Assembly (NCBI GenBank): GCA_017416345.1
Contig: JAFQCR010000033.1
Coordinates: forward strand, 1 to 64,000
DNA: 64,000 bases
Direction of reading: 5' to 3'
Source of the DNA: Clostridia bacterium
Lineage (GTDB): Bacteria; Bacillota; Clostridia; Oscillospirales; Acutalibacteraceae
A program made the translations under genes and the position numbers. Under the pieces are notes generated by a model. That model did no database searches. It was not told the DNA's origin and saw only the letters and a list, made by a program, of their open reading frames with translations. This document shows positions 1 through 64,000 of the stretch, piece after piece. Position 1 is the first letter of the stretch. Each line of letters opens with the position of its first letter.

Positions 1-2
1 AT

Positions 3-32
3 GAACGGAGCGCTCCGTTCATCGACTTTTTT
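3..32 (+). terminator. rho-independent terminator of an upstream gene
   Basis: A perfect 18-base palindrome, GAACGGAGCGCTCCGTTC, is followed by six T on the + strand (27-32). It would end a + strand gene lying before the window. The left edge hides whether it also serves the - strand gene ending at 38. Confidence 0.55.
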
Positions 33-37
33 ATCGG

Positions 38-811
38 TTAAATTTCAATTGCAGTTCCGTCGTCGGAAATTATCACGGGGATCTTGCAGTTGTCCAAGGC
101 CTCTTTTACGGTAAACTTGCCGTCAAGAATCTCACGTCCGTGGTGGACAAAAACAAGCTGTTTTACGTTGTGAGCTTCGGCAAAATCGCAGACCGTTTTG
201 ACCTTGTGGTGACCCGTTTCGCAAAGCAGAAGGTCACATCCGTCACCAACGGCCGCCTCAATGTCCTCCATACCCTTAACATCGCCCGAGAAAACGGCAG
301 CCTTGCCCTCGGTCTCGATCCTATATGAGAAGGAGCGTATACTGCCGTCCTCATTCTGCGACAGATGGTGCGACTCAAACGCCGTCACACGGATATTTTC
401 GTCCTCATAAAAGGTGCCGAGCTTTGGCGTGTCGACCGTGATGCCGAATTTGTGCTTGAAGCCGCCCTCGGTACGCTTTAAGACCTCGTAAATGTTTTCC
501 CAAACCGAAATTTCGGGGATAAAGAGCTTGACTTCACCGTCGGCAATTGGGATCTTGCAATGATTATTCAGCTTATTCAAGGTCCAGAAAAGCCCCATCA
601 GGCCGCCGATGTGGTCGTAATGCGGATGGGAGATGAATATCGCACGGGTGCTACAAAGGTCAACCCCTTGGGTGTGGGCAGTATGCGAGCAGTTTTCGCC
701 TGCATCAAAAATATAATTGCGGTCACCCGAGCTCAGCACAAGGCTTGTGTGGTGGCGGCCTGCCATAGGTTCGGTGCCCGAGCAGGAGCCTAACACTTTA
801 AAAATTGCCAT
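38..811 (-). CDS. MBL-fold metal-dependent hydrolase
   Basis: A 257-residue metallo-beta-lactamase-fold protein, probably a cytoplasmic hydrolase. The metal motif HPHYDHIGG (an HxHxDH variant) lies near residue 60. A later DVKGMED stretch and a C-terminal FVHHGRE supply further likely ligands. The size and layout resemble the ribonuclease Z / phosphodiesterase-like branch, but the substrate cannot be told. An AGAGGA site 8 bases upstream supports the ATG at 811; a longer frame to 874 exists but its extra residues look unrelated. It reads in the same direction as the lipoprotein gene upstream, with a 73-base gap and no clear terminator between them, so co-transcription is possible. Confidence 0.8.
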   Translation of the reverse strand: MAIFKVLGSCSGTEPMAGRHHTSLVLSSGDRNYIFDAGENCSHTAHTQGVDLCSTRAIFISHPHYDHIGGLMGLFWTLNKLNNHCKIPIADGEVKLFIPEISVWENIYEVLKRTEGGFKHKFGITVDTPKLGTFYEDENIRVTAFESHHLSQNEDGSIRSFSYRIETEGKAAVFSGDVKGMEDIEAAVGDGCDLLLCETGHHKVKTVCDFAEAHNVKQLVFVHHGREILDGKFTVKEALDNCKIPVIISDDGTAIEI

Positions 812-884
812 ATTCTTATCCTCTTTCAGCGGTTTTGTTGCAAATATTATACACCCCGTACCGCATAAAGTCAATCGAAACGGC

Positions 885-2657
885 CTAATTTAAGGTGCCG
901 TCACGGATGACGAGCTGCTGCTTGCCGTCGGACAACTGATAGAGATGGACATAGTCAACGATAAACTTGTTGGTGGTGTACCACACATCGCTGTCATCGG
1001 CCACGACCTTCAGACTGTTGTTTTTGAAGCCGACAGCGGCGCTCAGACGGATGTAGCAAAGCTGATGGTAGGCATCCAGCGTCTCAAGGCTTTGGTTGTT
1101 GGCATAGGTGAAATAAACCTCTCCGTCCGAGGTGAAGGAAAATTCGTCCTCATCCCACAAAAGGCCAAAGGTATGGAGCTTGTCATTAAAGGTCTGTCCC
1201 TCGGGGCTGTAATGCTTTTTGTCATTGCTGTATTCGGCATCCAGCGAAAGATGCTCGTAGCCCTCCTTTTCACCCGTGGGGGTAGGCCAGGCGTGGCAGT
1301 TGGCAGCAACAACGTTGGCTTTGCCAAAGCACTCGTTGATGTCGATCTCCATATCGTAGTTGATACCGGAATCGGTTCTGGGGGCATTGTGCCAACGGGA
1401 ATCAAGCCACAGCGAGGTCCAAAGACCGTTGCCGTTGGGCAGAATGGCGCTCATCTCAACATAGCCGTATTTATACAGCATCGTGCGGTCGGTCATAAGC
1501 ATACCGCCGATGTAGCGATCCTCGTCATAAGCGCAGTTTATGATAAACTTGCCGTCCTCTTTAAATACATAGTTGGTGTCGTTGGTGCGGATGGCGGTGC
1601 GGTCGTAGTGACCGCGGCTGGAGTATTCGCCCTCGGGTACGGTGTACCAAAGGGTGGGATCAAGCTCACGGTCGGTACCGTCAAAATCGTCGCCCCATAC
1701 ACGGGTGTAGTATTTGGAGGTGTCATAGCCTGCAACGGCGGTACTGTATTTACCGGTCACGCTGTCGGCGTCGGTCAAAGCGCCCTTGGCCAACAGCTTG
1801 GCAAGCTCGGACACCGCCATAGCCTCGGCCGAGATCGAACCGCCCGAAAGGTATATCTTTTGGCCGTCGATTTTTATCGAATAGGTGTCGGCATCAAGCC
1901 CCTCGGCGGCACCGCCGCGGTTGGTTGCGCCGATTATGATCTCATAATCGGTCTTTTTGGAGGCCTCGTCCTTATCGCAGGCAATGCGGTAGCCGTACTG
2001 CTCGGCAGTTTTTGCAAATTCTTCTATCTGCATCTGGGTCACGTAAGAAACGTTGACGGTGGGGCGTACAAGCTTGTATAAGCCCAGCGTTTTGCCGTTG
2101 ACCGTTACGTTGGCCGTGGTGCCCTCGGTCTTCGAGGTGTAAAGCAATCCGCCCTTCTGGTCGGCCTTTGCATAGGTGTCAATGTAGTATTTCACCGCTG
2201 CCGTCAGCGCAACATCGTTAAAGGCGTTGATGACCACCTTGTTGCCAACGGTGGCAATAATATAATCATCCATTTTGCCGTTGTTGAGCGCTTCAAGATG
2301 ATCGAGTGCGGTTTTGGATTCGGGACGGTTTGTGCGGCCGACCAGTATCTCAAAGCTGTCGGCAACGTAGTCCTCGCTTTCGTCGGTCGAGCTTTTCATA
2401 TCGCCCGCATCGCTGCCCGACTTGATGGTCTTGTACAGCTCACGTGCCGTTTTTGCGGCCTCGTCCGACAGACCGGTAGCCGTTATCAGCTTGTAAACAG
2501 CCGCCCCATCCTTGGCATAAACAACGTCGTTTTTGGAAAAAGCATCGGCGTTGGCCGTGGGCTTTGAGCTGTTAGAGTCGGTATTTTCCGAGCCGCAGCC
2601 CACAAGACACGACAGCACCAACAAAGCCGAAAGCATTAAAATTACTATCCTTTTCAT
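885..2657 (-). CDS. GH16-like secreted lipoprotein
   Basis: A 590-residue exported lipoprotein. The N-terminal signal ends in the lipobox LVGC, so it should be anchored to the outer face of the membrane. Residues 30-300 contain two copies of an 'EIIIGATNR / EILVGRTNR' segment typical of accessory domains on Clostridial carbohydrate-active enzymes. The C-terminal half is a concanavalin-like domain with the glycoside hydrolase family 16 motif EIDINE (ExDxxE, nucleophile and acid/base glutamates). A beta-glucan, laminarin or similar polymer is the likely substrate; the exact one is inference. AAAGGAG precedes the ATG at 2657; a GTG three codons earlier overlaps that site and was not used. It is divergent from an AraC regulator that may control it. 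Confidence 0.85.
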   Translation of the reverse strand: MKRIVILMLSALLVLSCLVGCGSENTDSNSSKPTANADAFSKNDVVYAKDGAAVYKLITATGLSDEAAKTARELYKTIKSGSDAGDMKSSTDESEDYVADSFEILVGRTNRPESKTALDHLEALNNGKMDDYIIATVGNKVVINAFNDVALTAAVKYYIDTYAKADQKGGLLYTSKTEGTTANVTVNGKTLGLYKLVRPTVNVSYVTQMQIEEFAKTAEQYGYRIACDKDEASKKTDYEIIIGATNRGGAAEGLDADTYSIKIDGQKIYLSGGSISAEAMAVSELAKLLAKGALTDADSVTGKYSTAVAGYDTSKYYTRVWGDDFDGTDRELDPTLWYTVPEGEYSSRGHYDRTAIRTNDTNYVFKEDGKFIINCAYDEDRYIGGMLMTDRTMLYKYGYVEMSAILPNGNGLWTSLWLDSRWHNAPRTDSGINYDMEIDINECFGKANVVAANCHAWPTPTGEKEGYEHLSLDAEYSNDKKHYSPEGQTFNDKLHTFGLLWDEDEFSFTSDGEVYFTYANNQSLETLDAYHQLCYIRLSAAVGFKNNSLKVVADDSDVWYTTNKFIVDYVHLYQLSDGKQQLVIRDGTLN

Positions 2658-2836
2658 AGTACACACTCCTTTTATTTCAGTATACTTTAGTACACCTTAT
2701 TTTTCTATGGAAAAAATTATTTTCTTTAACCGAGATTTATGTAAAAAATTACACTATGATTTTAAATGATTTTACGGTTTTTGCAATTAATTTCTGTATT
2801 TATCGGCATTGTTTGGCTTTTTTGCAACTGTTTTTA

Positions 2837-2865
2837 TTGATTTTATTGACCTGTTGGTTTATAAT
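2837..2865 (+). promoter_or_regulatory. sigma-A promoter of the AraC gene
   Basis: TTGATT, 17-base spacer, TATAAT, ending 29 bases before the start codon at 2895. It lies in the AT-rich 237-base divergent gap between the GH16-like and AraC genes, which probably also holds the operators. Confidence 0.6.
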
Positions 2866-2894
2866 TAATTAAAAGGCAAAACCGAGGTGAGGGT

Positions 2895-3737
2895 ATGATA
2901 TCAACACGCTATTACTATAAAAACTGGCGGTCGGATGAGGTGCCGGAGGGGTTTTCACTGTTTGTTACGGGTGTCGGCCGATTCAGACTGACCACCTTGA
3001 AGCAAAAAGTCACCGATTATGCCTCACGCAACATTTTCCAGGTGCTTTTTATCAAAAGCGGTGTCTGCCGCTATATTGAAGACGGCTGTGAAAAAGAGCT
3101 TTCAAAGGGCGGCGTGCTGGTGTGGCACCCGGGTGAGCGCCGTCAATGGAGCTGGCGGCTGGAGGACAAGCCCGATGTTTATTGGGTGGAATTCGGCGGT
3201 CCCGATGCCGAAAAGCAGCTCCTTAAGGCAGGACTTTGGAGCCAAAAGGCCTATAAGCCTTCCGAAACCGACGGTTATGCACCCATATTTGAGCAAATGA
3301 TGCAGGAAATGCTCTGCCGTCAGCCAAAATACTGTGAGCTTTGTGCCGCACTTTTACAGCAATTCATATTTCTGCTGTCACGTGATGTCGAAACAGCGCA
3401 GAACCGCAAAAAGCCCATTCCGCCCGAGGTGCTGACCACCGTCAGATATATGGAGGAGCACTATCGGGAAACGGTCTATCTTGACGAGCTGGCGGCTATG
3501 AATTACATCGGCAAGGGTTGGCTTATCAAGCAGTTCAAGCGACATCTTAATATGAGCCCCATGAAATACCTCAACTTTGTCAGAATGGAAAAGGCGGTCG
3601 AGCTGCTGCAGGAAAACAACAGCATCGATGTCGTGGCCAAGCAGGTCGGATTTTCGGACAGGCTTTACTTCAGTAAGGTGTTCAAGGCGCATACGGGTGT
3701 TGCCCCCGGCGCATTTCAAAAAGGTAAAAACCAATAA
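2895..3737 (+). CDS. AraC-family transcriptional regulator
   Basis: A 280-residue regulator with an N-terminal cupin-like sensing domain (VLVWHPGE region near residue 80) and a C-terminal pair of helix-turn-helix motifs. The AraC signature is visible: YLDELAAMNYIGKGWL, then MSPMKYLNFVRMEKAVELL and IDVVAKQVGFSDRLYFSKVFK. The ATG at 2895 follows GAGGTGAGGG. It is divergent from the GH16-like lipoprotein, and by the common arrangement of this family it probably activates that gene in response to a sugar. No ligand can be named. Confidence 0.9.
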   Translation: MISTRYYYKNWRSDEVPEGFSLFVTGVGRFRLTTLKQKVTDYASRNIFQVLFIKSGVCRYIEDGCEKELSKGGVLVWHPGERRQWSWRLEDKPDVYWVEFGGPDAEKQLLKAGLWSQKAYKPSETDGYAPIFEQMMQEMLCRQPKYCELCAALLQQFIFLLSRDVETAQNRKKPIPPEVLTTVRYMEEHYRETVYLDELAAMNYIGKGWLIKQFKRHLNMSPMKYLNFVRMEKAVELLQENNSIDVVAKQVGFSDRLYFSKVFKAHTGVAPGAFQKGKNQ

Positions 3738-3774
3738 AAAAGATAGCCCTCGAATTCATCGAAGGCTATCTTTT
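3738..3774. terminator. bidirectional terminator between convergent genes
   Basis: An 8-base stem (AGATAGCC / GGCTATCT) is flanked by A-rich and T-rich sequence on both sides, between the AraC gene and the convergent small gene at 3788-4069. Confidence 0.7.
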
Positions 3775-3787
3775 GTTTAAACCGAAA

Positions 3788-4069
3788 TTAACCCTTAAGT
3801 GCTCTTTCAAGCCAGATCGAGCCGATGTCCATTGCGGCGTAAAGGCCGACCTTATCGCTGGATTTAACGATGCGGTCCTTCATCTTCAGCTCCTGATCGG
3901 ACAAAATAAGCTGAACGGTGACCTTTTCGGCAACCTTGATGCCGCCGACATCCTTGGACGAGTTGATCTGAATTTTTACGATATACTTTTCCTCGGAATT
4001 ACCGTAGTAAATGGTGTCGCCCTGTCTTACCAGCGGCTTACCCTTATAGGTGAGCATTTTTTCTGCCAT
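3788..4069 (-). CDS. conserved small protein of unknown function
   Basis: A 93-residue soluble protein, rich in beta-forming segments (GDTIYYGNSEEKYIVKIQ). It has no signal peptide, membrane segment or motif I recognise. AAGGAGG 8 bases upstream fixes the ATG at 4069; a longer frame to 4108 is rejected because it would run through that site. It stands alone, ending at the shared terminator with the AraC gene. Confidence 0.7.
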   Translation of the reverse strand: MAEKMLTYKGKPLVRQGDTIYYGNSEEKYIVKIQINSSKDVGGIKVAEKVTVQLILSDQELKMKDRIVKSSDKVGLYAAMDIGSIWLERALKG

Positions 4070-4233
4070 AATTGCTTCCTCCTTATATAAAAAACGCATA
4101 ATGATCATTTACCGTTAGATTATACCACACTTCGGTTCGGTTTACAAGACCGATTTTGCAAATCTTGGGTGCTTGCGGCAAAGTAGGGGATCGGAAGCCG
4201 CCGAATTTCGAAAAAGTTTCGTTAAAAATGGGG

Positions 4234-4262
4234 TTTACAGCGTTTTGCTTTGGCGGTATAAT
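4234..4262 (+). promoter_or_regulatory. strong sigma-A promoter of the MFS gene
   Basis: TTTACA, 17-base spacer, perfect TATAAT. It lies inside a longer upstream open frame, which argues that translation starts downstream, at 4311. Confidence 0.75.
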
Positions 4263-4310
4263 GCTATCGCAAGTTTAAAACAGTTCAAGAAAAGGGGCTT
4301 GACCAATAAA

Positions 4311-5603
4311 ATGGAACGACCGACCGATAAAAAGGATATCTACCGATTAAGCCGTGGAATGTACATTGGCGAAGCGGCGCTGGAATACTTTATTTCGTTG
4401 CTTGTGACGGGTGCATTTATCGCCAAGCTCACGGCCGATCTCGGCTTTTCGGACAGCCTCACCGCCGTGCTGACCTCGTTTGTGGCGTTGGGCTGCAGCT
4501 TTCAGCTTTTCGCCGTTTTCTTTTTCCGTGGGGGCTCGGTCAAGCACAGGGTCACCGTATTCCACATTATAAATCAGCTTCTTTTTATGAGCGTGTATCT
4601 TGTGCCGTTTTTCGATCTGTCACGCCCCGTGAAAACGGTGCTGTTCATCGTGCTTCTGATGGCGGCTTACTTTTTCTCAAATATCGTCTTTGCGCCCAAG
4701 ACCAACTGGTTTATGTCGCTGGTCGACGACCACAAAAGAGGCAATTTCACCGCAATTAAAGAGGCCGTTTCCCTTGGCGGCGGCTTTTTGTTCAACCTTT
4801 TAATGGGTGCTGTTATTGACCATTTTGAAGCCAAGGGCGAGATAAGAACCTCGTTTATCATAGCGGCGGCAACCGTTTTTCTGTTGACCGTTTTACACAC
4901 GCTGACCCTTATTCTCTCACGTGAGAAGCCCCAACCCAAGATACCTGACAACGTTTCGATAGTTCGGCGTTTTAAAAACGTTTTGGGCGATAAGACCATT
5001 ATGAAGGTCATCGGCATCAGCGTTTTCTGGACGGTATGCACCCACATCACCACCGCCTTTTACGGTACATATCAGACCAAGGAGCTCGGCTTCGATATGA
5101 AGTTTGTTGCGGTTTTGAGCATAATCTACTCGGCGGTACGTATTCCCGCATCCTTCATCCTTGCCCGAATCGCCGACCGCCGCTCGTTTGCACATATGCT
5201 CAAATACGCCTACGCGCTGGCAACGCTCGGATTCATGGTTGCCACCTTTATGGTGCCGTCCAACGGCAAGGTGTTTTACACGGTCTATTATTGCCTTTTT
5301 GCGGCGGCAATGGGCGGTATCAACAGCGCCGAGACCAACCTTATATTTGACTATGTTTCTCCCGAAAAGCGAAGTGATGCTTTGATGGTAAAGCAGGCGG
5401 TGTATGGCCTTGCAGGCTTCTTTGCAACGTTGGCCGTAACACCGTTGGTAAACTACATCCAAGCCAACGGCAATCAAATTTTCGGTATAAACGTCTATGC
5501 ACAGCAGGTGCTGTCCGCCATCTCGGTGGTGCTGGGGATCCTGGTTATCGTTTACCTGCAAAAGGTCGTTTTAAAGATAGAACCTCACCGTGAAAACGAT
5601 TAA
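4311..5603 (+). CDS. MFS transporter
   Basis: A roughly 430-residue polytopic membrane protein with about 12 hydrophobic segments and the loop arginine/lysine pattern of the major facilitator superfamily (for example LARIADRRSFAHM between helices). It would move a small solute across the cytoplasmic membrane; the substrate is unknown. The ATG at 4311 was chosen because the promoter at 4234-4262 lies within the longer frame. The AAAAGGGG site is rather far upstream (about 13 bases), so the start is slightly uncertain. It is a single-gene transcript ending in the hairpin at 5609. Confidence 0.8.
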   Translation: MERPTDKKDIYRLSRGMYIGEAALEYFISLLVTGAFIAKLTADLGFSDSLTAVLTSFVALGCSFQLFAVFFFRGGSVKHRVTVFHIINQLLFMSVYLVPFFDLSRPVKTVLFIVLLMAAYFFSNIVFAPKTNWFMSLVDDHKRGNFTAIKEAVSLGGGFLFNLLMGAVIDHFEAKGEIRTSFIIAAATVFLLTVLHTLTLILSREKPQPKIPDNVSIVRRFKNVLGDKTIMKVIGISVFWTVCTHITTAFYGTYQTKELGFDMKFVAVLSIIYSAVRIPASFILARIADRRSFAHMLKYAYALATLGFMVATFMVPSNGKVFYTVYYCLFAAAMGGINSAETNLIFDYVSPEKRSDALMVKQAVYGLAGFFATLAVTPLVNYIQANGNQIFGINVYAQQVLSAISVVLGILVIVYLQKVVLKIEPHREND

Positions 5604-5608
5604 GTAAT

Positions 5609-5643
5609 GCTTCGGCTGCCAATGGGTGGCCGAAGCTTTTTTC
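5609..5643 (+). terminator. terminator after the MFS gene
   Basis: GCTTCGGC pairs with GCCGAAGC around a 12-base loop, followed by six T. Its 3' edge touches the stop codon of the small convergent gene. Confidence 0.8.
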
Positions 5644-5818
5644 AGTTAAGAAGTGCCTGAATATCCTCAACTATTTCGGAAACGGCACGTGCCGTTTTGC
5701 CGGCCTTCTTTTTTAGGGTGCGGCTGTTTTTGCAAACGCATTTAACGGTTGCCGAAAGTGCAATTCCCGCAACTATGCCCATTCCCATGCCCTTTGCAAA
5801 GCTCATACAATGCTTCAT
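5642..5818 (-). CDS. 58-residue small membrane-associated protein
   Basis: A short gene starting MKHCMSFAKGMGMG, with one hydrophobic segment (IVAGIALSATV) and a basic then acidic tail (SRTLKKKAGK, SEIVEDIQALLN). AAAGGAG precedes the ATG at 5818 at good spacing, the reading frame is open for 58 codons, and the composition is protein-like. It resembles the short YtxH-type 'glycine-rich helix plus charged tail' proteins of Firmicutes, but no family assignment is firm. It stands between two genes on the other strand. Confidence 0.65.
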   Translation of the reverse strand: MKHCMSFAKGMGMGIVAGIALSATVKCVCKNSRTLKKKAGKTARAVSEIVEDIQALLN

Positions 5819-5883
5819 TTTAAAAACTCCTTTCTTTTTTGCTATTATGCCCCAAAGCGATGAAACCTTGCAGGCTTCACGTG

Positions 5884-5912
5884 TTGCAACCGGGCGAAAA
5901 TTATGGTATAAT
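5884..5912 (+). promoter_or_regulatory. sigma-A promoter of the DUF89 gene
   Basis: TTGCAA, 17-base spacer, TATAAT, ending 28 bases before the ATG at 5941. Confidence 0.7.
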
Positions 5913-5940
5913 ATAAAAAAATCTAAAGTCGGTGTTAAAA

Positions 5941-6822
5941 ATGGATGTTTTAAGATTTGATTCGCAATGCATAAGCTGCATTTTTCAAAAATTTGTCGGA
6001 AATTTGGATAGATCGGTCAGCGAAAAGCAAAAGCTCGACTATGCAAGGCAGGTGCTTCGCATAATGGCCGATGCCGATGACAGCGCTTCGGCACCCGAGA
6101 TAGTGGCGGCCGTGACCGACCTGAAAAACAAGACCTTCGGTGAGTCGGACGATTTTGCCGAGCTTAAGGTGAGATTCAATGCGCTGATGCTCTCAAAAGA
6201 GCCGAGTATGGCGCAAAAAATAGCCGATTCGGCCGACAGTCTCAAAACTGCCGCAAAATTAGCGATGCTGGGCAATTATATTGACTTCGGTGCAATGAAC
6301 AGCGTTTCCGAGGAGACACTCGACGGCCTTTTGGACGGGGCGGACGGCATTGCGTTGGACGATACGGAATACGCCAATTTTCTGAACGACCTGAAAGCGG
6401 CCAAAAGCCTTGTTTATCTGACCGATAACTGCGGCGAGGTGGTGACCGACAAGCTGTTTATCAAGGAGCTTCAAAAAAGCTTCCCGAAGCTTAAAATAAC
6501 GGTCATCGTGCGCGGCGCACCCACGCTGAACGATGCAACGCTTGAGGATGCCGAGCAGGTCGGTCTGCCAAAGGTTGCAACGGTGCTGTCCAACGGCACC
6601 AACATTGCAGGCACCAGCATCGAAAAGCTGTCGGACGGGGCACGCAACGCCCTGCTTTCGGCCGATCTGACGGTATCAAAGGGTCAGGGCAATTTTGAAA
6701 CTCTGCACGATTGCGGACTTAATGTGTACTATCTTTTCCTCTGCAAATGCAGTTTATTCTCGGAGCGTTTCAAAGTGCCCAAGCTCACGGGAATGTTTTT
6801 GAACGACCGCAGGATGAAGTGA
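5941..6822 (+). CDS. DUF89 / ARMT1-like metal-dependent phosphatase
   Basis: A 293-residue cytoplasmic protein of the DUF89 family, which are metal-dependent phosphatases thought to remove harmful phosphorylated metabolites. Family marks: an N-terminal CISC pair, TDNCGEVVTDK with the Asp-Asn metal site in the middle (about residue 160), the IVRGAPTLNDAT stretch, and KGQGNFETL near the C-terminus. The short bacterial length fits the archaeal/bacterial DUF89 branch. The ATG at 5941 has only a weak ribosome site, but the promoter spacing fits. No partner gene is evident. Confidence 0.8.
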   Translation: MDVLRFDSQCISCIFQKFVGNLDRSVSEKQKLDYARQVLRIMADADDSASAPEIVAAVTDLKNKTFGESDDFAELKVRFNALMLSKEPSMAQKIADSADSLKTAAKLAMLGNYIDFGAMNSVSEETLDGLLDGADGIALDDTEYANFLNDLKAAKSLVYLTDNCGEVVTDKLFIKELQKSFPKLKITVIVRGAPTLNDATLEDAEQVGLPKVATVLSNGTNIAGTSIEKLSDGARNALLSADLTVSKGQGNFETLHDCGLNVYYLFLCKCSLFSERFKVPKLTGMFLNDRRMK

Positions 6823-6907
6823 ACCTCCAAGCTCTGCAAATACAGAAGTTTTCAGCGCTTTGTAACATTTCAAGATCTCAAAACGTATTAATCGATGAAG
6901 GGGTGAT

Positions 6908-7795
6908 TTGATTAAAAGCTTATTGAATAAGGTGTTGTGTTTAAGTCTTGTGCTGATATGCGTTATGGGCTGTGCTTCGTGCTCCGATGACGGCCGTCAA
7001 GAGCAGGAGACAGAGGTCACCTACAGTATGGATTATAAAGACCGTTCAGCGCTTGAGGCCAAGCACGCCGACAGTACCGAACGTGTTAAGATATGGTGCT
7101 ATAGGGCTGCAGGAATGTGGAACGATGCCTCAATGACCGATACTACCGTGACCGGAATGTACGCAAGCGTTTTGCTTGAGGAGCTTTCATCGCTTGAATC
7201 CACCGATCAGAAGGACACCTTTGACGTAATAAAAGGAGGTATGACGTGGGTCGATGACGGCAACGGAAACCTTTACCGTATTTATCCCGATGACAAGTCG
7301 GTGGCCAAGGTGTCCGATTTTTACGGCGACGGTACGCTTTTAAGGGGAGGCGACGGCATCTTACAGCTTGCCAACAAGCTTCGTTCTTCTCCCGGCACAA
7401 ATTCATACGAAGCAGAATACAGAGACGGCAAGCTTAATGTCAGCCAGACCTACAAGACTACTGCTGATGTCAAAATGAAGATAACCGACCTTCATTTTGA
7501 GGCAAAAACTAAGGTCGACGAGGACGGAAACACCGTCCCTACCCATCACATAATTGATGTGGAGCTGGTATCTACGGTGGACAAAACGGTTACCGTTAAG
7601 GTCAACGCCAGTATGTCGGGAGGCTGTATTGTGGTTATGCGTGACGGAGATTCCAAAGAAGTGAAGCTGAAGGCAGGCAAGCCCAAGACCGTGAGCCTGA
7701 GCTTTGGCGCAGACTCTGACGGAGAAAGCTACTACGTGTCCGTAACGACCGAGGACAACAGTTGTCGGTTGCTGATGAGTTCATCGGAAAATTAA
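6908..7795 (+). CDS. lipoprotein of unknown function
   Basis: A 295-residue lipoprotein: basic start, hydrophobic segment and lipobox VMGC near residue 22, then an acidic mature part rich in beta segments. The start is TTG at 6908, behind AAGGGG with a short 4-base gap. No enzyme motif was recognised. A VTVKVNASMSGG-type C-terminal part looks like a beta-sandwich. It is followed directly by a strong terminator and has its own transcript. Confidence 0.7.
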   Translation: MIKSLLNKVLCLSLVLICVMGCASCSDDGRQEQETEVTYSMDYKDRSALEAKHADSTERVKIWCYRAAGMWNDASMTDTTVTGMYASVLLEELSSLESTDQKDTFDVIKGGMTWVDDGNGNLYRIYPDDKSVAKVSDFYGDGTLLRGGDGILQLANKLRSSPGTNSYEAEYRDGKLNVSQTYKTTADVKMKITDLHFEAKTKVDEDGNTVPTHHIIDVELVSTVDKTVTVKVNASMSGGCIVVMRDGDSKEVKLKAGKPKTVSLSFGADSDGESYYVSVTTEDNSCRLLMSSSEN

Positions 7796-7800
7796 GCCAA

Positions 7801-7841
7801 AAGACCTGTGTCAAGGTGCTCCTTGATGCAGGTCTTTTTTT
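7801..7841 (+). terminator. terminator after the lipoprotein gene
   Basis: AAGACCTG pairs with CAGGTCTT across a 20-base loop, with a run of more than six T at the 3' side. Confidence 0.75.
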
Positions 7842-7892
7842 GCGAGAGCCTTATGTCTTAAAAATGCCGCAAAAGGTTTACTTTTCCGAACT

Positions 7893-7924
7893 TTGACTTT
7901 ACAAAACCGAGTTTATACTATAAT
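7893..7924 (+). promoter_or_regulatory. promoter of the second AraC gene
   Basis: TTGACT with TACTAT at 17 bases, overlapping a TATAAT (7919-7924). Either -10 is possible. It ends 46 bases before the ATG at 7971. Confidence 0.55.
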
Positions 7925-7970
7925 ATAAAGTTAAGAGTTCGCCACTTTTAAAGTAAAAGGAGCTTCGGTA

Positions 7971-8738
7971 ATGTTTTTTAACGATTTCGATAATGCGCTG
8001 AAGGTCACAAATGTCAGAATAATGCACGCCTCTACCTTTGAACAAATGCGTGCTATGTCTGCACGTCCGTTTAATACGCTGTCTTTTCGCATAAAATCAC
8101 GCAGGAGCTTTGTTTCGGACGGTGTTCGTACCGAGGAAATGAAGCAAGGCGACCTGCTGTTTATGCCGGCCGACACCGAGTTCAGCCAGCAAGCGGCTTA
8201 TGAGAGGCTTATCGTTATCCATTTTGAATCCGAAAAGCCGTTTGAAAAAAGCTTTGCGGTGTTGCACTCGGATGACCCCGATGCCATGCGTGAGCTTTTT
8301 GAAAGCGCATACCACACCTGGGCGTTGAAGCTGCCGGGGTATTACCAAAAGACCATGGCGACTTTTTATAAAATTCTGGAAAATCTTTCGGTTTCGGAAA
8401 ACCCAACCTATCTGACCTATGCCTATAAAAGCATTTTGCCTGCCATTGAACGTATGCAACACCGTTTTACCCAGCCTGACCTGCAGATATCCGAGCTGTG
8501 TCGGCTGGTGAATTTGAGCGACACCCAGTTTAGAAAGCATTTTGTCGAGGTTTTCGGCATCACGCCGATGAAATATCTGACAAAGCTAAGGCTTGAACGT
8601 GCCACTGAGCTGTTGGATGATAGCCCGATGAACATTGAAGAGGTGGCGCACAACTCGGGCTTTAACGATGCCAAGCATTTCAGCACGGTTTTCAAGCAAC
8701 TATACAATATCTCACCGCTGAAATACCGTAAAAGGTAA
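7971..8738 (+). CDS. AraC-family transcriptional regulator
   Basis: A 255-residue regulator. The N-terminal half is a cupin-like sensor (GDLLFMPADTEF near residue 60); the C-terminal half has the two AraC helix-turn-helix motifs (LQISELCRLVNLSDTQFRKHF, then MNIEEVAHNSGFNDAKHFSTVFK). AAAGGAG is 8 bases before the ATG. It lies 98 bases upstream of a GH20-like gene in the same direction, the usual place for a regulator of a sugar-utilisation gene. Confidence 0.9.
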   Translation: MFFNDFDNALKVTNVRIMHASTFEQMRAMSARPFNTLSFRIKSRRSFVSDGVRTEEMKQGDLLFMPADTEFSQQAAYERLIVIHFESEKPFEKSFAVLHSDDPDAMRELFESAYHTWALKLPGYYQKTMATFYKILENLSVSENPTYLTYAYKSILPAIERMQHRFTQPDLQISELCRLVNLSDTQFRKHFVEVFGITPMKYLTKLRLERATELLDDSPMNIEEVAHNSGFNDAKHFSTVFKQLYNISPLKYRKR

Positions 8739-8836
8739 ACCTGTTCGGAAATTTATAAATTTCAACTTGAAAACAATATGTACAAAGCGCGGTTTCGATA
8801 GTATATTGGGGTTAGTCAGGATAAAGGAGGATTTTT

Positions 8837-10204
8837 ATGAAAGGCTACGTTTTAAAGGGCAGGGAAACGGTGCATCTTCCCAAAGAGGCCAACCATCCCG
8901 TTATTCGTGAATTTTTGCAAAACTACACCACGGGCGTTCAATGGGAAACCGTGTTTGATGCCGAGGAAAACACGCTTTATATCGGCAATCCTACTGCCGT
9001 TTCGCCCGACGGTGAGGATTACTGCGTCAACGTCACACCCGACGGTGCGTTTGTCAGCGGCTCCACCTATTCGGGACTTATGCGCGGTTTTGTGACCTTG
9101 CTTGAAAGAATAGTCTGCACCGATCTTGAGACCTATTTGATCGAGGGTGGATGCGAGAAAAACACCCCCAAGATCGGCTTCCGCTCGGTGCATCTCTGTG
9201 TTTTCCCCGAAACCAAGCTCGAGTTTCTCAAAAAGGAAGTGCGGATGTGCATAATGGGCAAATATTCGCACTTGATAATCGAGTTTTGGGGCACCCTTAA
9301 AATGGATTGCTTCCCTTTGTTCGGTTGGAGGGAGGCTTTCTCAAAGGCTGAGATTAAAGAGATTTTTGACGAGATCAGAGCCTTTGGTATCGAGATAATC
9401 CCGTTTTTCCAGCATTGGGGTCATGCCTCTCTGTCCCGTGGAGGAAAATCGGGCAAGCATGTTGTGCTTGATCAGGATGTCCGCTACGAGTACCTCTACC
9501 GACCGCATTCGGGTGGTTGGGTGTATGATTTTGAGAACCCCAAGACACTTGCGCTTCTGAAGTGTGCACGTGACGAGTTATGCGAGCTTTGCGGTGAGGG
9601 CGAGTATTTCCATATCGGTTGCGATGAAGCCGAGCATCTTAAAACGGTTGAGGAGGCTAGGAAGGTTGCCGAGCATATCAATGTCGTAGCCGCAGACCTC
9701 AAGAAAAACGGCAGACGAGCCATTGTTTGGGGGGATATGCTGCTTTGCAAGGCACAGTTCAAGCCGGGTAATCAGTATGAGTGTAATTCTTCTGCCGAGG
9801 TTGCCAATGCTTTGGTCGACACCTTAAGCCGTGATGTCATAATTGCCGATTGGCAGTACAACGTAACCGAGGGACTGATCGAGACCTCCAAATTGTTTAA
9901 GGACAAGGGCTTCGACGTGCTGTGCTGTCCGTTTGACAAGCGAACCAACACCGCATTGTGTGTCGATTCTGTGGCGGAGTACGGCCTTTACGGATTTATG
10001 AAAACCACCTGGCACATGATGCACACCGGTCTTTTGGCACAGGTGCTGCAGACGGGTTGGGGTGCTTATGAGGGCAAATACGACCCATCTTATCCTGGTT
10101 ACAGCGCCATTGTCGACCGCAGTGCAGGCATCTTGAGAAAGCTTGTACCGAGTGGCGGAGAATATCTCAAAGCAGGTTGGGTCGAGGAACAGATAGACAT
10201 TTGA
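8837..10204 (+). CDS. GH20-like beta-N-acetylhexosaminidase family protein
   Basis: A 455-residue cytoplasmic glycoside hydrolase with no signal peptide. Residues 1-100 form a small alpha/beta domain like the GH20b domain; the barrel follows (GFRSVHLCVFPE, IIPFFQHWGHAS). The catalytic pair is in HIGCDEAE near residue 258, matching the HxGxDE motif of family 20. The general shape fits the short intracellular GH20-like enzymes of Clostridia that act on small N-acetylhexosamine or galactosamine glycosides; the precise substrate is unknown. AAAGGAGG precedes the ATG. It is probably regulated by the AraC gene just upstream. Confidence 0.8.
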   Translation: MKGYVLKGRETVHLPKEANHPVIREFLQNYTTGVQWETVFDAEENTLYIGNPTAVSPDGEDYCVNVTPDGAFVSGSTYSGLMRGFVTLLERIVCTDLETYLIEGGCEKNTPKIGFRSVHLCVFPETKLEFLKKEVRMCIMGKYSHLIIEFWGTLKMDCFPLFGWREAFSKAEIKEIFDEIRAFGIEIIPFFQHWGHASLSRGGKSGKHVVLDQDVRYEYLYRPHSGGWVYDFENPKTLALLKCARDELCELCGEGEYFHIGCDEAEHLKTVEEARKVAEHINVVAADLKKNGRRAIVWGDMLLCKAQFKPGNQYECNSSAEVANALVDTLSRDVIIADWQYNVTEGLIETSKLFKDKGFDVLCCPFDKRTNTALCVDSVAEYGLYGFMKTTWHMMHTGLLAQVLQTGWGAYEGKYDPSYPGYSAIVDRSAGILRKLVPSGGEYLKAGWVEEQIDI

Positions 10205-10215
10205 TGAATATATAA

Positions 10216-10251
10216 GCAACAAGCCGACTGCAGGTGCAGTCGGCTCGTTGC
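10216..10251. terminator. terminator between convergent genes
   Basis: A long stem (GCAAC, then AGCCGACTGCA / TGCAGTCGGCT, then GTTGC) with a short T run on the + side. On the - side the T run is weak, so it acts mainly for the GH20-like gene. Confidence 0.6.
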
Positions 10252-10265
10252 TTTATGAGGAAAAC

Positions 10266-10838
10266 TTACGAAAGATTGAAAATTTCTGCGTTTAAAAGCT
10301 CGGCATCGCTGTCTATGTGGGAGACCATCAGCACGGGCTTGCCCTTGTCCAAAAATTCACGCCGTATCATTTCGGCCATTTTCAGCTTGTTTTCGGGGTC
10401 GATGCCGTTGAACGGCTCATCAAGTATGAGAATGTCACCTTGGAAGGCCACGGCACGGACTATTGCCGCACGGCGTTTCATTCCGCCGCTAAGCGCACGC
10501 ACCTTTTTGCCCAAAGCATCCGAAAGTCCGGCTTCTTGGAGCAACAAAAGTGCTTTGGCCTGCTGTTCATCGGTCAACGGCGGCAACAAAACGTTGGTCT
10601 TCAAGGAAAAGCCGTTGAGCAGCCTGTCCTCCTGAAACACCACCGACGGCTTTTCGGCACCCAAAACGGTGCCTGAATCGGGGGCCAAAAGCCCCAAAAC
10701 CAGCCGTAGCACGGTGGTTTTTCCGCATCCCGAAGGACCTTTGAGGCAGACGCATTGACCATTCGGTACGGTCAAGCTGAAGTTGTCAAGAATCGGGCGG
10801 TCGCCATAGGAGAAGCTAACGTTTTTAAGCTCTATCAT
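10266..10838 (-). CDS. ABC transporter ATP-binding protein (NMT1/sulfonate type)
   Basis: A 190-residue ATPase that powers the permease encoded just upstream. Walker A is GPSGCGKTT (about residue 35), the signature is LSGGMKRR, and Walker B is ILILDEPF. It is shorter than the usual 240-260 residues: it ends shortly after the switch histidine region (VSHIDSD) and lacks the C-terminal extension. Its start overlaps the permease stop by 4 bases, with AAGGAGG upstream. It is the last gene of a four-gene unit with a permease, a binding protein and a Crp/Fnr regulator. Confidence 0.9.
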   Translation of the reverse strand: MIELKNVSFSYGDRPILDNFSLTVPNGQCVCLKGPSGCGKTTVLRLVLGLLAPDSGTVLGAEKPSVVFQEDRLLNGFSLKTNVLLPPLTDEQQAKALLLLQEAGLSDALGKKVRALSGGMKRRAAIVRAVAFQGDILILDEPFNGIDPENKLKMAEMIRREFLDKGKPVLMVSHIDSDAELLNAEIFNLS

Positions 10839-11638
10839 GCGTCATTCCTCCTTAGATCCACAAATTTCTTGCTCAAGGATTTAAGCAAAACCTCAATGAC
10901 AAGGCTCAATATCACCACGGTCAGGGTCACGGCATAAACGCTGCTGAAGTCGATCATACCCTTGCCCTCGATAAGGATGGTGCCCAAGCCAACCCTAGGC
11001 TCACAGATGACCTCGGCGGCAATGCCCGATTTCCACGCAAGTCCCAGCGCATTGACGGTGGCAGTGACAAGTGACGGCAACATGGACGGCAGTTTGATAT
11101 AGGTGAACACCTTAAAGCCGCTCAAACGGTAGATCTTGGCCATTTCCATAAGCTCGGTGTTGGGGGCCGAAAGTCCGTCGTGCACCGTTTGCCACACAAG
11201 CGGTGTGACCATCAGCACCACGACCGAGGTCGGAAGCGCATCACTTTCAAACAGCGCAAAAAACAGAATGGTGATGGCAACCACCGGCACGGCACGTATC
11301 ATTTTGAGCAACGGCGACAGCAAAATATCAACAATTTTCACCGAATAGGTGGCAACGCCAAAGCCGAAGCCCAACGCAACGCCCAGAATAAAGCCCCAGA
11401 AAACCCGAAGCAGGGTCTTGCCCACGGCCGCCAGATATTCGGCGGTAAAGGCAATATCAAGCCAGGTCTCAAACACGGTGACGGGTCTCGGCAGCAAGAG
11501 ATACATCGTCTCGTTATCCCTTGCGACAAAACGGGACACAGCCTCCCAGACAAGTATCCAGAAGGCGGTCACGGCGATTATTTTTAATGTTTTTAAAAGA
11601 ATGTTTCGGAACTTACTTTGCGATGTAGTAGAGATCAT
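10835..11638 (-). CDS. ABC transporter permease (SsuC/TauC-like)
   Basis: A 267-residue membrane protein with about six hydrophobic segments and the binding-protein-dependent transport loop (the EAA-like stretch KIYRLSGFKVFTYIKLP). It belongs to the permease family that serves nitrate, sulfonate, taurine and pyrimidine-precursor importers. The start overlaps the 3' end of the binding-protein gene by 26 bases; GGAGGAG lies inside that gene, so translation is probably coupled. Confidence 0.88.
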   Translation of the reverse strand: MISTTSQSKFRNILLKTLKIIAVTAFWILVWEAVSRFVARDNETMYLLLPRPVTVFETWLDIAFTAEYLAAVGKTLLRVFWGFILGVALGFGFGVATYSVKIVDILLSPLLKMIRAVPVVAITILFFALFESDALPTSVVVLMVTPLVWQTVHDGLSAPNTELMEMAKIYRLSGFKVFTYIKLPSMLPSLVTATVNALGLAWKSGIAAEVICEPRVGLGTILIEGKGMIDFSSVYAVTLTVVILSLVIEVLLKSLSKKFVDLRRNDA

Positions 11639-12641
11639 CGTTGGGTTTTGCTCCTCCGATAGATGTAGGATCGGCGGTGAAGAGAACGTTGAGGTAGCCG
11701 TTCACGTTCTGCTTCATATCCTCGCCGGTAACGTAGCACAGATTGCAGGTGGGGATGGCCTTTTTGGCAATGGCCTCAGATGCGGTGATCTTATAGGTCG
11801 CGCAATGCTTGGCGGCCTCGTTGATATTTGTCTTGGCAAATTCAATGGAAGCGGAATACTCCTCAAGGAACTTTTCAACAGCCTTTTCGTTGGCGGCAAC
11901 ATAAGAATCAAGAGCGATAACACAACCCATCATAAGCTGGGTGTCAGAGACCTTGGACCACTCGTCGTTGATGCTCAAGGCTCTTCTCAAGTTGGCGTTT
12001 TTAACCATAACGGTGGTTGCGGCAGGCTCGGGAGCAAGGCCGATCTCGGCCTCTCCGCTGATCAGCTTGGCAACCAGCTCCTCGCTCGAAACAAAGTTGA
12101 TGGTAACATCCTTTTCGGGGTCGAGTCCGTTTTCACGGAGAATGTGCTTGAAGATGAACTCGGGATTCTGACCCTTACCGGTAGAGTAAACGGTCTTGCC
12201 CTTAAGATCGGCAACCGACTTTACGGTGTCGCCCTTTTCGAGGATGGACAGCACACCGTAGGTGTTCACAGCCAGCATTCTGACCTTGCCACCCGTCTTA
12301 TTATAAAGTGTTGCGGCAACGTTGGTCGGAACCGAGGCAATATTGATCTCGCCCTTCAAAAATTTTGCGTTGATCTCGGTTGCGGCGGAAGCAACGGTGA
12401 AGGTGTAGTTGTTGGCGGTGGTCTTGGCTTCGGAATCAGCCATCAGCTTGGCCATACCGACACCGGTCGGACCGGTCATGCAGGCAACCGTCATGTCAAC
12501 GGGGGTGTAGGTATCCTCAACGCTCGAGGTGTCGGTCGAGGGGGTGGAAGAAGCGGTATCGGTGTCACCGCCGCAGGCGGTAAGACCAAGGGTCAAGACC
12601 AATACCAACACAAGGCTTAAAATACTTAATACTTTTTTCAT
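11613..12641 (-). CDS. ABC transporter substrate-binding lipoprotein (NMT1/THI5-like)
   Basis: A 342-residue lipoprotein (lipobox LTAC, mature start CGGD) followed by a Ser/Thr linker, then a periplasmic-binding fold of the NMT1/THI5-like type: CMTGPTGVGMAKLM, DLKGKTVYSTGKGQNPEF and AEIGLAPEPAAT. Relatives bind sulfonates, nitrate or thiamine precursors; the ligand here is unknown. The ATG at 12641 is preceded by a GGGAG site. It lies 21 bases after the Crp/Fnr gene and must be co-transcribed with it. Confidence 0.88.
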   Translation of the reverse strand: MKKVLSILSLVLVLVLTLGLTACGGDTDTASSTPSTDTSSVEDTYTPVDMTVACMTGPTGVGMAKLMADSEAKTTANNYTFTVASAATEINAKFLKGEINIASVPTNVAATLYNKTGGKVRMLAVNTYGVLSILEKGDTVKSVADLKGKTVYSTGKGQNPEFIFKHILRENGLDPEKDVTINFVSSEELVAKLISGEAEIGLAPEPAATTVMVKNANLRRALSINDEWSKVSDTQLMMGCVIALDSYVAANEKAVEKFLEEYSASIEFAKTNINEAAKHCATYKITASEAIAKKAIPTCNLCYVTGEDMKQNVNGYLNVLFTADPTSIGGAKPNDDLYYIAK

Positions 12642-12662
12642 TTTAAATTTCTCCCAAGGAAA

Positions 12663-13262
12663 TTATTTAAGTGTGAAGGTGTGCTTATCTCTTTCCAAAA
12701 GCTCGTTTTGCTCCAAAAACTCAAGGCTGCGGTAAAGGCTTGAACGACCCATTTTAAGCCGACGGGATAGCTCGGCAAGTCCGAAATCGAGCGTCACAAC
12801 GCCGTCAACGGCCTGCGACACAAGGTATTCGTACAGCTTTTGCACGGCGCTTCCTGCCGAAAAGGCATCTATGCGTCGGTTCAAAAACCTTATGCGGTCG
12901 GACAAAAAGGAAATGTAGTTGACGGCAACGGTGGGGTATTTTTCAAAAATACCCTTCAAGGTATCCTCGGATGCGTAGACCACCGAGCATTCCGACCTTG
13001 CAACAATGTTGCTTTTGCCTTCCTTCCATTCACCGAAAACGCTTGCCGCACCGAAGACCTCGCCTGAATGTATCACACGGACGGTCACGGCATTGCCCGT
13101 GTCACCCGTGCGGCAGACTTTAGCACTGCCCGAAAGCAGTATGCCAACGTAGCCGACCTTGTAAAGCTCACCGTTTTTCGGTACCCTCACAGGCTCGCCC
13201 ATCAGCCGCAAAGCTTCGTTTTTGTCGGTCTCATTGAGTTTTGAAAAAAGAAAACAATCCAT
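12663..13262 (-). CDS. Crp/Fnr-family transcriptional regulator
   Basis: A 199-residue protein with an N-terminal cyclic-nucleotide-type beta-barrel (residues 15-110, including HSGEVFGAASVF), a dimer helix and a C-terminal winged helix with the recognition pattern LAELSRRLKMGRSSLYRSLEFL. The multiple N-terminal cysteines of an oxygen-sensing FNR iron-sulfur cluster are absent (one Cys at position 3), so redox sensing by that route is unlikely. GAGGTG precedes the ATG. It is first in the ABC transporter operon and probably controls it and itself through the palindrome at 13275-13298. Confidence 0.87.
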   Translation of the reverse strand: MDCFLFSKLNETDKNEALRLMGEPVRVPKNGELYKVGYVGILLSGSAKVCRTGDTGNAVTVRVIHSGEVFGAASVFGEWKEGKSNIVARSECSVVYASEDTLKGIFEKYPTVAVNYISFLSDRIRFLNRRIDAFSAGSAVQKLYEYLVSQAVDGVVTLDFGLAELSRRLKMGRSSLYRSLEFLEQNELLERDKHTFTLK

Positions 13263-13274
13263 ATTTCACCTCAA

Positions 13275-13333
13275 AAAGTGTATCATTTGGAACACTTTAC
13301 ACACATTATACACGAGATTCCGGTAAATTGCAA
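13275..13333 (-). promoter_or_regulatory. promoter and palindromic operator of the Crp/Fnr-ABC operon
   Basis: On the - strand: TTGCAA (13333-13328), 17 bases, TATAAT (13310-13305). The expected transcription start falls inside an inverted repeat, AAAGTGT and ACACTTT separated by 10 bases (13275-13298). That place suits repression by the encoded regulator; the protein-site link is inference. Confidence 0.65.
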
Positions 13334-13373
13334 TAGGTATTTTGAAAATTTGACAAAAATTTAACAATAACTG

Positions 13374-13414
13374 CAAAAAATAACGGTGAACGTGCAAAAC
13401 GCACATCCACCGTT
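13374..13414 (-). terminator. terminator of the DUF4886 gene
   Basis: An AACGGTG/CACCGTT outer stem and GTGC/GCAC inner stem, followed on the - strand by ATTTTTT. Confidence 0.7.
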
Positions 13415-13419
13415 GTGAT

Positions 13420-14181
13420 TTACTTGGAGCAAAGCTCGTGGACGGTCTGCTTGATGACCTCGATGCGATGCAATGCCGTTTCCCCAAGCTCGCCGACCCT
13501 TTCATCGAAGGAGTTGAATTTGCTTTCTAAAATATTTCCGCCGAGCAACGTCTCAAACCAGGTTGCGGCAACGGCATAACGGCCATACAAAAGGTGCATA
13601 TGGAAGCCGTCACGGCAAAGGCTGGGCTCCTGCGGATAGTTAAACTCAGGTCTTGAACGGAGTGTCTGAATAACATCACCCGAGGGGATAATGCCGTCAA
13701 ACTTCATCTCGTCATTGACCTTCTCAACCACCTTGCAGATGGCCTTGTACATAATTTCCTGGCTTTTGCTGTAGGGCGCAAAGCCTGAGTGTGAGCTGTC
13801 CTTTTCATAGGCCCAGGTCTTGTGCCAGAAAAGCTTGGCATTGGGCTGATGCTTTCTGATATATTCCGCAAGTGCGTCAACATAAGGGTGATAGGTCGAA
13901 TAAAGTCCGCTCATGTGGCTGACCTGCTGAATGGTAACAATATCGAACTGTTCGGTTTCGATGACCTCGGAAAGTGTTGCGGCAGGACGCACCTCGCCGT
14001 TGATCGAAAAACTATATTCGGGCAGGTCGGCCATCATATTGTTGTAGTGGCGCTCCAAAGAGCAACCGCCTATGCACATATGCCACACTTCGACCTCAAT
14101 ACCTGCGTCGTCAGCTAATCCTTTAAAATAGAAAAGAGCATCCTGCGAAAAACTGTTTCCTATACTTAACATTTTAATCAT
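13420..14181 (-). CDS. DUF4886 (SGNH-hydrolase-like) protein
   Basis: A 253-residue protein without a signal peptide. The SGNH/GDSL-type marks are IGNSFSQDA at the N-terminus (catalytic Ser block) and DGFHMHLLYGRY near residue 200 (Asp-His block), as in DUF4886 proteins often found in polysaccharide-use regions. It probably removes an acyl group from a sugar; the reaction is inference. GAGGTG stands 7 bases before the ATG. It shares promoter features with the neighbouring esterase lipoprotein gene. Confidence 0.8.
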   Translation of the reverse strand: MIKMLSIGNSFSQDALFYFKGLADDAGIEVEVWHMCIGGCSLERHYNNMMADLPEYSFSINGEVRPAATLSEVIETEQFDIVTIQQVSHMSGLYSTYHPYVDALAEYIRKHQPNAKLFWHKTWAYEKDSSHSGFAPYSKSQEIMYKAICKVVEKVNDEMKFDGIIPSGDVIQTLRSRPEFNYPQEPSLCRDGFHMHLLYGRYAVAATWFETLLGGNILESKFNSFDERVGELGETALHRIEVIKQTVHELCSK

Positions 14182-14211
14182 AATAAAGCACCTCGCAAAT
14201 TTCTTGACCTA

Positions 14212-14240
14212 ATTTTAACACGTCAGCACCCAATTGTAAA
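14212..14240 (-). promoter_or_regulatory. promoter of the DUF4886 gene
   Basis: TTTACA, 17 bases, TAAAAT on the - strand, with ACGTG ending one base before the -10. The same layout stands before the 14317-15723 gene. Confidence 0.6.
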
Positions 14241-14282
14241 TAACTTTCTTTTATATGGGTACTATAACTTTGAAAATATAGT

Positions 14283-14310
14283 AAAGGCTTTGCGAAAGCG
14301 CAAAGCCTTT
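14283..14310 (-). terminator. hairpin after the first esterase lipoprotein
   Basis: A 12-base perfect stem (AAAGGCTTTGCG) around a 4-base loop. The T run is broken, so efficiency is uncertain. A near copy follows the paralogous gene. Confidence 0.6.
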
Positions 14311-14316
14311 GAATAT

Positions 14317-15723
14317 TTATTCGATCACGCACTTTATCTCAACGTCGGTGACGGTGTGGCCGTTCAAGGCGCTGATCCAATCGATTGCGCCGAAGCCGTC
14401 AACATAGTCTGACAGGTCGGTGCCGTCGGCGGCGGTCAGCTCAAAGCCCGAAACCGTGTAACCCGTACCCAAGGTGTTAAGCTTGGCAAGCACGTGGTTG
14501 GTGATAAGGCTTCTTGAAACGACCGTTTCGCCAATAGCCTTGCCGTCCTTATCAAATTCGGCCAGCTTGTCGGCAACCGTTGAGTAGACCGTCAGACCCG
14601 AAAATTCAGCCTTTTCGGTCGCAAGACCGAGGCATTTATAAAGATTATCGGCACATTCTGCACCCAGTTTGTTAAAGGTAGCCTGCGAAAAGTGGATGGT
14701 GTTGGTCTTGTCCATATCCAACGGTGCAGACGGGTCGCAGGTCTCACCCATGGTGGAGATCATAAACAGATTATCAATATCGTGGCAAAGCTTGTACTGT
14801 GCGTTGCGGGCGATGGTGAGGTTCATACTGCCCTTGGCGTTTTTGCCTGCCTTGTCGGCACGGGCTACCGAAATGCCGCCGAAGTCAAGTCCCAGCTCAG
14901 CCATAAAGCCGTCGTGCATGCTCTTGTACGCATCGTAGTAGGCCTGGTCGCTGTTGACGGTGCTCTGGCACTCGGGCTTGCCGTAGACTTCCTCGTGCTC
15001 GCCCTGGTTCCAAATGTAACCCGTGTAGACAACGTTGTAGTTTTTACTCAAGGTGTCGTAGGAATTTTTGTAAAGGTTCACGGCTCTGGAATAAAGCTGT
15101 GAGCCGCCGTTACATTCGCAGATGTAATCCTTGGGGTTGGGGGTCCACTCGTGGACGCCGGTCGAACCGACGGCGGTCTGAACAAATACCACCTTGGTGC
15201 CGGTCAGCTCGTGCCACTTGATACCGAACGAAGGAGAAACACCGCCTATGGTCTTGTCCAAACGGGAGGCATCGCAAAGCTTGTGCATATCATTGTTTTC
15301 ACCGAGAACGGTGATCGCCTTGCCGCTGCTGCCGGAGTAGCAGGTGCCTGCCTCGGGAATGACGGGCTCCGAAGAAACACTGTCGATCTTGCCCTTGACA
15401 ACGCCCTTGTACTCACTTGCATAGCCGACAGTTGTGGTAAAGTTGGACTGTCCGACAACAAGAATGATCGAAATATCCTCTTTAGACTCGTCATAAGGAC
15501 GGTCGGACTTGAAGGTCGCAAGCTCGCCCTTTTTGAGCTTTATTGTTAAGGTTGCGTCGGGCGTATCGACCGATACGGTGTCCTTGGAGGCATCATTGGA
15601 AGCGGTATCGCCTGTGCTTGACTCGACCGATGACGCATCGGTGCGGTCAGAAGCGTCTGAGCCGCAGGCACAAAGGCTTGCGCCGATCAAAAAAGTGAGC
15701 AAGATCGCAATGAAACGTTTCAT
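14317..15723 (-). CDS. SGNH carbohydrate-esterase lipoprotein (SASA family), copy A
   Basis: A 468-residue lipoprotein. The signal ends in LCAC, a Ser/Asp/Thr-rich linker follows to about residue 55, then a sialate O-acetylesterase-like (SASA/CE6-type) domain: ILVVGQSN with the catalytic Ser, YIWNQGEHEE (oxyanion block) and TNTIHFSQ near residue 350 (catalytic His). It would strip O-acetyl groups from sugars outside the membrane. AAGGAG precedes the ATG. It is closely similar along its whole length to the next gene upstream, with the same length, so the pair is a tandem duplication. Confidence 0.85.
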   Translation of the reverse strand: MKRFIAILLTFLIGASLCACGSDASDRTDASSVESSTGDTASNDASKDTVSVDTPDATLTIKLKKGELATFKSDRPYDESKEDISIILVVGQSNFTTTVGYASEYKGVVKGKIDSVSSEPVIPEAGTCYSGSSGKAITVLGENNDMHKLCDASRLDKTIGGVSPSFGIKWHELTGTKVVFVQTAVGSTGVHEWTPNPKDYICECNGGSQLYSRAVNLYKNSYDTLSKNYNVVYTGYIWNQGEHEEVYGKPECQSTVNSDQAYYDAYKSMHDGFMAELGLDFGGISVARADKAGKNAKGSMNLTIARNAQYKLCHDIDNLFMISTMGETCDPSAPLDMDKTNTIHFSQATFNKLGAECADNLYKCLGLATEKAEFSGLTVYSTVADKLAEFDKDGKAIGETVVSRSLITNHVLAKLNTLGTGYTVSGFELTAADGTDLSDYVDGFGAIDWISALNGHTVTDVEIKCVIE

Positions 15724-15776
15724 AATAATTCTCCTTGATTTGCAAGAAATTTGACACCAAAAGGTGTGTTTATTTC

Positions 15777-15805
15777 ATTTTAGCACGTAATTACCCGAAT
15801 GTAAA
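15777..15805 (-). promoter_or_regulatory. promoter of esterase copy A
   Basis: TTTACA, 17 bases, TAAAAT on the - strand, with ACGTG just before the -10, matching the DUF4886 promoter. Confidence 0.6.
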
Positions 15806-15847
15806 CAACAAATTGAAATATCGGTGCCATAACTTTAAGCATAAAGC

Positions 15848-15877
15848 AAAGGCTTTGCAGTTTCCTGCAAAGCCTTT
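15848..15877 (-). terminator. hairpin after the second esterase lipoprotein
   Basis: A 13-base perfect stem (AAAGGCTTTGCAG) with a GAAA loop on the - strand. It shares its first 11 bases with the hairpin at 14283-14310. Confidence 0.6.
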
Positions 15878-15883
15878 GAAAAC

Positions 15884-17290
15884 TTATTCGATCACACATT
15901 TAACGGCGACCTTTTTGACCGTCTTTGCGGCGGTGATGGAGGTCCAGTCAAATGCGCCGTAGTCGTCAACAAAATCCGAAAGATCGGTTCCGTCGGCGGC
16001 CTTCAGCTCAAAACCGTTGATACGGTAGTTGGTGCCGAGCACGGCATTTTTGGCTAAGATGTGGTCGGTCAAGCGTCCCTTGGCGATGACGGTCTCGTCG
16101 GCAGTCTTGCCGTCCTTGTCAAAGCCGACGAGCTTCAGACCTGCCGAGGAATATACCTCAATGCCGCCAAATTCAACGTTGTTGGCGGCAAGGCCGAGAC
16201 AGTTGTAAAGATTCAGCGCACAGTCGGCACCCATCTTGTTGAAGGTGGCCTGCGAGTAGTGGATGGTGTTGGTCTTGTCCATGTCCAACGGAGCCGAAGC
16301 GGCGCAGGTCTCTCCCATGGTAGAGACCATAAACAGATCGTCGATATCGTTGCAGAGCTTGTACTGTGCATTACGTGCGGTAGTAAGGCTCATACTGTTC
16401 TCGGCAGTACCGCCCGCCTTGTCGGCACGGACTACCGAAATACCGCCGAAGTCAAGACCCAGGTCTTTCATAAAGCCGTCGTGCATGCTCTTGTATGCGG
16501 CATAGTACGAAGCGTCGCTCGAAACGGTGCTGGCGCAGCCGGGCTTGCCGAAGACTTCCTCGTGCTCACCCTGGTTCCACAGATAGCCTGCGTAAACAAT
16601 GTTGTAATCCTTGCTCAATGCTTCGTAAGAGGTCTTGTAAGCGTCAACGGCCTTTTGATAAAGTGCGGCGTTTTCGTTACATTCGCAGATATAATCATTG
16701 GGGTTGGGGGTCCATTCGTGAACGCCGACAGCACCCACGGCAGTCTGTACGAATACGACCTTGGTGCCGGTCAGCTCGTTCCACTTGATGCCGAACGACG
16801 GGGTAACGCCGCCCAAGGTATTGGTGAGGTTGGAGGCATCGCAGAGCTTACTCATATCACGGTCGGCCGAAAGCTGGGTGATTGCGGTGCGGTAGCCACC
16901 GGAGTAGCAGGTGCCGGGGGCAGGAACAAGTGGGGTCTCCGAAAATTGAGGGATCTTGCCGTTGACAACGCCGCCGTACTCGGACGAGAAGCCAACACCC
17001 GTGGTGAAGTTGGACTGGCCGACGACAAGTATCAGCGAAATGTCCTCCTTGGATTTGTCATAAGGACGGTCGGATTTGAATTTTTCGATCTCGCCTTTTT
17101 TCACCTTGACGGTCAGGGTGGCGTCGGCCTCGGGGTCGGTGGGAGTCTCGGACGAGGTGCCCGAAGCAACGCTCTCATCGGGGGCCGAGGACGGGGCCTT
17201 GCTGCTTGTGTCGGTCGAACCGCCGCAGGCCGTGGCAAGCAGGCACAAAACAGCGATCATAAGTATAGCCAATATTTTTTTGAAGTTCAT
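15884..17290 (-). CDS. SGNH carbohydrate-esterase lipoprotein (SASA family), copy B
   Basis: A 468-residue paralogue of copy A. It has a lipobox (LATAC), a Ser/Pro/Glu linker, then the same blocks: ILVVGQSN, YLWNQGEHEE and TNTIHYSQ. The linker differs most; the catalytic domain is nearly collinear. GGGAG precedes the ATG. Its promoter (17327-17355) lacks the ACGTG element seen before copy A, so the copies may be expressed differently. The substrate is likely an acetylated glycan; sialic acid versus xylan cannot be decided. Confidence 0.85.
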   Translation of the reverse strand: MNFKKILAILMIAVLCLLATACGGSTDTSSKAPSSAPDESVASGTSSETPTDPEADATLTVKVKKGEIEKFKSDRPYDKSKEDISLILVVGQSNFTTGVGFSSEYGGVVNGKIPQFSETPLVPAPGTCYSGGYRTAITQLSADRDMSKLCDASNLTNTLGGVTPSFGIKWNELTGTKVVFVQTAVGAVGVHEWTPNPNDYICECNENAALYQKAVDAYKTSYEALSKDYNIVYAGYLWNQGEHEEVFGKPGCASTVSSDASYYAAYKSMHDGFMKDLGLDFGGISVVRADKAGGTAENSMSLTTARNAQYKLCNDIDDLFMVSTMGETCAASAPLDMDKTNTIHYSQATFNKMGADCALNLYNCLGLAANNVEFGGIEVYSSAGLKLVGFDKDGKTADETVIAKGRLTDHILAKNAVLGTNYRINGFELKAADGTDLSDFVDDYGAFDWTSITAAKTVKKVAVKCVIE

Positions 17291-17326
17291 AATTCAACAC
17301 TCCCAAAGGTGTATTTTGATAATTTC

Positions 17327-17355
17327 AGTATAAATCAAATGTCTCAAAAAGTCAA
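17327..17355 (-). promoter_or_regulatory. promoter of esterase copy B
   Basis: TTGACT, 17 bases, TATACT on the - strand, in the 70-base gap before the dehydrogenase gene. Confidence 0.6.
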
Positions 17356-17360
17356 TAAGA

Positions 17361-18311
17361 TCAAGGGTTGACGGTGTTTTTTGGACTGCCGCTCAAAAAG
17401 TCGGCAATGTTGGACTCGACAACACCCATAAGACGTATGCGGGTCTCAAGTCCTGCCCACGCAATGTGGGGTGTGATGATGCAGTTTTTGATACCGAGCA
17501 GGGGACAGTCAGCCGACATCGGCTCCTGACGGAGCACGTCAAGTCCTGCACCCAGCAGCCTGCCCGACAAAAGCGCAGCCTTTAAGGCAAGCTCGTCCAC
17601 AAGACCTCCGCGTGCGGTGTTTATGAACACGGCACCCTGCTTCATTTGAGCAAAACGCTCGGCCGTCATCATATTCTCGCTGTCACGGTTTAAGGGGCAA
17701 TGGAGCGACACCACATCCGAGCGCCTTAACAACTCATTGAGGGTCACAAACTCTACCGTCGGGTCGTTTTCGGCACGGCGCTTATAGACCAGCACCTTCA
17801 TACCGAAGGCCTTGGCAATGTCGGCAACACGCTTGCCTATGCTGCCGTAGCCCACAAGACCTATGGTCTTGCCCGAAAGCTCAAGCATGGGTAACGGGAA
17901 GAACGAAAACGTGCGGCTTTTTATCCAATCGCCCTTCATCACAAGGTCGTTGTAATCGTGGGTGCGGTTGACTATCTCCAAAAGCAAGGCAAAGGTCTGC
18001 TGTGCAACCGCCTCGGTCGAATAGCTCGGAACGTTGCAGACGGTTATGCCGTGGGTCGAGGTATAATCAAGGTCGATGTTGTTAAAACCGGTGGCAAAAA
18101 GGCCGATGTATTTCAAATTCTTGGCATTTTTCATATTGTCACGTGTCATAGGGGTCTTGTTGCACAAAACGATATCGGCATCGGCAATGCGGTCGGCCAC
18201 CTCGTCGGGTGCGGTCAGACCGTGGATGACCACCTCACCGAAGCGGTCAAAGCGATCAAACGAAATGTCGCCACCCGTCACGGTGTCGGCATCGGTAATA
18301 ACTATTTTCAT
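17361..18311 (-). CDS. D-2-hydroxyacid dehydrogenase (NAD-dependent)
   Basis: A 316-residue cytoplasmic oxidoreductase that interconverts a 2-oxoacid and a D-2-hydroxyacid; it resembles glycerate dehydrogenase / hydroxypyruvate reductase. The NAD-binding motif is GLVGYGSIG near residue 150. The catalytic triad is present: Arg in NTARGG, Glu in LRQEP and His in TPHIAWAG. The ATG at 18311 has TGGAGG 5 bases upstream. The longer frame to 18380 is rejected because the promoter lies within it. Confidence 0.9.
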   Translation of the reverse strand: MKIVITDADTVTGGDISFDRFDRFGEVVIHGLTAPDEVADRIADADIVLCNKTPMTRDNMKNAKNLKYIGLFATGFNNIDLDYTSTHGITVCNVPSYSTEAVAQQTFALLLEIVNRTHDYNDLVMKGDWIKSRTFSFFPLPMLELSGKTIGLVGYGSIGKRVADIAKAFGMKVLVYKRRAENDPTVEFVTLNELLRRSDVVSLHCPLNRDSENMMTAERFAQMKQGAVFINTARGGLVDELALKAALLSGRLLGAGLDVLRQEPMSADCPLLGIKNCIITPHIAWAGLETRIRLMGVVESNIADFLSGSPKNTVNP

Positions 18312-18351
18312 AAGCGCCTCCAAAGGGAAAGTGTAATTATCGTACACATTC

Positions 18352-18380
18352 ATTTTACACCTACAAAAAAGCAAAGTCAA
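18352..18380 (-). promoter_or_regulatory. promoter of the dehydrogenase gene
   Basis: TTGACT, 17 bases, TAAAAT on the - strand, about 40 bases before the start codon. Confidence 0.65.
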
Positions 18381-18408
18381 TAATCAAACCGCCCCAAGAC
18401 AGCTTTGC

Positions 18409-18805
18409 GGAAGGCATAAATGCCTTCCCTACAAATATCGATCCTTTATCGTAGGGGCGAACCTATGTGTTCGCCCGTCGCAAGCCGGTATTGCGGAACG
18501 GATAAATCCGTTCCCTACAATCAAACATATAGACACAATGTAGGGACCGGCGTCCTCGACGGTCCGCCGTAAGCCGACTTTCGGAAGCACACTTAAGGTG
18601 CTCCCCTACAAAATGATTCGAAGCGCCGCTGTAGGGCAGGGAAGATTCCCCCACGGCGTGGGGGAAATGTCGCAAAGCGACAAAAGGGGGACGGCCTCTG
18701 TCAGAGGTTATCCCTGCCGCCGCAAGCCGGCTTTGCCGAAAGGATAAATCTATTCCCTATAAAAGAACAATTTCCTGCATCGTAGGGGCTTTCCTGTTCG
18801 CCCGT
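18409..18805. repeat. array of palindromic intergenic repeats
   Basis: The 586-base gap 18381-18966 has no convincing gene. It holds a chain of palindromes bounded by GTAGGG or CCCTAC: GGAAGGCATAAATGCCTTCC (18409), a GTAGGGGCGAAC...GTTCGCCCG unit (18451-18477), GGAACGGATAAATCCGTTCC (18495), a GTAGGGACCG...CGGTCCGCC unit (18540), GCACACTTAAGGTGC (about 18597), a longer one at 18631-18720, a decayed GATAAATC copy near 18742 and another GTAGGGGC unit at 18782. Spacers share GCAAGCCGG. The pattern looks like a dispersed REP/BIME-like family of the host genome. Confidence 0.75.
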
Positions 18806-18875
18806 CACCCACTGTCCATCACCCACCACCGCCGTCCAGACCCATCACCGCCTCCAGATCCCACTACCGCCGCAC

Positions 18876-18916
18876 AAAAAATCACAGCGCCGAAGGTCTC
18901 CCTTCAGCGCCGTGAT
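18876..18916 (-). terminator. terminator of the zinc-ribbon gene cluster
   Basis: A 16-base stem (ATCAC, GCGC and GAAGG blocks) with a 4-base loop, followed on the - strand by TTTTTTG. It ends the unit that includes 18967-19332. Confidence 0.75.
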
Positions 18917-18966
18917 TCGTGATGCAGTGTGTATTTTTATGTAAAAGCTTGTTGTTTTCAGGTGTG

Positions 18967-19332
18967 TTATATCGATGCTACAAAAGCAACAAACAAAACT
19001 ATTGCTACTATGGATAATATGACCGATATCCAGCCGCAAATATATCCTGTTTTCGCCAATGAGCTCATTTTTCCGTCGGTTTCTTGCTTGCTGAGGTATG
19101 CTAGAATTATTGCAACAGTTCCAAGTACCAACCAGCCAAAGAAAAAGCTGGTAATTCCGCAGATGGCTGAAGCGATTGCAAACGCAGGTGTATCCTCCGA
19201 ATCGGTTTTAACACTTCCGGGTTGCGAATATTGAGGATTAACATATTGCTGATTAACTGCCTGACAACCGCATTTCAAGCAAATGACCGCCTCATCTGCT
19301 ATTTCGGAACCACAATATCGACAGTATTTCAT
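18967..19332 (-). CDS. zinc-ribbon membrane protein (DUF4190-like)
   Basis: A 121-residue protein: an N-terminal zinc ribbon (CRYCG, then CLKCGC), a Gln/Pro-rich linker, then two to three membrane segments (ASAICGITSFFFGWLV; WISVILSIVAIVLFV) in the layout of DUF4190 proteins. It has no ribosome site of its own; the stop of the upstream gene is 6 bases away, so translation is probably coupled. The role is unknown. Three related zinc-ribbon membrane genes lie upstream. Confidence 0.7.
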   Translation of the reverse strand: MKYCRYCGSEIADEAVICLKCGCQAVNQQYVNPQYSQPGSVKTDSEDTPAFAIASAICGITSFFFGWLVLGTVAIILAYLSKQETDGKMSSLAKTGYICGWISVILSIVAIVLFVAFVASI

Positions 19333-19338
19333 ACGGCA

Positions 19339-19653
19339 TTAGAACAAAAACAGCAAATTGAACGCCCACAAGCAGAGCGCTATAATACCGCACCAAAATC
19401 CGGCCTTAGCCGGGCCGCACATTACACCGTTTGTTTCGGCCTTACTCTTGTTGGCAAGAATAATTGCGGGGATTCCCAAAGGAAAGAGCAAGAGAAGTGC
19501 CAAAATTCCGAAGATACGTGCCTGTTTTGCTTTTTTAGGCACATAGTTGGTCGGCACCGTAGTTGCTTGCTGTGCGTCGGTTGCACAGCCGCAGTTCGGA
19601 CAGATTACTGCCTCGTCCATTATTTCTTTTCCGCATTTTTGACAAAATTTCAT
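19339..19653 (-). CDS. zinc-ribbon membrane protein
   Basis: A 104-residue protein: zinc ribbon CQKCG...CPNCGC, a Thr/Gln linker, and two membrane segments (FGILALLLLFPLGIPAIIL; FWCGIIALCLWAFNLLFLF). GGAGGT stands 6 bases before the ATG at 19653; the in-frame TTG upstream overlaps that site and is rejected. It is probably one transcript with the next gene downstream. The function is unknown. Confidence 0.7.
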   Translation of the reverse strand: MKFCQKCGKEIMDEAVICPNCGCATDAQQATTVPTNYVPKKAKQARIFGILALLLLFPLGIPAIILANKSKAETNGVMCGPAKAGFWCGIIALCLWAFNLLFLF

Positions 19654-19760
19654 TTTTTGTACCTCCAAAAATTTAATTATAATCAGCGGTCATGCCGCAT
19701 AATTATCAGGGTTACTTCTGATTTTAAGTATTCTTTTAATTGCGTGCTCGATCTACCGGT

Positions 19761-20348
19761 TTACTTATAAACGGCGTCACTGTCCGTGCGATCCGTGAAG
19801 CTCACAACCTTATCACCGGCACTGTTCAGCTTAACATCAAATTCGTATGTACTGTGGAAATCATCCTCTTCTCCGTAGCCAATCTTTAAAATGATTTCAT
19901 CATCAGAAATATACTCGATCTGATAATCCCAAGTGTAGTCGAGATCACTATCCAACGCACTGTAATAGCTATATGACTCACACTCGTTGTTTCCTTTAAA
20001 TGTGTACGAATATGATGTATAGGAATACGTCATGAATTCTGTGTAGTCAAAAGTCTTACCGATCAGCGATTCTTCAAGTTCATCCGCCTTCTGCTGATTG
20101 AGGTACTTCGGAATGAAGATCGCTGCTATTATGACAAGTGCTGCTGCCAATGCCGCAATAACGATCCACAGTATCGTCTTCTTTTTCTTGTTTGCGGATT
20201 GCACAACAGGAGCCTCGGTGCAGGGTGCGCTTTGAACATCAGATTCTATAGGCTGTGATTGAGTTTGTTCTTCAACAGCACAGCCGCAGTTCGGGCAGAT
20301 GACTGCTTGGTCAAATAACTCTTTTCCGCATTTTTGACATGTTTTCAT
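19761..20348 (-). CDS. zinc-ribbon membrane protein with extracytoplasmic domain
   Basis: A 195-residue protein: zinc ribbon CQKCG...CPNCGC, a linker, one membrane segment (KTILWIVIAALAAALVII) and about 110 residues outside the membrane, rich in Tyr and Ser (TYSYTSYSYTF) and acidic. AAAGGAG precedes the ATG. It starts 15 bases after its zinc-ribbon neighbour. The external domain looks like a beta-rich sensor or ligand-binding module, but no family was recognised. Confidence 0.7.
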   Translation of the reverse strand: MKTCQKCGKELFDQAVICPNCGCAVEEQTQSQPIESDVQSAPCTEAPVVQSANKKKKTILWIVIAALAAALVIIAAIFIPKYLNQQKADELEESLIGKTFDYTEFMTYSYTSYSYTFKGNNECESYSYYSALDSDLDYTWDYQIEYISDDEIILKIGYGEEDDFHSTYEFDVKLNSAGDKVVSFTDRTDSDAVYK

Positions 20349-20363
20349 AGTTTTTGCTCCTTT

Positions 20364-20972
20364 TTATTCGTTTTCCGTATTAAGTATATTTGTATTAAGA
20401 GCTTTGAAATGGGCTTGATTCTCCATAACAAAACCTCTTACTGCGACTAAATAGTATATCGAGCCTGCGACACCGATAACACCGCCGGCAAAGAGATTGT
20501 ATATAAGTGTTATAATAGGACCTGTCAGGGGTTCATATTCATCAGGGATATAGGCAAGCGCATTTTCAGGCAAACCGGGTAAATGCTTGCTTTTGTTGAT
20601 ATCCTGAATAGACGATATCACATTCAGCACGCCTACGATAAGCAAGAACCATTGCCAGAACAGTCCGAGTATTATCTGTAGCGCACCGATAACCAACCAT
20701 ATAACGCCATTGGTGAAAAGCCTTTGAGACAAGGTGTTGACCAAATTGCTTATATCGGTTGCAGGTTTGGTGTATGTAGGCTGTGTAAACGGCTGACCCG
20801 AAGGCTGTGCATTTTGGTGCTCCACCGGGCATCCGCAGTTTACACATATCACCGCTTCATTCGCTATTTCTTTTCCACAGTATTTGCACACCTTGGGAGC
20901 AGGACAACCGCAACCCGGACATATCATTGCTTGGTCAAACAACTCTTTACCGCAATAAGTGCATTTTTTCAT
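20364..20972 (-). CDS. double zinc-ribbon membrane protein
   Basis: A 202-residue protein with two zinc ribbons in series (CTYCG...CPGCGCP, then CKYCG...CVNCGCP), a Gln/Pro/Thr linker, and three hydrophobic segments (VIWLVIGALQIILGLFW; FLLIVGVLNVI; GGVIGVAGSIYYLVAV). AAGGAG precedes the ATG. It is probably first in a unit of four zinc-ribbon genes reading leftward. Function unknown. Confidence 0.7.
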   Translation of the reverse strand: MKKCTYCGKELFDQAMICPGCGCPAPKVCKYCGKEIANEAVICVNCGCPVEHQNAQPSGQPFTQPTYTKPATDISNLVNTLSQRLFTNGVIWLVIGALQIILGLFWQWFLLIVGVLNVISSIQDINKSKHLPGLPENALAYIPDEYEPLTGPIITLIYNLFAGGVIGVAGSIYYLVAVRGFVMENQAHFKALNTNILNTENE

Positions 20973-21039
20973 AAGTGGTCACTCCTTTGTTAATACATTT
21001 AGCTTCATTTGTTTACCCTTTCCCTAATTGCTAAATTGG

Positions 21040-21609
21040 TTAAAAGCGATGGTCGTCAGACAGTTTAATGTTCTTCAACGAATCGTTCGTTATCAAGGTG
21101 TTGATTCTATAAAGCGATTCCGAACCAAGTTCATAGCTTTCTTTCGAACTTGTGATTTTTTTACATATAAGTTTTTTAAGACCCACCATATCATCGTCTG
21201 TAGCTTTTTCTTCCAAACTAAACGTATTCAACATATTATTCCACACTTTGTCTTCGGTGCTATAATTGTAAAGCACATACGCCGATTGTGTGTCGAGACT
21301 GATGTTTAACAGATAATATTTGTACCCGGCAAATCCATCAGCCACTTTTTCTCCTTCTATACACCACGCTGCCTGCAGTTTGAATTCAACATCTTCGCCC
21401 CCAAAAGCGTCGGTCTTACACTTTTCGCTCAAATGTGCAAACGTGTTTTCTGCATTGACCAAAGCTTTTTCTTCCTTTGTTTCAGCGGCATCGTATGCCT
21501 CGGCATAGTTTGCTTCGGCCAAGTAGTCGCTCATTTCTTTCCCGCATCCACAGAAAACGCCTACCAGCATAACCGCCATAAGCAACATTGCTAAAACTCT
21601 TTTTTTCAT
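21040..21609 (-). CDS. lipoprotein of unknown function
   Basis: A 189-residue lipoprotein: lipobox near VFCGC, then a short helical repeat-like part (LAEANYAEAYDAAETKEEK) and a C-terminal domain with a Trp-Cys and several Lys-rich helices. GAGGAG precedes the ATG. It lies upstream of the zinc-ribbon genes in the same direction and may belong to the same unit. No family was recognised. Confidence 0.65.
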   Translation of the reverse strand: MKKRVLAMLLMAVMLVGVFCGCGKEMSDYLAEANYAEAYDAAETKEEKALVNAENTFAHLSEKCKTDAFGGEDVEFKLQAAWCIEGEKVADGFAGYKYYLLNISLDTQSAYVLYNYSTEDKVWNNMLNTFSLEEKATDDDMVGLKKLICKKITSSKESYELGSESLYRINTLITNDSLKNIKLSDDHRF

Positions 21610-21665
21610 AATTTTTTTCTCCTCATTTTTTATTTTATAACAGCAACGAGTGTTGCATATTACCG

Positions 21666-21926
21666 TTAAGGTTTTGGTTTTTTAAGTATCCTTCTTATGG
21701 TGCGCTCGCTGTAGTCGTATTTTACGGCGAGGGCTTTTATGTTGTTGCCGTTGTAATCGGCTATGATACAGTCGTAGATATACTGCTTGTTAAAAAATTC
21801 TACGGGGAAGGTCACCTGCTGTCCCCGATACTCGTCGAATATCATCTTCGCACATTCAAGTCCCGCCGAATCTGCAATGTCACGGTATATTCCGTTCAGA
21901 TTTTCGTTGTCATTTTTATGTCCCAT
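21666..21926 (-). CDS. Mor-like transcription factor
   Basis: An 86-residue DNA-binding protein. The C-terminal part (IIADYNGNNIKALAVKYDYS, then ERTIRRILK) is the helix-turn-helix of the Mor/C family named after phage Mu's middle-operon activator; the GQQVTFP turn before it is also typical. Small stand-alone Mor-like genes are common in Clostridia. A GGGAG site lies upstream. It is divergent from the XRE regulator across a 267-base gap containing a palindrome. Confidence 0.75.
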   Translation of the reverse strand: MGHKNDNENLNGIYRDIADSAGLECAKMIFDEYRGQQVTFPVEFFNKQYIYDCIIADYNGNNIKALAVKYDYSERTIRRILKKPKP

Positions 21927-22087
21927 CCCCGTTGCTCCCTTGCGTATTTTATTAAGTATAAATGTTTTTGGCGGACATATCCATTGTCACACGACAAGAA
22001 AAATGTCCATTCGACAAATTATGCTTTCTATAAATAAAGAGGGGGATTTTTCCAAAAATTACGACAATTTTTTAATTTTCTTTCATA

Positions 22088-22107
22088 ATATCACTTATAG
22101 GTGATAT
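22088..22107. promoter_or_regulatory. 20-base palindrome, candidate XRE operator
   Basis: ATATCAC, 6 bases, GTGATAT; nearly symmetric through the centre. A related half-site TTCACCTA lies 15-20 bases to the right. It stands 87 bases before the XRE gene in the divergent gap. Confidence 0.5.
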
Positions 22108-22193
22108 ATGTCAACAGTAAATTCACCTAAAGGCTGTTTTTAAGTTGTTTATATTTAGTATAATTATATATAATAGCAATTGGAGGTGGTACG

Positions 22194-22517
22194 GTGAGCG
22201 GCGATAAGCTATTGAAAGAAATGGGCGAACGAATATACGATCGAAGGAAAAACCTTGGGTTCACGCAGGAGGAGCTTGCCGAGAAATTAGGTGTTTCCAC
22301 GCAGATGATATCCAATCTTGAATTGGGGAAAAAGGCAATACGGCCTGAAAATCTCGTAAAACTTTGTACGGTCCTCGATGTGAGCGCCGATTTTTGTCTG
22401 TTCGGCGGTGACCGTAACCACCCGACTGATGATCTATATTTGAAATTGCTGAAGCTTAACGCCAATGAGCTTCGAATAATAACATCATTGCTTGACTATA
22501 TGAATGCAAAAAAATGA
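22194..22517 (+). CDS. XRE-family (Cro/CI-like) regulator
   Basis: A 107-residue repressor-like protein with an N-terminal helix-turn-helix (GFTQEELAEKLGVSTQMISN, then LELGKK) and a short C-terminal helix pair probably for dimerisation. The start is GTG at 22194, behind GGAGGTGG. It probably regulates itself through the palindrome at 22088. Confidence 0.85.
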   Translation: MSGDKLLKEMGERIYDRRKNLGFTQEELAEKLGVSTQMISNLELGKKAIRPENLVKLCTVLDVSADFCLFGGDRNHPTDDLYLKLLKLNANELRIITSLLDYMNAKK

Positions 22518-22547
22518 GACCGAGAAATAATCTCGGTCTCATTTTTT
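22516..22547. terminator. bidirectional terminator
   Basis: A perfect 10-base stem (GAGACCGAGA / TCTCGGTCTC) with a 5-base loop, T runs on both strands, and its first base inside the XRE stop codon. It serves the convergent ECF gene too. Confidence 0.85.
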
Positions 22548-24306
22548 ATCCGTACCATTCCTCAAAGGCCGCATCCCAATACAGGCTGGCCGTGACAGAG
22601 GTCATAACGCTTGCGGGGGCATGGATGGTAAGCGACACGTTCCGCTGATATGTTGTGGAAAAAGCATTGCTTGCAATGGTAATATTCGTTGATTTGATGT
22701 AAATATCCGCCAACTGACTGCATTCGGTAAAGGCATTGGCTTTTATTTCGGTAACGCTGCTCGGTATAACGATGCTTTTAATGTTATTGGCATGGGCAAA
22801 GGCCTGCTCGCCGATATACTTCAAGGTCTCGGGCAATATGACGGAGCGAACCGCACTTTCATAATAAAACGCACGGTCGGATATTCCGACAACAGGCTTT
22901 CCGTCTATCAGCGAGGGTATTTCATAAGTGCCTGACGGGTCTTGGATGCTCAATCCCGTTATCTCAACGCCTCCCAAAACCTCTTTGGTGCTCAAGCGCT
23001 GTACTTCCTGGGTCGGCTGGGATACCGTGCTTTGAGTTGATGAGGTTGACGGACGATTGCTCGAGGTGCTTGTGCTGACGGCAGATGAAGGTCTTGAGGA
23101 TGATGTGCCGCCCGAGGATGACGTGCTGCCTGTGTTACCGCCGTTGGGGTTCGGCTCGTCGGTGTTACCTATCTCACCCGAGGTTCCTGTGGACACGGTG
23201 GCATCCGACGCTGTACTGTCAGACGAGCTGTTGGGCGGCAGAGGGTCTTGAGAGGGAGCGCCGTTGGAGGACACGTTTGTTATACCACCCACACTCGAAT
23301 CGGTTGGGATCGAGCTTGTGCTATTCACGGTGCTCCGATCGGCTTCGGTCGATGAATTTTCGGTTGAGGTAAGAGCGGTCAGACCGCTTGACGGTTCAGG
23401 GTCGGGGGCTTCGGCTCGGTCTATCCAATAAAACAGCACGGCAACGATGCCGAACACCAGCATTGCCGAGGCCAACAGCCACGAGGCTATTTTGAGTGCT
23501 GCGGCATTACGTTGCTGACGTGCCACGGCCGCAACAACGGCCGCACCCTTGGTGGTCTTGCCCACTACCGAGTGCAGTATCTCGGCGGCCACAGCCATAC
23601 TCAAAAGATCGGTGCCTATGGCGTTGCGAAGCGCCGTTGTGATAACGGCAACGATATCGCCGCCGTAGACCGCCTTGTCGATACCACGGATCTTCAAAAG
23701 CTCCTTAAGCTTGCGCTTGGCGGCGTTAAGTCGGCTGTAGACCGTGGTGAGCGGAACGCCCTGCATTCGGGCTACCTCGGCCACACGCAGACGGTCGTAA
23801 TAGATGTAGGTCAACAGCTCAACGTCGGAAGGGTCCATTTGGGAAAGCACGGCGGTAACGTCCACCGTGACCTCGGTCTTGGGGTCACGGGCGGTATCGT
23901 CTATCTCGACCAGCTCGTCGTCATCCAGCGTGTCGGCCTTGGTGGCGGCAATTTTTTCGGCCATACTGCGGGAGCAGGTCACGGCTATCTTGCCTACCCA
24001 GGTCACAAACGCCTCGGGCGCCTTCAGCTTTTTCAGATTGGCGTAAATGTTGGTGTATGTATCCTGAATTGCGTCACGAATGTCTTCATCGTTTTTCAGG
24101 TATCGCCGTGAAATGCCGAAAATATAACGGTAGGTCTGCCAAAAGAGTTTGGAAAACGCCTCGTCATCCCCGTTTTGAGCCTTTTTGACATCCTCGGGGT
24201 CAACGGGGTCGTTGGTCATATTGTCAATACAGTAGGGTCTGATACCGAGCGTTTGTTCAGCCTCGCCGTTTGCGGTTTCAGATGCTGCAAAAGTATGCTT
24301 GCTCAT
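22546..24306 (-). CDS. ECF sigma factor fused to membrane segment and LRR_5 domain
   Basis: A 586-residue protein in four parts. Residues 40-115 are sigma-70 region 2 (DDEAFSKLFWQTYRYIFGIS; ENDEDIRDAIQDTY-type), and 148-207 are region 4 (VAEVARMQGVPLTTVYSRL). A hydrophobic helix near 270-290 (IASWLLASAMLVFGIVAVLF) would cross the membrane. A Ser/Thr/Pro/Asn linker of about 140 residues follows, then a C-terminal BspA-like leucine-rich domain (VVGISDRAFYYESAVRSVIL; YIGEQAFAHANNIKSIVIP). The sigma part would sit in the cytoplasm and the LRR outside. AAAGGAGG fixes the ATG at 24306. Its promoter is a perfect consensus, so it need not depend on itself. Confidence 0.82.
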   Translation of the reverse strand: MSKHTFAASETANGEAEQTLGIRPYCIDNMTNDPVDPEDVKKAQNGDDEAFSKLFWQTYRYIFGISRRYLKNDEDIRDAIQDTYTNIYANLKKLKAPEAFVTWVGKIAVTCSRSMAEKIAATKADTLDDDELVEIDDTARDPKTEVTVDVTAVLSQMDPSDVELLTYIYYDRLRVAEVARMQGVPLTTVYSRLNAAKRKLKELLKIRGIDKAVYGGDIVAVITTALRNAIGTDLLSMAVAAEILHSVVGKTTKGAAVVAAVARQQRNAAALKIASWLLASAMLVFGIVAVLFYWIDRAEAPDPEPSSGLTALTSTENSSTEADRSTVNSTSSIPTDSSVGGITNVSSNGAPSQDPLPPNSSSDSTASDATVSTGTSGEIGNTDEPNPNGGNTGSTSSSGGTSSSRPSSAVSTSTSSNRPSTSSTQSTVSQPTQEVQRLSTKEVLGGVEITGLSIQDPSGTYEIPSLIDGKPVVGISDRAFYYESAVRSVILPETLKYIGEQAFAHANNIKSIVIPSSVTEIKANAFTECSQLADIYIKSTNITIASNAFSTTYQRNVSLTIHAPASVMTSVTASLYWDAAFEEWYG

Positions 24307-24348
24307 TCGGCACACCTCCTTTCGACAAATTCTGTACATACATAATGT

Positions 24349-24377
24349 ATTATACAAAACAGCATGGACATTGTCAA
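24349..24377 (-). promoter_or_regulatory. consensus sigma-A promoter of the ECF-fusion gene
   Basis: Perfect TTGACA, 17 bases, perfect TATAAT on the - strand, about 43 bases before the start codon. Confidence 0.8.
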
Positions 24378-24409
24378 TGTAAGTTTGTCCGCATAAAATT
24401 TGCACTGTA

Positions 24410-24438
24410 TTGACTAAACAGCGTGGCGGTGGTATAAT
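24410..24438 (+). promoter_or_regulatory. sigma-A promoter of the third AraC gene
   Basis: TTGACT, 17 bases, TATAAT, divergent from and 32 bases apart from the ECF-fusion promoter. Confidence 0.75.
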
Positions 24439-24468
24439 GAAAAACAGCGAAGAAAAGGGGGCAATGCG

Positions 24469-25326
24469 ATGTATTTTGATATGGATAAACCGCTCAAGGC
24501 CAAGGATTTTGGACGAATCGAGCAAGCCGAGGGCTTTTGGCATAAAGCATGGAAAAGAAGAAGCAGTTTGCTGTTTTTTCTGGCCTCGGGCGACCTTGTA
24601 ATGGAGGTCGACGGAGAGGAGATCGTGCTGTCTCAGGGCGACACGCTGATAGTGGAGGCCTATTCGACCTACCGTCCCTTGCAGTCAAGCGGCTGTGTTT
24701 ACTACTATTTTTACTTTGACGCCGACAAGACAGAGGAGTACAAAAGCAGATTCTCCATAAACCATTCGTTTTGCCGCGGACTTACAAACTTTGCCTATTC
24801 CTTTACCTGCACCGACCGCACCGTTATTTCGGTCGATGCAGTCACACGCCATACCGAGAACAGCCGTATCGCCAAGATAATGAACCGTTGCGCAGAACTT
24901 GATTTATGGAAGCGCCCCAACGAGAAAATGCTGCTGGACCTTTACCTCAACGAGCTTATGATACAGCTCAGCCTTATGAAGGAGGCCTCGGAGGATATTG
25001 ATAAGCCGTTCACGAGAATGCTGAATTACATCCAGCGCAACTACCGAAAGAATATCACATTGAGCAATGTTGCCGAGTCGGTGCATCTGTCGCCGTCGTA
25101 TGCCGCCAAGCTTTTCAAGAAAAATGCAGGGGTCAGGTGCTGTGATTATATCAACAGCGTCCGTCTTGCAGAGGCCTGCGGTATGCTTATCAACACCAAT
25201 ATGAAGATAGCCCAGATCTCCGATGAGGTAGGCTATAAGAGTCAGTATTATTTTGCGAGACAGTTTAAAAAGGAATACGGAATGACGGCCATTCAGTACC
25301 GCAAAAAGGGAATAAACAAAGCATAA
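24469..25326 (+). CDS. AraC-family transcriptional regulator
   Basis: A 285-residue regulator. The N-terminal sensor domain includes GDLVMEVDGEEIVLSQGDTL (cupin strands, residues 45-65). The C-terminal double helix-turn-helix shows ITLSNVAESVHLSPSYAAKL and then MKIAQISDEVGYKSQYYFAR, FKKEYGM. AAGGGGG precedes the ATG. It is divergent from the ECF-fusion gene; whether it regulates that gene or distant targets is unknown. Confidence 0.9.
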   Translation: MYFDMDKPLKAKDFGRIEQAEGFWHKAWKRRSSLLFFLASGDLVMEVDGEEIVLSQGDTLIVEAYSTYRPLQSSGCVYYYFYFDADKTEEYKSRFSINHSFCRGLTNFAYSFTCTDRTVISVDAVTRHTENSRIAKIMNRCAELDLWKRPNEKMLLDLYLNELMIQLSLMKEASEDIDKPFTRMLNYIQRNYRKNITLSNVAESVHLSPSYAAKLFKKNAGVRCCDYINSVRLAEACGMLINTNMKIAQISDEVGYKSQYYFARQFKKEYGMTAIQYRKKGINKA

Positions 25327-25329
25327 AAG

Positions 25330-25362
25330 AACCGCTCGGTTTCATTTGAAACCGAGCGGTTT
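25330..25362. terminator. bidirectional terminator
   Basis: A 14-base perfect stem (AACCGCTCGGTTTC) with a 4-base loop between two convergent genes. T-rich on both outer sides. Confidence 0.8.
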
Positions 25363-25378
25363 TAAAGTTTTTAAGTCA

Positions 25379-25894
25379 TCAGAACTTTTCGGAAACGATC
25401 AACGAACCGTCCATCGAGTAGAACTCGATAACGACCTTGTTGAGCTTGGAAAGCATTGCACGAAGAGCATTGGCCGAAGCCTCATAGGTCGAAGCGCTCT
25501 GCTGTAGAGCCTGCTTGACCAGCTCCTTGTCGACCTCAACCGTGTAGGTGTAACGGTAAACAAGATCGTCGCCGTCAGAAGTTACGACAACATCCAGAAA
25601 CTGCTGCTTCATGGTCTCAACGGTCTGCTTGAACTCGGCAGACTCGGAAAGCTGCTTGGCATAATCTGCGATCTCGGTGTCCAGCTTAACGCCTGCATTC
25701 TGTGCTGCGCTTTCGAGCTGGTTCATGGTGTCCTCAAGATCATCGGGATCGGCGTCACCGTTCAAAATGTCGCTTAACACCTTGGAAGTGGTGTCTGCGG
25801 CATCCTGCAGATCGGAGACAGCACTGTCATCGCCGCAAGCGGTGAATGCGGCCATCATAAGTACGGCCAAAAGAATTGCTAAAAGTTTTTTCAT
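25379..25894 (-). CDS. DUF4854-type lipoprotein
   Basis: A 171-residue lipoprotein: lipobox FTAC, an acidic linker (NGDADPDDLEDTMNQ), then a domain with YRYTYTVEVDKELVKQALQ and a C-terminal strand IEFYSMDGSLIVSEKF that match DUF4854 proteins of Clostridia and Lactobacillales. The function is unknown. AAGGAGG precedes the ATG. Single gene with its own promoter and terminator. Confidence 0.8.
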   Translation of the reverse strand: MKKLLAILLAVLMMAAFTACGDDSAVSDLQDAADTTSKVLSDILNGDADPDDLEDTMNQLESAAQNAGVKLDTEIADYAKQLSESAEFKQTVETMKQQFLDVVVTSDGDDLVYRYTYTVEVDKELVKQALQQSASTYEASANALRAMLSKLNKVVIEFYSMDGSLIVSEKF

Positions 25895-25923
25895 AACAAA
25901 CCCCTCCTTAAAAGGCTAATTAT

Positions 25924-25951
25924 ATTATACTACTTTTTTCGACAGTGTCAA
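25924..25951 (-). promoter_or_regulatory. sigma-A promoter of the DUF4854 lipoprotein gene
   Basis: Perfect TTGACA, 16 bases, perfect TATAAT on the - strand, 30 bases before the start codon. Confidence 0.75.
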
Positions 25952-26027
25952 GTTATAATAACAGCCGATTCGGACGTTATCTTAAGTATGGGGCGAGCAC
26001 ATCGCCGTTTTGGCTTTGCTCGGGGTC

Positions 26028-26339
26028 TTACTTTTTAAAGTGCATCAGCACCCTCACAACAATGCCAAGGATGATCTGCAAAACTATGATGCCCAAAGAA
26101 ATAAAGGTCATAAGTCCGCCCACGGTCTTAAGCTCGGGCTCTCCCGAGAAAAACAGCATCACACCGACGATCAAAATGATCAACAACACGCCTGCCGCAA
26201 TCTTTACTGCCGTCCGCACACGTTTTTCTGTGCGTTTGGACAGTACCTTATGCGGCACGATAAGACCCATCAGCGCAAGATAGCATTCGCCCAATATCTC
26301 AAAGACCAGCTCGCCCAAAAACTCCATCAAACAGCCCAT
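26028..26339 (-). CDS. small membrane protein
   Basis: A 103-residue protein with a hydrophobic N-terminus and two clear membrane segments (IAAGVLLIILIVGVMLFF; GLMTFISLGIIVLQIILGIV), basic loop (SKRTEKRVRT). GGGGGTG precedes the ATG. It is the last gene of a leftward unit with two acyltransferase-like genes and a glycosyltransferase. Function unknown. Confidence 0.65.
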   Translation of the reverse strand: MGCLMEFLGELVFEILGECYLALMGLIVPHKVLSKRTEKRVRTAVKIAAGVLLIILIVGVMLFFSGEPELKTVGGLMTFISLGIIVLQIILGIVVRVLMHFKK

Positions 26340-26388
26340 CCCGGCACCCCCAATGCGTCTTTATGTAACAATTATATTATAAATACGG

Positions 26389-26961
26389 TCATTTTTCAAC
26401 CGCTTCGGACCTTCTTTGCAGCCTTTTCAGCATAGCCTGAAGCTTTGGGGTATTGTACCGAAGCACCACGGTCGGCAGAATATTCAAAAACAAATTGACC
26501 GTTGCCACGGGGAGCGCAACGGTCAACGCGCACACGTTGGGGATAAACAGCATCGGCAAAAAGCCGATAGGGTAGGAGAGTCGGTGCGTGAGCACACCCT
26601 TGTTGCACTCGATGATGAATTTTTCTATGTACTCGGGGCTGTTGGGGTCGTTAAGGTTTTTCTTGCTGAAGCCGCCAAGGCCGCCCAGCTCCCAGACCTT
26701 GTCCTTCCAGCTTCGCACCCTTATTGCCTTGTAAAGCTTCTTTTCGGCCTCAGACACGGCATATAACGGGTTGCTCGCCCCAAAAAGTCTATCGGGCAGA
26801 TGGTTGATGAGTATTGCAATAAGGCCGTCGAGCGCAAACTGTGCGGCCGTGCAAAGAATTACGGCAATGATGATATTGTACCAAGTGGCCGTACCAAAGA
26901 GGATATTGACCGCCGATATCAGCAGCATCGCCGTGCCTATCACCGTTAAATATAGTTTCAT
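26389..26961 (-). CDS. CrtO-like acyltransferase family membrane protein
   Basis: A 190-residue membrane protein with two N-terminal hydrophobic segments, a cytoplasmic middle (KAIRVRSWKDKVWELGGLGG) and C-terminal hydrophobic segments (PIGFLPMLFIPNVCALTVAL). The RxRxWKDK...G pattern and length fit the family of glycosyl-4,4'-diaponeurosporenoate acyltransferase (CrtO) of staphyloxanthin synthesis. No carotenoid genes are nearby, so here it more likely acylates some glycolipid; that is inference. Its start overlaps the PlsC-like stop by 4 bases (ATGA). Confidence 0.65.
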   Translation of the reverse strand: MKLYLTVIGTAMLLISAVNILFGTATWYNIIIAVILCTAAQFALDGLIAILINHLPDRLFGASNPLYAVSEAEKKLYKAIRVRSWKDKVWELGGLGGFSKKNLNDPNSPEYIEKFIIECNKGVLTHRLSYPIGFLPMLFIPNVCALTVALPVATVNLFLNILPTVVLRYNTPKLQAMLKRLQRRSEAVEK

Positions 26962-27788
26962 GGCTTTTCATACTCCAAAGGCTTTTGGTAAAACTCCTCA
27001 TAAGCTTTGACAAAGGCCTCATAATTTTTTGCCTTCATATCACGTCTGGCCTCCAAATGTGAAAGACCTTCATCGGGGTAGATGGCAGGCAGTATATGAA
27101 GCGTGTATTCCTGGACGGGGAAGCCGTCGCCGTCAAGCAGGTCGCCGTCCTCCATCGTTATGAATATCGGCACGACGGGTGCGTTGTTTCTGACAGCCAA
27201 AGAAAACGCACCGTCCTGCATGGGTCGGGGCTTGCGGTAGTTCCACCACATACCCTGCTCGGGGTAGATAAGTATTGTCTCGCCTCTGTTCAACAGCTCT
27301 GAAAAGGCCTTCATAAACTTTACCATCGTCGTTTTTTGGCTCGACAGCGGCAGGGTGTTGCAATGCCGCATAAAAAGGCCGAACGGCTTGGGCGGATTGG
27401 TGTAGTTGCCCTCACGGATGACCTTGTAAAGCATTTTGCCTCCCATATAGTCACGAAGCGACACCCACACGGCATAATGATCGGTGATGCTGAAATGGTT
27501 GCAGGTCACTATCCTGCCGCCCTTGACGGCGGTGAAATTTTCAATGCCCCGAACCTCTTTTATGATGAGCTGACGGTCGGCGATCATTTTGTCGAAAAAC
27601 TTGGTGGCCAAAGCGTTTGCCACCTTGGTCTTGACCTTGTTTAAAGGCTTTTTGTTGAGGTAATCTATCTTATTTGGCATTAGAGGATAGGTCTCGGGGT
27701 CGTCCTCAACGTCAAGGTGCCACAATTGCTTTTTCTCAAGCTCCTCGATACGTCTCAACAGCTCCAGCTTGTGTGCCGATCTTTCCAT
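26958..27788 (-). CDS. PlsC-like lysophospholipid acyltransferase
   Basis: A 276-residue acyltransferase. The family motif HxxxxD appears as NHFSITDHYAVW (about residue 97), followed by a phosphate-site-like stretch YPEQGMWW (about 170) and a VVPIFI segment. It would transfer an acyl chain to a glycerol-phosphate or similar lipid at the inner face of the membrane. GGGAGG precedes the ATG. It sits between a family 8 glycosyltransferase and a CrtO-like gene with overlaps of a few bases, so the three probably act in one lipid or glycolipid pathway. Confidence 0.85.
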   Translation of the reverse strand: MERSAHKLELLRRIEELEKKQLWHLDVEDDPETYPLMPNKIDYLNKKPLNKVKTKVANALATKFFDKMIADRQLIIKEVRGIENFTAVKGGRIVTCNHFSITDHYAVWVSLRDYMGGKMLYKVIREGNYTNPPKPFGLFMRHCNTLPLSSQKTTMVKFMKAFSELLNRGETILIYPEQGMWWNYRKPRPMQDGAFSLAVRNNAPVVPIFITMEDGDLLDGDGFPVQEYTLHILPAIYPDEGLSHLEARRDMKAKNYEAFVKAYEEFYQKPLEYEKP

Positions 27789-27793
27789 GCTTC

Positions 27794-28717
27794 TTACCTC
27801 CCGATACGTTTTGAAAATGTGTTGTTTGATGCCACGATGACCTTTGCGTGCTCGAGTATTTCGCTTGCGGCGGCCTGCCTTTCGGCTTTTTCGGCATCAT
27901 TAAAGGCGGCCTTGGTCTCAAGTATCTGCTCATAAAAGGGTGAACGCTCGGCATAATGCCAAAAATATTCGCCGTCGATCACATCGTCATACTGCCACGG
28001 TTTTTTGTAAAGGTTATAATGCACGATGTTTTTGTTTCCCTCGCAAGGCAGCCCGGTGGGCGACTTGTTCCAGCCGTCCGGCAGGCGGAACGTTTTCCCA
28101 AAGCAAAGATAGTTCAGATATGCCTGGTCGGGGTCGAGCAGGTCAAAATCATACTCGGTGATAAGCTTTATGAACTGCTTTTCAATGCCGTTCTTTCTGA
28201 ACTGCTCCAGACTGATGACCAAGACCCCTGCGTTGAAATAGGTGTCGGGGTCAACGCCGATGGCCTTTTCGGCGTATTCCCGAAATTCAGGCGTGTTGCA
28301 CACAAATTGGTCGGAGACAGCGCCGAGAATGTTGTTTCCAAGGTCGGTCTCGTACAGCTCGGAAATGTCGCCCTGCACAACAAGGTCACAGTCGAGGTAC
28401 ACGATCTTGTCGTACTGCGGGAAGAGCGACGCAATAAACAGCCGATAATAAGTGACGATGGAAAAGTGGTAAACGTTTTTGAAATAGGAGCTTATGCCCT
28501 CTATTTTTCCCGAAATATCAATAAATTCGATCGAAGCCCAGGGGCATTCATTAAGCTTTACCTTGGCCATATTTTCGGGGCACAGTCCTGTGTTCAGAAC
28601 GATGATACGATATTTGTATTCCTTGGAGGCGTTGGTGATAAGTGAGTTTATCGCCACGTCAAGGTAAGGAACGTAGTTGTCGTCGGTAGAAAAGAAGACA
28701 GGTATCTCTTTGCACAT
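27794..28717 (-). CDS. glycosyltransferase family 8 protein
   Basis: A 307-residue retaining glycosyltransferase: start PVFFSTDDNYVPYL, the DxD metal/sugar-nucleotide motif YLDCDLV near residue 95, then YFNAGVLVI, DPDQAYLNYL and the C-terminal IVHYN typical of GT8. It transfers a hexose or galactose-like residue to an unknown acceptor. AAGGAG fixes the ATG at 28717; a longer frame to 28774 is rejected. First gene of the leftward lipid/glycosyl unit. Confidence 0.88.
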   Translation of the reverse strand: MCKEIPVFFSTDDNYVPYLDVAINSLITNASKEYKYRIIVLNTGLCPENMAKVKLNECPWASIEFIDISGKIEGISSYFKNVYHFSIVTYYRLFIASLFPQYDKIVYLDCDLVVQGDISELYETDLGNNILGAVSDQFVCNTPEFREYAEKAIGVDPDTYFNAGVLVISLEQFRKNGIEKQFIKLITEYDFDLLDPDQAYLNYLCFGKTFRLPDGWNKSPTGLPCEGNKNIVHYNLYKKPWQYDDVIDGEYFWHYAERSPFYEQILETKAAFNDAEKAERQAAASEILEHAKVIVASNNTFSKRIGR

Positions 28718-29109
28718 TATTTTACTCCTTATTTGCTTCAGAAAAGTGCTTTTTAAGGGAAAGCGGCTCATCAAACGGAGCGCTTTTTGGGCGGATCATC
28801 CCTAATTGAGAACTCCGAAGCCGTCCCTTAGCGTAAATTATACTTTTGCAAAGCAAAGAAATAAACCTAAACTCAAAACCGTTTCGTCTACGCTGTGCGA
28901 GAGAGCCCGTAGAGTTGTGATCTTTCAACTCTACTCACGGTAGAAAATATAAAAAACCGCCCAATTTTGCAAGTAAACGGGCGATTTTTTAATCGTAAGA
29001 TGAAGCTTGCCGGCGAAGGAGGTGGACAATATCGCAGGAATGGAGTAAAAGTGAGCAAAAGTTAGCAAAGGCAAAGCAGCTGCTCTGTTTGATAGATTGA
29101 AATTTGCTG
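28718..29109. other. intergenic stretch with two hairpins, no gene seen
   Basis: A 392-base stretch. It holds a 9-base inverted repeat GTAGAGTTG / CAACTCTAC (28909-28934) without a T run, and the terminator at 28951-28990. A well-formed AAGGAGGTGG site at 29018 has no open frame after it. No promoter was found for the GT8 operon. It may carry a decayed gene or a small RNA; nothing proves either. Confidence 0.4.
28951..28990. terminator. bidirectional terminator
   Basis: CGCCC pairs with GGGCG around a 16-base loop, with six T on the + side and GTTTTTT on the - side. Confidence 0.6.
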
Positions 29110-29621
29110 TTATAAATCAATGTTGATTTCATATTTGTCTTCGATAAGGATGTAATTCGCATTATGCACCTTGGCCAGTTTTAAGATTTCTGCATTGTCT
29201 TCCAACACACTCTCCATTGTGCACCATTCATCATCCAAACGGTTTTCAATGACGTTTGCATATTTCTTTATGTCGGAAAAGTGGTTTCTGATATACTCCT
29301 CACTCATTACCAGACAGTAATATTTGATGCTTTCAAGATAGTTGGCGTCAAAGTCTTTCTGCCAATCGAATGGAATATAGCAACCTTCGACAATTAAGTT
29401 CTGCTTGTTTTCGATAGCAGTTTTAACCATTTCACGAACAATCGGCCACAAGTATTCGGTTAATTCATTATCATCCATAGGGGTAAGTTCTGTGTTGCCG
29501 CTACGAATTAATCCATTTTTAGATGGTCTATTGAAAGATAGGGGTATTTATATTTTTCAAGCAGTTTTTGAGCAAGCGCAGTTTTGCCTGTATGCGATGC
29601 TCCGGTAATTAAAACAATCAT
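29110..29621 (-). pseudogene. P-loop kinase broken by a one-base frameshift
   Basis: The 5' part from the ATG at 29621 (behind AGGTG) reads MIVLITGASHTGKTALAQKL, a Walker A motif of small kinases (2-phosphoglycerate/adenylate-kinase-like). It hits TAA after about 38 codons, close to a GG at 29513-29514. One added G there restores a continuous 170-residue frame that joins to TEYLWPIVREM...LIVEGCYIPFDW and the C-terminal half. The promoter at 29655-29683 is intact, so the break is recent or is a sequence error. The last host gene before the prophage. Confidence 0.75.
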
Positions 29622-29654
29622 TATTTCACCTGCAAATTCTTGTTTTTCGAACAG

Positions 29655-29683
29655 ATTATATCACAAAATGTTATGTATTTCAA
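29655..29683 (-). promoter_or_regulatory. promoter of the broken kinase gene
   Basis: TTGAAA, 17 bases, TATAAT on the - strand, 34 bases before the ATG at 29621. Confidence 0.6.
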
Positions 29684-29850
29684 TGGCGCATCGACTTCGT
29701 CGATATGATGTTTTTCGCTTGCTCAAAATGATGTTGCTCGTTTCACTCACAATGATGTGATGTTTGCAAAAAACATTAGGCGAAGCCGACATCATTAGCG
29801 GCAGCGGCATCATTAGTGAAACGACATCATCTGCCGAAGGCAAACATCAC
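29684..29850. repeat. degenerate ATGATG-rich repeat at the prophage edge
   Basis: A low-complexity block of short motifs ATGATGT, CATCATTAG, GCGAAGC and TTCGCTTGCTC arranged as small imperfect palindromes. The left half is rich in ATGATG and the right half in its complement CATCAT, so the whole could fold on itself. Such blocks occur as dispersed repeats in Clostridia. The recombinase frame runs into it (to 29813). Confidence 0.55.
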
Positions 29851-31402
29851 TCAAAAAAGTCTCTTTTGTCTGGTAGACAAAAGAGACTTTTTTGTTGGTG
29901 GAACATAACGCACGGCAAACGAACTCTGCACCCTCGGTGCCGAGGCTGTCAACCTCGGCCAAGGTAATGGTGCGATTATCCCCAGAATAGTTAAAGGTAA
30001 GCGTTATTTTATCATCATACACAAATATGGCATTTATGAAAGTATCAATAAGCCGCTTTTGAAATTCTGGGCTTTTTACATCGCCGTTTCTAAAATCGGT
30101 AAGGAAAAAGAGCACATAATCACGGGTGATCTGCCAGGATCGTACCAGCTCCAGATGTGAAAGCTCGGCCTCGATTTCCGCACGCTGTGCATCCAACTCA
30201 TCCAACCGCTTTTTGGTGGCCTCGTTGAATATGCCCGCCTCAATGGCTTTTATAATATTGGCGGTGGCCTTTTCCACCTCGGCCAGCTTACGCTTTAATG
30301 CCTCGGCAAGATCGTTATCCTGGTTTTGTGCTTGGTAGCACTCATATACGGCATCGGCAATGAACTCCAGCAGCTCATCATCCTTGAGCAGATCCATAAC
30401 GGCGTTTATAACAATGCCCTCGATCCACTCCTGCCGCACAGCTTTTTTATGGCAGGTACGCTCCCGGCGTTTTTTGGTGCACACATAATAATTGTGCTTG
30501 GCACCGGTTTTGCTGGTACCGCTTTCCCCGATCATACCGGAGCCACAATGCCCACAGAAAAGTTTATCAGTTAGAATATAATCGGCACGGCTCCAGGTGT
30601 GTGCTGGTGCCCTTTTGTTTACTTTTAGCATTTCCTGCACCTTTGCAAATGTTTCCACATCAATTATGGCCGGCACGCCGCCCTCGATCCTTACATCATC
30701 CTTATAAGTATATACACCGATATACTTTTCATTTTTAAGCATTGAGTGCAGGCTGTTTTTGGTAAACTTACCGCCCCGGAGGGTACGGAGCCCCCGGTTG
30801 TTGAGCTCGGTAACAATTTCCGTAACGGTGCTGCCCTTGGCATACATATCAAACACCAAGCGGACCGTTGGCGCCGTTTCCGGATCTATCACAAATTTTT
30901 TAGTGGCGGGATCCGTTTTGTACCCCAGAGGCCTATTGCCCCCGGTGCTTTGGCATTTCTCTGCACTTGCCCGTTGGCCACGCAGGATGTTTTGGGAAAG
31001 CTGGAGGCTGTAATATTCAGCCATACCCTCAAGCACGCTTTCCAAAATAACGCCCTCCGGGCTGTCTGGGATGCTTTCAGCAACATACACCACTTTTACA
31101 CCATTCTTTTTACAGCGGTATTTATTGAAAGCGATCTCCTCACGGTTACGCCCAAAGCGATCTATTTTCCACAATATTATTGTATCAAACTGCTTTTTGG
31201 CCGTATCTTTGAGCATTTCCTGGAATTGCTCACGGTTATCATTGCGGCCCGTCATTGCTCTGTCGCAGTATTCTTTTACGATGGTAAGCCCGTGCGCTGC
31301 CGCATATTTGTATGCCTCGGCAAGCTGCCCCTCAATACTTTGCTCACCTTGCCTGTGGCTGGAGTACCGGGCATAAACCACCGCTATACGCTTTTTGCTC
31401 AC
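29813..31402 (-). CDS. large serine recombinase (prophage integrase)
   Basis: A 529-residue site-specific recombinase. The catalytic resolvase domain is residues 1-150 (VYARYSS with the nucleophile Ser; DTIILWKIDRFGRNR). The recombinase domain follows (PLGYKTDPATKKF; IVTELNNRGLRTLRGGKFTK), then a zinc-ribbon (LFCGHCGSGMIG...CHKK) and a coiled coil (LKRKLAEVEKATANIIKAIE). The start is GTG at 31402, overlapping the upstream stop by 4 bases. The last about 25 residues are coded by a terminator-like palindrome and the host-type repeat, so the natural C-terminus may have been formed by integration. It integrates and, with a directionality factor, excises the prophage. Confidence 0.9.
   Translation of the reverse strand: MSKKRIAVVYARYSSHRQGEQSIEGQLAEAYKYAAAHGLTIVKEYCDRAMTGRNDNREQFQEMLKDTAKKQFDTIILWKIDRFGRNREEIAFNKYRCKKNGVKVVYVAESIPDSPEGVILESVLEGMAEYYSLQLSQNILRGQRASAEKCQSTGGNRPLGYKTDPATKKFVIDPETAPTVRLVFDMYAKGSTVTEIVTELNNRGLRTLRGGKFTKNSLHSMLKNEKYIGVYTYKDDVRIEGGVPAIIDVETFAKVQEMLKVNKRAPAHTWSRADYILTDKLFCGHCGSGMIGESGTSKTGAKHNYYVCTKKRRERTCHKKAVRQEWIEGIVINAVMDLLKDDELLEFIADAVYECYQAQNQDNDLAEALKRKLAEVEKATANIIKAIEAGIFNEATKKRLDELDAQRAEIEAELSHLELVRSWQITRDYVLFFLTDFRNGDVKSPEFQKRLIDTFINAIFVYDDKITLTFNYSGDNRTITLAEVDSLGTEGAEFVCRALCSTNKKVSFVYQTKETFLSDVCLRQMMSFH
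29853..29893. terminator. perfect palindrome with A6/T6 ends, terminator and possible attachment edge
   Basis: Six A, GTCTCTTTTGTC, 5-base loop, GACAAAAGAGAC, six T: a bidirectional terminator-like hairpin lying inside the 3' end of the recombinase frame, about where host and phage sequence meet. Confidence 0.6.
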
Positions 31403-31890
31403 AGCTCGGTTATTTCCTTTGCTCTGCCGAGGGTAAGCAGGCCAAAGTTAGACACAAAGGGCATTGCATCCATCGGCGTACCCTTTAAGGCAAAAACAAG
31501 GTGCTCCAGGGTGGCATCCTTTTTGTAAGTTACTACCATATAATTTTTATAGGTGGTTTGTTTTATTTCCTTTTCTTTTGCTCGGCCACCGATGAGGGCA
31601 CCGGGTACACCGGCAATAATTGCACCAGCGATGGCGCCGCCGGCACTTGAAACATACTGCTTTGTGATCTGCTCCTCCGTATCTGTTTTGGTTGCAATAC
31701 TTACCATTTTATCAATAGACAGATTAAAGGATCCGGAGAGGCTGGATATTGCAAGGCCCGCCTCGGTAAGTGCCAAGGTGCACATTGTGCCACCGGGAAC
31801 GGGCAAGCCGCTAAAATGGGCATAGGTACCCTGCACAGGCTTAAAATCATCCTTTGTAAGCGGTTTACGCTTTTTCTTAAAACCAAACAT
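31399..31890 (-). CDS. phage protein of unknown function next to the integrase
   Basis: A 163-residue protein. A short basic start (MFGFKKKRKPLTKDDF) leads into a beta-rich PH-like region. A glycine/alanine-rich stretch (GGAIAGAIIAGVPGALIGG) could be a membrane hairpin, and the C-terminal part YMVVTYKKDATLEHLVFAL again looks PH-like. AGGAGG precedes the ATG. It is translationally linked to the recombinase. Similar genes are common beside integrases of Clostridial prophages; the function is unknown. Confidence 0.65.
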   Translation of the reverse strand: MFGFKKKRKPLTKDDFKPVQGTYAHFSGLPVPGGTMCTLALTEAGLAISSLSGSFNLSIDKMVSIATKTDTEEQITKQYVSSAGGAIAGAIIAGVPGALIGGRAKEKEIKQTTYKNYMVVTYKKDATLEHLVFALKGTPMDAMPFVSNFGLLTLGRAKEITEL

Positions 31891-31927
31891 ATATACACCT
31901 CCTGCCTCGGCTCTGCCGGGGCTTTTT

Positions 31928-32440
31928 TTATTTTACAAGCTCGGCAGCGTAAGCAAGCAGCTGTGCCTGCTTTACTATATCCATTTTGTCAAAGAGCTCA
32001 AGCAGGGCCTTTTGATGCTCGGTGAGAGAGGTACCAACGGTGTTGCCGTTGCCAATGATGTTGCCGTTGCCATTTACGGTGTTAAAGGAGTTTTCTGCAA
32101 TGGCATCCTGCATCTGTGCCTTTTCAAAAGCAAAATACGCATCAATGGCGGCGTGCTCGTTGTAATTGTGCTGCTCAAGCAAATGCTGCCACACGCCCTG
32201 GTTAAAAGCAGATGTATCTATGCTTTCATAGTCAATAGGCCAATCAATCTCACGCTCCAACTCATCAATGGAAAGCTCAAAATAATCTGCGATCTTTTTA
32301 AGCGTGCTGTTGCGGGGCCTCTTTTTGAGGTTTTTCCAAGTGGTACCTGCGGAGCTTGAAAAACCAAGCTCAATGGTAAGTGCTGTAACTGTGGTGCCTT
32401 TGTTCTTACAAAGGGCCTCGATCCTCTGGTAAAAAGTCAT
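31928..32440 (-). CDS. XRE-family prophage repressor
   Basis: A 170-residue repressor: an N-terminal helix-turn-helix (TVTALTIELGFSSSAGTTWK, KIADYFELSIDEL), a linker, an Asn/Gly-rich stretch (NGNGNIIGNGNTVG) and a C-terminal helical part probably for oligomerisation. There is no LexA-type protease domain, so induction would need another signal. GGAGG fixes the ATG at 32440. It stands at the lysogeny switch, divergent from the rightward early promoter. Confidence 0.85.
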   Translation of the reverse strand: MTFYQRIEALCKNKGTTVTALTIELGFSSSAGTTWKNLKKRPRNSTLKKIADYFELSIDELEREIDWPIDYESIDTSAFNQGVWQHLLEQHNYNEHAAIDAYFAFEKAQMQDAIAENSFNTVNGNGNIIGNGNTVGTSLTEHQKALLELFDKMDIVKQAQLLAYAAELVK

Positions 32441-32488
32441 TGTTTTGCCTCCAAAAAAATTTTTTTTCAAGAAATTATGCAAAAACAC

Positions 32489-32517
32489 TTGACAACCGAG
32501 CAAAACCGAGTTATAAT
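32489..32517 (+). promoter_or_regulatory. rightward early promoter of the prophage
   Basis: Perfect TTGACA, 17 bases, perfect TATAAT. The spacer contains repeated CCGAG units (AACCGAGCAAAA at 32494-32505, seen again at 32633-32644) that could be repressor sites. Confidence 0.78.
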
Positions 32518-32581
32518 GTAGTCAACCAATTAAAAGCAAGGCAAAACGAAAAGACCTTTGCGGTTTGGTTAATTTTCGCAA

Positions 32582-32637
32582 CGGTTTAGTGCTCTAATAT
32601 CAAGTTTGCTGGCAACAAACATTATAGCACTAAACCG
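32582..32637 (+). promoter_or_regulatory. long inverted repeat in the early leader
   Basis: Two 17-base arms with one mismatch (CGGTTTAGTGCT and AGCACTAAACCG cores) around a 22-base loop that itself holds GTTTG / CAAAC. It lies between the early promoter and the excisionase gene, in the expected 5' leader. It has no T run, so it is more an operator or RNA structure than a simple terminator. Confidence 0.55.
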
Positions 32638-32668
32638 AGCAAAAGTCAAGTAAAAGGAGGTATTTTGT

Positions 32669-32848
32669 TTGGAAAAGTTTTATAGCTGTGAGCAAGTGGC
32701 TGACCGCTACGCCGTAAAAATCGAAACTGTCCGAGAGTGGATCAAGGAAAAAAAGCTCCCGGCTGTAAAGATCGGCAAGCTCTATCGCATCAAAGAATGT
32801 GATCTCATTGCCTTTGAGCAGAAAAACCAGACCATCACAGACGAGTAA
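32669..32848 (+). CDS. excisionase-like helix-turn-helix protein
   Basis: A 59-residue protein, starting TTG at 32669, 8 bases after AAAGGAGG. It reads EKFYSCEQVADRYAVKIETV, then REWIKEKKLPAVKIGKLYRI. This is the MerR-like winged helix of the excisionase/HTH_17 family. It is the first gene of the rightward early operon and the best candidate for the recombination directionality factor or an early regulator. Which one is inference. Confidence 0.75.
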   Translation: MEKFYSCEQVADRYAVKIETVREWIKEKKLPAVKIGKLYRIKECDLIAFEQKNQTITDE

Positions 32849-32861
32849 GGAGGTACGCCCA

Positions 32862-33059
32862 ATGTTGCCCGTACATTTCAACACGGACCAAATGGGGAAA
32901 GTAGCAAAGCACTTGCTCGGCTCCGGTCCGTTGCCGGAATTACAGGCGCATAGCGAAAACCCCGCAAACAAACGCCGCTTTGAGGAGTGGCAGAAAAGGA
33001 GGGAGGCAAATGCCGGTAGATCCCAAACCGTACCAACAGCTTGCTGCACGGAGGCGTAA
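32862..33059 (+). CDS. small phage protein of unknown function
   Basis: A 65-residue protein starting MLPVHFNTDQMGKVAKHLLG behind AAGGAGG; charged and probably helical (KRRFEEWQKRREANAG). It overlaps the next gene by 50 bases, so its C-terminus is constrained. No family recognised. Confidence 0.6.
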   Translation: MLPVHFNTDQMGKVAKHLLGSGPLPELQAHSENPANKRRFEEWQKRREANAGRSQTVPTACCTEA

Positions 33060-33717
33060 GCAACAGCAGGCACTACGCAGAGCCCTCCTGGTGCTCTTAG
33101 GCATCGCCCTTGTGATCTTTGGCCTCGGTGTGCTTTTAGGTTACACCCTGGGAACGGTCCACGCAAAAGCTGTGGCACCCGTACCGAATGGGCTGACCTA
33201 CAACGCCCAGAGCCCACAGGCAAAGTACGATGCAACCATTACAAGTGTGGACTTTAAGGAAACCGAAAAGCCCGCAGTAATTCCCGCCAACCTTATTGTG
33301 AGTGAGGGCAACGCTTTAAGCCCGGAGCTGCAAAAGATTATGCAGGAAAAATGCGAGGAGTACGGTGTGCCCTACGCCCTGGCACTTGCTTTGGCTGACC
33401 AGGAAACCCGCTTTGATCCCGATGCTGTAAGCGGCACCAATGATTATGGGCTTATGCAAATTAACAGCATCAATTTTGAATGGCTCCGAGAGAGAGGCAT
33501 TGATCCGCTGACCTATGAGGGAAACATTGAGGCGGGCGTGCTTATTCTTTCCAAAGCCATTAACCGCTACGGCGATTATGGGCTTGCACTTATGGCTTAT
33601 AACTGCGGTGATACCGGAGCAAAAAGGCTGTGGGATGCAGGTACATACAGCACCAAATACTCCAGAGAGGTTTTGGAGCGTTACAACAAATGGGTGCAGA
33701 TCGTGGAGGGCAAATAA
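33010..33717 (+). CDS. membrane-anchored lytic transglycosylase (SLT-like)
   Basis: A 235-residue protein: a basic N-terminus, one membrane segment (ALLVLLGIALVIFGLGVLLG, residues 29-48), a linker, then a lysozyme-like SLT domain with the catalytic Glu in LADQETRFDP, GLMQIN and LMAYNCG. It would cut peptidoglycan from outside the membrane. The ATG at 33010 follows GGAGGG. In early position, not in a lysis cassette, it may open the wall for transfer or superinfection control rather than end-of-cycle lysis; that is inference. Confidence 0.82.
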   Translation: MPVDPKPYQQLAARRRKQQQALRRALLVLLGIALVIFGLGVLLGYTLGTVHAKAVAPVPNGLTYNAQSPQAKYDATITSVDFKETEKPAVIPANLIVSEGNALSPELQKIMQEKCEEYGVPYALALALADQETRFDPDAVSGTNDYGLMQINSINFEWLRERGIDPLTYEGNIEAGVLILSKAINRYGDYGLALMAYNCGDTGAKRLWDAGTYSTKYSREVLERYNKWVQIVEGK

Positions 33718-33900
33718 ATGGCCTATTACCACACCTGCCCAGAGTGCGGGGCCAATTTGGATCCCTGCGAAAAATGCGATTGTCAAACAATAAAAAACAA
33801 TATAACCAAGGAGGCTAACGAAAATGTTAGAAATGAAGATCACCATTGCCGCCCCGGATCTGGCGGCAGCCATCAACAACCTTGCCGTGGCACTTGCTAA
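33718..33900 (+). CDS. small zinc-ribbon protein
   Basis: A 60-residue protein whose N-terminus YYHTCPECGANLDPCEKCDC is a zinc ribbon very common in Clostridial phages and plasmids. The ATG touches the upstream stop (TAA ATG). Its C-terminal 25 codons overlap the next gene, and the ribosome site of that gene lies within it. Confidence 0.7.
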   Translation: MAYYHTCPECGANLDPCEKCDCQTIKNNITKEANENVRNEDHHCRPGSGGSHQQPCRGTC

Positions 33901-34306
33901 CGGCAACACCGTACCCGCTGAAAAGCCCGCAAAGGCCGAAAAGCAGACCGAGGCAAAGGATGCCGCACAGCAGGCACAGGCACCCGTAAACCCTATGCAG
34001 GCAACTGGTGCACCTTTGAGTGCGACACCTGCCCAGACCGTGGCACCTGTGGCTAATGTTCCCGTTGCACCGGTAGCACAGGCACCTATTGCCCAGGCTC
34101 CCGTTGCATCCGCAGTACCCACCGGAGCACCTACCTACACCCTGGAAATGATTGCAAGAGCCGGCACGGCACTTGTAGATGCCGGCAAGATGGATGCACT
34201 TTGTGGCCTGCTTGCCAAGTACGGGGTTGAGGCTCTTACCGCATTGGATCCCGCACAGTACGGCAACTTTGCAAACGATTTGAGAGCCCTTGGCGCACAG
34301 ATTTAA
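33824..34306 (+). CDS. Ala/Pro-rich phage protein
   Basis: A 160-residue protein: an N-terminal strand-helix part (ITIAAPDLAAAINNLAVALA), a long Ala/Pro/Gln/Val linker, and a C-terminal helical domain (YTLEMIARAGTALVDAGKMD). AAGGAGG precedes the ATG. Similar proteins stand beside DUF2800 genes in phages of Firmicutes; the function is unknown. The linker is low in complexity. Confidence 0.65.
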   Translation: MLEMKITIAAPDLAAAINNLAVALANGNTVPAEKPAKAEKQTEAKDAAQQAQAPVNPMQATGAPLSATPAQTVAPVANVPVAPVAQAPIAQAPVASAVPTGAPTYTLEMIARAGTALVDAGKMDALCGLLAKYGVEALTALDPAQYGNFANDLRALGAQI

Positions 34307-34314
34307 GGGGGGGG
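34307..34314 (+). promoter_or_regulatory. G8 run acting as the ribosome site of the DUF2800 gene
   Basis: Eight G between the upstream stop and TAAGATTATG. The G run stands where the Shine-Dalgarno should be. A change in length would alter its spacing and strength. An almost identical sequence precedes the DNA polymerase gene (36949). Confidence 0.55.
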
Positions 34315-34321
34315 TAAGATT

Positions 34322-35527
34322 ATGCCGACACCGGAAAAACACGCTCTGCTGTCTGCATCCTCTGCCTCACGCTGGCTGCGTTGCACAGCCGCCCCTCGAT
34401 TTGAGGAGCAATTCCCGGAAAAAACCTCGGAATACGCAGAGGAGGGCCGACTTGCTCACGCTATTTGTGAGCTCAAGGTAATTAAGAAATTTACCACACA
34501 GCTTACACCCCGTATGTATAGCACCCGCATTAACAAACTCAAAAAGGATCCGCTGTACACCGATGAAATGGATAAAACATCGGATCTGTATGTTGAGCAC
34601 CTTACCGAAAAGGCTATGACCTATGACAGCACGCCCAGCGTTGCCGTTGAGGTGCAGGTTGATTTTGCCGAATATGTACCGGAGGGCTTTGGTACCTGCG
34701 ATTGCATTATGATCGGCGGCGATACCCTCAACATTACCGACTATAAGCACGGCAAAGGCGTGCCTGTATCGGCAGAGGGCAACGCACAAATGAGGCTTTA
34801 CGCCCTCGGTGCTTTGAAACGCTACGCACCTATTTACGGCAACACCATTAAAAATGTGTGTATGACCATTGACCAGCCCCGCATCCAGGATGAGCCCAGC
34901 ACCGAAACCGTCACCGTTGAGGAGCTGCGTGCGTGGGGTGAAAGCATCAAGCCTGCTGCCGCCAAGGCATATATGGGGCTCGGTGAATTTTGCCCCGGTG
35001 AGCATTGCCGTTTTTGCAGAGGCAAGGCACAATGCAAAGCCCGTGCTGCCATTAACACAGCCCTTGAGGAGTTTAAGGACTGCGTACCGCAGAACGGTGA
35101 AAAGCCGCCCCTCTTTGGCCAGGGAGTGCTTACGGATGAGGAGATCGGTGATCTGCTTGTAAGGGGTAAGGAGCTCGTGGCCTGGTATAAGGACCTTGAG
35201 GAGTACGCACTTAACGCCCTGCTTAACGGCGGTACCATCCCCGGATGGAAAGCGGTAGCAGGCAGGAGCAACCGTACATTTACGGACACGGATGCAGCCG
35301 TTGCGGCTGTTATCGCTGCCGGGTACGATGAGGCCCTTGTTTATGAGCGTAAGCCCAAAACCCTTACCGAGCTTGAGAAACTTATGGGCAAGGCTGAATT
35401 TACCGCCAAATTGGGTGCCTATGTGGTTAAGCCTTTGGGCAAGCCCACCCTTGCACCTATGACCGACAAACGAGAGCCTTACAGCCCTGCCGCCGCCGAT
35501 TTTGCGGAGGTGGCAAACAATGGCTGA
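34322..35527 (+). CDS. DUF2800 (Cas4/RecB-like nuclease) protein
   Basis: A 401-residue protein of the DUF2800 family, PD-(D/E)XK nucleases related to Cas4/RecB. Visible marks are LSASSASRWLRCTAAPRFEE at the N-terminus, YVPEGFGTCDCIMIGGDTL then NITDYKHGKG (nuclease motif), and the C-terminal FCPGEHCRFCRGKAQCKAR cysteine cluster, which probably binds an iron-sulfur cluster or zinc. It processes DNA ends in phage replication or recombination. Start ATG 34322 behind the G8 run. Confidence 0.88.
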   Translation: MPTPEKHALLSASSASRWLRCTAAPRFEEQFPEKTSEYAEEGRLAHAICELKVIKKFTTQLTPRMYSTRINKLKKDPLYTDEMDKTSDLYVEHLTEKAMTYDSTPSVAVEVQVDFAEYVPEGFGTCDCIMIGGDTLNITDYKHGKGVPVSAEGNAQMRLYALGALKRYAPIYGNTIKNVCMTIDQPRIQDEPSTETVTVEELRAWGESIKPAAAKAYMGLGEFCPGEHCRFCRGKAQCKARAAINTALEEFKDCVPQNGEKPPLFGQGVLTDEEIGDLLVRGKELVAWYKDLEEYALNALLNGGTIPGWKAVAGRSNRTFTDTDAAVAAVIAAGYDEALVYERKPKTLTELEKLMGKAEFTAKLGAYVVKPLGKPTLAPMTDKREPYSPAAADFAEVANNG

Positions 35528-35852
35528 AACCGTTTACTTGCTTGATGGCACTATGGAGGTAGTGCTCACGGAAAAGGATGTTTTTATTGAGCGCCTTATC
35601 CGTGAAAAGCTCGGTGATGATGCCGCCCGCTTTGTTACCGAATATATAAAGGAACTTGTGGAGGAGGCAAAATACTCCGAGGAGGCACAGCAAGAGGCTG
35701 AAAGCATATCGGATGCTTACCTCACCCTTTGCAACGATGCCCTTGACACTTTCCGGCAGTTAAAGGCATTGGTACGAGAGCCCCGCCTCGATAAGGGCAG
35801 GCTCCAAACGGTTATTGATGCCGGATATAACAACCTTTATAAAAACCTATAA
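35520..35852 (+). CDS. phage protein of unknown function
   Basis: A 110-residue acidic helical protein (RFVTEYIKELVEEAKYSEEA). GGAGGTGG precedes the ATG at 35520, which overlaps the DUF2800 stop. It lies in the replication module; no family recognised. Confidence 0.65.
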   Translation: MAETVYLLDGTMEVVLTEKDVFIERLIREKLGDDAARFVTEYIKELVEEAKYSEEAQQEAESISDAYLTLCNDALDTFRQLKALVREPRLDKGRLQTVIDAGYNNLYKNL

Positions 35853-35872
35853 AACCAAGGAGGCATAAAATT

Positions 35873-36176
35873 ATGCGTTTCAATGAGAACATCCCCCCCC
35901 CGTATGAGTGAGGCCCACAAAAGGGCCGAGGCTGAAAGCGCCGCCTGTGATATGTTGCTTGAGCTTATGCTTGAGAGCAATATGCCGGAGGAGCGTAAGG
36001 TTGGCCTGCACATTATGAAAGCAGCCAAAGAGCTGCACGCCGCTATTGCCGATGTTGTAAATGAGTATGCGGATCCCACCAAAGAGGTACCGTATGAAAC
36101 CGCCAAGCAGGTTGTTGAATACCTCGGCCTGGTGCACACCGGCATTAAGCAATTTATGGAAACCCAAAACACCTAA
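35873..36176 (+). CDS. small helical phage protein, frameshifted at a C9 run
   Basis: AAGGAGG and the ATG at 35873 begin MRFNENI, then a run of nine C (35893-35901) puts the next codons out of frame, ending after 12 codons. With eight C the frame runs on through PPRMSEAHKRAEAESAA to 36176 (about 100 residues, helical, DMLLELMLESNMPEE). As written, translation could still begin at an ATG at 35904 without a ribosome site. The protein has no known family. Either a slippage-prone tract or a base-call error. Confidence 0.65.
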
Positions 36177-36214
36177 TGTACTGAATGAAATTTATATCAA
36201 AGGAGATCAAGAGT

Positions 36215-36946
36215 ATGTATCAAAACATTGCAACCAAAGTATTAACCGGTGAGGTACGCCTTTCCTATGTCAACCTCATCACACCCAGAGCCGCACAGCA
36301 GGGCGGTGAGCCTAAATACAGCGTAACGCTGCTTATTCCCAAGAGCGATAACGCCACCAAGATGGATATTGACAACTCCATCCGTGCGGCGTATGAGGAG
36401 GGCGTAAGCAAAAAGTGGGGCGGCGCACATCCCCAGCCCAAGGTTATTGTGCACGATGGCGATGGTTTACGCCCCTCCGGCTTGCCTTTCGGTGAGGAGT
36501 GCAAAGGCTGCTGGGTAATTACCGCATCCACCAAAAACAAGCCCCAGGTGGTTGGCATTGATAATGTCAACTGTGAGCTTGCCCCCAACGATATTTACAG
36601 CGGTATGTATGCCCGTGTAACCCTCAACTTTTTTGCCTACGATACGGCAGGCAGCAAGGGTGTTGGCTGTGGCCTCGGTAATGTTATGAAAACCAGGGAT
36701 GGTGAGCCCCTTTCTGGCGGTGCATCCGCTGCCAGCGATTTTGCAGACTTTAACACGATGCCTGCGGCGGCTCCTGCTTATGGTGCACAGCCCAATTATG
36801 CGGCACCCGCTGCACCTACCGCACCTGCTTACCAGGCACCTGTTGCTCCCGCTTATCCCCAGGCGGCACCCCAGCAGTACGCACAGCCCGCAGCTCCCCA
36901 GCAGGGCGGCGTAAGGATCAACCCCATTACCGGACAGCCGATGTAA
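36215..36946 (+). CDS. DUF2815 (ssDNA-binding-like) protein
   Basis: A 243-residue protein of DUF2815, thought to be a phage single-stranded-DNA-binding or annealing-like factor that travels with DUF2800 and DNA polymerase. The folded part is residues 1-165 (VLTGEVRLSYVNLITP; PKYSVTLLIPKSD; YSGMYARVTLNFFAY). The tail is Ala/Pro/Gln/Tyr-rich and disordered, like SSB tails. AAAGGAGATC fixes the ATG at 36215. Confidence 0.85.
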   Translation: MYQNIATKVLTGEVRLSYVNLITPRAAQQGGEPKYSVTLLIPKSDNATKMDIDNSIRAAYEEGVSKKWGGAHPQPKVIVHDGDGLRPSGLPFGEECKGCWVITASTKNKPQVVGIDNVNCELAPNDIYSGMYARVTLNFFAYDTAGSKGVGCGLGNVMKTRDGEPLSGGASAASDFADFNTMPAAAPAYGAQPNYAAPAAPTAPAYQAPVAPAYPQAAPQQYAQPAAPQQGGVRINPITGQPM

Positions 36947-36948
36947 CC

Positions 36949-36956
36949 GGGGGGGG
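36949..36956 (+). promoter_or_regulatory. G8 run acting as the ribosome site of the DNA polymerase gene
   Basis: Eight G followed by TAAGATATG, nearly the same as at 34307. There is no other Shine-Dalgarno for the polymerase. Confidence 0.55.
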
Positions 36957-36962
36957 TAAGAT

Positions 36963-38942
36963 ATGCACCACTTGAGCATTGACCTTGAAACCTTTTCAAG
37001 TATTGATATTAAAAAGGCCGGTGCCCATCGGTACATAGCCAGCCCCGATTTTGAGATCCTGCTTTTTGCATATTCCCTTGACGGTGCGGAGCCGGTGTGC
37101 GTGGACTTTGCCGCCGGTGAAACCCTCCCATTTTGGGTGGCTAACGCCCTAACATCCCCCGATTATATAAAGCACGCATTTAACGCCGCTTTTGAGTGGG
37201 GCTGTCTGTCAAAGTATATTGGCAGGCAGCTCCCACCGGAGCAATGGCGTTGCACAATGTTCCACGCTTTATATGCGGGCTATCCTGCAAGCCTGGCGGC
37301 CGCTGGTGCCGCTTTGGGCTTGCCGGAGGATAAACGCAAGCTCAATACAGGTAAAGCCCTTATACGCTATTTCTGCGTGCCCTGTGCCCCCTCAAAGGCA
37401 AATGGCGGGCGTACCCGTAACTATGCACACCACGCCCCGGACCGTTGGCGGCTTTTCAAAGAGTACAACATCGGTGATGTAGTTACCGAAATGGAAATTG
37501 AAAACCGCCTTGCCGCCGTTCCGGTACCGGAGTGGTTGCAAAAGGAATGGGAAACGGATCTCATTATCAACAGCCGAGGCGTGGCGGTTGATATACCGAT
37601 GGTTGAGGGAGCCCTGGAGCTCGGTGCAACGGTCCGGCAAAGCCTTATGCAGGAGGCAATGCGTATTTCCGGGCTGAATAACCCCAACAGCGTAAAGCAG
37701 CTTGCTGCTTGGCTTGAGGAGGAAACCGGCGAGGAAATAACCAGCTTAAATAAGGCAACCGTTGCAGACCTTATGGAAAAAGACGATAACAGCCCGGAGG
37801 CACAGCGTATGCTTGAGATCCGGCAGGAGCTTGGTAAAACCTCCAACAAAAAATATGATGCCATTATGGCGGCTGTGTGCCCCGATGGGCGGGTGCGTGG
37901 ACTTTTACAATTCTATGGAGCCAACCGCACCGGCAGATGGGCAGGCCGTTTGGTGCAGGTGCAGAACCTGCCCCGTACCTATACGGAGCCCCTGGAGTTT
38001 GCCCGTGAGCTTGTTACAAGCAGAAACCTAAACGGCCTCAAGGTGGTTTACGGCAGCGTGCAAGATACCTTGAGCCAGCTTATCCGCACCGCTTTTATAG
38101 CACCCACCGGGCACATACTTATTGATGCTGACTTTTCAGCCATTGAGGCCCGTGTTATATCGTGGCTTGCCGGTGAGGAGTGGCGCCTTGAGGTTTTCCG
38201 CACCCACGGCAAAATTTATGAGGCATCTGCATCCCAAATGTTTGGCGTGCCTCTTGACCGCATAAAAAAGGGCAACCCGGAGTATGCCCTACGCTCCAAG
38301 GGTAAGGTTGCAGAGCTTGCACTTGGCTACCAAGGCAGCAGCGGTGCCCTTATCAATATGGGTGCCTTAAAAATGGGCATCCCGGAGGAGGATCTGCCGG
38401 ATATTGTTACCCGTTGGCGTGAAACCAACAAACGCATAAAGGATCTGTGGTACAAAATGAACGCTGCCGCCGTGCAGGTTATCCAGCAAGGCGGGGCCGT
38501 GGGTGTAAACAATGTGGTTATTGCCCGTGAGTTTGATATAAACCAGGGCATTAACTGTATGACCATCACGCTGCCATCTGGGCGCAAATTGTACTATGTG
38601 GATCCCAAGCTCGGCGTAAACCGCTGGGGCGATCCCTCCATTACCTATATGGGCGTGAACGATAAAAACAAATGGGGCCTTATTGAAACCTACGGCGGCA
38701 AGCTTGTGGAGAACTGTGTGCAAGCCATTGCCCGTGATTGTTTGGCCTTGAGTATTCAACGCTTGGAGGCAGCAGGCATCCCCGTTATATTCCACATCCA
38801 CGATGAGGTTGTAATTGATTGCCCGCCGAATACCACCACCCTTGAAAAGGTGGTTGAGATAATGAGCCAGCCTATACCCTGGGCCCCGGATCTTCCGCTT
38901 GGTGCGGAGGGCTGGGTTGGCCAATTCTTTAAGAAAGATTAA
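36963..38942 (+). CDS. phage family A DNA polymerase
   Basis: A 659-residue replicative polymerase. An N-terminal 3'-5' exonuclease-like domain (SIDLETFSSIDIKKAG) is followed by the polymerase domain with motif A DADFSAIEARVISWL (about residue 388), the helix with RSKGKVAELALGYQG (motif B) and motif C HIHDEVVID near 610. The lack of a 5' nuclease domain is normal for phage enzymes. It replicates the phage DNA together with the VapE-type protein and helicase. Confidence 0.92.
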   Translation: MHHLSIDLETFSSIDIKKAGAHRYIASPDFEILLFAYSLDGAEPVCVDFAAGETLPFWVANALTSPDYIKHAFNAAFEWGCLSKYIGRQLPPEQWRCTMFHALYAGYPASLAAAGAALGLPEDKRKLNTGKALIRYFCVPCAPSKANGGRTRNYAHHAPDRWRLFKEYNIGDVVTEMEIENRLAAVPVPEWLQKEWETDLIINSRGVAVDIPMVEGALELGATVRQSLMQEAMRISGLNNPNSVKQLAAWLEEETGEEITSLNKATVADLMEKDDNSPEAQRMLEIRQELGKTSNKKYDAIMAAVCPDGRVRGLLQFYGANRTGRWAGRLVQVQNLPRTYTEPLEFARELVTSRNLNGLKVVYGSVQDTLSQLIRTAFIAPTGHILIDADFSAIEARVISWLAGEEWRLEVFRTHGKIYEASASQMFGVPLDRIKKGNPEYALRSKGKVAELALGYQGSSGALINMGALKMGIPEEDLPDIVTRWRETNKRIKDLWYKMNAAAVQVIQQGGAVGVNNVVIAREFDINQGINCMTITLPSGRKLYYVDPKLGVNRWGDPSITYMGVNDKNKWGLIETYGGKLVENCVQAIARDCLALSIQRLEAAGIPVIFHIHDEVVIDCPPNTTTLEKVVEIMSQPIPWAPDLPLGAEGWVGQFFKKD

Positions 38943-38955
38943 AAGGAGGAGCCCC

Positions 38956-39703
38956 GTGAGGTACCAAGGTGGAAAATCAAGAATTGCAACACCCTTGGCA
39001 CAGATCCTCAACACTACGGGGGGGGGCTTGCTTTGTTAGCCTTTTCTGTGGTAGCTGCTCCGTTGAGAGCAAAGTAACCGGTTATGACCGCATCATCCTA
39101 AACGATAAGCACGAGTATTTGATCTCAATGTTAAAGGGTGTACAGCAAGGTTACGAATTGCCGGAAACCATAACGGAGGATCAGTACCAATATATACGAG
39201 CCAATAAGGATGCAGATCCCGTGCTCACAGGCTTTGTGGGTTTTGGGTGCAGCTTTGGTGGCAAGTGGTTTGGCGGTTATGCCAGGAATAAGGGCGGCAC
39301 CAATTACGCAGCCCAAAGCAAAAGATCATTGTTAAAAGATATGGCCACGCTCGGCGGTGCAGAGTTTATTTGTGGCGATTATCGCAAAGTACCGATACCG
39401 CCCGGAGCCGTTGTGTATGCGGATCCACCGTATGCAGACACCACGGGCTATAACGGCGAGAAATTTGACAGCAAAGAGTTTTGGCGGGCAATGCGGTTGC
39501 TTGCTGACACCGGGCACACCGTTTACATAAGTGAGCAGACCGCCCCGCCAGACTTCGTATGCGTGTGGGAAAAGCCCTTTACCCGCACCCTCGACAGAAA
39601 CAAGGGCAACCAATTTAAGGTAACAGAAAAGCTCTTTACCTACATATCACCATTACACCAAGGAGGCAGTACGGATGGCAAGCATACCACCCAAATGTAT
39701 TAA
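38956..39703 (+). CDS. Dam-type (D12 class) DNA adenine methyltransferase, frameshifted at a G9 run
   Basis: AAGGAGG and a GTG at 38956 begin VRYQGGKSRIATPLAQI, the usual N-terminus of these enzymes. A run of nine G (39018-39026) then shifts the frame and a stop follows at 39037. With eight G the frame runs on into CFVSLFCGSCSVESKV, then DKHEYLISM and the catalytic motif YADPPYADTTGY, to 39703: about 248 residues. It methylates adenine in DNA; the target is unknown. The last 29 bases overlap the next gene. Confidence 0.8.
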
Positions 39704-39893
39704 CTGTGTGCATCATAAAAAGAGCCAAAGCGTTGTGCAGGGTGTGGTTGTTTCCGAGTGCGATTATTGCGACTATATAGAGCATTGGAACGGCTACGCA
39801 AATACGCCGGTGCCGTACCCTTATTTTTATAAGCAAGAGTACCCGTGCCCTGGGCACAAGGAGGCAGTACAGGATGATACCCTTACCAAATAA
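39675..39893 (+). CDS. small Cys-rich phage protein
   Basis: A 72-residue protein with four N-terminal cysteines in CINC...CDYC, a likely zinc site, and a Tyr/Pro-rich tail (TPVPYPYFYKQEYPC). AAGGAGG precedes the ATG. It overlaps both flanking genes, which code for methyltransferases. Function unknown. Confidence 0.65.
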   Translation: MASIPPKCINCVHHKKSQSVVQGVVVSECDYCDYIEHWNGYANTPVPYPYFYKQEYPCPGHKEAVQDDTLTK

Positions 39894-40432
39894 AAAATAT
39901 AGCGTTATATACGCAGATCCACCCTGGGCTTATCAGCAAGGCGGCAGGGGTGCCGCCAAGCACCATTACGATACGATGAGCACCGAGGCATTATGTAATA
40001 TGCCCGTGCGGGATATTTGCACCGATGATGCCGTGCTCTTTATGTGGGCCACTTTCCCGAATTTGCCGGAGGCATTAAAGGTTATGGAGGCCTGGGGCTT
40101 TACCTACAAAACAGCAGCGTTTGTGTGGGTGAAACAAAACAAAAAGGCACCCACCCTGTTTATGGGTGGCGGCTCCTACACCAGGGCAAATGCGGAGGTT
40201 TGCCTGCTCGGTGTAAGCAAGAACACCAAGGCAAAAAGGTTTGTGGCATCGCACAGCGTGCGGCAGATCATTATAACGCCGGTACGCCAGCACTCCCAAA
40301 AGCCCGCAGAGGCACGGGATCGCATCCGTGAACTTACGGGGGGGGGATCACTCGTACATAGAGCTTTTTGCCCGAAATACCACGCCCGGCTGGGATGTGT
40401 GGGGAAACGAGGTAAACAAGTATGAGCGTTAA
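39874..40432 (+). CDS. MT-A70 family DNA adenine methyltransferase, frameshifted at a G9 run
   Basis: AAGGAGG precedes the ATG at 39874. The catalytic motif is YADPPWAYQQGG near residue 15, with FMWATFPNLPEAL after it. A run of nine G at 40338-40346 diverts the C-terminus to an unrelated sequence ending at 40425. With eight G the usual family ending SYIELFARNTTPGWDVWG, then NEVNKYER, is restored and stops at 40432 (about 186 residues). Thus only the last 30 residues are affected. As written it might be inactive or unstable. Overlaps the next gene. Confidence 0.8.
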
Positions 40433-40970
40433 GATCTACATTGCCGGCAAAATTACCGGCGATCCCAATTATAAAGCAAAATTTGAGGCGGCAGCCGAGG
40501 AGTACAAAAAAAAGGGTTACATCGTGCTTAACCCCTCCTGGATGCCAAAAGGGATGCAGCCCGCAGATTATATGCGTATCTGCTTTGCAATGATTGACAC
40601 AGCGGATGTGGTTGCTTTCCTGCCTGGATATAGAACGAGCCCCGGTGCACAGCTTGAGCTGCAATACTGTTTTTATACCGATAAAACAACGCACCTGCCG
40701 CCGGAGCCCTTTGACGAAAACGGGGAGCCCACGCTTGAGGACTACAAAAAGGCCTATGAGCAAGCGGTGGTGCAACTCAACCAAATTAAAAAGCTCAACA
40801 GCTGCAACAACTGCCGTAATGTGGGCATCTGCCTGCACTTGCCCTCCGAGGGTGAGCCGGTGCGTATCAACTGCCCATTTTGGGCAAAGGAATTGCCCCG
40901 CAGTTACTACAAAAAGGGTGCTGTGCACCGCAGAATGTTTGAGCCGCCCGATAAGGAGGTAAAGGCGTGA
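40422..40970 (+). CDS. DUF4406-type (nucleoside deoxyribosyltransferase-like) protein
   Basis: A 182-residue protein. Residues 1-90 match DUF4406, a Rossmann-like fold related to nucleoside 2-deoxyribosyltransferase: KIYIAGKITGDPNYKAKF, VLNPSWMPKG and YRTSPGAQLE. The C-terminal 60 residues hold CNNCRNVGIC...CPFW, a probable metal site. It may alter or salvage nucleotides for phage DNA. GAGGTAAACAAGT precedes the ATG. Confidence 0.75.
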   Translation: MSVKIYIAGKITGDPNYKAKFEAAAEEYKKKGYIVLNPSWMPKGMQPADYMRICFAMIDTADVVAFLPGYRTSPGAQLELQYCFYTDKTTHLPPEPFDENGEPTLEDYKKAYEQAVVQLNQIKKLNSCNNCRNVGICLHLPSEGEPVRINCPFWAKELPRSYYKKGAVHRRMFEPPDKEVKA

Positions 40971-41653
40971 ATATACTTGTAGCTTGTGAGGAAAGCCAAG
41001 CGGTTACTGTTGCGCTACGCAGGCTCGGCCACAATGCTTACAGTTGCGACATTATCCCGTGCTCCGGCGGCCACCCAGAGTGGCACATACAAAAGGATGT
41101 GCTCCCGTTGCTTGATGGGTTTGTGCTTTTCCATACCGCAGACGGTACACCACACTTTGTGGGTGGCCGCTGGGATATGATTATTGCTTTTCCACCCTGC
41201 ACTTATTTATCAAACGCCGGTGCCTGCCGGTTATACCCCAAAAAGGGGCAGCTTAATATGGAGCGTTACCAAAAAGGGCTTGAGGCAAAAGCGTTTTTTA
41301 TGCGCTTTTTAGAGGCAAATTGCCCACGCATTGCGGTGGAAAACCCTGTTTCAAGCAAGGTGTATGAAATGCCGCCACACTCCCAGGAAATACAACCCTG
41401 GCAATACGGGCACCCCGTTACAAAGAAAACCCGCTTGTGGTTACGAGGCTTGCCTCTGCTCATTCCCACGAATATTGTAAAACCAACAGGCCCCTATGTT
41501 CCCGCAGGCACCGGCAGAAAAGATAAGAGCAAATATGGTGCCGCCAAGAGGGGGGGGCAAGACTCAATAAACAGATCAAAAACCTTTCCCGGCATTGCGG
41601 CTGCTATGGCCGAGCAATGGGCCGGCCCATCACAGGAGGTGCAGGATGAATAA
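40967..41653 (+). CDS. DNA cytosine methyltransferase-like protein
   Basis: A 228-residue protein of the group annotated as phage DNA (cytosine) methyltransferases: an AdoMet-type start ILVACEESQAVTVALRRLG, AFPPCTYLSNAGA with the Pro-Cys motif, and IAVENPVSSKVYE. GTG start at 40967 overlaps the upstream stop by 4 bases, behind AAGGAGG. A G8 run at 41550-41557 lies in the coding frame (KRGGQ) and is in frame as written. It is shorter than classic Dcm enzymes, so the activity is inference. Confidence 0.75.
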   Translation: MNILVACEESQAVTVALRRLGHNAYSCDIIPCSGGHPEWHIQKDVLPLLDGFVLFHTADGTPHFVGGRWDMIIAFPPCTYLSNAGACRLYPKKGQLNMERYQKGLEAKAFFMRFLEANCPRIAVENPVSSKVYEMPPHSQEIQPWQYGHPVTKKTRLWLRGLPLLIPTNIVKPTGPYVPAGTGRKDKSKYGAAKRGGQDSINRSKTFPGIAAAMAEQWAGPSQEVQDE

Positions 41654-42638
41654 AATAATTTTTGCCGATGCCTTAAAGGGGCTGGCCGTACTTGAAAGCA
41701 ACAGCGTTGACACCTGCATCACATCCCCACCATATTACGGGCTGCGTGATTACGGAAACAGCGGGCAGATTGGTTTGGAAAGTACGCCGGAGGAATACAT
41801 ACAGCGCCTCGTTGCTGTTTTTAGAGAGGTGCGCCGTGTACTTAAACCGGATGGCACGCTGTGGGTGGTTATCGCAGACAGTTACGCCGGATCCGGAAAA
41901 GGTTGGAGCAACAAAAACAACCGAGGCGTACGCCCACAGACCTGCGCCAACTTTGACGGTATAAAGCCAAAGGATCTAATAGGCATACCTTGGTTGCTGG
42001 CCTTTGCGCTCCGTGCAGATGGCTGGTACCTGCGCCAGGACATTATATGGCAAAAGCCAAACCCTATGCCGGAAAGTGTGCGGGATCGTTGCACCAAAAG
42101 CCACGAGTATGTTTTTCTGCTTTCAAAATCACCCCGCTATTATTTTGACGGTGAGGCCATTGCAGAGCCGGTGGCCGAAAGCACAATAAAAAGGCTGTCG
42201 CAGGATGTGGAGAGCCAAGTGGGCTCCTCCCGTGTACCTGGAAAAGATAAGCCGATGAAAGCAAGCCACACACGGTATGGCGGTGCAAAATACACAGCCA
42301 CTCCCGACAAATTCAACCGCACAAAATCTGGCAATATGTACGAGTTTAAGGAAAAGCGCAACAAGCGGGATGTGTGGACCGTAAGCACCAAGCCTTACAA
42401 GGGTGCACACTTTGCTACTTACCCCGATACGCTGATCCTGCCCTGCATTTTGGCCGGCAGCCGTGCCGGCGGCACCGTTCTTGATCCATTTTGCGGATCC
42501 GGCACCACCGTACAGGTTGCAGCTGAATACGGCAGGCACGGTATTGGTATTGAGATCAATACCGAATACGAGCCGCTTATAAAGGAACGGGTGGGCGATT
42601 ATCAGCGCATTGCGCTGGAGGAGGTACCCGATGAGTAA
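41646..42638 (+). CDS. DNA methyltransferase, N4-cytosine/N6-adenine type
   Basis: A 330-residue type II-like methyltransferase of the beta class: motif IV TSPPYYGLRDYG near residue 30 and motif I FCGSGTTVQVA near residue 285, so the order is motif IV before I. GGAGGTG precedes the ATG at 41646; the longer frame is rejected. No restriction enzyme lies nearby, so it is a phage orphan methylase, probably for protection. Confidence 0.88.
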   Translation: MNKIIFADALKGLAVLESNSVDTCITSPPYYGLRDYGNSGQIGLESTPEEYIQRLVAVFREVRRVLKPDGTLWVVIADSYAGSGKGWSNKNNRGVRPQTCANFDGIKPKDLIGIPWLLAFALRADGWYLRQDIIWQKPNPMPESVRDRCTKSHEYVFLLSKSPRYYFDGEAIAEPVAESTIKRLSQDVESQVGSSRVPGKDKPMKASHTRYGGAKYTATPDKFNRTKSGNMYEFKEKRNKRDVWTVSTKPYKGAHFATYPDTLILPCILAGSRAGGTVLDPFCGSGTTVQVAAEYGRHGIGIEINTEYEPLIKERVGDYQRIALEEVPDE

Positions 42639-42840
42639 AATACCTTACAGAAATAGTGAGGGCTACGCAGATCCTACGGCACACGCCGCCCTGGAGCCTA
42701 TTGCCCAGGAGGAGGCAGCCCTTGAAAGCAAAGTAAACTTTTTAATAAAGGTGCTCAAATTCATTGCCAACGAGGCTGGGTTTGATGTAACCAACCGCAT
42801 TGAACTATGCGACAGAAAAACCGGCAGGGTTTTTAAGTAA
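42631..42840 (+). CDS. small phage protein
   Basis: A 69-residue protein, start ATG 42631 behind GGAGGAGG; it is polar and probably helical (EEAALESKVNFLIKVLKFIA). It overlaps the methyltransferase stop by 8 bases. Unknown function. The 36 bases after it hold a C7 run and a G-rich stem. Confidence 0.6.
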   Translation: MSKIPYRNSEGYADPTAHAALEPIAQEEAALESKVNFLIKVLKFIANEAGFDVTNRIELCDRKTGRVFK

Positions 42841-42876
42841 GCCCCCCCGTGGGGTGGGCGGTAAGGAGTAACCGCT

Positions 42877-45273
42877 ATGCTAAATGATAGAAAAATAACC
42901 ATATCAGCCGGAGCAAGCCGCCGTGCCACCCTTTGGACCGCACAAACGCTGCTTATATCGGAGTTATGGGAAAAGCTAAAAGTGCCGGCAAGGGGCACGG
43001 AAACCCTTGCAGAATATATGAGCCTCAAAAAGGCTCAACAGGATGAGCTCAAGGATATTGGCGGCTTTATGGGCGGTACCCTTAACGGTCCACGCCGTAA
43101 AGCAAACAATGTTACCGGGCGTGATATTATCACCCTCGACCTTGACAACATCCCCGCAGGTGGCACGGATGATGTGCTGCGGCGTGTTGAGGCTTTGGGC
43201 TGTGGGTACTGCGTATATAGCACCCGTAAGCACCAGCCGGCGGCACCCCGCCTCCGTATTCTGCTGCCTATGGATAGGACCGTAACCGCCGATGAGTATG
43301 AGCCTATTGCACGCAAAATGGGTGAATACATCGGCCTGGAGTTTGCGGATCCCACCACCTTTGAGGTAAGCCGCCTTATGTATTGGCCCAGCTGCTGTGC
43401 TGACAGCCAATATGTTTACCTCACCGCAGATAAGCCCCTGCTTTCAGCGGATGGCTTGCTTGATACATACGCCGATTGGCACGATATGACCACCTGGCCC
43501 GCTTTGCCGGGGCAGCAGGCGTTTACCAAGCTGGCGGTAAAACAAGGCGATCCGGAGGGCAAAAACGGCGTTGTGGGTGCTTTCTGCCGTACCTATGACA
43601 TTTACCGTGCTATGGAGGAATTGATCCCCGGCATATATGAGCCCGTTGACACAATGCCCGGCAGATACACATACATTGGAGGCTCCACCACCGGCGGTGC
43701 TGTGCTGTACGATAACGGCAAATTTTTATACAGCCACCACGCAACGGATCCCTGCTCCGGCAGGCTCGTAAACGCCTTTGACTTGGTACGCCTCCATAAG
43801 TTTGCGGATGCAGACGATGAGGCACAGGCTGGCACACCCGCCAACCGCTTGCCCTCTTACGCTGCTATGTGTGAGTTTGCCACCGGCCTTGCCGATGTTG
43901 CAGGCCTTATGGCACAGGAGCGTTATGCAAACGCTGCCAAAGACTTTGAGGGCATCGGCCCCGATAATGCCGATGATCCCGCCAACTGGATGGCCTTGCT
44001 TGAAACAAGCGCCCAGACTGGTGCAGTAAAAGGCACCATAAACAATGTGCTTATTATCCTGGAGCACGATCCGATGCTCAAAGGTAAGTTTGCCCTCAAC
44101 CAATTTGCCAACCGTGGTGAGGTGCTGGGGGCTCTTCCGTGGGATCAGCGTACCAAACGCCGCCTGTGGGATGATAACGATAACCAAGGCCTTTATTGGT
44201 ACATTGAAAAGGTGTATAAGATCACCGGCAACGGCAAAATTGATGGTGCACTTTCCCTCCATTCCAACCGCTTTGCTTTTAACGAGGTGCAGGACTACCT
44301 GGGAGGCCTCAAAGGCAAATGGGATGGCGTGCCCCGCCTCGATACTCTTTTCATTGACTACCTCGGCGCCAAAGATACCGCATACAACCGTGCCGTTACC
44401 CGTAAGGCTTTTGTGGCAGCTGTTTCCCGTGCTATTACGCCCGGCTGCAAGTATGACAATATGCTTATTTTGACCGGCCCCCAGGGCCTTGGTAAAAGTA
44501 CCCTTTTGGATAAAATGAGCCGTGGCTGGTTTAATGACAGCATCCGCACCTTTGAGGGTAAAGAGGCCAGCGAATTGCTCCAGGGCGTTTGGCTGGTGGA
44601 GGTTGCGGAGCTTGATGCTTTCCGTAAAACCGACATTGCCCGCATAAAGCAGTTTTTGTCTTTGAAAACAGACCGCTACCGCCCCGCTTATGGCAGAAAT
44701 GTTAAAGAACTCCCACGCTGCTGTGTATTCTTTGGCACCTGCAATGAAACAGAATTTTTGCAGGATCCCACCGGCAACCGCCGTTTTTGGCCCGTTGACA
44801 CCGGGGAGCAAAGAGGCACCAAAAGCGTGTTTAAGGATCTTGATGATGAGGTGGATCAACTGTGGGCCGAGGCAGTAATGCGGTGGCAGCTCGGTGAGCC
44901 GTTGTACTTAACCGGTGCCATTGAGGAGGATGCAAAGGCCAAGCAGGAGGAACACCGTGAGGCATCCAGCCGTGAGGGCATCGTGCGTGAGTTTATGGAT
45001 CGACAGGTGCCCGATGATTGGAGCAAATGGCCTCTTGATAAGCGGCGTATGTTCTGGGCAGGCGGTGTGCAGGGCAATGTTACCCTGGTGCCCCGTGATC
45101 GTGTATGTGCCCTTGAGATATGGTGCGAGGCTTTCGGCGGCTCCATTAAGGAAATGAAAAACACCGATACCAGGGAGCTTAATGCAATTATTGCCGCAAC
45201 GCCAGGCTGGAAAAAAGCAGATAAGCCCAAGTATATGGGGCCCTATGGGGCACAGCGTGGGTTTGTACGCTGA
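42877..45273 (+). CDS. VapE-family primase/helicase
   Basis: A 798-residue protein. The N-terminal half has a primase-like (AEP-type) region with a VITLDLDNIPA-like catalytic stretch (DIITLDLDNIPAGGTDDVL). The C-terminal half is a VapE-type P-loop ATPase with Walker A GPQGLGKSTLLDKM near residue 535, then VAELDAFRKTDIARIKQFL and CNETEFLQDPTGNRRFWPV. It opens and primes DNA for phage replication. AAGGAG precedes the ATG. Confidence 0.88.
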   Translation: MLNDRKITISAGASRRATLWTAQTLLISELWEKLKVPARGTETLAEYMSLKKAQQDELKDIGGFMGGTLNGPRRKANNVTGRDIITLDLDNIPAGGTDDVLRRVEALGCGYCVYSTRKHQPAAPRLRILLPMDRTVTADEYEPIARKMGEYIGLEFADPTTFEVSRLMYWPSCCADSQYVYLTADKPLLSADGLLDTYADWHDMTTWPALPGQQAFTKLAVKQGDPEGKNGVVGAFCRTYDIYRAMEELIPGIYEPVDTMPGRYTYIGGSTTGGAVLYDNGKFLYSHHATDPCSGRLVNAFDLVRLHKFADADDEAQAGTPANRLPSYAAMCEFATGLADVAGLMAQERYANAAKDFEGIGPDNADDPANWMALLETSAQTGAVKGTINNVLIILEHDPMLKGKFALNQFANRGEVLGALPWDQRTKRRLWDDNDNQGLYWYIEKVYKITGNGKIDGALSLHSNRFAFNEVQDYLGGLKGKWDGVPRLDTLFIDYLGAKDTAYNRAVTRKAFVAAVSRAITPGCKYDNMLILTGPQGLGKSTLLDKMSRGWFNDSIRTFEGKEASELLQGVWLVEVAELDAFRKTDIARIKQFLSLKTDRYRPAYGRNVKELPRCCVFFGTCNETEFLQDPTGNRRFWPVDTGEQRGTKSVFKDLDDEVDQLWAEAVMRWQLGEPLYLTGAIEEDAKAKQEEHREASSREGIVREFMDRQVPDDWSKWPLDKRRMFWAGGVQGNVTLVPRDRVCALEIWCEAFGGSIKEMKNTDTRELNAIIAATPGWKKADKPKYMGPYGAQRGFVR

Positions 45274-45275
45274 TA

Positions 45276-45570
45276 TGTTACAAACAATATTACAAATGCG
45301 GCTTACATTTATAAAACCGTGTAGAAATGTAAGAAAATCAAAATATTACATTTTTACACGGAAAACCGCCTTTTTGTAATATTGTAATGTACTTTGTAAT
45401 ATCGCAAAACCGCATAAAATAAGGCTTTTTATTGATTTTCTTACAATATTACATTTTTTTCTATTAACTATTAAAAATAGAGAGTTTGAAAGAAATAAAA
45501 CCGCCTAACCCGCCTAAATGCGGGGGTATATGCGTGCGTGTGAGAAAAACGGAAAAGGAGGCAATTTGCA
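45276..45570. other. AT-rich repeat region, candidate phage replication origin
   Basis: A 295-base gap without a gene. The 9-mer AATATTACA occurs at 45286, 45342 and 45445 and its complement TGTAATATT at 45375, with near copies at 45383 and 45395. A 16-base-arm inverted repeat with one mismatch stands at 45317-45332/45346-45361 (CCGTGTA...TACACGG). TGTAAGAAAATCA at 45328 is repeated inverted at 45433-45445. It lies between the primase and the nuclease/helicase genes, a usual place for an origin. A second use, as a leader or terminator, is possible. Confidence 0.55.
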
Positions 45571-45861
45571 ATGCTTGAGAGCGATGTTGAAAAACACCTC
45601 TGCAAGAGGGTTAAAAATGAGTTACACGGCTGGGCTCTTAAATTTGTAAGCCCCGGACAAAACGGCGTACCGGATCGCATCGTATTAGTGCCAATGGGGC
45701 GCATCTACTTTGTGGAAACAAAGGCCCCTGGTAAGAAACTGCGAAAATTACAAGAGTGGGTGTGCGGGCTTATTAAGGGTTTAGGCTTTGCCGTTTTAAG
45801 GTTAGACACCAAGGATAAGGTGGATGCCTTTGTAAGGGAGGTAATGAGCAATGGAATATAA
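45571..45861 (+). CDS. VRR-NUC domain nuclease
   Basis: A 96-residue stand-alone VRR-NUC nuclease: EKHLCKRVKNELHGWALKFV, GVPDRIVLVP (the catalytic Asp), YFVETKAPGKKL (Glu-x-Lys) and LRKLQEWV. Small phage VRR-NUC proteins cut branched DNA. AAGGAGG precedes the ATG. It is followed by and overlaps the helicase gene, a pairing common in phages. Confidence 0.88.
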   Translation: MLESDVEKHLCKRVKNELHGWALKFVSPGQNGVPDRIVLVPMGRIYFVETKAPGKKLRKLQEWVCGLIKGLGFAVLRLDTKDKVDAFVREVMSNGI

Positions 45862-47233
45862 ACCGCATAATTACCAAGCCTATTGCATCCAGCGTATTGT
45901 TGAGGATCCGGCGGTTGGGTTGTTTTTACGGCCTGGCCTTGGCAAAACCTCAATAACACTTTCAGCCATAAACATATTGCGGTACTACCGCTGGAGCGTG
46001 CGTAAGGCTTTGGTTGTAGCACCCAAAAAGGTGGCAGAGGGTACCTGGAGCAAAGAGGCAAGCAAGTGGGATCACCTGAAACACCTCCGTGTGGTAACGG
46101 TCCTGGGGAGTGCTACCAAACGCATTAAGGCACTCAACACCCCTGCGGATGTGTATGTTATAAACCGTGAAAATATCCCCTGGCTGGTTGACTATTATAA
46201 ACAGGCGTGGCCGTTTGATATGGTGGTGCTTGATGAAAGCACGAGCTTTAAGAGCAGCAAAAGCAAACGCTTTAAGGCCTTAAAGCTGGTACGCCGCTTT
46301 ATGCGTAAGGTTGTGCTGCTTACCGGCACACCATCCTCCAAAGGTATTGAGGACCTTTGGGCACAGATCTATTTGCTGGATGAGGGTGCAAGGCTGGGCA
46401 AGACCATTACGCAGTACCGCCAAATGTATTTTGATTGCAATACACACGGTGGGCATTTTACAGAATACAAGGCAAAAGACGGAGCCGAGGCTGCCGTGCT
46501 TAATGCAATAAGTGATATTTGCATCAGTATGAAAGCCGAGGACTACCTGGAGCTGCCTGCGTGCATTGACCACGAGATCCCTGTTGTGCTTGATGATAAA
46601 GCCCTTAAAGCCTACAACCAATTTGAGCGTGATCTGTTGCTTGAGGTAAACGAGGAGGTTATCACGGCCAACACCGCCGGTGTACTTACCGGCAAACTGT
46701 TACAGTTTTGTGCCGGTGCCATTTATGACAATGACCACAACACCGTGCACCTCCACGATTGCAAACTTGATGCGTATATGGAATTGCTGGAGCAGCTTAA
46801 CGGTGAGCATTGTATCACCTTTTATGGCTTTCAACACGATAAGGAGCGCATCCTTGAGGCTTTGGCCAAAACCAAGCTGCGGGTGCGTGTATATAAAGAC
46901 ACCAACGATGAGGATGATTGGAACGCCGGCAACATTGATGTGTTACTGGTGCATCCCGCCAGCTGTGCCTATGGCCTTAACCTGCAAGCAGGTGGCCGGC
47001 ACATAGTTTGGTTTACACCAAATTGGAGCTTTGAGCTTAATGACCAGGGCAAGTGCCGTTTGTGGCGGCAGGGCTCCACCTATGACAAGGTTTTTGTGCA
47101 TTACCTTGTTGTACAGGGTTGCGTTGATGAGGATGTGCTTGCAGCGGTGCAGGACCGTGAGAGCACCCACGAAAATGTGATGAATGTACTAAAAGCACGA
47201 ATAAAGAAAGTAAGAGAGGAGGCAGCAATATGA
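45851..47233 (+). CDS. SNF2-type DEAD/DEAH helicase
   Basis: A 460-residue superfamily 2 helicase: Walker A RPGLGKTSITLSA at residue 27, Walker B VLDESTSFKS near 126, SAT-like TGTPSSKGIEDLW near 160, and the C-terminal helicase domain with VHPASCAYGLNLQAGG, then QGKCRLWRQG (the arginine finger). It acts in phage replication or recombination with VRR-NUC. GGGAGG precedes the ATG at 45851. Confidence 0.9.
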   Translation: MEYKPHNYQAYCIQRIVEDPAVGLFLRPGLGKTSITLSAINILRYYRWSVRKALVVAPKKVAEGTWSKEASKWDHLKHLRVVTVLGSATKRIKALNTPADVYVINRENIPWLVDYYKQAWPFDMVVLDESTSFKSSKSKRFKALKLVRRFMRKVVLLTGTPSSKGIEDLWAQIYLLDEGARLGKTITQYRQMYFDCNTHGGHFTEYKAKDGAEAAVLNAISDICISMKAEDYLELPACIDHEIPVVLDDKALKAYNQFERDLLLEVNEEVITANTAGVLTGKLLQFCAGAIYDNDHNTVHLHDCKLDAYMELLEQLNGEHCITFYGFQHDKERILEALAKTKLRVRVYKDTNDEDDWNAGNIDVLLVHPASCAYGLNLQAGGRHIVWFTPNWSFELNDQGKCRLWRQGSTYDKVFVHYLVVQGCVDEDVLAAVQDRESTHENVMNVLKARIKKVREEAAI

Positions 47234-47718
47234 CAGTAAAGGAGCTTTCACAGTTATACTACCTTAACCGTGAGATCGAAATGGACCAGGTGCGACTTGA
47301 CAACCTGGATGTGGAAATTAAGGAGGATGAGGAGCAACTGGCCGAGCTTGAGCGTATTGCATCAAGCCCCTCCTCACCCAATTATGACGGTATGCCGAAA
47401 AGCCCAAGCTACGGCAACAAAATTGAAAATGCCGTTGCAAGGATCTGGGATCTTGAGGCAAGCATCAAACGCAAAAAGGCTTTACGGTCCGATATTGCAA
47501 TGACCATACAGGCAAAACAAATTTTGTGCCTTACCGAGCGTAACAAGCTGGAGCGTTATATTGCCGAGCTGCCAACATCGTTGCTGCGTATGATCTTTAC
47601 ATATCGCTTTATAAATGGTTTGACCTGGGAGCAAGTATCGGCAAGTATCGGATGGCGTACAACAGCTGACAGCGTAAGGCAAATGTGTTACCGTTACCTC
47701 CGGGATGAAAAAGTATAA
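47230..47718 (+). CDS. DUF1492 / RinA-ArpU-like late regulator
   Basis: A 162-residue protein: an N-terminal coiled coil (residues 1-115) and a C-terminal helix-turn-helix (LPTSLLRMIFTYRFINGLTW, then EQVSASIGWRTTADSVRQM). The design is that of the phage late-gene regulators ArpU/RinA and of DUF1492. It lies directly before the late promoter and the terminase genes, so it probably turns on the late operon. ATG overlaps the helicase stop. Confidence 0.82.
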   Translation: MTVKELSQLYYLNREIEMDQVRLDNLDVEIKEDEEQLAELERIASSPSSPNYDGMPKSPSYGNKIENAVARIWDLEASIKRKKALRSDIAMTIQAKQILCLTERNKLERYIAELPTSLLRMIFTYRFINGLTWEQVSASIGWRTTADSVRQMCYRYLRDEKV

Positions 47719-47745
47719 AAACTGTGTTTCAAATGTTCTTGTATT

Positions 47746-47774
47746 TTGCAAAACGGAGGTGTAAAATATATAAT
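47746..47774 (+). promoter_or_regulatory. late promoter of the prophage
   Basis: TTGCAA, 17 bases, TATAAT, ahead of the terminase genes and just after the likely late regulator. Confidence 0.6.
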
Positions 47775-47817
47775 GCGGGTATTGACCGATAAGGCAATGC
47801 CTCCTTGGTGAACAGCG

Positions 47818-47864
47818 GCAGAGGGGTTTTTCTCCGATCCCTCTGCTGTCTGTTCTTTTATTTT
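47818..47864 (+). terminator. leader hairpin before the terminase genes
   Basis: GCAGAGGG pairs with CCCTCTGC across a 13-base loop, followed by a T-rich stretch (TTCTTTTATTTT). It could end a short leader RNA of about 70-80 bases from the promoter at 47746, as in phages that control late genes by antitermination. Confidence 0.5.
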
Positions 47865-47887
47865 GTAACGAAAGCGAGGTGATACTC

Positions 47888-48331
47888 TTGACCGAAAAGC
47901 AGCAAAAGTTTGCGGATGAGTATATCATTGATTGCAACGCAACCCGTGCATACAAAGCAGCGTACCCAAATGTTAAAAAGGATAATGTGGCGGCAGCCGC
48001 AGGTGCAAGGCTGTTAAGAATTGTTAAGGTTGCTGCCTATATTGAGGAAAAGCTGGCCGAGATCAGCAGCCAAAAGACAGCAAACGCCCAGGAGGTTATG
48101 GAGTATCTAACCTCTGTAATGCGTGGCGAAAGCGAAAGCAGCGTTGTTGTGGTGGAGGGCTACGGTGAGGGATGCTCCGAGGCTAAAATCATTGAAAAGC
48201 CCCCGGATGAAAAAGAACGCTTGAAAGCTGCGGAACTTTTGGGCAGGCACTATGCTATATTTACCGATAAGGTAAAGGCAGAGGGTGCCATCCCTGTTGT
48301 TATTTCTGGCGGTGAGGATCTTGAGGACTAA
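47888..48331 (+). CDS. terS: terminase small subunit
   Basis: A 147-residue DNA-recognition protein for packaging: the usual start TEKQQKFADEYIIDCNATRA, YKAAYPNVKK, a helix-turn-helix, and a C-terminal acidic tail. TTG at 47888 is chosen because GAGGTGA stands about 6 bases before it; a GTG at 47879 overlaps that site. Its end overlaps terL by a few codons. It is first in the head-packaging operon. Confidence 0.88.
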   Translation: MTEKQQKFADEYIIDCNATRAYKAAYPNVKKDNVAAAAGARLLRIVKVAAYIEEKLAEISSQKTANAQEVMEYLTSVMRGESESSVVVVEGYGEGCSEAKIIEKPPDEKERLKAAELLGRHYAIFTDKVKAEGAIPVVISGGEDLED

Positions 48332-49577
48332 ACGCCGCCATTTACGCCTGCCGGAGGTGGTGGGCAAAGGGTACGGCACCTTTTGGAATTTCAAAGGCAG
48401 GTACCGTGTTTGCAAAGGATCCCGTGCCTCTAAAAAATCAAAAACAACCGCCCTCAATTCCATTGTACGCATTATGGAATACCCGCAGGCAAATATGCTT
48501 TGCGTGCGTAAAACATTCCGCACCCTCAAAGATAGCTGTTTTACAGAGCTCAAGTGGGCAATACGCCGCCTGGGCGTTGAGGAGTGGTGGGATGTAAAGG
48601 AAAGCCCGCTTGAAATGACATATAAGCCCACCGGGCAAAAGATCCTTTTCCGTGGCCTTGACGATCCGCTGAAAGTTACCTCAATTACGGTTGAGGTTGG
48701 CGTGCTTTGTTGGCTGTGGATAGAGGAGGCATACGAAATAGGCTCCGAGGCAGATTTTGACACCCTGGATGAGAGCATCCGTGGTGAAATGCCGCCGGGG
48801 CTTTTTAAGCAAATAACACTTACCTTTAACCCGTGGAATGAGCACCATTGGATGAAAAAACGCTTTTTTGATGCTCCCCCGGATCCGGATATATTGGCAA
48901 TGACCACAAATTACCTCTGTAATGAGTGGCTGGATGCCGCCGATAAAAAGGTATTTGAAACAATGAAAACAAACAACCCCCGCCGTTATCGTGTGGCCGG
49001 CCTCGGTGATTGGGGTATTGTGGATGGCCTGGTATATGAAAATTGGGAGGAGCGCCTTTTCAGTATTGAGGAGGTACGCAAAACCCCTGGCATACGGTCC
49101 GCTTTTGGCCTTGACTTTGGATATACAAACGATCCCACCGCTTTGTTTTGTGGCTTGATAGACACCACCAACAAAACGCTGTGGGTATTTGATGAAATAT
49201 ACAAGCCAGGTATGAGCAATGAGGACATTGCCAGAGATATTACCGGAGCCGGTTACAGCAAGGAGCGCATCCGTGCTGATAGTGCCGAGCCCAAAAGCAT
49301 TGACCGTTTACGCACCCTGGGCATCCAGCACATACGCAAAGCCCGTAAGGGTAAGGACAGTGTAAACAACGGCATTGATTTCATACAAGATTATAAGATC
49401 TTTATCCACCCACGGTGTGTAAATTTCCTTACCGAGATTGGCAACTACACCTGGGCAACAGATACCAAGACCGGCAAAAAGCTCAACATACCCATTGATG
49501 ATTTTAACCACCTTATGGATGCAATGCGGTATGCCCTTGAGGAGTTTATAACCGGGCCACATTACAGTTTTGAGTAA
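48321..49577 (+). CDS. terL: terminase large subunit (PBSX family)
   Basis: A roughly 418-residue packaging motor: Walker A-like VCKGSRASKKSKTTALNSI, Walker B WLWIEEAYEI, and the nuclease part (FGLDFGYTNDPTALF, with AEPKSIDRLRTLG later), as in PBSX-type terminases. No ATG with a ribosome site begins the gene; a TTG at 48321 inside the terS stop region is the best choice, with GTG at 48312 as the alternative, so coupling to terS is likely. Confidence 0.85.
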   Translation: MRTKRRHLRLPEVVGKGYGTFWNFKGRYRVCKGSRASKKSKTTALNSIVRIMEYPQANMLCVRKTFRTLKDSCFTELKWAIRRLGVEEWWDVKESPLEMTYKPTGQKILFRGLDDPLKVTSITVEVGVLCWLWIEEAYEIGSEADFDTLDESIRGEMPPGLFKQITLTFNPWNEHHWMKKRFFDAPPDPDILAMTTNYLCNEWLDAADKKVFETMKTNNPRRYRVAGLGDWGIVDGLVYENWEERLFSIEEVRKTPGIRSAFGLDFGYTNDPTALFCGLIDTTNKTLWVFDEIYKPGMSNEDIARDITGAGYSKERIRADSAEPKSIDRLRTLGIQHIRKARKGKDSVNNGIDFIQDYKIFIHPRCVNFLTEIGNYTWATDTKTGKKLNIPIDDFNHLMDAMRYALEEFITGPHYSFE

Positions 49578-49591
49578 AGGAGGCGGCAGCC

Positions 49592-51136
49592 GTGAAAACA
49601 TTAAACCTGCATACAAAGGCACCCACGGTGCTTATGGCCAGGATGGCAATGCAGATAAAGCCGGGAATGACCGACAAAGAATTTTTGGAGCACGAGATCA
49701 AGGCGTGGCTTGCATCCCCGGAACGCAAAAAGCAAATTGAGGGCGATGCCTATTATGAGGGCAAGCAGGATATTTTGCTGCGTAAGCGTACTGTTATTGG
49801 CGAAAAGGGCGAGCTTAAAGAGGTTGAAAACCTGCCCAATAATCGTGTGGTTGATAACCAGTATGCCAAGATGGTTGACCAAAAGGCAAATTACCTTTGT
49901 GGCCAGCCTGTTACCTTTGATACAAAAAATAAGGCCTTTGGTGAGGCACTTACCAAGGTGTTTAACAAAAAGGTTATGCGTGTGATCCGCATCGTTGCTG
50001 AAAGAGCCTTGACCGGCGGCAAGGTGTGGGTGTTCCCGTACTACAACGAAAACGAGCTTGCTTTTGCGATGTTCCCCGCCCAGGATGTTTTGCCCCTTTG
50101 GGCTGACACCGAGCACACCGTACTTGATTGTGCGGTGCACCTTTTCCCCGTTTATATCTACAACGAAAACAACGAGGAGGAGGTTGTGCTCAAGGTTGAA
50201 ATTATCCACGGTGGCGGCATTGATCGTTATATCTGGGAGGATGATACCCTGGTGGTGGATAACGATGCCACCTCCGGCCCTTACCTCACCATCCTTGACG
50301 AAAAGGGCAAGCCCACCGCATACAACTGGGAGCGCATCCCGCTTATTTGCTTTAAGTACAACCACCGTGAGCAGCCCCTGCTTTGCCGTGTAAAGTGCTT
50401 GCAGGATGCCCTTAACCTTATGCTTTCCAATTTCCTTAACGGTATGGAGGAGGATGTGCGTAATACGGTCCTCGTGCTCCACAATTACGATGGTGAGGAT
50501 CTGGGTGAGTTTAGGCGTAACCTGGCTACCTATGGCGCCGTTAAGGTACGCAGCTTTGAGGGCTCCAATGGTGCGGTTGACACTTTGGAAATAAGCGTAA
50601 ATGCTGAAAACTACAAAACCGTGCTGGAGCTGCTTAAAAAGGCCATAATCGAAAACGCCAGAGGCTACGATGCCAAGGATGAGCGTATGGGTGGCACACC
50701 TAACCAAATGAACATACTCTCAATGTATTCCGATATTGACCTTGATGCAAACGGTATGGAAACCGAATTTCAAGCCGCTTTTGAGGATCTGCTTTGGTTT
50801 GTGCGTGTGCACCTTGCCAATACCGGCGTGGGTGATTTCACCAATGAGGATGTAACGGTTATTTTTAACCGTGATATACTCGTAAACGAAAGTGAGGCCA
50901 TTGACAACTGCGGAAAATCGGCAGGCATCATAAGCAATGAAACGCTTGTAAAACAGCATCCTTGGGTTGACGATCCGGAGGAGGAGCTGGAACGCATTGC
51001 AGCTGAAAAGCTCAAAGCGGTTGAGGAGGCTGACCAATACCGTGCAGCCTTTGCCGCCACCGCAGGCGGTAACAAGGGCAACGAGGAGCCCCCTGCCGGT
51101 GGTGGTACACCGGAGGGCGGTGTTGTAAATGAATAA
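49592..51136 (+). CDS. portal protein (SPP1 gp6-like)
   Basis: A 514-residue portal: an N-terminal helical start (MTDKEFLEHEIKAWL), DAYYEGKQDILLR, NLPNNRVVDNQYAKMVDQK, the long stem with PLLCRVKCLQDALNLMLSNF, and a Gly/Pro tail. It forms the twelve-subunit ring through which DNA enters the head. The start is GTG at 49592 behind AAAGGAGG. Confidence 0.9.
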   Translation: MKTLNLHTKAPTVLMARMAMQIKPGMTDKEFLEHEIKAWLASPERKKQIEGDAYYEGKQDILLRKRTVIGEKGELKEVENLPNNRVVDNQYAKMVDQKANYLCGQPVTFDTKNKAFGEALTKVFNKKVMRVIRIVAERALTGGKVWVFPYYNENELAFAMFPAQDVLPLWADTEHTVLDCAVHLFPVYIYNENNEEEVVLKVEIIHGGGIDRYIWEDDTLVVDNDATSGPYLTILDEKGKPTAYNWERIPLICFKYNHREQPLLCRVKCLQDALNLMLSNFLNGMEEDVRNTVLVLHNYDGEDLGEFRRNLATYGAVKVRSFEGSNGAVDTLEISVNAENYKTVLELLKKAIIENARGYDAKDERMGGTPNQMNILSMYSDIDLDANGMETEFQAAFEDLLWFVRVHLANTGVGDFTNEDVTVIFNRDILVNESEAIDNCGKSAGIISNETLVKQHPWVDDPEEELERIAAEKLKAVEEADQYRAAFAATAGGNKGNEEPPAGGGTPEGGVVNE

Positions 51137-52724
51137 TGCAGACTATTGGGCACGCCGTTTTAAGATAATGGAGGATGCCCTCAAAGATCAATCATACGAA
51201 TATGTGTTAAACCTTGAAAAACAGTTTGATGCAGCCATCCGTGAGATTGATACGCAAATGCGGGCTTGGTACCAGCGTTTTGCGGTAAATAACAACATTA
51301 CCCTTGCAGATGCACAAAAGATGCTTACCACCGGTGAGCTTAAAGAGTTTTTGTGGACCGTGCAGGAGTACATCGAAAAGGGCCGGGAAATGAGCCTCAG
51401 CGGTGCGTGGATCAAAGAGCTTGAGAACGCATCAGCCAGGGTGCATATTTCCCGCTTAGATGCCCTTAAATTCCAACTAAGGCAACAGGCTGAGGCATTG
51501 GCACAGGCAAGAGTAAAAGCCACCACCGATGCCTCACGCCTTGCCTATACACAAAGCTACTACCACACCGCTTTTGAGGTACAGCGTGGGCTTGGCGTGG
51601 GATGGACTATGCAGGCTCTTAATGAGGATGCAATAAAAAAGGTGCTTTCCCGCCCCTGGACCGTTGACAACCAGACATTTACGGCACGCTGTTGGACCGA
51701 TAAGGCAAAGCTGGTGGAAACCGTCAACCAAGAAATTACACAAATGATGGCACGAGGTGCCGCCCCGGATAAAGCCATTGAGGTCATTGCCAAGCGGTTT
51801 AATACCAGCAAGACCAATGCCGGGCGTGTGGTTATGACGGAAAGCGCCTATTTTTCAAGTGCGGCCCAAAAAGATTGCTTTAACGAGCTTGATGTTGAGC
51901 GTTACCGGGTAATTGGTACGCTTGACACCCACACCTGCGATATTTGCGGGGATCTTGACGGGCGTGTGTACAAAATGAGTGAGTATGTGGTGGGATCCAC
52001 AGCCCCGCCTTTTCACCCTTGGTGCCGTTGCTGCACCGCCCCCTATTTTGAGGATATGGAGGGCATCGGTGAGAGGTACGCCCGTGATGCCGAAACTGGG
52101 CAGCGTTATAAGCTCCCCAAAGATACCACATACAAGCAATGGAAACAGATGCAGGATGCCGCACACGGCTCCGGCTTTGTTGACAAAAAGCGTAAAATGG
52201 GGTATAATACAAGCACCGACACAAAACAATTTGAGGCCTACAAGGCACGCCTGGGCGATGAGGCACCCAAGAGCTTTGCCGATTTTCAAAAGCTCAAATA
52301 CGATAACCCCACCGCATACAATGACCTTGCCGGGTATTATCGTTATAAGGGAAACAACCCGGACAGCAACAGAGGCCTTTACAACGCCAACAATGCAGCT
52401 AAGGCAATGCGTGCCGCCGGTACGCTTAAAACCAAGGGCACCATTACGGTTGCCCCCAAAGGCCGCAGTATTGTTGACATTAACACACACGCCGCAAAGC
52501 GTATGGCTGAGCGTGGCATAACGCAGGAAATGGCACAGCAGATTATTGACAATGCCGATTTTGCTATTAAGCAACGCCGAGGATCCCAATACGCTTATTA
52601 TACCAAAGATGGCTTTGCCGTGCTTGATAACAACGGCGTGCTCGGTACAACCGGCCCACTTGATGAGGGCGGTAAAACATTATACGATGAGGTGATGAAA
52701 AATGCCAAAGACAGTAAGCAATAA
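51129..52724 (+). CDS. MuF-type head morphogenesis protein with C-terminal toxin-like domain
   Basis: A 531-residue protein with two parts. Residues 1-310 are the phage Mu gpF/SPP1 gp7 head domain, including the metal-site stretch THTCDICGDLDG and HPWCRC near 295, packaged inside heads. After a linker (FVDKKRKMGYNTSTDTKQ; YYRYKGNNPDSNRGLYN), the last 85 residues form a DUF4258-like domain: HAAKRMAERGITQEMAQQII, then AYYTKDGFAVLDNNG. Such C-terminal domains on MuF proteins of temperate phages are reported as polymorphic toxins. The RNase activity is inference. Overlaps the portal stop. Confidence 0.85.
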   Translation: MNNADYWARRFKIMEDALKDQSYEYVLNLEKQFDAAIREIDTQMRAWYQRFAVNNNITLADAQKMLTTGELKEFLWTVQEYIEKGREMSLSGAWIKELENASARVHISRLDALKFQLRQQAEALAQARVKATTDASRLAYTQSYYHTAFEVQRGLGVGWTMQALNEDAIKKVLSRPWTVDNQTFTARCWTDKAKLVETVNQEITQMMARGAAPDKAIEVIAKRFNTSKTNAGRVVMTESAYFSSAAQKDCFNELDVERYRVIGTLDTHTCDICGDLDGRVYKMSEYVVGSTAPPFHPWCRCCTAPYFEDMEGIGERYARDAETGQRYKLPKDTTYKQWKQMQDAAHGSGFVDKKRKMGYNTSTDTKQFEAYKARLGDEAPKSFADFQKLKYDNPTAYNDLAGYYRYKGNNPDSNRGLYNANNAAKAMRAAGTLKTKGTITVAPKGRSIVDINTHAAKRMAERGITQEMAQQIIDNADFAIKQRRGSQYAYYTKDGFAVLDNNGVLGTTGPLDEGGKTLYDEVMKNAKDSKQ

Positions 52725-52887
52725 GATATTTTGCCCCCTGCTTAACAAGGAAATTGAGGAGGGGTACTGCTGGGAGCTCTGCAACATCGCCACAAATGAT
52801 GTTTTGCTTGAGGGCGATACCGTAACAGATTGGGATGCAGCCCAAAAGACCTGCGACAAATGCGGCAGGTTTAATGAGGAGGAATAA
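52702..52887 (+). CDS. 61-residue Cys-rich protein, possible immunity partner
   Basis: An acidic 61-residue protein with five Cys (CPLLNKEIEEGYCWELC; CDKCGRF). The ATG at 52702 overlaps the end of the MuF-type gene by 23 bases, behind GAGGTGA. Its place right after a gene with a toxin-like tail, followed at once by a terminator, is that expected of an immunity gene. It could equally be a structural or metal-binding phage protein; the Cys pairs fit a zinc knuckle. Confidence 0.6.
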   Translation: MPKTVSNKIFCPLLNKEIEEGYCWELCNIATNDVLLEGDTVTDWDAAQKTCDKCGRFNEEE

Positions 52888-52916
52888 AAGCCCTCCCACA
52901 ATTTCATAGGTTGATT

Positions 52917-52951
52917 AAAGCATCGTGCTATTGCGGCACGGTGCTTTTTTC
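52917..52951 (+). terminator. terminator inside the head operon
   Basis: A stem AAAGCA(T)CGTGC / GCACGGTGCTTT followed by TTTTTTC. It separates the toxin/partner pair from the scaffold and capsid genes. No promoter is visible before 53064, so the hairpin may be a partial terminator that lowers or sets the ratio of expression. Confidence 0.65.
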
Positions 52952-53063
52952 ATACAAAAATACCGCCGGCCCAGCGGATAACAAAACGGGTGTTGCAATA
53001 CCGGGACTTGCCGGACAAACAAGGACAGCAACCAAAACCAAAGACCATAAGGAGGTAAACAAA

Positions 53064-53678
53064 ATGTTGGATTGGTTAAAACCCATTTTGGGGGATGCCT
53101 ACACGGAGGAGATCGACAGCAAGATTGCTGCCGAGATCGGCAAGGGCTTTGTTGCCCGTGCAGATTTCAACGAGGTAAGCACCGCCAAAAAGAAACTGGA
53201 GCAGGATGTGGCCACCCGTGATCAGCAGCTGGAGGACCTTAAAAAGTCAACCGGTGATATTGATGCCCTCAAGCAGCAGATTACCACGCTCCAAACACAA
53301 AACGCAGATGCTAAGACCGCTTACGAGGCAGAGCTTGCCAAGGTTAAGCTCGATGCCGCCGTTGAGGCAGCCCTTACCGCTGCCGGTGCTAAAAACAACA
53401 CCGCTGTTAAGGCTCTGCTTGCAGATTTCCTCAAGGATGCCAAAATTGCCGAGGATGGTACCGTCAAGGGCTTGGATGGCGAACTTGCCACAATGGCAAA
53501 AGCTGAGGCTACTGCTTTCTTATTCAATACCGGTAACGGCGGGGCTCAGTTTAGAGGTATGGCTCCTGGAAACCCCGGCGGCAAGACACCGCCCCCGGAG
53601 GGCAAAAAGCCATCCGAAATGAGTTATGATGAGCTTTGTGCCTATATGGAGGCTAACCCCGGCGTAAAACTCGATTAA
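53064..53678 (+). CDS. scaffolding protein (GP20-like)
   Basis: A 204-residue scaffold: start LDWLKPILGDAYTEEIDSKI, a long coiled coil (LKQQITTLQTQNADAKTAYE), and a C-terminal helix pair with DFLKDAKIAEDG, as in the phage minor structural GP20 family. It guides capsid assembly and then leaves the head. AAGGAGGT fixes the ATG at 53064. Confidence 0.87.
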   Translation: MLDWLKPILGDAYTEEIDSKIAAEIGKGFVARADFNEVSTAKKKLEQDVATRDQQLEDLKKSTGDIDALKQQITTLQTQNADAKTAYEAELAKVKLDAAVEAALTAAGAKNNTAVKALLADFLKDAKIAEDGTVKGLDGELATMAKAEATAFLFNTGNGGAQFRGMAPGNPGGKTPPPEGKKPSEMSYDELCAYMEANPGVKLD

Positions 53679-53719
53679 CCCCAAAACATTATAAAATCTA
53701 AAAAGGAAAGGTGAACATA

Positions 53720-54898
53720 ATGCCTAACACTAAGTTTGATGCCAAGAGCTTTAATGCTGAGGCGTTTAAGTACAAGGTTGGTACCGTTCCCAACTTGAAA
53801 ATGAACGAGCTGAAAAAGTCCTCTGCCCTCGTTGGCAACCCGGACATCAAGGATGTTTTCTCCAGCCAGAATGGCACGGGCTATGCCCGCATTGCTATGC
53901 GTGGCTTGGCAGATGGCGATGCTGTCAACTATGACGGCCAGACCGACATCACCGCTACCAGCACCAAGACCTTTGAGCAGGGTGTTGTTGTGGTAGGCCG
54001 TGCTAAGGGCTGGGTTGAGCGTGATTTTTCCTATGACATCACCGGCAAGGTTGATTTTATGGACAATATCGCAAAGCAGATCGCTGAGTATAAGGATGGC
54101 CTCGACCAGGGCACTATCCTTGCGATCCTCAAGGGTATTTTTGCAATGACCGGCGGCAAAAACGCTGAGTTTGTTGCAAAGCACACCACTACTGTTGACG
54201 GTGATATGACCGCAACAACCCTCAACTCCGCTACCAACAAGGCCTGCGGTGCTAACAAAAAGGCTTTCGCCCTCGTGTTTATGCACAGCGATGTAAGCAC
54301 CGGCCTGGAAAACCTCAACCTCATTGAGCGCCTCAAGTACACCGATGCACAGGGCATCACCAGATCCCTTGACCTCGGTACCTGGAATGGCAAGCTCGTG
54401 GTTGTGGATGATGATATGCCCGCTGAGGAGGGTTATTTCCCTGCAACTGCAAGCGATCCCGGCGCCCTCAAGGTTGTTGCAAACTCTGCAACTCCTACGG
54501 ATGGCGAGATCAAGGCAAGCGCCGTAACTCCTTACTTTGGCAACGGTGCGGTTGCTGCTGATACCTATGTGGTACCCGGCACCCGTTACACCACTTACGC
54601 TCTTGGTAAGGGCTCCATTTCTTATGAGGACATCGGCGTTAAGGTGCCTTATGAAATGGACCGTGATCCCAAGGTAAACGGCGGTGAGGACACCCTTTAC
54701 ATCCGTCAGCGTAAGTGCTTTGCACCTTTTGGCATTTCCTATGAAAAGGCCAGCCAGGCATCCCTCTCTCCTACGGATGCAGAGCTTGCCAACGGTGCAA
54801 ACTGGAGCGTGGTACACACCGGCGAAAGTGCGGAAAAGGATCGTACCTACATCAACCACAAGGCTATTGCCATCGTGAGAATTTTCTCCAGAGGCTAA
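53720..54898 (+). CDS. major capsid protein
   Basis: A 392-residue shell protein. It starts with an N-terminal arm (NTKFDAKSFNAEAFKYKVG). Hypothetical matches to the HK97 fold are the VGRAKGWVERDFSYDI stretch, the spine helix (NIAKQIAEYKDGLDQGTILA) and the C-terminal FAPFGISYEK. It is highly expressed in codon style (GGC, ACC, AAG). A GGAAAGGTG site precedes the ATG at 53720. Confidence 0.87.
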   Translation: MPNTKFDAKSFNAEAFKYKVGTVPNLKMNELKKSSALVGNPDIKDVFSSQNGTGYARIAMRGLADGDAVNYDGQTDITATSTKTFEQGVVVVGRAKGWVERDFSYDITGKVDFMDNIAKQIAEYKDGLDQGTILAILKGIFAMTGGKNAEFVAKHTTTVDGDMTATTLNSATNKACGANKKAFALVFMHSDVSTGLENLNLIERLKYTDAQGITRSLDLGTWNGKLVVVDDDMPAEEGYFPATASDPGALKVVANSATPTDGEIKASAVTPYFGNGAVAADTYVVPGTRYTTYALGKGSISYEDIGVKVPYEMDRDPKVNGGEDTLYIRQRKCFAPFGISYEKASQASLSPTDAELANGANWSVVHTGESAEKDRTYINHKAIAIVRIFSRG

Positions 54899-54917
54899 GT
54901 AATAGGAGGTGCAGCAA

Positions 54918-55319
54918 ATGGCTCTGTATGAGGATGTTGTGGCAAGGCTTGCAAGCCTTGGCTTTACAGTAACCGCAACCGACACACCGGATGCTGCCGT
55001 TACTTATTCCATTAACCGTGCTGAGGCTTTTATCAAGTCGCAGATCAACCGCACGGAAATACCGGAGGGGCTGTATTACACCCACATTGATATGGCGGTG
55101 GGCTTATTCCTTAAAGACAAAAAGGCGTGTGGCCAACTCGGTGCCGCCTTTGACTTTACGGCGCCTGCTAAGAGTATCAGCGAGGGTGATGTTTCCGTAA
55201 CCTTTGCGGGAGCAGCGGATGGCAGCCTTACCCCGGAAGCAAGGTTTGATAAAATGGTGGATGCCTTTATCAACCCGCCGCAAAGCGTATTTGCCGCTTT
55301 TAGGAGGCTTAAATGGTAA
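54918..55319 (+). CDS. head-tail connector protein
   Basis: A 133-residue protein of the phage head-tail connector group (gp6-like): ALYEDVVARLASLGFTVTAT, NRAEAFIKSQINRTEIPEGL, YYTHIDMAVGLFLKDKK. It joins the portal to the tail. GGAGGTG is 8 bases before the ATG at 54918. It overlaps the next gene. Confidence 0.8.
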   Translation: MALYEDVVARLASLGFTVTATDTPDAAVTYSINRAEAFIKSQINRTEIPEGLYYTHIDMAVGLFLKDKKACGQLGAAFDFTAPAKSISEGDVSVTFAGAADGSLTPEARFDKMVDAFINPPQSVFAAFRRLKW

Positions 55320-55681
55320 GGGGTGTAAACCTTGCCGCCGCTGTAAAAAGCCTCTGGGAGGGCAAATGTACGGTTACTGTGCGTGAAAACAAGACCAACG
55401 AGGCCAACGGGCGCACAGAGGCAAAGGAGGTTGACCTTTGCACCAACGAGCCCTGCCGTATTTCTTTTGATACGGTCCAGGTAACGGAGCCCTCCAACGG
55501 CGCCGCCCAAACAAAGCAAACCGTTACGCTGTTTATTGATCCCGCTGTTTCCCTCCCGGCAGGATCTAAAATCACCGTAACACAAAAGGGCACCACAGGG
55601 GTGTACGAGCAAAGCGGCGTGCCTGCCGTGTATTCTACGCACAAAGAGGTACCGCTTGAGCTCTTTAAGGGGTGGGCGTAA
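55313..55681 (+). CDS. phage head completion-like protein
   Basis: A 122-residue, beta-rich protein (LWEGKCTVTVRENKT; PCRISFDTVQVTEPSNG; AGSKITVTQKGT). By position between the connector and gp10-like genes it should be a head completion (stopper-like) protein; the family is not certain. ATG 55313 overlaps the previous gene by 7 bases. Confidence 0.7.
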   Translation: MVRGVNLAAAVKSLWEGKCTVTVRENKTNEANGRTEAKEVDLCTNEPCRISFDTVQVTEPSNGAAQTKQTVTLFIDPAVSLPAGSKITVTQKGTTGVYEQSGVPAVYSTHKEVPLELFKGWA

Positions 55682-56184
55682 TGGCAAAATGGGGCAACGC
55701 TGATTTTGAACAGCTCAAGCAATTACAGGATCGCCTCCAAAAGCTGGAGCAAATTGATCTTGATAAATTTTGCAGGGGTGTATCAAAAGAGCTTGCAGCC
55801 CGTTTGCTTGCCCTCGTTATACCCCGCACCCCTGTTGGTGATTACCCAAACGAAACAGGCAAAAAGGGTGGCACGCTGAGGCGTGGATGGACCGGCGGCA
55901 AAAACGCCGGAGCCAAGAGCTATGCGGAAAGCCTGCCGATCTCAAAAGCCGGCAACACATACACCATTGAGGTTATAAACCCCGTGGAGTATGCAAGCTA
56001 TGTGGAATTTGGGCACAGGCAGACACCGGGGCGGTTTGTACCCGCCATTGGCAAACGCCTTACAGCATCGTGGGTTGATGGGCAGTATTTCCTCACCTTA
56101 TCGGAGGAGGATCTGCAACGGATGGCTCCGGCAGTAATACAGCGGAAACTTGATCAATTACTCCGGGAGGTATTTAATGGCTGA
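55681..56184 (+). CDS. HK97 gp10-like tail completion protein
   Basis: A 167-residue protein: a coiled start (DFEQLKQLQDRLQKLEQ), ARLLALVIPRTPVGDYP, GGTLRRGWTGG and VEYASYVEFGHRQTPGRF, the standard motifs of the HK97 gp10 / minor tail completion family. The ATG at 55681 overlaps the previous stop by one base. Confidence 0.88.
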   Translation: MAKWGNADFEQLKQLQDRLQKLEQIDLDKFCRGVSKELAARLLALVIPRTPVGDYPNETGKKGGTLRRGWTGGKNAGAKSYAESLPISKAGNTYTIEVINPVEYASYVEFGHRQTPGRFVPAIGKRLTASWVDGQYFLTLSEEDLQRMAPAVIQRKLDQLLREVFNG

Positions 56185-56596
56185 GTTAAGTTACAACGGC
56201 ATTTTTGACGGTGTTACGCTTGCCTTGCATCGTGCGTTTCCAGCGGTGCAGATACACGGCAGGACCGTTAAGCAAGACCTGCACCCCGGTGATTTCAATG
56301 TGCTGCCGATTACCCCGCAACACAGCGGGCAAATGGGCATCCGTGCAAGCCGCAGTATTACCTTTGATGTGATTTACTACCCCACCGAAAACGGCGGGCG
56401 TGAGGAGTGCCTGGATAAGGCAAACCTCTTGCCGCAGGTGCTTGGCACTATAACCACCCCGCTGGGTGATAAGGTGCACGGCACGGGGTTTGACACTAAC
56501 ATTGAGGATGGTGTGCTGCATTGTATTGTGCGGTACCCCCACTTTGTCTATACACCGGCAGACGGGGATGCAATGGAAACAATAAAAATGAAATAG
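56177..56596 (+). CDS. phage tail terminator-like protein
   Basis: A 139-residue protein (NGIFDGVTLALHRAFPAVQI; DFNVLPITPQHSGQMGIRAS; CLDKANLLPQVL), of the type that ends the tail tube (lambda gpU / XkdJ-like). GGAGG precedes the ATG at 56177. It overlaps the gp10-like gene by 8 bases. Confidence 0.78.
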   Translation: MAELSYNGIFDGVTLALHRAFPAVQIHGRTVKQDLHPGDFNVLPITPQHSGQMGIRASRSITFDVIYYPTENGGREECLDKANLLPQVLGTITTPLGDKVHGTGFDTNIEDGVLHCIVRYPHFVYTPADGDAMETIKMK

Positions 56597-56609
56597 GAGG
56601 CTTAACGCT

Positions 56610-56792
56610 ATGGCAACAAAAGCCAATGCTGAGGTTGCGGCTCCTGTGTACAACAAGGCACAGCTGCTTGCCTCAAAGAAATATGCCAACAGGCAGGATA
56701 TTCTCAACGCCCTGCTTGATGATGGCAAGACCTACACCACCGCACAGGTGGATGCGTTGATCGAAAAATATATGAAAGGACAGGTAAAATAA
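56610..56792 (+). CDS. small phage tail-region protein
   Basis: A 60-residue protein (YNKAQLLASKKYANRQDILN) whose helical middle carries Lys-rich surfaces. AGGAGG precedes the ATG. Such genes stand just before the tail sheath in PBSX-like phages; function unknown. Confidence 0.7.
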   Translation: MATKANAEVAAPVYNKAQLLASKKYANRQDILNALLDDGKTYTTAQVDALIEKYMKGQVK

Positions 56793-56793
56793 T

Positions 56794-58116
56794 ATGGCAC
56801 ACGGTGGCGGCACTTGGCTTACCCAAAACAAGGTAATGCCGGGTACTTATATCAATTTTTCCAGTTTGGCCAAGGCTACTGCGGCTCTTTCCGACAGAGG
56901 CATTGCGGCAGCCCCCTTTGTGCTGAATTGGGGCCCGGAGGGTACCGTTTTTGAGGTTACTTCCGGCGATTTCCAGAAAAACAGCAAGATCATTTTCGGC
57001 TATGGCTACGATGCCCCGGAAATGCTTGCTTTGCGTGAGATTTTCTGCCACGCAACCAAAGTGTACTGTTACCGCTTGGGCACGGGCGGTGTTAAGGCTG
57101 CCAATGACTACGGCACCGCAAAGCACCCCGGCACTCGTGGTAATGACATCAGCATTGTTGTTACCAAGAATGTTGACGAGCCCACAGCTTTTGATGTTAG
57201 CACCTATGTGGGCGGCGTATTCTTTGAAACCCAGACCGTTGCAGGTGCATCCAACCTTGTTGACAACGCTTTTGTTGTGTTCAAAAAGGATGCAACCCTT
57301 GCGGAAACTGCGGGCAAGAATATGACCGGCGGCACAAACTGTGCAAGCATCACCGGCGAACATCACCAGGCTTTCCTTGATGCCATTGAAAGCTACGCAT
57401 ACAACGCCCTTTGCTGCCCTGCTGAGGATGAAACCACGGTAACGCTTTACGCCAAGTTTAATGAGCGTGTGCGTGATACCCTCGGCTCCAAGGCTCAGCT
57501 TGTGGCTTGGCAGCCTAAGGCTGACTATGAGGGCGTTATCGGTGTATGGAATGAGGCAAGCCACGGATCCATTACCTCTGTGGATAAGCACGCCCTTGTT
57601 TATTGGGTGGCTGGTGCACAGGCGGGTGTGGCTGTCAACAGATCCCTCACCAATACGGAGTATGACGGTGAGCTTATCGTGGATGTGGAATACACCCAGG
57701 CTGAGCTTGAGGCCTGCATCAAAGCGGGCAAGTTTATGCTCCACAATGTAAACGGCACGGTGCGTGTGCTTGAGGACATTAACACCCTTGTTACCCTCAC
57801 CGAGGAAAAGGGTGCAATTTTCCAGAGCAACCAGACCGTGAGAGTTTGCGACCAGATCGCCAACGATGTTGCGGTGCTCTTTAACACCCGCTATGTTGGC
57901 CAGGTACCGAATGATGCCTCCGGGCGTGCAACGCTTTGGAATGACATCGTTAAGCTCGTACAGGAACTTGAGCGCATCCGTGCGGTTGAGGACTTTGACA
58001 GCGACACGGTAACGGTTGAGGTTGGCGATAACAAAAAGGCTGTACTGCTCACTATCAACGGCCTTAACATCGTAAATGCGATGAGCCAGCTCTATATGAG
58101 CGTTATTATTCAGTAA
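56794..58116 (+). CDS. contractile tail sheath protein (XkdK-like)
   Basis: A 440-residue sheath: N-terminal MPGTYINFSSLAKATAAL, GFEV-type NSKIIFGYGYDAPEML, and the family C-terminal part VNSLTNTEYDGELIV-like (RSLTNTEYDGELIVDVEYTQ), ending LTINGLNIVNAMSQLYMSVI. It contracts to drive the tube into the cell wall. It proves the phage to be a myovirus. ATG follows the previous stop by one base. Confidence 0.92.
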   Translation: MAHGGGTWLTQNKVMPGTYINFSSLAKATAALSDRGIAAAPFVLNWGPEGTVFEVTSGDFQKNSKIIFGYGYDAPEMLALREIFCHATKVYCYRLGTGGVKAANDYGTAKHPGTRGNDISIVVTKNVDEPTAFDVSTYVGGVFFETQTVAGASNLVDNAFVVFKKDATLAETAGKNMTGGTNCASITGEHHQAFLDAIESYAYNALCCPAEDETTVTLYAKFNERVRDTLGSKAQLVAWQPKADYEGVIGVWNEASHGSITSVDKHALVYWVAGAQAGVAVNRSLTNTEYDGELIVDVEYTQAELEACIKAGKFMLHNVNGTVRVLEDINTLVTLTEEKGAIFQSNQTVRVCDQIANDVAVLFNTRYVGQVPNDASGRATLWNDIVKLVQELERIRAVEDFDSDTVTVEVGDNKKAVLLTINGLNIVNAMSQLYMSVIIQ

Positions 58117-58130
58117 AGGAGGCGGCATAA

Positions 58131-58607
58131 ATGAACACTAAAAATGTAATGGCAACCAACGATGCACCGGTTGCGAAATATGCAGAGGTTTTTGTTACCC
58201 TCAAGGGCAAGCGTTACGCTATGCTTATGTGTAAGAACTTTGAGGGCAAGGCCAGCATTTCCAACCAGGATGTGCCCCGTATGGGCTCCATCATTATGGG
58301 CAAAAAGCCCACATCGGTTGAGCTTTCGTTCACTATGACCATTTACAAGTGCACCGAGATTTTTGACGATGTGCTTGACGAATTTATGAGCACCGGCGTT
58401 ATGCCCACTATGGACATCCAGACCTCTAACGAGGATCCTGCAACCTCTATGGGCCGCACCTCTAAGGTGTACAATGATTGCGTGCTTGATGGTGATGTGC
58501 TGCTTTCGTTGGCAGGCTCCGAGGATGATTTCATTGAGCAGGAGATCAGCGGTTTTGCTAACAGCATCACACGCCCCGAAAAGTACAAAAACCCGGCTTA
58601 TATGTAA
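58131..58607 (+). CDS. tail tube protein (XkdM-like)
   Basis: A 158-residue tube protein: AEVFVTLKGKRYAMLMCKNF, KASISNQDVPRMG, GKKPTSVELSFTMTIYKCTE, with the C-terminal FANSITRPEKYKNP. It is the inner tube under the sheath. AAAGGAGG precedes the ATG. Confidence 0.9.
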   Translation: MNTKNVMATNDAPVAKYAEVFVTLKGKRYAMLMCKNFEGKASISNQDVPRMGSIIMGKKPTSVELSFTMTIYKCTEIFDDVLDEFMSTGVMPTMDIQTSNEDPATSMGRTSKVYNDCVLDGDVLLSLAGSEDDFIEQEISGFANSITRPEKYKNPAYM

Positions 58608-58636
58608 GCCAAAGAAAATAAGGAGGACATACCGAA

Positions 58637-59062
58637 ATGGCTAATACTTTGAGTGCATTTTTCGCACAGAACGCCAAAAAGGCTGATAACCGCAAATTTG
58701 TAGCATCCCCCCGCTTTGTTGATAACGGCAAGCCCCTTGAGTGGGAGCTTGCCGCTATTACTGCGGGTGAAAACCAAAAGCTCCGCAAAAGCTGTATGAA
58801 AAGCGTGCCGGTAAACGGCAAGCGTGGCCAGTACACGCAGGAGTTTGACACCGCAACCTACCAGGCAAAACTTGCCGTTAAGTGTGTGGTGTTCCCCGAC
58901 CTCAACAACGCCGAATTGCAGGAAAGCTACGGCGTTATGGGTGCCGAGCAGCTTATTTCTGCTATGCTTATGCCCGGTGAGTTTGATGAGCTCATTTCCA
59001 CTATCCTGGAGCTTAACGGCTTTACGGATATGGGTGAGATGGTGGATGAGGCAAAAAACTAA
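58637..59062 (+). CDS. tail assembly chaperone, short form (XkdN-like)
   Basis: A 141-residue cytoplasmic helper that coats the tape measure protein during tail assembly: SAFFAQNAKKADNRKFVASP, KCVVFPDLNNAELQESYG, VMGAEQLISAMLMPGEFDEL. AAGGAGG precedes the ATG. It ends AKN-stop at 59060, right on a slippery heptamer that gives a longer form. Confidence 0.87.
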   Translation: MANTLSAFFAQNAKKADNRKFVASPRFVDNGKPLEWELAAITAGENQKLRKSCMKSVPVNGKRGQYTQEFDTATYQAKLAVKCVVFPDLNNAELQESYGVMGAEQLISAMLMPGEFDELISTILELNGFTDMGEMVDEAKN

Positions 59063-59247
59063 TAACGGAGGGCGATCCAGAGGCTAATTACGCCTATTAT
59101 GCCCTCCACAAATTCCGCTGGAAACCCTCTGAGTTTTTGGCTATGGATCCGTATGAGCAGGCGTTTGTAATTGCCGCCATTGATGTACGGGTTGAAAAAG
59201 AAAAGCAAGAGGCAGCAGCGGCAAAACGAAAAGCAAAACGGCGATAA
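58637..59247 (+). CDS. tail assembly chaperone, -1 frameshift product
   Basis: The same gene read on past the stop by a -1 slip on A AAA AAC at 59053-59059: about 203 residues. The added part reads KKLITEGDPEANYAYYALHK at the join and then FRWKPSEFLAMDPYEQAFVI, a well-conserved family segment, to a Lys/Arg/Ala tail (AAAAKRKAKRR) before the TAA at 59245. The second part has no start codon with a ribosome site. Like lambda gpG/gpGT, this form would bind the tape measure and be needed in small amount. Confidence 0.85.
59053..59059 (+). promoter_or_regulatory. -1 ribosomal frameshift slippery site
   Basis: AAAAAAC in the phase A-AAA-AAC, the codon before being GCA and the zero-frame stop TAA coming immediately after. 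GGAGGG stands 8 bases after the heptamer rather than before it, so an upstream Shine-Dalgarno stimulator is not obvious; a G/C-rich stem lies further on. Confidence 0.85.
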
Positions 59248-59297
59248 CAGCAGGGCCTTAACGGTCCTGCTGTTGCTTTGCCGGAAAGGAGGTACTT

Positions 59298-61754
59298 ATG
59301 GGAGCTGTAAGATCTTCCCTCGTGTTAAACGATGGTATGACCTCCACGCTGAGGCGCATTAACAAGGCTATGGGGTTGATGATAAACAACTTTGAGGCCG
59401 TACAGCGTGCCTCCGGGCAGGCTATAAACACCCAAGACATTGCCCAAGCAAGGCAGGAAATTGGGCGTGCTAATGCACAGCTTGACGAAATGGAGCGTAA
59501 TTATCGTGAGATAAACGATCAGCAGAACACCCTAAACAAGCAATTAAATACCGGCAATAAAAACGCCGGTGGCCTTTTGAATAAGCTCAAAGGCGTTGCG
59601 GCTGCGTACCTCGGTATGAAAACACTCGGCTCTTTGGTGGAGCTTTCGGACACCCAAGCCCAGACAGAGGCACGGCTTAACCTTATGGTTGATGATAACA
59701 ACACCGTTGACAGTTTGGAGGCCAAGATCCGTGCATCCGCTACGAGGGCAAGGGCGGCGTACCAAACCACCGCCGATGCCGTATCAAAACTCGGTATGCA
59801 GGCGGGCGATGCTTTCAGCAGTAACGATGAGCTTATTGCTTTTACGGAGCTGCTTAACAAGTCTTTTGTTGTAGCCGGTACCTCGGCGCAGGGCGTTGAC
59901 AGCGTAATGCTCCAGCTTACCCAGGCACTTGCCGCAGGCAAGCTCCAGGGTGAGGAATTAAACGCCGTGCTCGATAACGCACAGCCCATTGTTGCCAACA
60001 TCAAACGGTACCTCACAGAGGTTGAAAAGATAGATGCCAGCAACATTAAGGAGCTTGCATCCGAGGGCAAACTTACCGCTGATATTATCAAAAATGCAAT
60101 GTTTTATTGCGCCGATGATATTAACACCAAGTTTAACGCTATGCCTATGACTTGGGGGCAGGTATGGACCGGGATGAAAGATAAAGCCATCTTATCCCTG
60201 GAGCCGGTACTGCAAAAGATCGGTGAGCTTGCAAGCGATCAGCAGGTGCAAAACACCATAAGCGGGTTGCTCAACGGCTTTGCACTCCTTGCACAAATTC
60301 TGCTGGGTGTTTTCAATATTGGCGTTAAGGTTTACAATTTCTTTGCAAAGAACTGGAGCACCTTGGGGCCCCTTGTTTGGGGCATTGTGGCGGCGTTTGC
60401 CGCCTACAACACCGCCCTGTTGATACACAAGGGCTATCTTGCGGGTGCGGCTATTGTAGAGGGCATTAAGGCGGTTGCAGCGTATGCAAGTGCCAAGGCC
60501 ACCCTAAAAGCCGCAGAGGCAGCGGGCGTAAATACCGCAGCCCTCGGCTCCGAGGCGGCGGCAGCCGCTTTGGCGGCAGCAGGCTTGACCGCAGAGCAGG
60601 TTGCGACGGCAGCCGCTACGGTTGGCCAAACCGCTTTCAACACGGCATTATGGGCTTGCCCCATTACCTGGATCATTGCCGCCGTAATTGCACTTATTGT
60701 GGTATTCTTTATGTTTACCGAGCAAATTATGGGTGCAATTTATTGGCTTGGTGCACTTTTCAAAAACATAGGCTTATGGATCGCTAACTGCGGCATCGCC
60801 GCCTGGGAGGTTATCAAAAATGTTGGTTTGTGGTTTGCAAACCTCGGTTTGAGCATCTGGGCGGTAATTAAAAACATAGGCCTTTGGTTTGCGAATTTGG
60901 GCACCGCAGCTTGGGCTATTATCAAAAATACCGGCCTTTGGTTTGCCAACCTTGGTATGGGTATATGGAATGTGCTCAAGGCGGCGGCAAGCAATGTGGC
61001 AACTGCCTTTTCCAACGGCTGGATCAATATTCAAATCGGCTTTTGGAGTATGGTAAATGCCGTAATGCAGGGCATCAAGTCTTTGGCTGAAAAGGCCAAT
61101 AAATGCCTTGGTTGGATGGGCGTAAATATCGACACCTCCGGGCTTGATTTTGCATCCAAGAAAATTGACGAACTGAACGGCAAAAAGGACAGTTACGAGA
61201 GTATAAGCGATGCGTGGGCAGAGGGCTTTAATACTTTCGCTTACGAGGATGTGGGCGATGCTATGAGCACCTATGACTATGCAAGCGTGGCAGATGCTTG
61301 GAACACCAACGATCTTGACTGGAGCAAGGTGGGCACCGGCTTTGATACTTTTGACACTTTCCAAGACGGTTGGGGCTCGGATGCCTATGCCGCAGGTGCA
61401 GAGGTTGGCGCCGGTATTAAGGATGCCATTTCCTTTGATAACCTTTTAGGTGGTGCAGCCCAAAACAATGGTACCAGCGTGGATGATACCCTCGGCTATG
61501 GTGATACCCTGGAGGGCATTGCCGGTGATACAAGCAGCATTGCAGGCAGCTCCGATAAGACAACGGAGGAGCTTGCTTATTTGCGTGATATTGCCGAGCA
61601 GGAGGCCATTAACAGATTTACCACGGCTGAAATTAAGGTTGATTTCACGAGCAACAATAACATCAGCAGCGATATGGATATTGACGGTGTGATTAGTGTA
61701 TTCACCGAGCAGGTTGTGGAGGCACTTGAAACCGCAGCGGAGGGGGTGTATTAA
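59298..61754 (+). CDS. tail tape measure protein
   Basis: An 818-residue protein that sets tail length. N-terminal coiled coil (IGRANAQLDEMERNYREIND), helical middle (MLQLTQALAAGKLQGEELNA, typical of tape measures), hydrophobic segments (residues 360-480), then four 18-residue repeats K-N-x-G-L-W-x-A-N at 489-560, an acidic Tyr/Asp stretch and a C-terminal helix. AAAGGAGG precedes the ATG. It acts with the chaperone pair just upstream. Confidence 0.9.
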   Translation: MGAVRSSLVLNDGMTSTLRRINKAMGLMINNFEAVQRASGQAINTQDIAQARQEIGRANAQLDEMERNYREINDQQNTLNKQLNTGNKNAGGLLNKLKGVAAAYLGMKTLGSLVELSDTQAQTEARLNLMVDDNNTVDSLEAKIRASATRARAAYQTTADAVSKLGMQAGDAFSSNDELIAFTELLNKSFVVAGTSAQGVDSVMLQLTQALAAGKLQGEELNAVLDNAQPIVANIKRYLTEVEKIDASNIKELASEGKLTADIIKNAMFYCADDINTKFNAMPMTWGQVWTGMKDKAILSLEPVLQKIGELASDQQVQNTISGLLNGFALLAQILLGVFNIGVKVYNFFAKNWSTLGPLVWGIVAAFAAYNTALLIHKGYLAGAAIVEGIKAVAAYASAKATLKAAEAAGVNTAALGSEAAAAALAAAGLTAEQVATAAATVGQTAFNTALWACPITWIIAAVIALIVVFFMFTEQIMGAIYWLGALFKNIGLWIANCGIAAWEVIKNVGLWFANLGLSIWAVIKNIGLWFANLGTAAWAIIKNTGLWFANLGMGIWNVLKAAASNVATAFSNGWINIQIGFWSMVNAVMQGIKSLAEKANKCLGWMGVNIDTSGLDFASKKIDELNGKKDSYESISDAWAEGFNTFAYEDVGDAMSTYDYASVADAWNTNDLDWSKVGTGFDTFDTFQDGWGSDAYAAGAEVGAGIKDAISFDNLLGGAAQNNGTSVDDTLGYGDTLEGIAGDTSSIAGSSDKTTEELAYLRDIAEQEAINRFTTAEIKVDFTSNNNISSDMDIDGVISVFTEQVVEALETAAEGVY
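60762..60977 (+). repeat. four 54-base tandem coding repeats in the tape measure gene
   Basis: Four units of 54 bases (18 codons) with the pattern KNxGLWFANLGxxxWxVI. The units differ at several codons, so they are old. A change in copy number would alter tail length by about 18 residues per unit. Confidence 0.8.
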
Positions 61755-61757
61755 GGA

Positions 61758-62708
61758 ATGGCTTATAAATGTTATCTTGGCGGCGTGCTTATGCCGGAAA
61801 CACCGGGGCAGCTTACGATTAAGATCAAAGGGCAAAACTCAACCCTTGTGTTGCTTAACGGCAACGAGATCAATTTCTTAAAGAGCCCTGGCCTTTCCGA
61901 GATCACCCTCCCCCTCACATTCCCAATGCTGACCGGTCCCAAAAGGCCGGAGTATTACCTTAACCACCTTGAAAAGTTAAAGACGGGAAAAGCCCCCACC
62001 CAGTTTATTATGACCAGAACATCACCAGGCGGCTTGTTACTGTTTGACACCAATATTAAGGTGAGCATTGAGGACTACAACATTACCGAAAACGCACAAA
62101 ACGGCCTTGATGTTTCGGTAGAGGTAAAACTGAAACAATACCGAGATTACAGCACCAAAACCGTTACGATCACAACAACCACCGCCACCACAAAGCCAAC
62201 GGGTAACACCTCAACGCAGACGGGCGGCGGCACTACGCCCAGCACCGGTGGAGGCTCAACCTCCGGCTCCGGATCCACCGCCTTTAAGGTGGGTGATGTG
62301 GTGAAAATCACCGGCAACACCTATTATAACGGCGGTACCATACCAAGCTGGGTAAAGGTAAAAAATTGGATCGTTTACTCGGTAAGCGGTGATCGTGTTG
62401 TTATCAATAAGAGCGTTGATGGCAAAAATGCAATTATGAGCCCCGTTAAGGCCTCAAACCTTGCACTTGTTTCCAGCAGCGGCTCTATAACCAAAACCGC
62501 AACTGTTACAAATACACGAGAAACAACAACCGCCCCGAAAGTTACCACCTACACCGTTAAAAAAGGTGATACGCTTTGGGCGATTTCCAAAAAATACTTG
62601 GGCAGCGGTGCCAAATACAACACCATTTATAATGCCAATAAGGGCATCATTAAAAATCCCAACCTCATTTATGTTGGGCAGGTGTTGACAATTCCCGCTG
62701 TTAAGTAA
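61758..62708 (+). CDS. LysM-domain tail protein (XkdP-like)
   Basis: A 316-residue protein: an N-terminal hub-like domain (MAYKCYLGGVLMPETPGQLT; LTGPKRPEYYLNHLEKLKTG), a Ser/Thr/Gly linker, an SH3-like stretch (VGDVVKITGNTYYNGGTIPS) and a C-terminal LysM (KKGDTLWAISKKYLGSGAKY; NPNLIYVGQVLTIP). It lies between tape measure and XkdQ, and probably binds peptidoglycan. Confidence 0.87.
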   Translation: MAYKCYLGGVLMPETPGQLTIKIKGQNSTLVLLNGNEINFLKSPGLSEITLPLTFPMLTGPKRPEYYLNHLEKLKTGKAPTQFIMTRTSPGGLLLFDTNIKVSIEDYNITENAQNGLDVSVEVKLKQYRDYSTKTVTITTTTATTKPTGNTSTQTGGGTTPSTGGGSTSGSGSTAFKVGDVVKITGNTYYNGGTIPSWVKVKNWIVYSVSGDRVVINKSVDGKNAIMSPVKASNLALVSSSGSITKTATVTNTRETTTAPKVTTYTVKKGDTLWAISKKYLGSGAKYNTIYNANKGIIKNPNLIYVGQVLTIPAVK

Positions 62709-63673
62709 TGACCTACGAGCTTTTTATCAAGCACGGCAACACCCTTTTGTACCCGCCCGTTGTTGACGGTGTAACAATAGAATGGGAACGCAAAGGGCAG
62801 CCGGGCAAACTTACTTTCCAGGTAGTGAAAACAACCGCTTTGACCTTTGAGGAGGGCGATGCCTGCCGCTTTTCGGTGGATGGCAAGCCCTTATTTTATG
62901 GCTTTGTGTTTGAAAAATCACGCACCGGGAGTAAGAGCGATATTATCAAGGTTACGGTGTACGATCAGCTGTATTACCTTAAAAACAAAGACACCTATGT
63001 GTATGCCAACAAAACGGCCACAGAGGTTGTAAAAATGATTGCACAAGACTTTGGGCTTAACCTCGGTACCCTTGAGGACACCGGCCATAAGATCGAGAGC
63101 CGCACCGAGGAAAACGCCCAAATGTTTGATGTGATCCAAAACGCTTTGGATGAAACACTCAAAGCAAAAACCCAAATGTATGTGCTGTATGACCAGGCGG
63201 GCAAGCTCACACTCACCAACATTGCCAATATGAAACTTGGCCTTGTGGTGAACGAGGACACCGCCGGCGATTATGACTATAAAAGCAGCATCGCCTCCAA
63301 CACATACAACCGCATTAAACTTGCCTATGAGGACAGCAATGCGGGTGCCCGTAAAATCTACATTGCACAAGACAGTAGCAACATTAACCAATGGGGCGTT
63401 TTGCAGTATTACGAAAAACTCAACGATCCTACAAATGCCCAGAGTATGGCTGACAGCTTGCTTAAACTGTATAATACCAAAAACCGTACCTTGAGCATTA
63501 AAAATGCCCTGGGCGATGTGCGGGTGCGTGCGGGCACGCTGTTGTTGGTTGTTTTAGGGCTTGGCGATATTAACCTCTCAAATTTCCTTTTGGTTGAGCA
63601 AGTCAAGCACACTTTCAAAGACAACCAGCACCTTATGGAGCTTAAATTAAGGGGTGGTGCTTTTGTCGCTTAA
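62708..63673 (+). CDS. XkdQ-like baseplate hub protein
   Basis: A 321-residue protein of the XkdQ/YqbQ family (a relative of gpD/late control proteins): LLYPPVVDGVTIEWERKGQP, LFYGFVFEKSRTGS, YDQLYYLKNKDTYVY, then DVRVRAGTLLLVVLG. It forms the hub at the tip of the tail tube. The ATG overlaps the previous stop (taATG). Confidence 0.87.
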   Translation: MTYELFIKHGNTLLYPPVVDGVTIEWERKGQPGKLTFQVVKTTALTFEEGDACRFSVDGKPLFYGFVFEKSRTGSKSDIIKVTVYDQLYYLKNKDTYVYANKTATEVVKMIAQDFGLNLGTLEDTGHKIESRTEENAQMFDVIQNALDETLKAKTQMYVLYDQAGKLTLTNIANMKLGLVVNEDTAGDYDYKSSIASNTYNRIKLAYEDSNAGARKIYIAQDSSNINQWGVLQYYEKLNDPTNAQSMADSLLKLYNTKNRTLSIKNALGDVRVRAGTLLLVVLGLGDINLSNFLLVEQVKHTFKDNQHLMELKLRGGAFVA

Positions 63674-64000
63674 TGCTAATACCTGGATCAAAACTATTAA
63701 GCGGGCGGCTGTTGAGGCAGTCGAGGCACGCAAACCATTTGCATTGTGCCTTGGCGAGGTTATCCAAGCCAGCCCCCTTAAAATAAGCGTTGACCAAAAA
63801 ATGACACTCACCGTAGCCCAGCTAATGCTTACCGATGCTGTGCGGGATCACACGGTTTATATGACCGTTGACCACAATACCGAAAGCAAAAGCGGTGGCT
63901 CTGGTGATAGCTCTTTTGCCTCCCATAACCACGCCTATAAAGGTAAAAAAGCCTTTAAGGTGCACCGTGCCCTTAAAAAGGGCGAAAAGGTGATCCTGCT
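63663..64000 (+). CDS. DUF2577 (XkdR-like) baseplate protein, cut by the window end
   Basis: An open frame from TTG at 63663, 8 bases after AAGGGG, overlapping the XkdQ stop. It reads LNANTWIKTIKRAAVEAVEA, then FALCLGEVIQASPLKISVDQ, the DUF2577 pattern of small baseplate proteins. At least 112 residues are visible; the end lies outside. Confidence 0.8.
   Translation, partial: MSLNANTWIKTIKRAAVEAVEARKPFALCLGEVIQASPLKISVDQKMTLTVAQLMLTDAVRDHTVYMTVDHNTESKSGGSGDSSFASHNHAYKGKKAFKVHRALKKGEKVIL

What the first reader, a model, noticed from the sequence alone, without database searches (positions are those of the whole stretch)
34307..42849. Cluster of seven G/C homopolymer runs of 7-9 bases in the prophage early region
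Runs stand at 34307 (G8), 35893 (C9), 36949 (G8), 39018 (G9), 40338 (G9), 41550 (G8) and 42843 (C7). I saw none this long elsewhere in the 64 kb. The 9-mers are all one base too long for the gene, while the 8-mers are in frame or serve as a ribosome site. Long G/C runs change length by slippage and are the usual basis of phase variation. The restored length of six of them is exactly eight, which hints at selection or a shared origin. The alternative is a homopolymer base-call error in this assembly.
Basis: partly seen in the sequence, partly recalled or inferred. Interest (0 to 1): 0.85.

Follow-up and report, generated by a model that had tools for sequence, protein, structure and literature searches.

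The report
Phase-variable methyltransferases in a gut prophage
A virus dormant in a bacterium carries slippery runs of G or C, several of them inside genes for DNA-tagging enzymes, and related viruses carry such runs at the same places with changing lengths, so these viruses probably switch their DNA tags on and off at random, perhaps to slip past bacterial defences.

Summary
The seven runs are real. In the 2.47 Mb own genome all seven G/C runs of 8 or more lie in this one prophage, six in the window and one just beyond. A one-assembly error is unlikely: phage contigs under other accessions carry tracts at the same gene positions. Tract length differs where almost nothing else does: one pair of contigs shows 0 substitutions and 3 indels in 19,131 bp, all three in tracts; over 23 pairs 7 of 26 tracts changed, against 14 substitutions and 2 other indels in 218,608 bp. 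Three window tracts lie inside DNA methyltransferase genes, two out of register and one in. At the D12 site relatives carry poly-G, poly-C or (GA)n at one spot, 12 in register and 12 out; 32 distant D12 genes have no repeat and all are in register. Best reading: slippage contingency loci that phase-vary a phage's DNA-modification enzymes, probably as a hedge against restriction (function inferred). Poly-G phase variation of phage receptor-binding proteins is known; ten searches of the held library found no report of a methyltransferase set like this.

The parts
34307..34314 (+). G8 at ribosome-binding position, 7 bases before the ATG of the DUF2800/exonuclease gene (34322-35527)
   Evidence: same position G8 in L010, G9 in L030 and L089
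35893..35901 (+). C9 a few codons into a small gene of unknown function (Shine-Dalgarno-led ATG at 35873, downstream frame to 36176); out of register from that ATG
   Evidence: no Pfam or PHROG match for 35883-36176; homologous C tracts in L010 (C9), L024 (C8), L089 (C9), L012 (C8), L020 (C9), L030 (C7), read by eye as in register in L024 and L012 only
36949..36956 (+). G8 at ribosome-binding position, 6 bases before the ATG of the family A DNA polymerase (36963-38942)
   Evidence: G9 at the like position in L092
38956..39703 (+). D12-class adenine methyltransferase gene, out of register at its tract (upstream frame stops about 27 codons in)
   Evidence: Pfam PF02086 on 38969-39703; register; start codon and stop read by eye
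39018..39026 (+). G9 tract between the Y.GGK and SLFCGSC motifs of the D12 gene
39874..40425 (+). MT-A70 family methyltransferase gene, out of register near its 3' end
   Evidence: Pfam PF05063, phrog_359; register
40338..40346 (+). G9 tract just before the IELFAR motif of the MT-A70 gene
40967..41653 (+). phrog_757 DNA methyltransferase gene, in register across its tract
   Evidence: phrog_757, E 4e-51; no Pfam match
41550..41557 (+). G8 tract near the 3' end of the phrog_757 methyltransferase gene
41646..42638 (+). N6_N4 methyltransferase gene without a tract
42842..42848 (+). C7 in the leader of the VapE-like gene (42877-45273); C7 or C8 in L010, L011, L024, L089 and L094
   Evidence: no unusual RNA fold

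Best explanation
The runs are simple-sequence contingency loci carried by a prophage whose relatives are mostly in Clostridia. Slippage adds or removes repeat units far faster than other mutations (shown between near-identical contigs). In coding tracts this puts a gene in or out of register (shown by sequence); at ribosome-binding positions it probably tunes translation (inferred). DNA methyltransferases are the most frequent named targets, so descendants of one phage should carry different sets of active methyltransferases and different methylation patterns (inferred). The likely use is hedging: some methylation sets escape the restriction systems a phage meets, others escape methylation-dependent defences (inferred). 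As assembled, the window reads D12 off, MT-A70 off, phrog_757 methyltransferase on, and the small gene off or weak.
For: All seven G/C runs of 8 or more of the own genome lie in one prophage. In 95 deduplicated polymerase-fetched loci G/C runs of 8 or more number 91 against 17.7 expected while runs of 6-7 number 93 against 284 and A/T runs of 8 or more 86 against 230. Near-identical pairs: 7 of 26 tracts changed, against 14 substitutions and 2 other indels in 218,608 bp; L010/L024 0 substitutions and 3 tract indels in 19,131 bp. D12 site: 24 of 29 scored close homologues carry a repeat (12 in register, 12 out), 32 of 32 distant ones carry none and are in register; poly-G, poly-C or (GA)n at one spot. 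MT-A70 site: 12 of 92 scored loci carry a run of 6 or more (7 in register, 5 out), 78 run-free ones are in register. Tract ORFs of polymerase-fetched loci match methyltransferase families up to 32 times in 76; of 98 tract-free control ORFs 2 match in the families shown.
Against: No reads, no methylome and no expression data. Four of 13 tract-bearing near-identical pairs hold all seven changes; nine show none. Several pairs with more substitutions keep all tracts, for example L195/L197 (5 tracts, 25 substitutions). More than half of the tract ORFs match no methyltransferase family. 12 single-member families of the control were not displayed. Three close D12 genes without a full repeat are out of register too. 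L142, a D12 homologue of 46% identity, has a G7 near the site and was not scored for lack of the motif. Ribosome-site enrichment is modest: 25 of 123 G tracts against 7 of 123 C tracts and 892 of 7,600 random places. How independent the paired metagenomes are is not known.
Confidence: 0.8

Rival explanations
1. Homopolymer sequencing or assembly error: true lengths are constant and the odd lengths are artefacts.
For: Lengths could not be checked against reads. L013 has an unlikely C15 followed by G14 near a contig end. L098/L111 also differ at a T8.
Against: Error lengthens or shortens runs but does not place them: tracts recur at fixed gene sites in many contigs, the own genome has none of 8 or more elsewhere, and a (GA)n repeat stands at the same D12 site and differs by one unit between L135 and L136.
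Confidence: 0.05
2. Neutral mutation bias of these phages makes and keeps G/C runs, with no selection for switching.
For: Both G and C tracts occur, also between genes; many tract ORFs are of unknown function.
Against: Excess at 8 and more together with a deficit at 6-7, recurrence at fixed sites, different repeat units at one site and concentration in methyltransferases.
Confidence: 0.07
3. The tracts are programmed slippage sites for RNA polymerase or ribosome, so one DNA length yields both protein forms.
For: Runs of 8-9 G could be slippery in transcription; in-register and out-of-register forms both persist.
Against: DNA lengths themselves differ between otherwise identical contigs; leader tracts need another role. 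It could act in addition.
Confidence: 0.06
4. A decaying prophage: the out-of-register genes are plain pseudogenes.
For: Two methyltransferases and a small gene are out of register at once.
Against: Polymerase, VapE-like, terminase, portal and tape measure genes are open; the lesions sit in repeats at sites where relatives are half in register.
Confidence: 0.02

Closest known systems
Poly-G phase variation in Campylobacter Fletchervirus phages (Sorensen et al. 2021, Cell Rep 35:109214; not held; seen only as passages that cite it in PMC11868660, PMC11959909, PMC10579305, PMC9311878; its survey of poly-G tracts in over 100 phage genera is recalled, not seen)
   Same: Phage-borne poly-G tracts whose length variation switches genes and diversifies a phage population.
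   Different: There the switched genes are receptor-binding proteins and the host itself uses poly-G tracts; here named targets are mainly DNA methyltransferases, repeats can be poly-C or (GA)n, and the own host genome has no G/C run of 8 or more outside the prophage.
Phase-variable bacterial methyltransferases and phasevarions (for example PMC9577141 and PMC6902483, seen in search listings; general knowledge recalled)
   Same: Simple repeats that switch DNA methyltransferases on and off.
   Different: Here the genes are phage genes of D12, MT-A70, C5, N6_N4 and Dam families without a restriction partner seen; regulation of a gene set was not tested.
Orphan methyltransferases of dairy phages (PMC5601072, passages)
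   Same: Phage methyltransferases, one of which protects phage DNA from a restriction enzyme.
   Different: No phase variation in the passages seen; the word 'phase' occurs 0 times in that paper.

Membership tests
Simple-sequence contingency locus (slippage phase variation) | Repeat tract longer than chance allows | tested here: met
Simple-sequence contingency locus (slippage phase variation) | Tract length changes much faster than other sequence | tested here: met
   7 of 26 tracts changed against 14 substitutions in 218,608 bp; assembly level only, no reads
Simple-sequence contingency locus (slippage phase variation) | Length change puts a gene in or out of register, both states found in nature | tested here: met
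   L135/L136 differ in register at the D12 site
Simple-sequence contingency locus (slippage phase variation) | Mixed states within one population and reversible expression | not testable with these tools
   no reads or cultures
Fletchervirus-type poly-G phase variation of receptor-binding proteins | Poly-G tract inside a receptor-binding protein gene | tested here: inconclusive
   The one tract of 8 or more in the late region stands between two genes, 9 bases before an ATG; the receptor-binding gene was not identified
Fletchervirus-type poly-G phase variation of receptor-binding proteins | Host genome uses poly-G tracts as well | tested here: not met
   no G/C run of 8 or more outside the prophage; two runs of 7
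Phasevarion | Methyltransferase switched by a repeat | tested here: met
   sequence level only
Phasevarion | Switching changes expression of many genes through methylation | not testable with these tools
   needs transcriptome and methylome

The most novel reading that the evidence does not exclude
A broad set of phages of gut Clostridia runs a combinatorial methylome lottery: several unrelated methyltransferases, each with its own slippery repeat at a conserved spot (five tracts in one C5 methyltransferase region of L010), give each burst many epigenetic types; in this prophage it stands beside a second diversity generator, a DGR. Phages would then phase-vary their DNA modification much as bacteria phase-vary restriction.
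Probability: 0.6. Interest if true: 0.9.

Novelty: new variant of a known kind. Interest (0 to 1): 0.8.

Why it matters
If true, phages vary heritably not only what they bind but how their DNA is marked. That would offer a reason why restriction does not simply exclude them and why some phage methyltransferases look like pseudogenes in assemblies. It can be tested with existing metagenome reads (tract lengths) and long-read methylation calls.

Tried and rejected
Special RNA structure at the C7 before the VapE-like gene or at the two ribosome-site tracts: none of six stretches folds clearly better than its shuffles, z from -0.92 to 0.63. Glycine codon usage as the cause: GGG is 32 of 287 Gly codons in the early genes counted, and poly-C, (GA)n and leader tracts would need another cause. 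A general repeat habit of the host: no (GA)6 and two runs of 7 elsewhere. Relatives in the own family: 1 of 300 genomes, the own one, holds this D12 gene at E 1e-20. Named phages: 227 of 50,697 records match the D12 protein; the first row listed is 42% identical and no record reaches 60%. Of five phage records fetched, L323 holds one C10, L325 one G7, and L324, L326 and L327 hold no run of 7 or more. A first frame call by blastx was too noisy to use and was replaced by motif-based registers.

Rows dropped: near-identical second copies and re-fetched contigs are named in the scripts. D12 site: 61 scored, 5 without the upstream motif, 4 cut short. MT-A70 site: 92 scored, 5 without motifs; two run-free rows scored out of register (L272, L277) look like motif misreads; the 12 run-bearing loci include three near-identical pairs, leaving 5 distinct in register and 4 out. 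D12-fetched loci favour D12 tracts, so the gene-class count was repeated on polymerase-fetched loci only. The controls came from all tract-bearing loci and leave out tract-bearing ORFs. Dinucleotide repeats in the later loci (AT, CA, CT, AG) were listed but not placed.

Literature: ten searches listed no paper on phase-variable phage methyltransferases; subscription papers and preprints are not held, and listings were cut at 12-20 rows.
Full report
What was checked. The seven runs stand where stated, one of them one base off. The whole assembly shows how odd they are: all seven G/C runs of 8 or more in 2.47 Mb lie between C32:34307 and C32:67600, and runs of 7 add only the C7 at 42842 and two places elsewhere. 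The window is C32:1-64000. A third-order Markov model gives 0.76 runs of 8 or more for the window, which has six.

The element. A serine recombinase (29813-31402, minus strand), a Cro/C1-type HTH protein, replication genes, terminase, portal and tape measure genes, and beyond the window a reverse transcriptase and an amidase mark a prophage. Its ends were not mapped.

What the tracts sit in. In order: DUF2800/exonuclease, a small unknown gene, an Enc34-like ssDNA-binding protein, a family A polymerase, a D12 methyltransferase, an MT-A70 methyltransferase, a DUF4406 protein, a phrog_757 methyltransferase, an N6_N4 methyltransferase, a VapE-like gene and an SNF2 helicase. Three of the four methyltransferase genes hold a G tract. 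Two G tracts stand at ribosome-binding positions, one C tract a few codons into the small gene, one C tract in the leader of the VapE-like gene. Read by eye, the three 9-mers are out of register and the G8 at 41550 is in register.

Relatives. The polymerase protein brought 79 viral contig loci and 26 genome contig loci, mostly Clostridia assemblies from metagenomes by their titles. Many, not all, carry G/C tracts, often at homologous sites. Over 95 deduplicated polymerase-fetched loci (1.47 Mb, window included) runs of 8 or more number 91 against 17.7 expected, runs of 6-7 number 93 against 284, and A/T runs of 8 or more 86 against 230. A dip at 6-7 followed by an excess at 8-9 is what selection for slippery lengths could leave.

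Same site, different repeat. In D12 genes, between the Y.GGK and SLFCGSC motifs, 24 of 29 scored homologues of 53% identity or more carry a repeat (7 or more G or C, or five or more GA units): 12 in register, 12 out. The other five are two in register without a repeat and three out of register with a short one (G6, G6, four GA units). All 32 scored distant homologues lack a repeat and are in register. Fisher p is 0.0005 for repeat against register over the 61, which are not fully independent. The repeat is poly-G in most, poly-C in L125 and (GA)n in L033, L126, L132/L133/L152 and L135-L138. Among the 169 loci then scanned all nine GA/AG repeats of six or more units are at this site; later C5-fetched loci hold a few other dinucleotide repeats that I did not place. 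At the MT-A70 site 12 of 92 scored loci carry a run of 6 or more at one place (7 in register, 5 out; 5 and 4 after joining near-identical copies) and 78 run-free ones are in register.

Speed. L010 and L024, of two IMG accessions, are identical over 19,131 bp but for three single-base indels, each in a tract, 3 of 10 tracts. L023/L208 differ in 4,026 bp only at two of four tracts. L135/L136 differ by one GA unit at the D12 site, with 11 substitutions and two other gaps in 9,368 bp. Of 23 pairs with at most three substitutions, 7 of 26 tracts changed, all in four pairs; 14 substitutions and 2 other indels lie in the 218,608 bp; 9 of 13 tract-bearing pairs show no tract change. Pairs with more substitutions go both ways. 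How the paired samples are related is not known.

Gene class. Tract-overlapping ORFs of polymerase-fetched loci match methyltransferase families up to 32 times in 76 (C5 10, D12 9, MT-A70 6, N6_N4 5, Dam 2; one ORF may count twice). Of 98 control ORFs without tracts 2 match among the families shown; 12 single-member families were not shown. In L010 five tracts of 7 or more lie in one C5 methyltransferase region, of which two of three pieces match PF00145. PAPS-reductase-like genes recur as well, 2 of 76.

Ribosome-site tracts. G tracts of 8 or more stand 4-12 bases before a start codon of an open frame in 25 of 123 cases, C tracts in 7 of 123, random places in 892 of 7,600: a modest excess, and some of the 25 lie inside genes.

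Mechanism and function. Shown: long tracts, fast length change, register change, recurrence in methyltransferases. Inferred: that register sets activity, that bursts are mixed, that the benefit is against restriction. The own genome holds HSDR_N and Methylase_S domains on C15 and C35, so restriction-modification genes are present; no Mrr catalytic domain was found.

Place among known things. Poly-G phase variation in phages is known for receptor-binding proteins of Campylobacter phages (citing passages; the paper itself is not held). No listed paper of ten searches describes phase-variable phage methyltransferases. Hence a new variant of a known kind.

Noticed in passing
L009:4031-7262 (C32 about 68031-71262, past the window end): A diversity-generating retroelement: reverse transcriptase (RVT_1) at L009:6117-7262, and a 100-base template (5881-5980) and variable repeat (5660-5759) with 16 mismatches, all at template adenines. 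The prophage thus has two diversity generators.
   Followed up: partly
L009:3593-3600 (C32:67593-67600): The seventh G8 of the genome, 9 bases before an ATG between two late genes.
   Followed up: partly
L328:4322-4328 (C35:29321-29327): One of only two other runs of 7 in the genome: on the minus strand it stands 8 bases before the ATG of a small gene just upstream of a 984-residue frame with HSDR_N and Methylase_S domains.
   Followed up: partly
L010:14417-15179: Five tracts of 7-9 G in one C5 methyltransferase region.
   Followed up: partly
L013:8158-8186: C15 followed directly by G14 near a contig end at the VapE leader site, probably an assembly artefact.
   Followed up: no
L194:8042, L202:9946, L203:9089, L207:3516, L208:5151: Other dinucleotide repeats of 6-16 units (AT, CA, AT, CT, AG) in C5-fetched phage contigs, not placed in genes.
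   Followed up: no
L140:1593: G10 in a PAPS-reductase-like gene; such genes recur among tract ORFs, 4 of 102.
   Followed up: no
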